A DNA stretch of 20,308 nucleotides from a virus. Shown one piece after another: positions 1 through 20,308 of the stretch. Position 1 is the stretch's first letter. Every line of letters begins with the position of its first letter. The stretch is from the IMG/VR virus record IMGVR_UViG_3300032291_001871, positions 1 through 20,308 of that record; one strand, 5' to 3'. The notes under the pieces are model-generated. The model searched no databases. It worked only from the letters and a program-made list of their open reading frames with translations, and was not told the DNA's origin. A program made the translations under genes and the position numbers.

Positions 1-28
1 CAGCGCGATGGGTTGTTCAAGTTCTCGC

Positions 29-48
29 AATCACTTGGCAAAGTGATT
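29..48. repeat. Perfect 8-bp inverted repeat at the end of the leftmost gene
   Basis: AATCACTT and AAGTGATT flank the 4-base loop GGCA. The repeat touches the stop codon of the minus-strand gene ending at 48. No T-run follows on either strand, so it is not a classical terminator. It could be an RNA-stabilising or processing hairpin, or a protein-binding site. Bases 1-47 hold no convincing gene. A TTG at 20 with a GCGAGA upstream could start another minus-strand gene that leaves the window. Confidence 0.5.
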
Positions 49-254
49 CACTGATAGTTTTTGCAATAAGTCAGGGGCTGGACAGCTAGTCGGTCGGGGT
101 GATCGAACGCTGCCAGCTCCAGCTTTTGCATGATCTCCATGCCAATGTCAATTGCGTTTGGCCCGGTGCCCACCATTTCGGCAATGGCAGACACCCGGCC
201 ATCGGGGCCTTCAATCAGGTGGATTGAGAATAAGCTCTTGGACGGATATGACAC
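48..254 (-). CDS. Hypothetical small phage protein (68 aa, GTG start)
   Basis: This is an unrecognised 68-residue protein. The GTG start at 254 is chosen because GAAGGA lies about five bases upstream on the minus strand. No ATG lies near the 5' end of this frame. The N-terminal half reads IEGPDGRVSAIAEMVGTGPN, a mixed beta-like segment, followed by a short helix (EIMQKLELAAF). The gene overlaps the end of the upstream gene by 44 bases. This is long for this operon but consistent with the RBS lying inside the upstream coding sequence. No signal peptide or membrane segment is seen. It is the last complete gene of the leftward operon in this window. Function unknown. Confidence 0.6.
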   Translation of the reverse strand: MSYPSKSLFSIHLIEGPDGRVSAIAEMVGTGPNAIDIGMEIMQKLELAAFDHPDRLAVQPLTYCKNYQ

Positions 255-390
255 GGGTTTCCTTCAGGTCTTGTGCATCATAGTCCAATGCTGTTTCAGT
301 TACTTTTTGGAGGGCATCAAGGCGGCTATCTGCCTCGAGATCAAGCTGAAAGCGTACGGTTCTGTCGATGGTTATGCGGTAGGTTGGCAT
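211..390 (-). CDS. Hypothetical small protein (59 aa)
   Basis: The 59-residue frame starts MPTYRITIDRTVRFQLDLEA and ends NPPD. An AAGGA lies 7 bases upstream of the ATG at 390. The pattern suggests a beta-hairpin (YRITIDRTVRFQLDLEA), one helix (DALQKVTETALDY) and a third strand (ETRVISVQELIL), a small alpha/beta fold. The fold is inferred from residue pattern only. The start overlaps the upstream gene by 19 bases, and its 3' end overlaps the next gene downstream. The frame fills the gap between its neighbours, has an RBS and stays open, so it is called although short. Function unknown. Confidence 0.65.
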   Translation of the reverse strand: MPTYRITIDRTVRFQLDLEADSRLDALQKVTETALDYDAQDLKETRVISVQELILNPPD

Positions 391-686
391 GACGCATCCT
401 TTTTTGCCAAAAACTCTTTGAACAAGTCATCTACGGGTATCTGAGCGATTGGGCTTTCCCAGTCGTCGTTAAGATTCGCCCAGAGCACGACATACATCGG
501 GCCAGAGCGCTCCCCATCCTCATTAAACTCTGCCTGCTCAAGTACAAAACGCAGGTTGTTTTCAAGCACGCCTTGGATGTATAAAGCAGCCATGCGGCGT
601 ATTTCCTGCTCAAGACTGGGGAAGCCAAGCTCTCCAAGAACAAAGCCCGATAAATCAATTCTCTCCAAGTTAATTTCGACTTGCAT
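372..686 (-). CDS. Hypothetical phage protein (104 aa)
   Basis: The frame is open further upstream (to 896), but the ATG at 686 (MQVEINLERIDLSGFVLGEL) is preferred. TTGGAG precedes it, and the longer version would cover the neighbouring membrane-protein gene and part of 811-990. The product looks like a mixed alpha/beta protein: strand MQVEINLERI, helix SLEQEIRRMAALYIQGVL, then strands around the LRFVLEQ and MYVVLWANL segments. The C-terminus is helical (DDLFKEFLAKK). It has no signal peptide and no recognised domain. It sits third from the left end of the leftward operon. Function unknown. Confidence 0.65.
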   Translation of the reverse strand: MQVEINLERIDLSGFVLGELGFPSLEQEIRRMAALYIQGVLENNLRFVLEQAEFNEDGERSGPMYVVLWANLNDDWESPIAQIPVDDLFKEFLAKKDASCQPTA

Positions 687-691
687 TTGAT

Positions 692-814
692 TTACTCCAA
701 GTAAAGCAGCGCGGCCAAGAACATGGCCAACAGTAAAAAGATCACGCGCTCGGCCTTGTCGCTGACAATTTCGATGTGCGTGGGGATTGGTTTTTTGGGT
801 CCGGTGTACTTCAT
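692..814 (-). CDS. Small single-span membrane protein (40 aa)
   Basis: The 40-codon frame starts MKYTGPKKPIPTHIEIVSDK and ends in a hydrophobic stretch running from about residue 24 to 39 (RVIFLLLAMFLAALLYLE). The N-terminus is basic and polar, giving one predicted membrane segment close to the C-terminus. Its ATG overlaps the stop of the upstream gene (ATGA), and GAGAGA lies about 8 bases upstream. The downstream gene's RBS overlaps its stop. The overlaps and the clean hydrophobic segment argue for a real gene despite its length. Small phage membrane proteins of this size can be superinfection-exclusion or holin-type factors, but nothing here decides this. Confidence 0.6.
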   Translation of the reverse strand: MKYTGPKKPIPTHIEIVSDKAERVIFLLLAMFLAALLYLE

Positions 815-990
815 GCGATCTGTCTCTCAAGCAGCACCTCAGCAGCCAGTTTGCACTGGTCAATGGTGAGCTGGTCGGCATCTGTCTCGCAAGCACGAAT
901 CAGGCGCATGACCTCGCCCAGCGCTGTGGGGTTGGTGGTACGTGCGCCCAGCATGTAGGCGCGGGTAAGCGGGTGATTTTGGTTTGGCAT
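811..990 (-). CDS. Hypothetical small phage protein (59 aa)
   Basis: The frame MPNQNHPLTRAYMLGARTTN continues into a helical C-terminal half (GEVMRLIRACETDADQLTID, then QCKLAAEVLLERQIA). The ATG at 990 lies inside one copy of a duplicated 22-bp element whose GCGAGA acts as a weak Shine-Dalgarno. A TTG at 1029, inside the other copy, would lengthen the protein but has no better RBS. A later ATG (MLGARTT) is also possible. The stop overlaps the next ATG as ATGA. Function unknown. The unusual start region is treated as a finding. Confidence 0.6.
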   Translation of the reverse strand: MPNQNHPLTRAYMLGARTTNPTALGEVMRLIRACETDADQLTIDQCKLAAEVLLERQIA

Positions 991-1033
991 CTGTCTCGCA
1001 ATCAAAAAAAGTTGGCATCTGTCTCGCAATCAA
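984..1033. repeat. Perfect 22-bp direct repeat with 28-bp period carrying a start codon
   Basis: TTGGCATCTGTCTCGCAATC plus AA occurs at 984-1005 and again at 1012-1033, separated by AAAAAG-like sequence. On the minus strand each copy reads as GCGAGA followed by ATGCC, a weak RBS and start codon. A 16-base match (GGCATCTGTCTCGCAA) recurs at 877-892 inside the gene. A 12/13 match lies at 818-830, directly before the next gene's start, and TCTCGCAATCA recurs at 23-33. Confidence 0.85.
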
Positions 1034-1044
1034 CCCCGGCGGGG

Positions 1045-1152
1045 TCACCACGGGGCGGGCGGCACCTGCTCGCGCTGCTGCCGCTCGTATTCGCGCACCT
1101 GCTCGGGCGTCCACGGTGTCGGGCCACCGGGCGGGGGAAACGGCCACGTCAT
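1045..1152 (-). CDS. Hypothetical proline-rich mini-protein (35 aa)
   Basis: The 35-codon frame begins MTWPFPPPGGPTPWTPEQVR and continues as EYERQQREQVPPAPW. The N-terminus is rich in proline and tryptophan, the middle is a charged helix, and it ends in PPAPW. The ATG at 1152 overlaps the upstream stop as ATGA. This coupling is the pattern used through the operon and is the main support for the call. A GGCAAGAGG stretch lies upstream. Function unknown. The Pro/Trp motifs could bind a partner protein, which is speculative. Confidence 0.5.
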   Translation of the reverse strand: MTWPFPPPGGPTPWTPEQVREYERQQREQVPPAPW

Positions 1153-1328
1153 GCGCGTGCCTCTTGCCTGCCCCGTTCGATTAGGTGGCGTGCTTCGGTC
1201 TGGTCGTGCGGCTTTTCTGCCTCCAGCATTGCCCGGATCGCCTGCGATGCTGCGGCCACTTGCCCGGGCGTGCTGGCGCGTTCGTATCGGTGGCCAGCGT
1301 TGATATATTGGGCTTCTGGGTGTCTCAT
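1149..1328 (-). CDS. Hypothetical small helical protein (59 aa)
   Basis: This 59-residue protein starts MRHPEAQYINAGHRYERAST and continues PGQVAAASQAIRAMLEAEKP, ending in a charged helix (EARHLIERGRQEARA). The composition predicts two amphipathic helices with no membrane segment and no cysteine. AAAAGG lies upstream of the ATG at 1328. The start overlaps the previous stop (ATGA), and the stop overlaps the next start (ATGA), so it is translationally coupled on both sides. No family is recognised. The double coupling and the lack of any competing frame support the call. Confidence 0.6.
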   Translation of the reverse strand: MRHPEAQYINAGHRYERASTPGQVAAASQAIRAMLEAEKPHDQTEARHLIERGRQEARA

Positions 1329-1486
1329 GCTGGCACCTTTTCGGGGTGCATTATCAGGGCCTTCAAATAGGGGATTGATCGCCCGGTCATGTTGGACAAT
1401 TCCCGAAGTGTCAGGTTCAAATGGCTGTCGTAATAATCGACAATTTCGCCCGGTGTGCTGCTGTAGTTTGGCTGCTGGTCTTCCAT
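1325..1486 (-). CDS. Small HTH-like protein (53 aa)
   Basis: The frame begins MEDQQPNYSSTPGEIVDYYD. Residues about 26-45 read LTLRELSNMTGRSIPYLKAL. This matches the helix-turn-helix pattern (helix, G in the turn, recognition helix) of small regulators. AGGAG lies 9 bases upstream of the ATG, one of the best RBSs in this stretch, which suggests independent initiation. The stop overlaps the next start (ATGA). The HTH call rests on pattern alone. It could be a phage transcription factor or simply a small helical protein. Confidence 0.6.
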   Translation of the reverse strand: MEDQQPNYSSTPGEIVDYYDSHLNLTLRELSNMTGRSIPYLKALIMHPEKVPA

Positions 1487-1553
1487 GTTGCTGGCTCCTG
1501 TAGTCGGGACAATTCCCGCGACAACCCTCCGCGAAGGGCTGGCGCTGGCGCTG

Positions 1554-2231
1554 TCAAATTGCAGCGATGGGGATTACCCGGCGGGCGATGCGGTCGGCCT
1601 GCTTGGCGCGTGTGCCATGGGCGCGAAACCCGATAATCTGGCGGCGGTCGGCGCGTTGGCATAGGGCGCAAAGGGCGCAAGTCATATATTCGGTTGTTTG
1701 AGCGGGGCATATCAACACCGGGCGGCCCTCGGGTGTGGTGCTGTGCTTTGGCGTGTCCATGGGCACGATAACGGCCACCGGGAGGCCGTGCGCGGCCAGC
1801 TGGTCGGCGTGGCCCACATCGTCGGCGCTCAGGTTGACCGTGAAGCCCCATTCTGTCGCGTGCTTGGCCCATTTGATAGCGTCCGGGCTGTGCTTGTGGG
1901 TGTAGGTAAACCCGTTGCGCCCTCGGTTGGCTTTGACAATCTGGCCCAGCTGGTAGGCGTCCACGTTTTCGCCTTCGCCCGGTAGGTCGCCTGCTACATT
2001 GTGCCGCCACAATTGGCCCTTCGGCAGTCGGTTGATCGACTTTAAAAGCCCGTCAAGGTCAGTCCCTCGGGCTGGTACTTTGTCCCATGTTAGGCGCGTG
2101 TAGAAGTCCTCGGCGTAGCAGTCGGCGCGATAGTGGGCGCATGATGGCGGGCAAGATTCGCGGCTGGTGTACGTCTGGGGAATCGGGCCGGTCTTGCGGT
2201 TGCTGCTGGCTTGGATAAAGTGGTATTTCAT
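1554..2231 (-). CDS. DUF7227-like cysteine-rich phage protein
   Basis: This is the longest gene of the left arm (225 aa) and the only one that fits a wider family from memory, the phage/bacterial group annotated DUF7227 (similar in layout to mycobacteriophage gp88-like proteins). Cysteines cluster at both ends: C27, C31 and C38 (SCPPSCAHYRADCYA), then C175, C185, C188 and C191 (CPAQ followed by CALCALC). The middle holds the well-ordered motifs LWRHNVAGDLPGEG, GFTYTHK and GFTVNLSADD. The CxxC-type clusters suggest binding of a metal or an iron-sulfur cluster, which is an inference. Its ATG overlaps the upstream stop (ATGA). The 67 bases between this gene and the next contain two small hairpins. 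No biochemical role is known to me. Confidence 0.7.
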   Translation of the reverse strand: MKYHFIQASSNRKTGPIPQTYTSRESCPPSCAHYRADCYAEDFYTRLTWDKVPARGTDLDGLLKSINRLPKGQLWRHNVAGDLPGEGENVDAYQLGQIVKANRGRNGFTYTHKHSPDAIKWAKHATEWGFTVNLSADDVGHADQLAAHGLPVAVIVPMDTPKHSTTPEGRPVLICPAQTTEYMTCALCALCQRADRRQIIGFRAHGTRAKQADRIARRVIPIAAI

Positions 2232-2434
2232 GGGGCGGCCTTGTGGTTTGGGTTGCTGGCGATGATCTGGCGCTGTAAGTGTTCAGGCAGTCGGGCGAGT
2301 GCTTCTGGGCTGAATGTCGGCCACTTGGGCGCGGTCGGGGCGCATAAGTGGGCGGCGATGGTGAAGCTGGTGCCAGTCTCGTGTATCACTTCGCCCAGCG
2401 TTGCGCCTTGGTCGAATAGTTGGCGGGCGGTCAT
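2228..2434 (-). CDS. Hypothetical small phage protein (68 aa)
   Basis: The frame is open upstream to 2485, but the ATG at 2434 (MTARQLFDQGATLGEVIHET) overlaps the preceding stop as ATGA, matching the rest of the operon. The N-terminal part, ARQLFDQGATLGEVIHETGT followed by SFTIAAHL, resembles a short helix-turn-helix of the recombinase/resolvase type (helix, turn, helix), but this is pattern only. The C-terminal part is helical (SPEALARLPEHLQRQIIA) and ends NHKAAP. It directly precedes the DUF7227-like gene with a 4-base overlap. Function unknown. Confidence 0.65.
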   Translation of the reverse strand: MTARQLFDQGATLGEVIHETGTSFTIAAHLCAPTAPKWPTFSPEALARLPEHLQRQIIASNPNHKAAP

Positions 2435-2733
2435 GCTGCCTCTGCCATCATGTCGGCCCATTCGGTGCCATTTGCTCGGGCGCAAAATTCATAACTGCCC
2501 TTTGTCCCTGCTTGCACTTCGTCGCGGCTGGGGATGCGGTTTCCGTAGTAGTCGCTGGCGGGTTGCTTGCCCAGCAGACAAAACCCGCTGCTTATTGCGT
2601 CCATCATGGTGCGGCCATAACTGCCTTGTAATCCCCACATTCCCGAGTTGATTGCTCGCTGAATCGACAGATAGTAATCCTCGGCGGTGGCTTCTTCGTC
2701 TTCTTCGATTGTGTAAATGTCTTGCATGTTCAT
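2431..2733 (-). CDS. Hypothetical phage protein (100 aa)
   Basis: The ATG at 2733 (MNMQDIYTIEEDEEATAEDY) is preferred over the one at 2772 because GAAAG lies upstream. The longer form would overlap the preceding gene by 29 bases. The N-terminus is strongly acidic. The middle, SIQRAINSGMWGLQGSYGRT then MMDAISSGFCLLG, looks like two helices. The C-terminal part is DEVQAGTKGSYEFCARANGT. There is no signal peptide. The acidic N-terminus could mimic DNA or bind a basic partner, which is speculation. Its stop overlaps the next start (ATGA). Function unknown. Confidence 0.65.
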   Translation of the reverse strand: MNMQDIYTIEEDEEATAEDYYLSIQRAINSGMWGLQGSYGRTMMDAISSGFCLLGKQPASDYYGNRIPSRDEVQAGTKGSYEFCARANGTEWADMMAEAA

Positions 2734-2743
2734 GGCTGGGCTT

Positions 2744-3115
2744 TCAGTGTGAGATTTTGCGGGCGGTGACATTCAGGCGGGTGAATGGCTTGCCTGCGGT
2801 GGTGTGCGCTGCGATGAGTTGGCGGCTAGCGTTCAGGCGCTCGGAGATTTTTCTCCAGTCGGTCACGGCGCGGGCGGTGCATTTGGCGAAGCTCACGGTG
2901 TAATGTTGGCCGTCGATGGTGGCGAGTCCGGCGTCTTCCAGCTGGGTGCGGATTTGGTCGGCCTGCTTGGTGAGGTCGGCGATAACTGCGCGAAGCGCGC
3001 CCAGCTCATCCACTTTGGCGGCGATGGCTTGGGCGGCTGTCGGTGCTGTTGCTGCTTGCATGATGGGTGCAGCGAACACGGCTGCGGCGAAGTCTTGGAA
3101 GTTTTCGGGTTTCAT
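2744..3115 (-). CDS. Coiled-coil phage protein, Gam-like layout (123 aa)
   Basis: A 123-residue protein with a helical N-terminus and a heptad-like segment at about residues 34-62 (KVDELGALRAVIADLTKQAD and following). A beta/alpha part follows: TIDGQHYTVSFAKCTARAV, then DWRKISERLNASRQLIAAHT. The order of coiled coil, 'G-x-Y/F-x-V' strands, 'DW(R/K)xI' and 'SRQLI..HT' is one I recognise from many phage and prophage proteins. It recalls Mu Gam-type host-nuclease inhibitors, but it is shorter and the match is not secure. GAAAG precedes the ATG at 3115. A protective or DNA-binding role is possible. No direct evidence is visible. Confidence 0.7.
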   Translation of the reverse strand: MKPENFQDFAAAVFAAPIMQAATAPTAAQAIAAKVDELGALRAVIADLTKQADQIRTQLEDAGLATIDGQHYTVSFAKCTARAVTDWRKISERLNASRQLIAAHTTAGKPFTRLNVTARKISH

Positions 3116-3118
3116 GGT

Positions 3119-3304
3119 TTAGGCTTTCGTGGTGGTGGCGACAAACTGGCCGGCGCGGGTAATGGTGGCGGCTGGATAGCAGGCGGCCCAGCTCAGGGCT
3201 GCGGCGCGTGTCAGGGTGTGGTGTTGCTTGGCGAAGCCGTGGCCTTGTACGGTGTACCCGATAAGGCGGGCGGCTGCGGTGCGGATGGTGTCGGCGGTGG
3301 TCAT
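3119..3304 (-). CDS. Hypothetical small phage protein (61 aa)
   Basis: The protein starts MTTADTIRTAAARLIGYTVQ and continues GHGFAKQHHTLTRAAALSWA, ending TRAGQFVATTTKA. It is alanine/threonine rich, with one N-terminal helix and a helical middle that is only mildly hydrophobic, so no clear membrane segment is called. The ATG at 3304 overlaps the upstream stop (ATGA), and three bases separate its stop from the next start. No family is recognised. The translational coupling and lack of a competing frame support it. Confidence 0.65.
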   Translation of the reverse strand: MTTADTIRTAAARLIGYTVQGHGFAKQHHTLTRAAALSWAACYPAATITRAGQFVATTTKA

Positions 3305-3510
3305 TCTTCGTCTTCCTCTGGTGGGTATTCGTAGGGGTCGGCGCGGTCTTCGTCCGTTTCGATTGGCGTGTGAAGTGCCTCATAGTCGGCCTTGACTTTG
3401 CGGCGCTGTTCTTCTGCTGCCAGTTGCTCGGGCGTGATTGCTTTGTGCTTGGCCATCAGTTCGGCCTCGAATTGGTCGATCAGTTCGCCCATGGTTTGAA
3501 TGGTGGTCAT
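3301..3510 (-). CDS. Small acidic-tailed coiled-coil protein (69 aa)
   Basis: The ATG at 3510 (MTTIQTMGELIDQFEAELMA) is chosen because AGGA lies upstream and the upstream extension to 3579 would run through an intercistronic hairpin. The body is one long charged helix (TPEQLAAEEQRRKVKADYEA). The last 17 residues are almost all acidic, ending in EYPPEEDEE. Such a tail is typical of DNA-mimic or partner-binding phage proteins, but that is only a suggestion. It is coupled to the following gene by ATGA. Function unknown. Confidence 0.7.
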   Translation of the reverse strand: MTTIQTMGELIDQFEAELMAKHKAITPEQLAAEEQRRKVKADYEALHTPIETDEDRADPYEYPPEEDEE

Positions 3511-3523
3511 GGTGGTGGTTCCT

Positions 3524-3559
3524 GTTGGTGCCCGCTGGTGAGGCGGGCGGGTTGGTTTA
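3524..3559. repeat. Intercistronic hairpin module, copy 1
   Basis: GTTGGTGCCCG, a GCCCGC/GCGGGC stem (3530-3535 with 3543-3548), and the 16-base block CGGGCGGGTTGGTTTA (3544-3559) form a module that ends at the stop codon of the gene 3557-3721. A second copy with the same flanks and a different loop lies at 3981-4017. There is no T-run, so it is more likely a processing or stability hairpin than a terminator. Confidence 0.7.
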
Positions 3560-3721
3560 GTAGTTCCAAGCCTTCGCACCTGCTGCCTGTGCGGCCTGCT
3601 TTGCTTGTGCTTTGGTGTCGTGCAGTGATTCGATGCCGTTGGGCGTGAAGCCTTCCGACAAAATCAAAACAAACTTTTTCCCGGTACGGGCGTGGGCTTT
3701 GAAGATGTGGGCGTAAATCAT
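3557..3721 (-). CDS. Hypothetical small phage protein (54 aa)
   Basis: The 54-codon frame reads MIYAHIFKAHARTGKKFVLI then LSEGFTPNGIESLHDTKAQA, and ends with an alanine-rich helix (AKQAAQAAGAKAWNY). CAGGAG lies 8-10 bases before the ATG at 3721, giving a strong RBS. It looks like a small alpha/beta protein: strands IYAHIFKAH and KKFVLILSEG, then a helix. The TAA stop is followed directly by the hairpin module at 3524-3559. No homologue is recognised. The RBS and clean frame make it likely real. Confidence 0.7.
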   Translation of the reverse strand: MIYAHIFKAHARTGKKFVLILSEGFTPNGIESLHDTKAQAKQAAQAAGAKAWNY

Positions 3722-3739
3722 GGGGTCTGCTCCTGTGGT

Positions 3740-3967
3740 TTAGATTGCTTGATAGCGTCCGGCGTCATACTCGGTCAAAACGGCGGGGCCGATTCCGTCC
3801 GGGAAAACAAGTGCTGTAACCCGTCCGGCGATGTGGCGGGACTGGTCGCGAAATGTGGCGGTTATTTCCTCCAGTCCGTAATCGTCCGTTGTGCGGGCTT
3901 CGATTTCGATTTCCAGCACTTGGGGGGTGTCGTATGTGCGCCCGGTGGTGTATTTGATTGTGGTCAT
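3740..3967 (-). CDS. Hypothetical small phage protein (75 aa)
   Basis: This 75-residue protein starts MTTIKYTTGRTYDTPQVLEI, followed by alternating beta-type segments (EIEIEARTTDDYGLEEITAT, RHIAGRVTALVF) and ends AGRYQAI. The pattern predicts a small all-beta or alpha/beta fold without membrane segments. TGGAGC lies upstream of the ATG at 3967, inside the leader block GGAGCAGACC that also precedes the next gene. The second hairpin module lies just upstream. Function unknown. Confidence 0.7.
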   Translation of the reverse strand: MTTIKYTTGRTYDTPQVLEIEIEARTTDDYGLEEITATFRDQSRHIAGRVTALVFPDGIGPAVLTEYDAGRYQAI

Positions 3968-3980
3968 GTGGTCTGCTCCA

Positions 3981-4017
3981 GTTGGTGCCCGGCGCGGTGG
4001 CCGGGCGGGTTGGTTTA
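3981..4017. repeat. Intercistronic hairpin module, copy 2
   Basis: A perfect 7-bp stem, GCCCGGC (3987-3993) with GCCGGGC (4000-4006), and loop GCGGTG. The flanks GTTGGTGCCCG and CGGGCGGGTTGGTTTA are the same as in copy 1. On the minus strand it begins at the TAA stop of the gene 4015-4239 and runs to the RBS of the next gene. The loop differs between copies while the stem is preserved, suggesting that the RNA structure matters. Confidence 0.75.
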
Positions 4018-4239
4018 CTCTGTGATCAGTGAGGTGAGGCGGTCGGCTGCTGCCAAGCGGGTGGCGCGGTCTTCAGACTTCATCAGGTCGGCGCAAATGC
4101 GGATCTCTTGGATGATGTAACCAATAGCGCGGGCGTTCGCTGCGTCTGTGCTTTCGCGTTCCCACATGGTGAAGGCGACTGTCGTCAACTTGTCCATGGT
4201 GCGTTCAATGCTGCGGGCTTCGGTGGCTGTGAATTTCAT
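4015..4239 (-). CDS. Hypothetical phage protein, first gene of the leftward operon (74 aa)
   Basis: The ATG at 4239 (MKFTATEARSIERTMDKLTT) has the best RBS of the left arm (AGGAGA, 6 bases upstream). The frame opens further to a GTG at 4296, but that region is the operator and promoter. The protein is almost wholly helical: residues 5-28 and a long second half, AIGYIIQEIRICADLMKSED then a helix rich in RL/AADRL. It is the promoter-proximal gene, a position often used by early regulatory or host-takeover proteins, but no domain is recognised. Function unknown. Confidence 0.75.
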   Translation of the reverse strand: MKFTATEARSIERTMDKLTTVAFTMWERESTDAANARAIGYIIQEIRICADLMKSEDRATRLAAADRLTSLITE

Positions 4240-4280
4240 TTCGTTTCTCCTGTGTGTTAGGTTGGCGTCATTGCTGACTG

Positions 4281-4303
4281 GTGATAAATATATCACTTGT
4301 CAA
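4281..4303 (-). promoter_or_regulatory. Operator-like palindrome next to a TTGACA box for the leftward operon
   Basis: GTGATA-TATT-TATCAC (minus strand) is a perfect 6-bp-arm palindrome covering 4281-4296. A perfect -35 consensus, TTGACA, lies at 4298-4303 directly upstream. A clear -10 at 16-18 bases is not seen. An extended -10-like TGATATATT lies inside the palindrome itself but with no -35 at the correct distance. Either way, a protein bound to the palindrome would block polymerase. The nearest gene downstream starts 42 bases away at 4239. Confidence 0.5.
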
Positions 4304-4325
4304 GCGGTTTTGTGCCGAGTATTTT
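4297..4325 (+). promoter_or_regulatory. Candidate rightward sigma-70 promoter
   Basis: TTGTCA at 4297-4302 (five of six match to TTGACA) is followed after exactly 17 bases by TATTTT at 4320-4325 (four of six to TATAAT). The -35 overlaps the minus-strand TTGACA because TTGTCAA/TTGACAA is nearly palindromic, so the two promoters would compete. It would drive the packaging and structural genes with about a 240-base leader. Confidence 0.4.
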
Positions 4326-4449
4326 TTTATGGCGTTTTGGGTTTCGATTGTTTTTCCCTATCAGCGAAGCGGGGCGGTTCTGGGGCTGCTCAGAGGGGAA
4401 AGCCTGTAGGGGTGGAGACAATCACCGGGTGGCTGGCTTGTCTGCTTCG

Positions 4450-4487
4450 GGTACGTCTCGGCGGGTTTCCGGTACGTTTCGGCGGGT
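4450..4487. repeat. Direct repeat, 17 bp with 21-bp period
   Basis: GGTACGTCTCGGCGGGT (4450-4466) and GGTACGTTTCGGCGGGT (4471-4487) differ at one base. The 21-base period is two helical turns, so bound proteins would lie on the same face of the DNA. It sits about 100 bases before terS, so an iteron-like or TerS-binding site is possible. Only two copies are present. Confidence 0.65.
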
Positions 4488-4536
4488 GGTGTTGACCGGG
4501 TGAAAGTTGGGCGCGGGTGTCTTAAAGGCGTAGCCG

Positions 4537-4565
4537 TTGCAGCTCTTGCGTTGTTCTCCTATCAT
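4537..4565 (+). promoter_or_regulatory. Candidate promoter for terS giving a leaderless mRNA
   Basis: TTGCAG (4537-4542) and TATCAT (4560-4565, five of six to TATAAT) are 17 bases apart. The ATG of terS lies at 4573, where transcription would be expected to begin. No Shine-Dalgarno is found before that ATG. The -35 is weak (three of six). The alternative reading is that TTG 4537 is itself the start codon of a longer TerS, with AAAGG eight bases upstream. Confidence 0.35.
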
Positions 4566-4572
4566 TCGCCCC

Positions 4573-5322
4573 ATGAGTAAGACACCAACACCCAGCAAGC
4601 TATCAAGAGCCCAACTAAGGGAAGCACTCGATACTGTGCCCGTCTCCCATATATTGGGAAAGACCGTTTCCCGGGAATTGACGGCGAAACAAAAGACATT
4701 CGCCATGGAAGTCGCGAAGGGTTCGACGGGTGCTGCAGCGTATCGGAAGGCGTACAACTCAAGCGCCAAACCAAAGACACAAGGCAACCAAGCCCACAAG
4801 CTCAGCAGCAGACCGGACATCAACGCGGAAATCCAAGCGTATCAGCTGGCTATTGAGGCGGCGAAACATCGAAACCCTGCAGCCTTGAGGGAGCTGGTGA
4901 TTCAATCCCTTGTCCAAGTCATCATCGACCCCGAGAGTAAACCCGGTCAAATAACGGCAGCGGCTAAGGTGCTGGGCACCGTCACGGAAGTGGCTGCGTT
5001 CACCCAGCGCTCAGAAGTGAAGACAATCACCAGCTCAGAGGATGCGCGCGCGGCCATCATGGCACAGCTGAAACAACTGTCCAACGCAGACGCCATCGAC
5101 GTGGACGCCATCGATGCAGACGCCGACTCGCTGCTGGCTGAGCTTGCAAATTCGGCCCCGGACGCGACCCACCCACTCCCGACCCCCCAAACTGTGGATG
5201 AGGAGTCCCGTACTAATGCGCATACTATCTCGCAAGAACGATCCCCTCAAGAACCCGACTCCAAAAATTCCAACCCAGACCCCACCCTCCACGTGGAGGA
5301 TGACCCCCCCATGCCTTCTTAA
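4573..5322 (+). CDS. terS: Terminase small subunit
   Basis: TerS binds the phage DNA and hands it to the large terminase for cutting and packaging. The 249-residue product carries the expected N-terminal helix-turn-helix region (LTAKQKTFAMEVAKGSTGAA then AYRKAYN, residues about 41-70), typical of the 'terminase_2'-type small subunits. It is followed by a helical oligomerisation part (IQAYQLAIEAAKHRNPAALR). The C-terminal third is low complexity: an acidic repeat (DAIDVDAIDADAD), then a proline/serine/asparagine-rich tail ending DDPPMPS. The location before the large terminase agrees. The ATG at 4573 lacks an RBS. A TTG at 4537 would add 12 residues. Confidence 0.85.
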   Translation: MSKTPTPSKLSRAQLREALDTVPVSHILGKTVSRELTAKQKTFAMEVAKGSTGAAAYRKAYNSSAKPKTQGNQAHKLSSRPDINAEIQAYQLAIEAAKHRNPAALRELVIQSLVQVIIDPESKPGQITAAAKVLGTVTEVAAFTQRSEVKTITSSEDARAAIMAQLKQLSNADAIDVDAIDADADSLLAELANSAPDATHPLPTPQTVDEESRTNAHTISQERSPQEPDSKNSNPDPTLHVEDDPPMPS

Positions 5323-5329
5323 ACACAGA

Positions 5330-5372
5330 CCCCCGGGGGGTATATTTTGCTTAAAAAATAGGCAATACCCCC
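5330..5372. repeat. Palindrome and long-loop inverted repeat between terS and the HTH gene
   Basis: CCCCCGGGGG (5330-5339) is a perfect 10-base palindrome. GGGGGTAT (5336-5343) and ATACCCCC (5365-5372) form an outer stem, and TATTTT (5343-5348) with AAAATA (5355-5360) form an inner one. An A-run, not a T-run, follows, so it is not a plus-strand terminator. The 92-base gap 5323-5414 holds no gene. Such a G/C-block plus AT-rich element next to terS could be a packaging or cleavage site, but this is not shown. Confidence 0.5.
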
Positions 5373-5414
5373 GAAAAAAAGAATGAGACGAATAGTTCTA
5401 GTGGAAAATTACAG

Positions 5415-5765
5415 ATGACTACGAAAACAACGCGGCAACCAAAACGTGGAGGTTGCGGTCAAAAAGTTATCCACAGGGACATGAAGATTCGGAGATCGGA
5501 CCCTACGTATGAAGAGAGCATGGAGAGTGGTATGAGCCCGGCACAGAAGGAAGTTTTTATTGTGATAGATGAGTGGTGGAAGAAGTATGGCTTCTCTCCT
5601 ACTCTGAGGGATATTGCCTACGTGAGGGGCAAGATGGGGATTGGCTCGACGAAGAACATTGTGGACCGGCTTGTAGAGTTGGGCGTGATCAAGAAGATGG
5701 ATGGAGTTGGGAGAACGATTCGTCCGGCCTATATCAACTTCAAGCACCTGAAGGAACTTGAGTGA
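5415..5765 (+). CDS. Stand-alone LexA-type winged-helix DNA-binding protein
   Basis: Residues about 40-105 match the N-terminal DNA-binding domain of LexA: MSPAQKEVFIVIDEWWKKYG, then FSPTLRDIAYV (recognition helix region), GSTKNIVDRLVELGVIKKMD, and a wing ending RTIRPAYI. The C-terminal S24 autoprotease domain of LexA and phage repressors is absent, so it cannot self-cleave in the SOS response. The 116-residue frame starts at 5415 with a weak RBS. A start at MKIRRSD (5479) or MESGMSP is also possible, since AGGGA precedes the former. It sits between terS and terL, and its stop overlaps the TerL GTG. It may regulate late genes. Its DNA target is unknown. Confidence 0.75.
   Translation: MTTKTTRQPKRGGCGQKVIHRDMKIRRSDPTYEESMESGMSPAQKEVFIVIDEWWKKYGFSPTLRDIAYVRGKMGIGSTKNIVDRLVELGVIKKMDGVGRTIRPAYINFKHLKELE
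5467..5475 (+). promoter_or_regulatory. Perfect DnaA-box sequence
   Basis: TTATCCACA is identical to the consensus DnaA box. It lies inside the 5' part of the winged-helix gene, 3 bases before an AGGGAC-ATG that could be the true start of that gene. Another exact match (TGTGGATAA) occurs at 11762-11770, inside a virion gene, so a chance origin is possible. Confidence 0.45.
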
Positions 5766-7297
5766 GCGAAAAACAAAAACTTGCTCCGCAGGATTTGGAG
5801 TCTTTGGTGGCTCAGTTGCCTATACATGAGCAAGAGAAACTCATGGAGCAGGTCAACGATTACAAAGCGGCCTTGGAGAGGGAGAAGTGCCAAGAGTCGT
5901 TCATGGCGTTTGTGAAGAAGATGTGGCCGGGGTTTATTCATGGCCGGCACCATGCGGTCGTGGCTAAGGCGTTCGAGGAGATAGCCTCGGGGAAGATTAC
6001 GCGTCTAGCAATTTCTATGCCTCCACGGCACACGAAGTCTGAGTTTGGTTCTTATATGTTGCCCGCTTGGTTCCTTGGGAAGTTCCCGGGGAAAAAGGTT
6101 ATGCAAGCGTCTAACACTGGCGAACTTGCCGTTGGCTTTGGCCGGAAGGTCCGTAACTTGGTGATGAGCGAGCAGTACCACGAGGTGTTTCCGAACACGA
6201 AGATTCGGCAGGACTCCAAGTCTGCTGGCCGCTGGGCTGTGAATGACGTGGGTGAGTATTTCGCTATTGGCGTTGGCGGAACCATGACTGGCCGGGGTGC
6301 TGATCTGGTCATCATTGACGATCCGCATACTGAAGGTGAAGCTGCACTGGCCGCCCACGACCCCGGCGTCTATGACCGGTCGTACGAGTGGTACACGTCA
6401 GGTCCACGTCAGCGTCTCCAGCCCGGTGGCGCGATCATCATCATTGCGACCCGCTGGAGTGAGAGCGACCTCATTGGCCGGGTTCTGAAGGACTCCGCCG
6501 AACGAGGTAAGCCGGACGAGTGGAGAGTGATCGAGTTTCCAGCGATCCTGCCAAGTGGCAATCCCCTGTGGCCTGAGTTCTGGCCGCTGGACCAACTGGA
6601 AGCGCTGAAGGAGGAACTCCCTCCGATGAAGTGGAACGCCCAGTACCAGCAAAGACCCACCGGTGAGGAAGGTGCTCTTATTAAGAGAGAGTGGTGGAAT
6701 GTCTGGGAAAGAGATGAGCCGCCGCGTTGCGAGTTCATTATTCAGGCTTGGGACACGGCGTTTACAAAAAACGAGCGGTCCGACTTTTCGGCCTGCACTA
6801 CTTGGGGTGTCTTCCATATGGATGAGGACCCCAACAACGTGAACATTATCTTGCTGGACGCATTCCAAAAACGGATGGAGTTCCCGGAGCTGAAGGAAAA
6901 AGCTCGGGCCCACTATATGGAGTGGGAGCCAGATGACTGCATCATCGAAGCCAAGGCTGCAGGTGCGTCTTTGATTCAGGAATTAAATCAGCAGGCCGGC
7001 ATCTTTGTTCGGGGCTATACCCCCAGCCGAGGAACCCGCCAGCAGTCGAACGACAAGATCGCCCGTATGAACTCGGTGTCTCCGATTTTCCAAGGTGGGA
7101 AGGTCTGGGCCCCTGATACACGTTGGGCCCGGGAGTTGATTGATCAGATGGCTTCTTTCCCGAACGCGGCTCACGATGACTTGGCTGATACTGCGGTTAT
7201 GGCCATCACAAGGTTTCGACAAGGCGGCTTCTTAAGACTAGAATCCGATGAACAGGACGAGCCTTTGTCCTTCCGGCGTAGAGCCGCTTTCTATTGA
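5762..7297 (+). CDS. terL: Terminase large subunit (ATPase and nuclease)
   Basis: TerL translocates DNA into the capsid through the portal and cuts it. The 511-residue protein shows the full motor: Walker A variant SMPPRHTKS (residues 85-93), Walker B LVIIDDP (182-188), and coupling motif IIIIATRWSESD (225-236). The C-terminal RNase H-like nuclease has acidic residues at D331 (IIQAWDTAF), the IIEAKAAG segment around E396, and D472/D473 (NAAHDDLADTAV). The family is the Terminase_6 type. GTG at 5762 overlaps the preceding TGA. AGGAA lies upstream, and the frame begins MSEKQKLAPQ. All key residues are present, so it looks functional. Confidence 0.95.
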   Translation: MSEKQKLAPQDLESLVAQLPIHEQEKLMEQVNDYKAALEREKCQESFMAFVKKMWPGFIHGRHHAVVAKAFEEIASGKITRLAISMPPRHTKSEFGSYMLPAWFLGKFPGKKVMQASNTGELAVGFGRKVRNLVMSEQYHEVFPNTKIRQDSKSAGRWAVNDVGEYFAIGVGGTMTGRGADLVIIDDPHTEGEAALAAHDPGVYDRSYEWYTSGPRQRLQPGGAIIIIATRWSESDLIGRVLKDSAERGKPDEWRVIEFPAILPSGNPLWPEFWPLDQLEALKEELPPMKWNAQYQQRPTGEEGALIKREWWNVWERDEPPRCEFIIQAWDTAFTKNERSDFSACTTWGVFHMDEDPNNVNIILLDAFQKRMEFPELKEKARAHYMEWEPDDCIIEAKAAGASLIQELNQQAGIFVRGYTPSRGTRQQSNDKIARMNSVSPIFQGGKVWAPDTRWARELIDQMASFPNAAHDDLADTAVMAITRFRQGGFLRLESDEQDEPLSFRRRAAFY

Positions 7298-7305
7298 GGA
7301 TCGAT

Positions 7306-9816
7306 ATGGCAACGAGCAGCATGGTTTCTTCTATTTCTCAGGCCCCCTTGGGTCTGGATTTGTCGGACATTATTCAAGATGACACTCCCGCTTTGGAGAT
7401 CATGATTGAAAACCCGGACGATGTCGTTGTTGGCATTGATGGTCTTGAGATTGACCTGATGCCCGAAAACTTAATGGATGAGCCAGCCTTTGATGCAAAC
7501 TTGGCTGAGTTCATGGATGAGGGCGAGCTTGAGAAGATGGGCTCCGACCTGATTGCTGAAGTTGAAGCCGACATCAACTCGCGCAAAGACTGGGTTGAGA
7601 TGTACGTCAAGGGCCTCGACGTTCTTGGCATGAAGTACGAAGAGCGCACAGAGCCATGGATTGGTTCATGTGGCGTGTTCTCTACGCTACTCACTGAAGC
7701 GGCTGTGCGTTTTCAATCCGAGACCATCATTGAAACGTTCCCCGCTCAGGGCCCAGTGAAGACTCAGATCATTGGCGCGATTGACAAGTTGAAAGAAGAT
7801 GCTGCCGAGCGCGTTCGCACGGACATGAACTTCCAACTTGTGGACAACATGCCAGAGTATCGCCCCGAGCACGAGCGCATGCTGTTTAACTTGGGCCTTG
7901 CTGGCGCTGCGTTCAAGAAGGTTTATTTCGATCCGACACTGGGCCGTCAGACAGCTATTTTCTGTGGCGCTGAGGATGTGATTATTCCTTACGGCTCGTC
8001 CGGCGCACGTACTGCTGAGCGTGTTACCCATGTGATGCGCAAGACAAAGAACGACGTTAAGAAGTTGCAGGTTGCAGGCTTCTACCGCGATGTGGAGTTG
8101 GGTGAGCCAGTGATGATCCACAACGATGTGGAAAAGAAAAAGGCCGAAGAACAGGGCTACTCAGTCACCGACGATGATCGTTACCAGTTCTTGGAAATCC
8201 AAGTTGACTACGACATGCCCGGTTACGAGGATGAGGATGGCATTGCCCTGCCTTACATCGTGACGATTGATCGCGGCACCAGCAAAGTTTTGTCGGTGTA
8301 TCGCAACTGGTCAGAAGACGATCCAAAGAAACTCAAGCGCCAGCACTTTGTTCAGTATGACTATGTGCCCGGCTTCGGTGCTTATGGCTTTGGCTACATC
8401 CATTTGATCGGTGGCTATGCTCGCGCTGGCACATCATTGATTCGCCAACTGGTTGACGCCGGTACGTTGTCCAACTTGCCCGGTGGTTTGAAGTCCCGTG
8501 GCCTACGCATCAAGGGTGACGACACACCAATCTCTCCCGGCGAATGGCGCGATGTGGACGTTCCATCTGGCTCGGTGCGTGACAACATCATGCCCCTGCC
8601 ATACAAGGAGCCAAGCCAAGTTCTGGCCGCTTTGTTGGACCGCATCACAGAAGAAGGTCGTCGCCTCGGCTCCATTGCTGACATGAACATCAGCGACATG
8701 GGTGCCAACGCTCCGGTGGGTACGACTCTGGCTTTGCTCGAGCGTCAACTCAAGACTATGAGCGCCGTTCAAGCTCGTGTTCACTACTCGATGAAGCAAG
8801 AGTTCAAGCTCTTGAAAGACATCATCCGCGACAACACGCCGAGCGAATACGACTACACACCTGAAGGCGGCAAGCCAAGCGCCAAGCGTGAAGATTACGA
8901 CATTGTGGAAGTGATTCCAGTGTCCGATCCAAACAGCTCAACCATGGCCCAGCGGATCATGCAGTACCAAGCTGTGATCCAGTTGTCGCAGAGCGCTCCA
9001 CAAATTTATGACTTGCCTCAGCTGCACCGTCAGATGATTGAAGTGCTAGGCGTGCGCAACGCTGACAAGCTGGTCCCTGTTGATGACGACATGAAGCCAC
9101 GCGATCCAGTGTCTGAGAACATGGCCTTCTTGAATGGCAAGCCCACCAAAGCGTTCATCTACCAAGACCACGACGCTCACATTGCTGTTCACACGTCATT
9201 GATGCAAGACCCGTTGATGGCTGCACAGATTGGCCAGAACCCTCAAGCTCAGAAGATGATGTCCGAGATTCAGGCGCACATTGCAGAGCACTTGGCGTTT
9301 GCATATCGCAAGAAAGTTGAAGAGCAATTGGGCGTTCCAATGCCAGCTCCAGATGCAGACTTGCCAGAAGATGTCGAAGTGCAACTGTCTCGTTTGGTGG
9401 CCCAAGCTTCGCAGCAAGTGCTGGCCCAGAGCAAAGGTCAAGCCGCTCAACAGCAGGCCCAGCAACAAGCTCAGGACCCGCTCATTCAAATGCAGCAGGC
9501 CGAGTTACAGATCAAGGATCGCGACTCTCAAACCAAGGCTCAGAAGGTGCAAGGCGACTTGGCTGTCAAGCAAGCAGAGATTCAATTGAAGGCGCAAGAA
9601 ATTGCCAACCGTTCAGGCGAAGACCCAGCTTTGTCTGCAGCCAAGATTGAGCAGGAAATGATTCAAGCCCAGCAAGTTCACCAGTTGGACATGGCCCAGC
9701 GCCAGCAAGAGTTTGAACAAAAAATGAACCAGAAGCGAGAAGAAGCTGCTATGAAAACGCGGATCAAGCTGATGGAAATCGCAAACAAGCCGGCTGCTAA
9801 ATCGCCGGAGAACTAA
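7306..9816 (+). CDS. Portal protein (P22-like, large)
   Basis: The portal dodecamer forms the DNA channel at one vertex of the capsid and binds TerL. The product is 836 residues. Its length, place directly after terL and family pattern (RTEPWIGSCGVFSTLLTEAA, GFGAYGFGYIHLIG, and the 'RVHYSMKQEF' helix) agree with P22-type podoviral portals. The C-terminus (about 690-830) is a long glutamine-rich helical barrel, GQAAQQQAQQQAQDPLIQMQ followed by charged coiled coil, like the P22 barrel. ATG 7306 is preferred over TTG 7294 because TTGAGGA gives an RBS. The terL stop lies just upstream. The residue-based family call is from memory, not a search. Confidence 0.85.
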   Translation: MATSSMVSSISQAPLGLDLSDIIQDDTPALEIMIENPDDVVVGIDGLEIDLMPENLMDEPAFDANLAEFMDEGELEKMGSDLIAEVEADINSRKDWVEMYVKGLDVLGMKYEERTEPWIGSCGVFSTLLTEAAVRFQSETIIETFPAQGPVKTQIIGAIDKLKEDAAERVRTDMNFQLVDNMPEYRPEHERMLFNLGLAGAAFKKVYFDPTLGRQTAIFCGAEDVIIPYGSSGARTAERVTHVMRKTKNDVKKLQVAGFYRDVELGEPVMIHNDVEKKKAEEQGYSVTDDDRYQFLEIQVDYDMPGYEDEDGIALPYIVTIDRGTSKVLSVYRNWSEDDPKKLKRQHFVQYDYVPGFGAYGFGYIHLIGGYARAGTSLIRQLVDAGTLSNLPGGLKSRGLRIKGDDTPISPGEWRDVDVPSGSVRDNIMPLPYKEPSQVLAALLDRITEEGRRLGSIADMNISDMGANAPVGTTLALLERQLKTMSAVQARVHYSMKQEFKLLKDIIRDNTPSEYDYTPEGGKPSAKREDYDIVEVIPVSDPNSSTMAQRIMQYQAVIQLSQSAPQIYDLPQLHRQMIEVLGVRNADKLVPVDDDMKPRDPVSENMAFLNGKPTKAFIYQDHDAHIAVHTSLMQDPLMAAQIGQNPQAQKMMSEIQAHIAEHLAFAYRKKVEEQLGVPMPAPDADLPEDVEVQLSRLVAQASQQVLAQSKGQAAQQQAQQQAQDPLIQMQQAELQIKDRDSQTKAQKVQGDLAVKQAEIQLKAQEIANRSGEDPALSAAKIEQEMIQAQQVHQLDMAQRQQEFEQKMNQKREEAAMKTRIKLMEIANKPAAKSPEN

Positions 9817-9824
9817 GAGGAATA

Positions 9825-10022
9825 ATGGACAACCAAATTTTGGAGCTTCTCAACAAAAAGATTGAGGAGCAAGTCAGAAGTCATTCAGAAGCTTTGGTGG
9901 GTGGCAAGTCCGCGGACTTTGCCTCTTACCGAGAGTTGTGCGGGGTCATCCGAGGTCTCCAGACCGCACAGCGTGAAATTGGCGACCTCGTGCGTAAACT
10001 GAAAGATGACAATGACGACTAA
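9825..10022 (+). CDS. Small helical phage protein (65 aa)
   Basis: The 65-residue protein, MDNQILELLNKKIEEQVRSH through GLQTAQREIGDLVRKLKDDN, looks like two helices with charged amphipathic character and no cysteine. AGAGGAAT precedes the ATG by 6 bases. It lies 8 bases after the portal and overlaps the GroES-like gene. Small proteins of this helical type are common between portal and scaffold genes in podovirus-like phages. No function is assigned. It could help portal or scaffold assembly. Confidence 0.75.
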   Translation: MDNQILELLNKKIEEQVRSHSEALVGGKSADFASYRELCGVIRGLQTAQREIGDLVRKLKDDNDD

Positions 10023-10413
10023 CTTTGATGTTCAGGCAGTTGATCTGTCTGGCCTACTCAACAAGCCCGTTGAGGACAAGGCCAAACAAATCCCTGACCC
10101 TGTTACCTATCACCTTCTGTGCATGCTTCCAGAAGCCAAAGAGGAGTACGAGGGCGGTCTTATTAAGGCCAGCCAGACAATGCAGTACGAAGAGCTGCTG
10201 TCACCCGTGCTTTTTGTGGCCAAGATGGGTCCAGATGCATTCAAGGATGAGAAACGCTTTCCTAGCGGCCCAAGCTGCAAGGTTGGTGACTTCATTATCG
10301 TGCGCCCCAACACTGGAACGCGCATGAAAATTCACGGTACTGAGTGGCGCTTGCTGAATGACGATGCTGTTGAAGCTGTCATCCAAGACCCTCGCGGTAT
10401 CCAACGAGTTTAA
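10012..10413 (+). CDS. GroES-like co-chaperonin
   Basis: Residues about 30-125 of this 133-residue protein follow the GroES fold in order: strand VTYHLLCMLPEAK, a mobile-loop-like EEYEGGLIKAS (the GroEL-binding 'GGIVL' equivalent), strand LSPVLFVAKMGPDAF, then CKVGDFIIVRPNTGTRMKIH, and the C-terminal EWRLLNDDAVEAVIQDP (GroES: '[32 protein letters not shown]'). The N-terminal 29 residues are an extra, poorly ordered part. In phages such proteins (for example T4 gp31) replace host GroES so that GroEL can fold the major capsid protein. No GroEL gene is visible, so the host's would be used. The start at 10012 has GAAAG at the right spacing, but ATG 10006 is equally possible. It overlaps the upstream gene. 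Confidence 0.75.
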   Translation: MTTNFDVQAVDLSGLLNKPVEDKAKQIPDPVTYHLLCMLPEAKEEYEGGLIKASQTMQYEELLSPVLFVAKMGPDAFKDEKRFPSGPSCKVGDFIIVRPNTGTRMKIHGTEWRLLNDDAVEAVIQDPRGIQRV

Positions 10414-10422
10414 GGAGTCATC

Positions 10423-11388
10423 ATGAGCGAAACAGATAAAACCGAATTTGAATTTCCAGATGAGTTGGAAGACAAAAAATCCCGGGCCGGCTCCAAGGTG
10501 GTAACACCAGAGCAAGACGAGCCCGAGATTGAAGTTGTTGACGACACTCCTGAGACCGACCGTGGCCGCAAGCCAATGGAAGCGCCGCCAAAGGAAATGT
10601 CCGACGACGAGCTTTCTAAATATGATGAGAGCGTTCGCAAGCGCATTCAGCATTTCACCAAGGGCTACCACGAAGAGCGACGCGCCAAAGAATCGGCGTT
10701 GCGTGAGCGCGAGGAAGCTGTAAAGCTTGCCCAGCAGATTGTCGAAGAGAATAAAAAACTCAAAGGCAGCCTGCACCAAGGTCAAAGCGCACTGCTCGAG
10801 CAGGCTAAAAAGGTTGTTGCTAATGAGATGAAAGAAGCTCAAAGCAAATTCAAAGCAGCCTACGAAAGCGGTGACTCAGATGCATTGACGGCAGCTCAAC
10901 AAGAGATGACCGCAATCCAGATGAAGGCTGAGCGAGTAAATAATTTTCGCCCTGCCCCTGTACAAACCGAAGAAAACGCGGTACAAATACCAACACCAGC
11001 ACCAGTGCGGCCCAAACTTGACTCAAAAACTCAAGAGTGGACCGAGAAAAACACTTGGTTTGGCAATGACGACGAGATGACCAGCTTTGCACTTGGGTTC
11101 CACAACAAGCTGGTCAAATCTGGAATTACGCCGTCATCGCAAGAATATTACGAGCGAATTGACGCTCGTATGAGACAGGTCTTCCCAGATGCGTTCGAGT
11201 CTGAGAAGTCCAATGGCTCGGAGGATGCGACTCCTTCTCCGAAAAAATCGAATGTTGTTGCACCAGCGACGCGCAGCACAGCGCCTAAAAAGATCGTGCT
11301 GACAAAGACGCAGGTGGAACTCGCTAAGCGGTTGGGACTGACGAATGAGCAGTACGCCCGTGCAGTTGCGGCAGAAATGAGGAAATAA
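10423..11388 (+). CDS. Putative scaffolding protein
   Basis: The scaffold shapes the procapsid and leaves before DNA fills it. This 321-residue product has the expected features: acidic, charged N-terminal region (PEIEVVDDTPETDRGRK), a long helical coiled-coil centre (REREEAVKLAQQIVEENKKL and on to about residue 175), a proline-rich linker (VQIPTPAPVRP), and a short basic helical C-terminus (TQVELAKRLGLTNEQYARAV), the usual capsid-binding end. It sits between the portal/co-chaperonin and the capsid genes. AAGGAG precedes the ATG. No protease domain is seen, so capsid maturation protease is either elsewhere or not used. Confidence 0.75.
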   Translation: MSETDKTEFEFPDELEDKKSRAGSKVVTPEQDEPEIEVVDDTPETDRGRKPMEAPPKEMSDDELSKYDESVRKRIQHFTKGYHEERRAKESALREREEAVKLAQQIVEENKKLKGSLHQGQSALLEQAKKVVANEMKEAQSKFKAAYESGDSDALTAAQQEMTAIQMKAERVNNFRPAPVQTEENAVQIPTPAPVRPKLDSKTQEWTEKNTWFGNDDEMTSFALGFHNKLVKSGITPSSQEYYERIDARMRQVFPDAFESEKSNGSEDATPSPKKSNVVAPATRSTAPKKIVLTKTQVELAKRLGLTNEQYARAVAAEMRK

Positions 11389-11390
11389 AA

Positions 11391-11852
11391 ATGGCTACGA
11401 AAGAACTTGACCCCCGTGAGCCGCGTGCTCTGCAAAACCGTGCCTCTTTTGAGCGCCCGAAAAAGTGGATGCCGCCCCAGCTTTTGCCCGATCCGATTCC
11501 GGAAGAGGGTTACGCTTACCGCTGGATTCGCATTAGCACTCTCGGCAAGGACGATCCAACCAATATTTCCGGCAAACTAAGCGAGGGATGGGAACCCGTG
11601 AAGGCATCAAGCCACCCAGAGATTCAGCTGTTCAGCTCCGGCTCAGGCCGATTCCCGGACAGTGTTGAAGTTGGCGGTTTGTTACTTTGCAAAACACCTG
11701 TGGAGTTCACTCAACAGCGGAACGCGTATTACGCCAATCAGGCGGAAGCGCAGATGCAGTCTGTGGATAACACGTACATGCGCGAAAGTGATGCTCGTAT
11801 GCCTATGTTCAAAGAACGTAAGTCTACGGTCACCTTTGGCAAAGGTTCTTAA
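11391..11852 (+). CDS. Putative virion structural protein (153 aa)
   Basis: The 153-residue product begins MATKELDPREPRALQNRASF and ends RMPMFKERKSTVTFGKGS. The middle holds YAYRWIRISTLGKDDPTNIS and a strand-rich part, SVEVGGLLLCKTPVEFTQQR. I know similar proteins only as uncharacterised neighbours of capsid genes in podovirus-like phages. The gene starts 2 bases after the scaffold stop with a weak RBS (GAAATGAGGAAATAAAA). Its place suggests a head-associated protein. Function unknown. The second DnaA-box-like 9-mer (TGTGGATAA) falls in its coding sequence. Confidence 0.7.
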   Translation: MATKELDPREPRALQNRASFERPKKWMPPQLLPDPIPEEGYAYRWIRISTLGKDDPTNISGKLSEGWEPVKASSHPEIQLFSSGSGRFPDSVEVGGLLLCKTPVEFTQQRNAYYANQAEAQMQSVDNTYMRESDARMPMFKERKSTVTFGKGS

Positions 11853-11861
11853 TCTTTTTTT
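11832..11861 (+). terminator. Weak hairpin with T-run before the putative decoration gene
   Basis: ACCTTT-GGC-AAAGGT forms a 6-bp stem (11832-11846) followed by seven bases and then a T-run (11854-11861) just before the RBS of the next gene. The gap between stem and T-run is long, so this could be an attenuator or read-through element rather than a full terminator. The stem overlaps the end of the coding sequence. Confidence 0.3.
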
Positions 11862-11872
11862 GGAGTCCAAAC

Positions 11873-12469
11873 ATGGCTTACCCCACCGTTTCGGCACCCT
11901 ACGGCCTGCAACCTATCAATCGTATTGATGGCATGCCGTACGCAGGTGCAATCCGTCAGATTCCCGTAGCTGCTGGCTTCGGCACCGCCATTTTTGATGG
12001 CGATACCGTTGTTATCAACAGCGATGGTTATCTCGTTAAATCCACCACAACTGACTCTGGCAACATTGTTGGCGTGTGCATGGGTGGTCAGTACGTGAAC
12101 TCGAATGGCCAAACCATTCAAGGTCAGTACATCCCCGCTCTGGCATCTACCGCCAGCAACTTGGCCTATGCCTACGTTGTGGATGATCCAATGGCTCTGT
12201 TCAAAGTCGCTGTCGTGACTTCTGGCACTACCATGGGTACTGCTGGCCGTACCGTTGTTGGCTCGAACCTTCCTTTGGTTCTGAACGCCGGCAACACTAA
12301 CACTGGCAATTCCGCTTTCGCCGTCACTTTGACTGGCGCTGGCACTACTGCCACCATCCCTGTGCGTGTTATCGATGTTGTGCCAGAAACAGCTACTGCT
12401 GCTGACACATACACCGAGCTGTTGGTGAAAATCAACACACACCAGTACAACAACACCACTGGTGTCTAA
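11873..12469 (+). CDS. Putative head decoration protein (198 aa)
   Basis: The product starts MAYPTVSAPYGLQPINRIDG and is beta-rich with many Gly/Thr/Val: SDGYLVKSTTTDSGNIVGVC, then ASTASNLAYAYVV. The N-terminal layout recalls proteins called head or decoration proteins next to the major capsid gene in uncultured podovirus-like phages, but this is from memory. It lies directly before the capsid gene and has a GGAG RBS (TTTTGGAGTCCAAAC). Its codon use looks strongly biased, as in the capsid gene, consistent with a protein made in large amounts. Exact role unknown. Confidence 0.65.
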   Translation: MAYPTVSAPYGLQPINRIDGMPYAGAIRQIPVAAGFGTAIFDGDTVVINSDGYLVKSTTTDSGNIVGVCMGGQYVNSNGQTIQGQYIPALASTASNLAYAYVVDDPMALFKVAVVTSGTTMGTAGRTVVGSNLPLVLNAGNTNTGNSAFAVTLTGAGTTATIPVRVIDVVPETATAADTYTELLVKINTHQYNNTTGV

Positions 12470-12479
12470 GGAGTAAATC

Positions 12480-13388
12480 ATGGCTATTTCACGCGCACAA
12501 CTGCTGAAAGAACTGCTCCCCGGCTTGAACGCATTGTTCGGCCTTGAGTACGCTAAGTACGGCGAGCAGCACAAGGAAATCTACGAGACCGAAACTTCGG
12601 AGCGTAGCTTTGAAGAGGAAACCAAGCTGTCTGGCTTCTCCGCCGCTCCGGTGAAGAACGAAGGCTCTGCCATTGCTTATGACAATGCGCAAGAAGCTTG
12701 GACTGCACGTTACACCCACGAAACCATCGCGATGGGCTTCTCCATCACCGAAGAGGCCGTGGAAGATAACTTGTACGACAGCCTCTCCAGCCGCTACACC
12801 AAGGCTTTGGCCCGTGGTATGGCTTACACCAAGCAGGTTAAAGCTGCTGCAATCTTGAACAACGGCTTCTCCGCTGGCGTCACTTACGGCGACGGCGTGT
12901 CTTTGTTCTCTACTGCACACCCTCTGGTGTCTGGTGGCGTCAACAGCAACCGTCCTGCTACTGCTGCCGACCTGAACGAAACATCGTTGGAAAACGCTGT
13001 TATTCAGATCGCCGCTTGGACAGACGAACGCGGTTTGCTGATTGCTGCTAAGCCTAAGAAGCTGGTGGTTCCTCCATCGCTGCAATTCGTTGCAACTCGC
13101 TTGCTGGAAACTGAACTCCGCGTCGGCACTGCTGACAACGATATCAACGCCATCAAGAACAACGGCTCCATCCCCGGTGGTTACACAGTCAACAACTTCT
13201 TGACTGACACCAACGCTTGGTTCCTGTTGACTGATGTGCCTAACGGCCTGAAGCACTTCGTTCGTACTCCGCTGTCTAACAGCATGGACGGCGACTTTGA
13301 TACAGGCAACGTGCGTTACAAGGCTCGCGAGCGTTATTCGTTCGGCGTGTCTGACCCACTGGGCGCGTTCGGTTCTCCCGGCGCTTAA
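12480..13388 (+). CDS. Major capsid protein (Mu gpT-like)
   Basis: The 302-residue product is the likely major capsid subunit. Its N-terminus is MAISRAQLLKELLPGLNALF. The region ERSFEEETKLSGFSAAPVKN and the segment YGDGVSLFSTAHPLVSGGVN fit the Mu-type major head subunit (gpT) family, which has an HK97-like fold. It follows the scaffold and decoration genes and is followed by a strong terminator, as expected for a highly expressed gene. GGAG precedes the ATG. Codons are strongly biased. No N-terminal delta domain or protease is visible. The family call is by pattern only. Confidence 0.85.
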   Translation: MAISRAQLLKELLPGLNALFGLEYAKYGEQHKEIYETETSERSFEEETKLSGFSAAPVKNEGSAIAYDNAQEAWTARYTHETIAMGFSITEEAVEDNLYDSLSSRYTKALARGMAYTKQVKAAAILNNGFSAGVTYGDGVSLFSTAHPLVSGGVNSNRPATAADLNETSLENAVIQIAAWTDERGLLIAAKPKKLVVPPSLQFVATRLLETELRVGTADNDINAIKNNGSIPGGYTVNNFLTDTNAWFLLTDVPNGLKHFVRTPLSNSMDGDFDTGNVRYKARERYSFGVSDPLGAFGSPGA

Positions 13389-13403
13389 TCCTTTGGGATT
13401 TAT

Positions 13404-13434
13404 GAAAGGGGCCCCTTGTGGGCCCTTTTCTTTT
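13404..13434 (+). terminator. Intrinsic terminator after the capsid gene
   Basis: GAAAGGGGCCC pairs with GGGCCCTTTTC (11 bp, one G-T wobble) around the 5-base loop CTTGT and is followed by TTTT. It lies 16 bases after the capsid stop. The 3' side contains the TTGTGG of the promoter candidate that follows, so the two elements share bases. Confidence 0.8.
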
Positions 13435-13444
13435 GGTGTATATT
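13416..13444 (+). promoter_or_regulatory. Candidate promoter overlapping the capsid terminator
   Basis: TTGTGG (13416-13421) and TATATT (13439-13444) are 17 bases apart, and TG lies just before TATATT. The -35 is only three of six to consensus, and half of it sits in the terminator stem. It would restart transcription for the downstream virion genes after the capsid terminator. Confidence 0.35.
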
Positions 13445-13452
13445 GCTTCAAA

Positions 13453-13486
13453 CCCGGACTTTTCCGGCGTTCCTGACGGCTCCGGG
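13453..13486 (+). promoter_or_regulatory. Structured leader with two mutually exclusive hairpins
   Basis: CCGGA-CTTT-TCCGG (a compact hairpin near 13454-13467) and CCCGGA (13453-13458) with TCCGGG (13481-13486) use the same 5' arm and cannot form together. The leader between the terminator and the next ATG (13535) is thus able to switch structures. Whether it does is not known. Confidence 0.35.
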
Positions 13487-13534
13487 CCGACGACATGCAG
13501 ACAGGACGCCTTAACTCGCATGTGAGGAATCATC

Positions 13535-13936
13535 ATGGCTAATACGACCTTCAACGGCCCAGTTCGTTCCGAGAACGGCTTTCAATCTATTTCTGTAAGT
13601 GCCACCACTGGTGCAGTTACTGTCAACTCTTCTTTTGGTACTGACGTAATTCTGGGCACCCAGTCTTTGTCTGGTGCTGGCGCTGTTAACGTCACTAGCG
13701 CATTCACTGCTTTGACCACCACGGGCGCAACCCAAGCTCTGACGCTGGCCAACGGCTCTGTCGGTGAGTTGAAGATCATCACCCACGTTGTAGACGGCGG
13801 CTCCGCTGTTTTGACGCCCACCACAAAGATTGGTTTCTCGACCATCACTTTCACTGGCGTTGGCGAGTCCGCTACTCTGGTGTACACCGCTGCTGGCTGG
13901 GCCATCGTTGCATTGAACGGCGCTGTTGCAGCTTAA
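13535..13936 (+). CDS. Beta-rich virion protein (133 aa)
   Basis: The 133-residue product, MANTTFNGPVRSENGFQSIS onward, is rich in Gly/Thr/Ser/Val and predicted to be beta-strands throughout (TGAVTVNSSFGTDVILGTQS). The C-terminus, TATLVYTAAGWAIVALNG-like, ends in alanine. Proteins of this start (MANTTF-GPVRSE-GF) occur next to capsid genes in related phages, usually without a known role. GTGAGGA lies upstream of the ATG. It is flanked by two intrinsic terminators, so it may be transcribed as its own unit. A capsid decoration or fibre role is possible. Confidence 0.7.
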   Translation: MANTTFNGPVRSENGFQSISVSATTGAVTVNSSFGTDVILGTQSLSGAGAVNVTSAFTALTTTGATQALTLANGSVGELKIITHVVDGGSAVLTPTTKIGFSTITFTGVGESATLVYTAAGWAIVALNGAVAA

Positions 13937-13943
13937 TTGATCT

Positions 13944-13965
13944 CAGGGGCTTCGGCCCCTGTTTT
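13944..13965 (+). terminator. Intrinsic terminator with TTCG tetraloop
   Basis: CAGGGGC and GCCCCTG form a perfect 7-bp stem around the very stable TTCG loop, followed by TTTT. It stands only 14 bases before the ATG of the next gene (13980), whose RBS (AAAGGAG) begins right after the T-run. Transcription must read through it or restart downstream. Confidence 0.85.
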
Positions 13966-13979
13966 AAAGGAGATTGATT

Positions 13980-14486
13980 ATGGGCATGCAAACTGACGTA
14001 TTGGCCGGTACGCTTGTTGAGAGCGGGTTTGTTTATACGAGTCGCACACGTGTAAGAGGTATCTCACTAAAAGGCGGCGCGAATGCTGGGCTGCTAGAGA
14101 TTTTTAGCACCACTGCCGCACCCGTATCCGCAACATATGCACGTTCTGGAACAACTGTTACCGTAACAAAAACAGGCCACGGGCTTTCAACTGGCAATCA
14201 GGTTGGTTTGTCTTTTGCTACCGGCACCGGCGGAACAGCAACAGATGGGAATTACGTAGTTACAAGACTGACTGCGGATACTTTTTCCATAACAGACATC
14301 AACTCCGGCAGCATCACCGCTGGCGCAGCTTGTAAGTATGGCGACCGTTGGATCATGACGTACCGCACTGTTGCTGGCGACACGTTTTTGAATTATTGGC
14401 TCTTACCCGGTGAAGGCATATTGGCCCCCAACGGTGTATATATGGTCATTACAAACTTAACGGCGGCTTCGATCTTTTATGGCTGA
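13980..14486 (+). CDS. Small virion protein with an inserted beta-domain (168 aa)
   Basis: ATG 13980 follows AGGAG by 7 bases. The host protein consists of residues 1-48 (TRVRGISLKGGANAGLLEIF) and 121-168 (WLLPGEGILAPNGVYMVITN). These two halves together resemble a small (about 100 aa) structural protein I know from podovirus-like phages. Residues about 49-120 are a separate beta-sandwich-like module: TVTVTKTGHGLSTGNQVGLS, then DGNYVVTRLTADTFSITDIN, with the 'GHGLsxGxxV' signature of an inserted phage-surface domain. The end overlaps the glycosyltransferase start by 8 bases. The insertion could add a surface or adhesin-like face, which is an inference. Confidence 0.75.
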   Translation: MGMQTDVLAGTLVESGFVYTSRTRVRGISLKGGANAGLLEIFSTTAAPVSATYARSGTTVTVTKTGHGLSTGNQVGLSFATGTGGTATDGNYVVTRLTADTFSITDINSGSITAGAACKYGDRWIMTYRTVAGDTFLNYWLLPGEGILAPNGVYMVITNLTAASIFYG

Positions 14487-15228
14487 AGAAACACGCCCCA
14501 TGGATGTTGCGGGTCGCAAACTGATGATTGCGATCCCTGCCTACGACGGCAAGTTGAACATCAAAACTTCGTTTGCCTTGGCCGATTTGGTGGTCAAAGC
14601 TTCGAAGTTTGGCGTTCAGGTGCAACTGTCACATCTATCGGGCTGTTCTCTCATCACCAAAGCCAGAAACGTTCTGGTCGCCAACTTCTTGGAGTCGGAC
14701 TGCACGGACTTTTTGTTCGTCGATGCCGACATCGTGGTGGACGCAGAGTCTGTGCTCCGCTTGCTAGCGCTGAGCACTGGCAAGGACATCACAGCTGGCA
14801 TGTACACCCGCCGCGCAGAGGATCGCAAGTTCTTCTTGGACATTTACATCGACCAGAACAACACCCTTGAGTTCGATTCTCATGGGATGTTGCGCGTTGA
14901 GAACGTGGCCACGGGCTTCATGATGATCCAGCGCCATGTGCTAGAGAAAATGGTGGCCAACCACCCCGAGTGGACGTACTTCAACGACTTCTACAACCGC
15001 AACGAGAGCGCTTTGTTTGACTTTGAGTTGAGCAATGGCCAGTACATCGGTGAAGACTACACGTTCTGCAAACGCGCCCGCGCAGATGGCTTTACGGTGT
15101 TTGTTGATCCAGAGATTACCTTGCCGCACGTTGGTTCTCAAGAGTACCACCGCAGCTTCAAAGAGTCCGTGCTAATGCCGCTGATCGAGCAGCACTGCAC
15201 GCCTAAACTGAAAGTCGCTAATGGCTAA
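14479..15228 (+). CDS. GT-A glycosyltransferase
   Basis: The 249-residue protein is a GT2-like, nucleotide-sugar-dependent transferase. The motifs run in the usual order: N-terminal LMIAIPAYDGKL (residues 15-26), donor-binding DxD in LFVDADIVVD (79-88), TGFMMIQRHVL (145-155), the acceptor/base region YIGEDYTFCKRA (189-200), and a late histidine in LPHVGS (215-220). All catalytic elements are present. Phages carry such enzymes to glycosylate their own DNA or virion proteins, or host surface sugars. The place in a virion gene block favours a structural target, an inference only. ATG 14479 overlaps the preceding stop. ATG 14500 is possible. Confidence 0.85.
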   Translation: MAEETRPMDVAGRKLMIAIPAYDGKLNIKTSFALADLVVKASKFGVQVQLSHLSGCSLITKARNVLVANFLESDCTDFLFVDADIVVDAESVLRLLALSTGKDITAGMYTRRAEDRKFFLDIYIDQNNTLEFDSHGMLRVENVATGFMMIQRHVLEKMVANHPEWTYFNDFYNRNESALFDFELSNGQYIGEDYTFCKRARADGFTVFVDPEITLPHVGSQEYHRSFKESVLMPLIEQHCTPKLKVANG

Positions 15229-15475
15229 GAAAACCCCATCCCTTGCTGTCGGTCGTGGTGAAAAGTTGCCTGTGTCCAAGGGTGCGGGCTTAACTGCCAA
15301 GGGTCGTGCAAAGTACAACGCTGCCACTGGTAGCAACCTCAAAGCTCCGCAGCCTGAAGGCGGTAAGCGCAAGGACTCGTTCTGCGCACGCATGTCGGGC
15401 ATGCCCGGTCCCATGAAAGACGAGAAGGGCAAACCAACTCGTAAAGCCGCGTCACTGGCGCGATGGAAGTGCTGA
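15221..15475 (+). CDS. Small basic Lys/Gly-rich protein (84 aa)
   Basis: The product starts MAKKTPSLAVGRGEKLPVSK, then GAGLTAKGRAKYNAATGSNL, and ends ARWKC with a terminal cysteine. It is strongly basic and low in hydrophobic residues. The central 'SLAVGRGEKLPVSKGAGL.AKGRAKYN' pattern is one I recognise from a conserved phage family (probably the DUF6321 type, not confirmed). Its ATG overlaps the glycosyltransferase stop by 8 bases. It is probably a virion or DNA-interacting protein. Function unknown. Confidence 0.75.
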   Translation: MAKKTPSLAVGRGEKLPVSKGAGLTAKGRAKYNAATGSNLKAPQPEGGKRKDSFCARMSGMPGPMKDEKGKPTRKAASLARWKC

Positions 15476-15476
15476 C

Positions 15477-15725
15477 ATGGACTTGATGGTTTGGAATGTT
15501 CTGTTGTCGTTTGCTTCCGCAGCTTTGTTGCTGTGGGTTCGCGTGTCGCACGAAGAGGTGAAGCGCCTAAGCATTTTGCTCAGCAAGACTCGCGAAGAGC
15601 ACGCCGAGAAGTTTGTGACCAAAAACGACATGCATGCCGACATCAACCGAGTGATTACTCGTCTTGATCGCCTTGAGAGCAAGATAGACGACTTTATGAA
15701 GGAACAACGCAGTGCCCTCAGTTAG
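15477..15725 (+). CDS. Small membrane protein with coiled coil (82 aa)
   Basis: Residues about 4-20 (MVWNVLLSFASAALLLW) form one hydrophobic membrane segment. It is followed by a charged helical coiled coil with heptad spacing, FVTKNDMHADINRVITRLDR then LESKIDDFMKEQRS. This N-terminal-anchor-plus-coiled-coil design is frequent in phage holin-associated, spanin-like or virion membrane proteins. I recognise the 'VTK.D.HADINR' pattern as a phage family of unknown function. GGAAG lies upstream. The next gene overlaps it by 14 bases. No catalytic residues are visible, so holin or lysis roles are only possibilities. Confidence 0.7.
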   Translation: MDLMVWNVLLSFASAALLLWVRVSHEEVKRLSILLSKTREEHAEKFVTKNDMHADINRVITRLDRLESKIDDFMKEQRSALS

Positions 15726-16305
15726 CAAGAAACAACACAATTTCATGGCGGCGGTGGCCAACAACCCAGCCTTTGCCAAGAAAGCAGGCGTCCCACAGTC
15801 CGTGGGAAAAGAATTTTCCAATGCGGACAAGGGCCGCAAATTTTCAAAAGGTGGCGACACTATGGCTAAAAAAGATTCCGAATTTGACAGCGACGTTGCT
15901 ACGGTAAAACGTGCCCTGTACAAACCAGCTGGCGAGGCGGCGCTGTACAGTCGCGAACGCGGATTTGGTCCAAGTATGGCGCGTCGTCGTCTTGAGGACC
16001 GAGGTGTTGATGTTCGCGCTTTGGCGGCCAACGAACAAAACCCAGATGATCTTGGCAGTTACAAAAAAGGTGGCAAAGTGAAACACTCAGACGTTAAGAT
16101 GGGCAAGGGCATGATGCAAAAGGCCGTGAACAAACACGAAGGCCGTTTGCACAAGGGCGAGCCCATGACCAAGCTGGCCAAAGGCGGCATGGCTTCCAAG
16201 ATGGGCGCAGTAAAAACTGCAGCCCCAAGCCGTGATGGTATTGCCACAAAGGGCAAAACTAAAGGCACAATGGTGAAAATGGCCCGTGGTGGCAAAGCTT
16301 GCTAA
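15712..16305 (+). CDS. Basic Lys/Gly-rich protein with DUF3008-like N-terminus (197 aa, GTG start)
   Basis: GTG 15712 is used because GAAGGA lies 8 bases upstream. Residues 1-47 (SVSKKQHNFMAAVANNPAFA, then KKAGVPQSVGKEF) match the phage family often named DUF3008. Residues 51 on (MAKKDSEFDSDVATVKRALY) look like a second, separate unit. An AAAGG lies 10 bases before its ATG at 15862, so a shorter internal product is possible. The C-terminal part is lysine/glycine-rich with repeated KGG and AKGG motifs, including DGIATKGKTKGTMVKM, and ends GGKAC. Likely a fusion of two small phage proteins. Function unknown. Confidence 0.75.
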   Translation: MPSVSKKQHNFMAAVANNPAFAKKAGVPQSVGKEFSNADKGRKFSKGGDTMAKKDSEFDSDVATVKRALYKPAGEAALYSRERGFGPSMARRRLEDRGVDVRALAANEQNPDDLGSYKKGGKVKHSDVKMGKGMMQKAVNKHEGRLHKGEPMTKLAKGGMASKMGAVKTAAPSRDGIATKGKTKGTMVKMARGGKAC

Positions 16306-16314
16306 GGAGCTGAC

Positions 16315-16506
16315 ATGAACAAGGCAATGATTGAACAGGCTATGCAGGAAGCTGCTGACGCCAAGATGCGCAAGAAAACCGAGAAGGCATACAACGATGC
16401 CAGCACAACGCCTCCAGCTCCTATGGTCAAAAAGGCCAAAGGCGGCAGCGTGACTCGTGCTGACGGTTGCGTAATCAAAGGCCACACTCGCGGCAAGATG
16501 GTGTAA
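16315..16506 (+). CDS. Small basic motif protein (63 aa)
   Basis: MNKAMIEQAMQEAADAKMRK forms an N-terminal helix, followed by a linker with PPAPMV and a C-terminus KKAKGGSVTRADGCVIKGHT ending RGKMV. The 'RADGCVIKGHTRGKMV' ending matches, with changes, the 'DGIATKGKTKGTMV' motif of the gene before it and the 'ADGIAKQGKTKG' of the gene at 18091. AAGGAG precedes the ATG. Small, basic, with no membrane segment. Function unknown. The shared ending is treated as a finding. Confidence 0.75.
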   Translation: MNKAMIEQAMQEAADAKMRKKTEKAYNDASTTPPAPMVKKAKGGSVTRADGCVIKGHTRGKMV

Positions 16507-16508
16507 GC

Positions 16509-16757
16509 ATGAGAGCCAGTCGCGGCATGGGTGCCATCTCTCCTTCCAAGATGCCCAAGGGCGTGAAAAAAGCACGCCGGGACGATACCGATTTCACTGA
16601 GTACGCTGCTGGCGGAGAGGTGGGGTTGTATGCCAACATCAACGCCAAGAAAAAACGTATTGCTGCTGGCTCTGGTGAGAAGATGCGTAAGCCCGGCTCC
16701 AAAGGCGCTCCGACTGCTGACGCTTTCGTTCAATCCGCCAAGACGGCAAAGAAGTAA
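16509..16757 (+). CDS. Small basic conserved phage protein (82 aa)
   Basis: ATG 16509 (MRASRGMGAISPSKMPKGVK) is preferred to the upstream ATG at 16467, which would overlap the preceding gene. The start follows the stop of that gene by 2 bases. The middle is acidic (RDDTDFTEYAAGGEVG). The C-terminal half, GLYANINAKKKRIAAGSGEK then MRKPGSKGAPTADAF, is a strongly conserved pattern I know from many phages, of unknown function. It is basic and may bind DNA or virion parts. There is no RBS of good quality before the start, so it may be coupled to the previous gene. Confidence 0.75.
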   Translation: MRASRGMGAISPSKMPKGVKKARRDDTDFTEYAAGGEVGLYANINAKKKRIAAGSGEKMRKPGSKGAPTADAFVQSAKTAKK

Positions 16758-16760
16758 ACC

Positions 16761-17696
16761 ATGACCACTACCGGCTCCACCCTTTTCAATATGGATTTCA
16801 CGGAGATCGCTGAAGAGGCGTGGGAGAGGGCTGGCCGTGAGATGCGTTCGGGCTATGATCTGCGTACGGCTCGTCGCTCAATGAATCTGATGACCATTGA
16901 GTGGCAGAGCAAGGGCATCAATATGTGGACGATGGAGCAGGGCATCATTAACCTGACTCCGGGTTTGGCAACTTACGCCCTTCCTACGGACACCATTGAC
17001 CTGCTCGAGCATGTTATCCGCACTGGCTCCAACACTGCTTCAACGCAAGCTGACTTGACCATTACGCGCATCAGCGTCTCCACCTATGCGACTATTCCAA
17101 ATAAGCTTCAGCAAGCTCGCCCAATTCAAGTTTGGATTCAGCGGCTTTCTGGCGAGGTTAATCCAACTGCGTCGTTTCTTGATGGAGCCATCACCTCCAC
17201 GGACACAACGATCACGCTTGACTCGGTGGTTGGACTAGCCGGATCGGGCTTCATTCGCCTTGACTCGGAAGACATCTACTACACGTACGTCACCGGCAAC
17301 GTGCTTGGTGGCGTGTTCCGTGGCCAGAACAATACAACAGCAGCTGCGCACACAGACGGCACTGCCGTGTATGTGCCTCAGCTCCCTGCGGTAACCGTTT
17401 GGCCAACACCAGACAACTCCACTCCATATCAGTTTGTCTACTGGCGTCTTCGCCGGGTGCAAGATGCTGGTGCTGGTGTGGAGACTGCCGACATGAACTT
17501 CCGCTTCCTTCCGGCTTTGGTGTCGGGGCTGGCATACCATATTGCAGTCAAAGTCCCCGAGCTGATGCCTCGCATTGAGATGCTCAAGCAGATGTACAAC
17601 GAGACTTTTGAGATTGCCGCTGGCGAAGATCGTGAGAAGGCAGCTGTGCGGTTTGTGCCTCGCGCTATGTTCATTGGAAGCGGCGGAGGCTACTGA
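16761..17696 (+). CDS. Putative head-tail connector protein with inserted beta-domain (311 aa)
   Basis: The N-terminal helical part (EIAEEAWERAGREMRSGYDL, residues about 15-35), the LATYALPTDTIDLLEHVI region, and the C-terminal helical half (FLPALVSGLAYHIAVKVPEL) fit the connector/adaptor type of podovirus-like phages. Residues about 131-208 (TDTTITLDSVVGLAGSGFIR, then YYTYVTGNVLGGVFRGQNNT) are a separate beta-rich module set into this fold. The 'VTVWPTPDNSTPYQFVYWRL' strand resumes the original protein. Its TGATG end overlaps the following gene by one base. The RBS is weak (AAGAAGTAAACC). Connector role is an inference from order and pattern. Confidence 0.7.
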   Translation: MTTTGSTLFNMDFTEIAEEAWERAGREMRSGYDLRTARRSMNLMTIEWQSKGINMWTMEQGIINLTPGLATYALPTDTIDLLEHVIRTGSNTASTQADLTITRISVSTYATIPNKLQQARPIQVWIQRLSGEVNPTASFLDGAITSTDTTITLDSVVGLAGSGFIRLDSEDIYYTYVTGNVLGGVFRGQNNTTAAAHTDGTAVYVPQLPAVTVWPTPDNSTPYQFVYWRLRRVQDAGAGVETADMNFRFLPALVSGLAYHIAVKVPELMPRIEMLKQMYNETFEIAAGEDREKAAVRFVPRAMFIGSGGGY

Positions 17697-18079
17697 TGGG
17701 CAATCGCTTCGCATCCGGCAAAATAGCGATTGCGGAGTGTGATCGTTGCGGGCAGCAGTACCAACTGAAGAAGTTGCGCACCGAGATCATCAAGCAACGC
17801 AAATACGAGCTGCTGGTGTGCCCGGAGTGCTGGGACCCAGATCAGCCGCAGTTGATGCTTGGCACATTCCCCGTGGATGACCCACAAGCTCTACGCAATC
17901 CGCGTAGGGATACAACGTACGTTACCTCGGGTGTAAACGTCAACGGCAACTTGTCTGGTGGTTCACGAGACATTCAGTGGGGCTGGGCACCTGTGGGTGG
18001 GGCCAGCGGCTTTGATGACGGACTCACACCGAACTACTTGGTAATTCGGACATATATTGGTACAGTCACCATATCTTGA
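17696..18079 (+). CDS. Zinc-ribbon virion-associated protein (127 aa)
   Basis: Residues 15-18 (CDRC) and 42-45 (CPEC) form a CxxC-23-CxxC zinc ribbon: AECDRCGQQYQLKKLRTEII and ELLVCPECWDPDQPQ. It is followed by FPVDDPQALRNPRRDT and a Gly/Asn-rich, beta-like C-terminal part (VNVNGNLSGGSRDIQWGWAP). The stop/start overlap TGATG links it to the connector gene. A zinc ribbon beside connector genes is a known arrangement in phages of this type, role uncertain. It could bind DNA or stabilise the neck. No other domain recognised. Confidence 0.75.
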   Translation: MGNRFASGKIAIAECDRCGQQYQLKKLRTEIIKQRKYELLVCPECWDPDQPQLMLGTFPVDDPQALRNPRRDTTYVTSGVNVNGNLSGGSRDIQWGWAPVGGASGFDDGLTPNYLVIRTYIGTVTIS

Positions 18080-18090
18080 AGGAGCTTAAA

Positions 18091-18285
18091 ATGGCATTCA
18101 CAAAATCAGCAGATGGCATTGCCAAACAAGGCAAAACCAAGGGCAAGAACTTGGGCGACAGCGGCCCCACATCCAAAGAGATGATGGGCGGCAAACCCGG
18201 CAAAAGCGGTGGCGGCAAAACCAACGCGGACATGAAGACCATGGGTCGCGGTCTGGCTAAAATCGCAGCACAGAAACGAGGCTAA
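18091..18285 (+). CDS. Small basic Lys/Gly-rich motif protein (64 aa)
   Basis: ATG 18091 follows AAGGAG by 7 bases. The upstream TTG (18076) would overlap the RBS and is not preferred. The protein, MAFTKSADGIAKQGKTKGKN, continues LGDSGPTSKEMMGGKPGKSG and ends RGLAKIAAQKRG. It is very basic, with no cysteine. Its N-terminal SADGIAKQGKTKG matches the motif in the genes at 15712 and 16315, but here at the start of the protein instead of the end. Probably a small virion or DNA-interacting protein. Confidence 0.75.
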   Translation: MAFTKSADGIAKQGKTKGKNLGDSGPTSKEMMGGKPGKSGGGKTNADMKTMGRGLAKIAAQKRG

Positions 18286-18287
18286 TC

Positions 18288-18554
18288 ATGGCAACCTTCA
18301 GCAAAAAAATGATGGGCAAAGAAGTTGGTGATGCCAAAGTCTATGCCAAGCCGCACACGATGGATGGTAAGGTTGTGAAACCTCAGACCAATCCCGGCAA
18401 AGAGCCAAACCAAAGTCGCGTTGACACACTGAACATGAGTGTTGGCGCAATGAGCAACAAGCCAGATGGCATGCCTACCAAGACCAGCGGCATCAAAGTG
18501 CGTGGTACAGGTGCGGCCACCAAAGGTTTGATGGCACGGGGCCCAATGGCCTAA
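18288..18554 (+). CDS. Small basic conserved phage protein (88 aa)
   Basis: The product begins MATFSKKMMGKEVGDAKVYA and is low in hydrophobic residues, with a Pro/Asn-rich centre (KPQTNPGKEPNQSRVDTLNM). Its C-terminus, SGIKVRGTGAATKGLMARGP then MA, is a conserved ending I recognise from many phages (usual form 'RGxGAATKGxxARGPMA'). GAGG precedes the ATG. It is 2 bases after the previous gene. Function unknown. Its place between the zinc-ribbon and adaptor genes suggests a virion assembly protein. Confidence 0.75.
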   Translation: MATFSKKMMGKEVGDAKVYAKPHTMDGKVVKPQTNPGKEPNQSRVDTLNMSVGAMSNKPDGMPTKTSGIKVRGTGAATKGLMARGPMA

Positions 18555-18563
18555 AGGTTTCCC

Positions 18564-19415
18564 ATGACAATGACGTACGCCCAACTTGTTACTGCGGTAC
18601 AGGATTACACGCAGAACACGTTCGACACCACGACGATCAATACGTTGATCAAGCAGGCGGAGCAGCGCATCTATAACACGGTGCAGATTGCCAACTTGCG
18701 AAAGAACGTCACGGGCGTACTGTCAACCGGGAACAAGTACTTAGCCTGTCCAGAGGACTTCCTCTCGACCTACAGCCTTGCGGTGTACCCGTACAATGCA
18801 ACGACTGCCACCGGTGTGTCAGGCGCAAAAACCATTGTTGTGGCCAGCGCAACTGGCATTGCGGCAGGGCAGCAGGTCACCGGTACAAACATTGGAACCA
18901 ACGCAATTGTGCGCAGTATCAACGGCACAACGGTAACCCTGACGGTTGCAAATAGCGGCACCGTCAACGGTGCTGTGGTGTTTCAAGGCGATTACCTTTA
19001 CTTGCTCAACAAGGATGTGAACTTCATTCGTGAAGCTTACCCTTTGAGCGCGGAACAGTCTGAGCCTAAGCACTACGCCATCTTTGGGCCGCAGTCATCC
19101 AACGTCAATGAGCTGTCGTTCATTCTGGGCCCTACGCCAAACGCCAACTACTACGCTGAGCTGCATTATTACTACTACCCAGAGTCGATTGTGACCGCTA
19201 CAACAACGTGGCTGGGCGACAATTTCGACACTGCTTTGTTGTACGGTACTTTGTGCGAAGCCGGTGTGTACATGAAGAGTGCTCCAGAAGACGGCATGTA
19301 CAAGACGTACCAAGAACGGTACGTTCAGGCAATTGCACTGCTCAAGAACTTGGGTGACGGCAAGCAGCGGGCCGATGCATACCGCGACGGTCAAGTTAGG
19401 GTCGCAGTATCATGA
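18564..19415 (+). CDS. Adaptor (neck) protein, SU10-type, with inserted beta-domain (283 aa)
   Basis: The N-terminal helices (TYAQLVTAVQDYTQNTFDTT, then INTLIKQAEQRIYNTV, residues 4-40) and the C-terminal helices (ALLYGTLCEAGVYMKSAPED and following, 'YQERYVQAIALLKNLGDG') match the phage adaptor protein family (SU10 type) that joins portal and tail. Residues about 80-141, GAKTIVVASATGIAAGQQVT, then 'GTNAIVRSINGTTVTLTVAN', are a beta-strand repeat module of the kind seen in phage surface domains, set between LAVYPY and DYLYLLNKD. AAAGG lies 6 bases before the ATG. The stop overlaps the following ATG (ATGA). Confidence 0.8.
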   Translation: MTMTYAQLVTAVQDYTQNTFDTTTINTLIKQAEQRIYNTVQIANLRKNVTGVLSTGNKYLACPEDFLSTYSLAVYPYNATTATGVSGAKTIVVASATGIAAGQQVTGTNIGTNAIVRSINGTTVTLTVANSGTVNGAVVFQGDYLYLLNKDVNFIREAYPLSAEQSEPKHYAIFGPQSSNVNELSFILGPTPNANYYAELHYYYYPESIVTATTTWLGDNFDTALLYGTLCEAGVYMKSAPEDGMYKTYQERYVQAIALLKNLGDGKQRADAYRDGQVRVAVS

Positions 19416-19828
19416 GCAGCATCGTCCAAGGTCTGACCACATCATTCAAGGCGCAGTCTTTCGAGGGGGTTCAGAACCTCTTGACGGACTCGCTGAAGAT
19501 TGCTCTGTACACCGCCAATGCAGATTTAAACGAGTCCACCACCGTTTACACGTCTGCCGGGGAAGTCACGGGCACTGGATACGTTGCAGGCGGTGTTGCC
19601 TTGACGGGCGCAACAGTGAACTCGTCAGGCTTTACGGCTTACGTCAGCTTCAACAATGTCGTGTTTAACGCCGCAGTGACGGCACGTTGCGCTTTGATCT
19701 ACAACGTGACCCAAGGCAACAAGTCCATCTTTGTGCTGGACTTTGGTGCTGACAAGACGTCTTCAAATTTCACCATCACATGGCCTGCTAACACGGCAAC
19801 GGCAGCCATTATTCGTTCTTCCAATTAA
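19412..19828 (+). CDS. Putative virion protein (138 aa)
   Basis: The product starts MSSIVQGLTTSFKAQSFEGV and contains DSLKIALYTANADLNESTTV, then YTSAGEVTGTGYVAGGVALT, a pattern I recognise from a common phage virion family ('KiALYt..A.L...TtvYt..gEv.GtGY.aGG'). It ends in a beta-rich part (ALIYNVTQGNKSIFVLDFGA) and TWPANTATAAIIRSSN. The start overlaps the adaptor stop (ATGA). It is followed 10 bases later by another virion gene. A tail, fibre or baseplate-like role is likely but not shown. Confidence 0.75.
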   Translation: MSSIVQGLTTSFKAQSFEGVQNLLTDSLKIALYTANADLNESTTVYTSAGEVTGTGYVAGGVALTGATVNSSGFTAYVSFNNVVFNAAVTARCALIYNVTQGNKSIFVLDFGADKTSSNFTITWPANTATAAIIRSSN

Positions 19829-19838
19829 GGAGCCTGAC

Positions 19839-20308
19839 ATGAGCTTGGAAAAAATGACCGCAACGGACAAAGTGGAAGCGGTTACCAAATACAACACAAT
19901 GCCCGAAGACACCATGTCCATTCATGGCTCTTACCATGCCGTTTGCTATGACGCGCAGGGCAACGTTAAATGGGAAGACGACATCAAGAACTTGGTGACC
20001 ACGGTTGGCAAGAACTTGACCTTGGACACAATCCTTGGTAACTCAGCCGCTGGTGCAGTCGTGATGGGCTTGAAGGGTACTGGCACTGCGGTCGCAGCAG
20101 ACACACAATCCTCCCACGCAAGCTGGCTGGAAGTTGGTTTGGCTAACGCTCCTGCTTATTCTGGAAACCGTCCAACTCCTTCCTTCAGCTCAGCCGCTGC
20201 GGGCAGCAAGACCACATCCTCTGCGGTGTCGTTCTCCATGACCAGCACAGGCACTGTGGCCGGCTGCTTCATCAACATCGGCGGCAGCGCGACCAAGGAC
20301 TCCACCAC
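19839..20308 (+). CDS. Putative virion protein, cut by the window end
   Basis: ATG 19839 follows AAGGAG by 7 bases, and the frame stays open for 156 codons to the end of the window. The protein reads MSLEKMTATDKVEAVTKYNT, then NVKWEDDIKNLVTTVGKNLT and LDTILGNS, with a later segment of SHASWLEVGLANAPAYSGNR. The pattern 'W.DdikNLvt..GkN..LD' followed by '(S/A)HASW.E' and a beta-rich end is common in phage virion proteins of unknown role. No stop is visible, so the C-terminus is missing. Confidence 0.8.
   Translation, partial: MSLEKMTATDKVEAVTKYNTMPEDTMSIHGSYHAVCYDAQGNVKWEDDIKNLVTTVGKNLTLDTILGNSAAGAVVMGLKGTGTAVAADTQSSHASWLEVGLANAPAYSGNRPTPSFSSAAAGSKTTSSAVSFSMTSTGTVAGCFINIGGSATKDST

Follow-up and report, generated by a model that had tools for sequence, protein, structure and literature searches.

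What does a GroES-like protein do in the head operon of a phage, and which protein does it help to fold? The question is raised by a virus record of 20.3 kb (IMG/VR IMGVR_UViG_3300032291_001871), which we analysed over its full length of 20,308 nucleotides (the window). A sequence-only reading had picked out one ORF as a phage-encoded co-chaperonin between portal and scaffold genes, and this place is confirmed (Table 1). An alternative in-frame ATG is found at 10006; counted from 10012, the ORF shares its first 11 nt with the end of the preceding 65-aa ORF, and a gap of 9 nt separates it from the 321-aa scaffold-like gene. As for that neighbour, the word 'scaffold' is read from position and composition, its PHROG being unnamed. 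The major capsid protein matches Pfam Phage_capsid_4 (7e-16), Mu gpT (9e-10) and PHROG 371 (6e-25), and a search of PDB sequences with its profile gave nothing related at E 0.1.

Table 1. Packaging and head genes of the window in their order along the operon, with the mobile-loop segment of the GroES-family protein
Feature	Position	Strand	Remarks
Terminase small subunit	4537–5322		rightward packaging/head operon
116-aa ORF			between terminase small subunit and portal
Terminase large subunit			follows the 116-aa ORF, before portal
Portal protein, 840 aa	7294–9816	+	PHROG 1216, 3.2e-19
65-aa ORF	9825–10022	+	conserved neighbour directly 5' of GroES
Cpn10/GroES-family protein, 133 aa (by homology and model)	10012–10413	+	ATG at 10012, stop ends 10413
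Mobile-loop segment KEEYEGGLIKASQTMQYE	10138–10191	+	GG residues 48–49, L-I-K residues 50–52 (counted from 10012)
Scaffold-like candidate, 321 aa	10423–11388	+	by position and composition; PHROG 28737 (unnamed)
Conserved cassette protein, 153 aa	11391–11852	+	PHROG 36003
Virion structural protein, 198 aa	11873–12469	+	PHROG 1731, 7e-4
Major capsid protein, 302 aa, 32.7 kDa	12480–13388	+	Phage_capsid_4 / Mu gpT type

As judged by sequence profiles and by a predicted structure, the product of this ORF is a Cpn10/GroES homologue. By itself, it matches Pfam Cpn10 weakly (E 0.0063, 17.0 bits with a cut-off of 21.1, residues 70–126 only) and likewise stays below the NCBIfam cut-offs, and this weak Pfam score is what would speak for an unrelated head protein that resembles GroES by chance. 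Against such a reading, profiles, relatives and structure model all agree on Cpn10, leaving it next to no probability, and we rejected it. PHROG 3188, 'co-chaperonin GroES', matches residues 32–127 (E 1.2e-7), and all seven GenBank relatives scanned pass the Pfam Cpn10 cut-off (36.7–60.2 bits). Homology to Cpn10 is evident at the profile level: a family profile built from eight sequences, the window protein included, retrieved 18 Cpn10-type PDB sequences (best 3.7e-21). The AlphaFold2 model, computed with 45 sequences (mean pLDDT 80.5), contains the GroES beta-barrel, with Cpn10 in the top rows of both Foldseek and VIA. The first 36 PDB rows of Foldseek are all Cpn10-type chains (best 1.9e-6), T4 gp31 being found at 7.6e-4; VIA aligned the model to GroES in a GroEL complex (8wuc, Z 10.1) and to GroEL-bound gp31 (2cgt, Z 8.1; another gp31 match, Z 7.5). 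The comparison with GroES and gp31 that the sequence-only reading had proposed as a check thus found both. The next unrelated rows are quinone oxidoreductases (Z up to 6.5), enzymes that contain a GroES-like domain. The nine best viral structure-model matches are all named GroES, and the GroES of Pseudoalteromonas siphovirus B8b is among the fold matches.

The finer points of that reading fared similarly. GroES-like identity is borne out by PHROG 3188, the relatives, the family profile and the AlphaFold2 model; the strand core it had named, VGDFIIVRPNTGTRMKIHG, aligns with the C-terminal Cpn10 strands; and the extra N-terminal part is real, varying in length among relatives and modelled at low confidence (mean pLDDT 47 for residues 1–10 and 60 for residues 11–20). 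Bacterial and mitochondrial GroES/Hsp10 share with the window protein the Cpn10 barrel, the mobile loop and the C-terminal strands, all predicted for the latter. Purifying selection on the gene is strong, with a median dN/dS of 0.051 over 1588 pairs (59 unique genes among the 74 usable of 81).

The surroundings of the gene are conserved. Among IMG/VR loci found through GroES, the 65-aa ORF lies just 5' of GroES at 80/80 close and 71/72 distant assessable loci, the scaffold-like gene just 3' at 66/67 close and 61/61 distant loci (127/128 in all, a homologue being scored if it starts within 600 nt 3' of GroES), and the portal gene 5' at 60/60 and 34/34. A later profile of the 65-aa ORF, run over all loci, recognised it at 296 loci, every one with GroES, most of them found through GroES or the capsid protein, so that the count is not an independent test of linkage; no copy was recognised at 40 GroES loci whose upstream sequence exceeds 400 nt. 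In annotated records, extra genes sit between portal and the 65-aa ORF (9–10 kb in Roseobacter phages), and those examined have none between the 65-aa ORF, GroES and the scaffold-like gene.

The 65-aa protein itself carries a YxxxCGxIxGL motif, and the stop of its gene reaches the earliest possible GroES start at 162 of 165 loci. The best PHROG match of the window copy is only 0.11, two relatives match PHROG 32603 (function unnamed; 2e-34 and 2e-33), and the best match of the family profile to solved structures is 0.045. This small protein may act together with GroES or with the portal protein.

How widespread are such genes? Chaperonins of the virioplankton are said to have been treated by Marine et al. 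in 2017. A pattern search of IMG/VR gave 411 matches, 408 of which encode a relative, and 80 were kept as close relatives; a second scan with the family alignment brought at least 594 relatives (594 of 600 among the matches listed). Weak matches were also obtained in Bosea and Hyphomicrobiales records (L171, L172); the Bosea one we ascribe to chance, a 641-aa ORF there sharing the search stretch SQTMQYEE. Bacteroidetes, suggested as host of the clade by the metagenome-assembled genome (MAG) bin of locus L170, was dropped, as this bin is not trusted. A Bacteroidetes MAG contig (L495, 1477–3177) holds a 566-aa ORF with two separate Cpn10 matches, which resembles several GroES-like units in a row; the contig is possibly that of a large phage binned into the MAG.

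Homologues are found in nine GenBank phages, every one annotated as GroES, and annotated relatives come from phages of Planktothrix, Pelagibacter, Roseobacter, Caulobacter and Alcaligenes. A 2022 study lists 'co-chaperonin GroES' among the 13 core genes of HTVC023P-type pelagiphage genomes (PMC9599517), the legend of a genome figure marks GroES in Roseobacter phages CRP-901/902 (PMC10149686), and a 2015 paper describes GroES in a siphovirus (Pseudoalteromonas B8b), GroES having earlier been known in myo- and podoviruses (PMC4294664). The view of phage co-chaperonins as uncommon is therefore wrong for this group, given the reported core gene of HTVC023P-type phages and the many IMG/VR relatives. 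As in the window, GroES lies upstream of scaffold-like and capsid genes in HTVC023P-type phages, Roseobacter CRP-901/902, Planktothrix Pag-Yong1 and Synechococcus MinM2, phage DSL-LC04, Caulobacter RW and Alcaligenes QDWS535; the annotated phage GroES proteins are only 21–44% identical to the window protein, and the records of these carriers gave no GroEL match. Head operons with a phage GroES are, then, already known. What the analysis adds is a lineage-wide tie to one capsid protein together with a rebuilt docking loop, which makes this variant worth testing at the bench.

The tie became apparent when loci were sought through the capsid protein, which avoids finding GroES by searching for GroES. 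A locus was taken as assessable if 4 kb or more of sequence precedes the capsid gene, shorter ones being dropped before counting: 54/80 in scan A4, 40 of 68 new loci in A5 and 46/80 in A6. GroES is nearby at 54/54 and 40/40 loci in A4 and A5, ending 1.8–3.1 kb before the capsid gene, and at 0/3 and 37/43 in A6, for which deep-branching capsids were the starting point. When the 140 assessable loci, which include repeats (A6 returned at least two A4 contigs, L203/L347 and L196/L356), are grouped by how far their capsid protein is identical to that of the window, GroES is nearby in 125/125 cases at 40% or more, 6/7 at 35–40% and 0/8 below 35%. The nine without it nearby (9/140) are L333, L335, L336, L339, L340, L341, L344, L345 and L393; a Pfam search of these nine records and three more, most of them fragments, gave one match in 12, below the cut-off. 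GroES is near none of 80 T7-type control loci, a weak control as all 80 are relatives of one phage, and Pfam Cpn10 has no match in 28 T7-type records. The capsid protein is found in 21 GenBank records, and a Cpn10 gene in 17/17 of those examined (all but H22, H24, H25 and H30); in 15/17 it precedes the scaffold-like and capsid genes. The exceptions are vir526, with GroES upstream of the terminase, and ct7ZZ929, with GroES elsewhere, and these placements mean that even two deep-branching capsids come with GroES, outside the cassette. The GroES gene thus tracks one capsid-protein lineage.

All seven genes are present at 122 loci; over the 81 left after dereplication, GroES distances correlate with the distances for portal (r 0.84), capsid (0.80), the 153-aa protein (0.77), the scaffold-like protein (0.76), the 198-aa protein (0.60) and terminase (0.50), so that portal distances follow GroES slightly better than capsid distances do. 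A function in head assembly predicts such correlations, but any tightly linked operon gene would show them; genes of one operon are passed on as a block in any case, and the link with the capsid gene is therefore no proof that the capsid protein is a folding client. If the tie does reflect dependence, phages of several host groups form a natural set for asking why an HK97-type capsid protein of small size would need a GroEL lid of its own.

A separate observation concerns vir526 (BK063670; L180, 980–1336), whose host is given as Methanomicrobiales: its groS lies upstream of the terminase, it has a related capsid and no GroEL match was found. The thermosome is not known to need a GroES, and the partner of the vir526 protein would be in question if the host has a thermosome only.

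If the phage protein is a lid, its partner would have to come from the host: the GroEL family (PF00118) has no match in 28/28 records (19/19, a further 8/8 related ones and the window), some of them fragments and the window and 11 IMG/VR records possibly incomplete, while controls were detected in 14/14. The search for a phage GroEL proposed by the sequence-only reading thus came back empty for the window and its 27 related records, fragments included. We consider it probable that the window encodes a virus-specific lid for host GroEL with a rebuilt docking loop, and that this lid serves a head protein, the major capsid protein being the prime candidate. The data show homology, a predicted fold, the place in the operon, purifying selection, the tie to one capsid lineage and a changed loop. 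What we infer here, namely late expression, a heptamer, GroEL binding, the client and the reason for the loop change, would fit together as follows. The phage Cpn10, presumably made late together with the head proteins, would assemble into a seven-fold lid whose mobile loop grips host GroEL, taking the place of host GroES, and would thereby help a head protein to fold; the best candidate is the capsid protein, whose gene lies 2 kb downstream. In the clade of the window, the loop has an acidic stem and carries Lys or Arg in place of the third hydrophobic residue.

The analogy that points to the capsid protein as the most probable client is the T4 pair of gp31 and gp23. Both T4 gp31 and RB49 CocO are, as is proposed here for the window protein, phage Cpn10 proteins used with host GroEL, and gp31 allows a detailed comparison. 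In T4, gp31 and GroEL are needed for the folding of gp23, GroES cannot replace gp31, and the gp31 proteins of T-even phages prefer their own gp23 (PMC3012670). A phage Cpn10 without a phage GroEL, the gp31 arrangement, is also what the records searched contain. However, T4 gene 31 is not among the head genes, whereas the GroES of the window lies inside the head cassette, and the gp31 loop is hydrophobic (S-G-L-I-I), whereas that of the window reads G-G-L-I-K. Furthermore, the need for gp31 is attributed to cage size, gp23 being a protein of ~56 kDa (PMC6318259); at 32.7 kDa, the capsid protein of the window is not too large for the GroEL–GroES cage, and the larger-cage rationale does not carry over. 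That so small a protein fits the ordinary cage is a caution against the need for a special lid. The sequence-only reading, in which host GroEL is redirected to fold the capsid protein, therefore agrees with the lack of a phage GroEL and with the capsid tie but sits less well with the L-I-K tripeptide and the small capsid, and we keep it as conditional; its GroES fold, mobile-loop position and head-operon place hold, its 'uncommon' does not.

The loop deserves separate attention. A mobile loop with a glycine pair lies between strands 1 and 2, and GGLIK, which had been proposed as the mobile-loop equivalent, does align where GroES has its mobile-loop GG-I-V-L, with L-I-K replacing I25-V26-L27. 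In E. coli GroES, these three residues contact GroEL helices H and I (PMC5653362, PMC3514286). I25A, I25D, L27A and L27D abolish the interaction with GroEL but V26D does not, the Ala forms (I25A, L27A) cutting the affinity more than 1000-fold; Lys at position 27 is not among the changes given in the accessible portion of that paper (PMC5575113). Positions 25 and 27 of the hydrophobic tripeptide are needed, and L-I-K has Lys at the latter; for this reason we file the window protein as a Cpn10 member for which a co-chaperonin function is probable. The Lys at the third position is, moreover, a caution against the GroEL-lid reading.

The substitution is not peculiar to the window. The third docking residue is Lys in 80/80 close relatives, and Lys in 187 and Arg in 9 of 344 phage proteins (K/R 196/344, with many near copies), whereas in bacterial GroES it is Ile (55) or Leu (7) at all 62 loci sampled, the best-scoring ones from 60 and 61 genomes plus three loci, a control in which divergent second copies are under-represented; bacterial GroES also differs in the shorter N terminus. 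Among the annotated phages, the residue is Leu in the HTVC, CRP, DSL and RW proteins and Arg in MinM2/Pag-Yong1, as against Lys in the window, and the loop of the Alcaligenes phage, unlike L-I-K, has no clear docking tripeptide. The first docking position is I/L/V in 341/344 phage proteins. The pair GG is present in the window, in 80/80 close relatives and in 214/344 phage proteins, the rest having SG and other variants; in the Lys clade, it is often S-G, T-G or T-D. In a tree of 134 dereplicated proteins, built from few columns for its rows and with a bootstrap that had not settled, one branch (support 100/91) unites 57 rows, all K/R, with three K/R rows outside, and the K/R label requires 4 changes as compared to 44 when shuffled. 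In the K/R rows, (T/E/K)-(Y/F)-(E/D) mostly stands in place of the K-T-K stem that precedes the glycines, and over the six residues ahead of the glycine pair the charge averages −2.23 in the 60 K/R rows versus +0.62 in the 74 others. The literature that surfaced, mostly from outside subscription journals and in part as excerpts, holds no mention of a Lys docking loop.

The change may be an adaptation to the GroEL of the hosts, or give a weaker, faster-cycling grip, and the aliphatic part of the Lys could still fill the GroEL pocket; alternatively, docking on GroEL may have been given up. We rate adaptation and weaker grip together well above the loss of docking because the first two tripeptide positions are hydrophobic in nearly all proteins. 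With a substitution fixed at a site where Ala and Asp abolish binding in E. coli, the Lys loop allows a direct test of how far GroES really depends on its docking tripeptide. A more far-reaching proposal, which we regard as tentative and rather unlikely, is that the rebuilt loop (an acidic, often E-Y/F-E stem and Phi-Phi-Lys) docks GroEL non-canonically or, free of GroEL, belongs to a dedicated capsid-assembly ring that co-evolves with one capsid lineage across a large phage clade.

Two other functions were weighed against that of a lid for a head protein. The Cpn10 ring of the Lys clade might have been exapted, no longer docking on GroEL and acting directly in head assembly, where it could for instance chaperone the portal, scaffold or capsid protein or serve as a spacer for one of them. 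Such a role would accommodate a tripeptide that has lost a residue essential in E. coli and yet sits in a gene under strong purifying selection, kept in the head cassette and co-diverging most with the portal gene. Against it stands the conservation of I/L/V at the first docking position (341/344), and the loop aligns gap-free with that of relatives that retain the full hydrophobic tripeptide in the same cassette, which suggests that the ancestral role was probably docking on GroEL; we think an exapted ring unlikely.

The phage protein might, on the other hand, replace or supplement host GroES in general during infection, with no special client, and a 33-kDa capsid protein would indeed need no special cage. 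The transcription data on the GroES-bearing pelagiphage HTVC027P can be read both ways: genes for host chaperones and folding catalysts are among those down-regulated, but early genes of the phage correlate positively with host chaperone genes, and the host supply may not simply fall (PMC12753301). A general supply does not account for GroES being absent nearby at 8/8 loci with capsids below 35% identity and at 80/80 T7-type loci, nor for its usual place in the head cassette, and we consider it unlikely as well. The reading we prefer is still that of a host-GroEL lid for a head protein.

Several minor observations were made elsewhere in the window. Around 4400–4540, gene direction in the ORF list seems to switch, with leftward genes to the left and the packaging/head operon to the right. 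A glycosyltransferase-like gene lies in the virion block at 14479–15228 (PHROG 1574, unnamed, and weak Anp1/glycosyltransferase matches), and the adjoining ORF at 13974–14486 has weak tail/baseplate PHROG matches. Finally, small Lys/Gly-rich proteins are encoded in the structural region at 15712–16757 and 18076–18554, the ORF at 15712–16302 matching an unnamed PHROG and two virion-protein PHROGs.

Follow-up and report, generated by a model that had tools for sequence, protein, structure and literature searches.

Three structural genes of an uncultured freshwater tailed phage, named g1, g2 and g3, each carry a β module of 66–77 residues with sharp boundaries, which is missing as a unit from some of their homologues. 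They lie in a head-neck gene block with SU10-type adaptors, within a window of 20,308 nucleotides (IMG/VR record IMGVR_UViG_3300032291_001871, positions 1–20,308). The reading that we favor, with a probability of about one half, is that small barrels, probably glycan-binding and disseminated through recombination, have repeatedly used the exposed fiber-dock hairpins of the neck ring as ports.

Three modules in the head-neck gene block

The proteins and their modules are the following, with positions in the window:
13980..14486, plus strand: g1, a small all-β virion-cluster protein of 168 aa
g1 residues 1–46 and 119–168: core of g1, related to phrog_28102 through homologues lacking the module (best 9.1e-9)
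14118..14333, plus strand: module 1 (g1 residues 47–118), a predicted small β-barrel assigned to the endosialidase β-barrel family (PF12195), in place of a hairpin turn of about 4 aa
16761..17696, plus strand: g2, an SU10-family head-tail adaptor protein (PF24175) of 311 aa
17151..17381, plus strand: module 2 (g2 residues 131–207), between the stretches RPIQVWIQR and PAVTVWPTPD
18564..19415, plus strand: g3, an SU10-family head-tail adaptor protein (PF24175) of 283 aa
18795..18992, plus strand: module 3 (g3 residues 78–143), a predicted small β-barrel in the β (fiber-dock) region, in place of a turn of 2–10 aa

A preliminary description, made from the sequence, had located β insertions at residues 49–120, 131–208 and 80–141 of the genes at 13980, 16761 and 18564. 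These gene positions were borne out, and the segments agree within two residues with the above boundaries, which derive from the sets of homologues. Alignment reveals a clean gap at all three sites, the segments being absent from some homologues. Each site in the relatives holds either a whole module (filled) or a turn of 0–10 residues (empty), with almost nothing between. The insert measures 3–6 aa in 32 rows versus 72–75 aa in 38 rows for g1, where a single row with 46 aa starts inside the module; 0–1 aa in 72 rows versus 77–81 aa in 126 rows for g2; for g3, 103 rows have 2–10 aa and 88 rows have exactly 66 aa. Four further g2 rows carry short inserts of 11–19 aa that resemble eroded or replaced modules. 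After dereplication at 90% core identity, the filled/empty counts are 19/22 for g1, 20/30 for g2 (plus 4 intermediates) and 13/69 for g3, frequencies that are biased by the sampling of relatives according to their similarity to the query. Proteins of phage DSL-LC04 align with g2 and g3 over their full length but lack both segments; its g2 homologue (221 aa) is empty and annotated as "Pam1 adaptor protein". Among the 21 window genes scanned, inserts of 60 or more residues are confined to g1, g2 and g3.

Both g2 and g3 exceed the Pfam gathering cutoff of the SU10 adaptor family (27 bits), g2 with 32.9 bits (E 1.2e-7) in two stretches and g3 with 68.9 bits (E 1e-18); g3 also matches the SU10 adaptor 7z47 (1.1e-7). 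A profile comparison between g2 and g3 gave a weak match, with a probability of 36% and a single-comparison E of 0.00037. The AF2 model of g3 shows the helix bundle and β dock of the solved adaptor rings (Z 14.5–17.0 over 190–201 residues), the scores being 17.0 for Pa223, 15.6 for VP1 and 14.7 for SU10. The g1 model is all β with a pLDDT of 94.6, and module 3 has pLDDT values of 90–96. Modules 1 and 3 are predicted as small β-barrels on a hairpin of the core. Insertion into conserved folds, as originally proposed, is supported by gapped homologues, by trees and by the models of g1 and g3. The enrichment in Thr, Gly and Val noted at the same time holds for g2 (39% in the module versus 22% in the core, p 0.007) and g3 (50% versus 21%, p 1.5e-5) and is weakest for g1 (46% versus 32%, p 0.08).

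Relatives of the modules

By sequence and predicted fold, module 1 is a member of the endosialidase β-barrel family. PF12195 is matched by 9 of 10 members of the module 1 family (best 2.9e-6), PDB entry 4hiz is matched by profile (2.1e-7), and residues 48–122 of the model superimpose onto the phi92 and K1F endosialidases with Z 8.4–8.8 and an r.m.s. deviation of 2.0–2.1 Å on 72 residues. The assignment draws on these relatives and on 4hiz, since the window module by itself matched only E1_FCCH in Pfam, and weakly so (0.018). An E1_FCCH function was rejected, the weak Pfam matches being taken to reflect a common barrel fold. PHROG profiles place further module 1 relatives in phrog_457, a tail protein family. 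A glycosyltransferase-like gene (14479–15228) adjoins g1; among 64 filled loci 26 have it, as do 4 among 33 empty ones (Fisher p 0.005, with the relatedness of loci ignored). It is missing from 38 filled loci and so is not a required partner of module 1, although it is a candidate one.

Module 2 matches the tail fiber family phrog_11439 (3.7e-6), and its family recurs in tail-fiber PHROGs; a profile search returned no solved-structure relative. In HTVC027P, a phage cultured on Pelagibacter HTCC1062, a relative of module 2 occupies a different g2 loop; no cultured relative with all three modules was encountered. For module 3, fold matches (residues 76–143) include Bridgette 8eci (Z 8.7), the Mystique tail tube (Z 8.5) and the LKA1 tailspike (Z 7.6); taken whole, it aligns with several phage barrels and Uba1 at Z 5.7–8.7, where values below 8 may mean a common arrangement only. 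Cyanomyovirus tail-fiber proteins share 49–60% identity with it over 62 aa, and it has relatives among the PHROG profiles, as do modules 1 and 2. Its polyubiquitin profile hits were discarded as repeated short chance matches, each with a domain E above 500. In some relatives, other loops of the same adaptors hold other modules, one of 85 residues with relatives among the PHROG profiles and one of 45 residues for which no PHROG profile relative was found. Searches of phage records by tblastn gave no match for module 1 or for these second-site modules and two weak matches for module 2, but the BLAST low-complexity filter may hide such queries.

The preliminary description had also held that the three modules differ and were inserted separately. 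Profile comparisons among the three families are insignificant, with no match to each other, which rejects, at the sequence level, a single module duplicated into three genes. Separate insertion is further supported by the different loops and by largely independent gain and loss. In the predicted structures, however, modules 1 and 3 both superimpose on one part of a single small barrel, Uba1 FCCH, as well as on F/V-ATPase barrels; they are therefore related folds, taken up on more than one occasion, and not unrelated modules.

Gain, exchange and maintenance

Occupancy of the three sites is largely independent: in the order g1, g2, g3, with F for filled and E for empty, the combinations FFF, EFF, FFE, EFE, FEE and EEE are all seen. 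On the g3 core tree, the filled rows form four groups nested among the empty ones, with 4 changes versus at least 53 in shuffles. Within the g3 family, module 3 has thus been acquired or swapped on several occasions. Empty and filled g3 relatives reach 93% core identity (one such empty relative). Relatives L028 and L030 are without the module yet 88–90% identical to the window core, and over the 20 residues after the site they are closer to the empty lineage (85–90% versus 60–65%), the pattern expected of a recombination tract. Module cassettes may spread in this way between related phages.

The ω values of the modules (0.05–0.13) show purifying selection, as in folded domains that are maintained, and speak against hypervariable modules engaged in an arms race. 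It is therefore hard to see the modules as mere passengers that exposed hairpins tolerate and recombination swaps without benefit: the patchy occupancy and the eroded or replaced look of the four 11–19-aa inserts in g2 would fit, but low ω, high predicted order and repeated gain at the g3 site argue for a function, and we regard this explanation as improbable. That function could be structural, the modules bracing the neck through contacts with the next ring, neighboring subunits or the capsid rim, and playing no part in adhesion. Strong purifying selection is consistent with such a brace, as is the occurrence of small barrels in many phage assembly parts, including a tail tube and a capsid-associated protein. 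Nevertheless, modules come and go among cores up to 93% identical, with largely independent variation from site to site, so that none is generally needed for assembly; a bracing role is a possible but rather doubtful account.

A putative binding layer at the neck and its known counterparts

In the favored reading, that of barrel-accepting ports, a compact β module is spliced into a β-hairpin turn of g1, g2 and g3 with the host fold left intact. The hairpin would accept cassettes because a domain whose ends are adjacent can be added at its tip while the ring stays undisturbed. Judging from homologous structures, g2 and g3 would form 12-fold rings beside the portal, with their β region as the tail-fiber dock; the hairpin modules would then point outward from the neck, with at most 12 copies in each ring. 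Homology thus supports the decorated neck of the preliminary description in the case of g2 and g3, g1 falling outside this homology. The modules could bind surface glycans or other polymers weakly and in repeated copies, adding avidity beside the tail fibers. Relatives in tail proteins (phrog_457 for module 1, tail-fiber PHROGs for module 2, cyanophage fibers for module 3) favor binding; on the other hand, many receptor-binding tips are hypervariable, which these modules are not. Moreover, such barrels also occur in F/V-ATPase and Uba1, with no adhesion role, so the fold alone does not show function. An adhesion or receptor role is plausible.

Given its location, the g3 module, and perhaps that of g2, might instead be an adapter for a particular tail fiber or whisker. 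The fiber-dock part of the adaptors does hold the long tail fiber in SU10 and P-SCSP1u (PMC9509320; PMC10575957), and filled and empty relatives tend to have different downstream gene orders. The downstream fiber N-termini are nonetheless of both types in both g3 states (A 6 and B 4 in empty loci, A 11 and B 2 in filled loci, typed by motif with most filled loci untyped). Strict coupling to a single fiber type was thus not seen, and we consider an adapter unlikely.

Since close relatives lack the modules, these three proteins appear to take up extra, probably sticky, domains repeatedly. It is a more speculative extension of the port reading, and one that we hold with little confidence, that in this group of freshwater phages, which is widespread, the adaptor ring is a general docking collar, several dock hairpin tips having evolved as ports for interchangeable glycan-binding barrels, to form a neck receptor-binding layer separate from the tail fibers and reconfigured by recombination. 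Head-tail adaptors are usually viewed as conserved connector parts and fibers as the adhesive ones. If the adaptor ring repeatedly acquires binding-type barrels, abundant uncultured freshwater phages may attach to hosts or surfaces partly through the neck, a contribution that host-range predictions based on fibers only would overlook. The filled and empty relatives, with cores up to 93% identical, offer a natural comparison for the effect of one inserted domain.

Among known systems, the closest are the adaptors of the SU10 family (SU10 gp11 and the Pa223, VP1, GP4 and cyanophage A4 adaptor chains), which consist of a helix bundle, a fiber dock and a C-terminal embracing part (PMC9509320; PMC10575957). 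The g3 model aligns with them along its length (Z up to 17); the best-matching solved chains have about 200–230 aa and cover about 190–200 g3 residues, i.e. without the module. The difference is the extra barrel predicted on a hairpin of the β region. Module 1 has sequence and fold in common with the barrel of the phi92 and K1F endosialidases, but sits in a small nonenzymatic protein and not in a tailspike enzyme; in K1F, this barrel is the polysialic acid-binding site and a host-discrimination hotspot (PMC12632334). The small barrels of LKA1 gp49, phi92 gp150 and Bridgette 8eci share the fold of module 3 over 64–66 residues (1.7–2.4 Å), in other host proteins and with Z values of 6.5–8.7 that may reflect a common arrangement only. 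Finally, Smug et al. 2023 (PMC10684548) described phage proteins that are unrelated but have homologous domains in common, with recent exchange and with neck passage structures among the cases. The window case is a variant on this known domain mosaicism: three neighboring genes receive modules at defined hairpins, and head-tail adaptors have done so repeatedly, with several module families and at several loops.

Insertion sites in g1, g2 and g3

The window is a single record of 20,308 bases from an uncultured virus, and its gene order runs from terminase-like through portal, scaffold-like and capsid to neck genes. Three of its genes, named g1, g2 and g3, each carry one inserted β module, numbered 1 to 3:

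13980-14486, g1, a small β protein (phrog_28102), module 1 at residues 47-118
16761-17696, g2, module 2 at residues 131-207
18564-19415, g3, an SU10-family head-tail adaptor, module 3 at residues 78-143

Relatives were drawn from IMG/VR and annotated phage records, and full-length homologues of each core (the protein minus its module) were aligned. Insert length is two-valued at every site: 3-6 or 72-75 residues in g1, apart from one row of 46 that starts within the module; 0-1 or 77-81 in g2; and 2-10 or 66 in g3. Four g2 homologues (L274, L265, L308 and L311) are exceptions, with inserts of 11-19 residues at the module-2 site, possibly deletion remnants. Empty rows show a short turn flanked by two conserved stretches, as in SVVFRDGSA-SGTV-LLTLN for g1 and SLAVIDT-NGD-YVYLLNKD for g3, and phage DSL-LC04 aligns end to end with g2 and g3 without either inserted segment. 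For 12 g3 relatives in the genome collection, the matches span 384-714 bases, insufficient for core plus module. The preliminary description had proposed that a conserved fold is interrupted in each protein; homologues with an empty site exist at all three positions, and the inserts are real. The case it had named as refuting, homologues that without exception carry the segments and show no gap, was looked for and not observed. Among the 21 window genes scanned against the same relatives, inserts of at least 60 residues are restricted to g1, g2 and g3. The Lys/Gly-rich protein at 15712-16305 shows smaller length differences from its relatives (29-37 residues, near residues 60-75 and 120).

Fold and relatives of the modules

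The structures of g1 and g3 were predicted with confidence (mean pLDDT of 94.6 and 86.1, respectively, with 90-96 in module 3), and modules 1 and 3 are both predicted to be barrels. The predicted module 1 matches the β-barrel of the phi92 and K1F endosialidases (Z 8.4-8.8), with a PDB profile match to 4hiz (2.1e-7) and Pfam PF12195 in 9 of 10 members of its family. In K1F, polysialic acid is bound at three sites, of which this barrel is one, and the barrel is also a hotspot of host discrimination (PMC12632334). The module 3 model is a small barrel resembling those in Bridgette, in the Mystique tail tube and in the LKA1 tailspike (Z 7.6-8.7), and tail fibres of cyanophages contain sequence relatives of it (49-60% identity over 62 residues). 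In these models the two modules have a common fold, since each aligns to Uba1 (5knl chain A) over a shared region (module 1 at 183-256, module 3 at 179-257), despite the lack of sequence signal between them in the profile comparison of module families. Module 2 has relatives among tail-fibre PHROGs; profile search returned no solved relative for it.

Module 1 also occurs, diverged and at the same position, in tandem g1-like genes of about 165 residues (L024, L026, L288, L289, L275-L284), and twice in each of two phrog_457 tail proteins (L290 1881-5165, 1095 residues; L319 1871-4330, 820 residues). A glycosyltransferase-like gene (14479-15228; weak Anp1 match, below cutoff) overlaps the end of g1 and is found more often where module 1 is present (p 0.005, uncorrected).

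History and selection

Core trees were computed without the inserts, by midpoint rooting and quick methods, so that their results are indicative rather than final. The filled state requires 4 changes on the g3 tree and 3 on the g2 tree, where shuffled labels required at least 53 and 52, and one change on the g1 tree. The filled g3 groups lie nested among empty ones, so repeated gain or transfer would be a simpler account than a single gain followed by some ten losses, as counted on the tree. The cores of L028, empty at the g3 site, and of L154, which is filled, are 93% identical, and directly after the site L028 and L030 are closer to the empty lineage, which points to a recombination that would have brought in the empty state together with its flank. 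Almost every combination of occupancy at the three sites is seen across loci. When identical pairs are compared, module 3 shows about double the synonymous divergence of its core, which fits a history that is in part separate.

Modules 1, 2 and 3 are under purifying selection (omega of 0.13, 0.11 and 0.05; 0.085, 0.05 and 0.06 for the respective cores), and it is improbable that they are neutral passengers.

Adaptor context and possible role

The assignment of g3 to the SU10-type adaptors comes from Pfam (1e-18), from sequence likeness to the solved SU10 adaptor and from the fold of its predicted structure. g2 falls in the same Pfam family (1.2e-7), and its DSL-LC04 homologue carries an adaptor annotation; in the weak alignment of g2 with g3, the g2 insert falls at another loop than the g3 insert. 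The SU10 and P-SCSP1u adaptors assemble as dodecamers; besides a helix bundle they have a region that serves as fibre dock and an embracing part at the C-terminus (PMC9509320, PMC10575957). In the g3 model the strands at residues 46-204, between the N- and C-terminal helices, include the module; by this reading the insert would be located in the dock region.

Other inserts are seen among the homologues. In six g3 homologues (L056, L050, L314, L308, L311 and L289) the module-3 site is empty and another module, rich in Gly/Ser/Thr and about 85 residues long, follows YYYPESIV, with profile relatives among tail-fibre, baseplate and virion structural PHROGs. Two others (L227 and L222) have a 45-residue insert (SFNIGTVYTIISVGTTDFTAIGA...) ahead of the GVPKYYSVW motif, a third insertion loop. 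In HTVC027P, the g2 homologue (7998-8918) has a module-2 relative at a loop other than the module-2 site, and the gene that follows (8903 onward) contains a second, weak relative. With several modules at several loops, these adaptors are repeat acceptors.

By homology, g2 and g3 would occupy a ring position with their modules exposed outward. Volume also favours placement outside the ring rather than in the DNA channel: twelve 66-residue domains would by our estimate take about 100 cubic nm, against about 50 cubic nm in a channel stretch 4 nm wide and 4 nm tall. There, with a probability of about one half, the modules would bind glycans or other polymers weakly and multivalently beside the fibres. 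That they serve instead as structural bracing is unlikely. A role as fibre adapter is more doubtful still; fibre type and g3 occupancy show no strict coupling.

A search of open-access text returned no account of head-tail adaptors that repeatedly take up modules at the tips of hairpins; domain shuffling of phage proteins, neck proteins included, is already known (PMC10684548), as are barrel domains in tailspikes.
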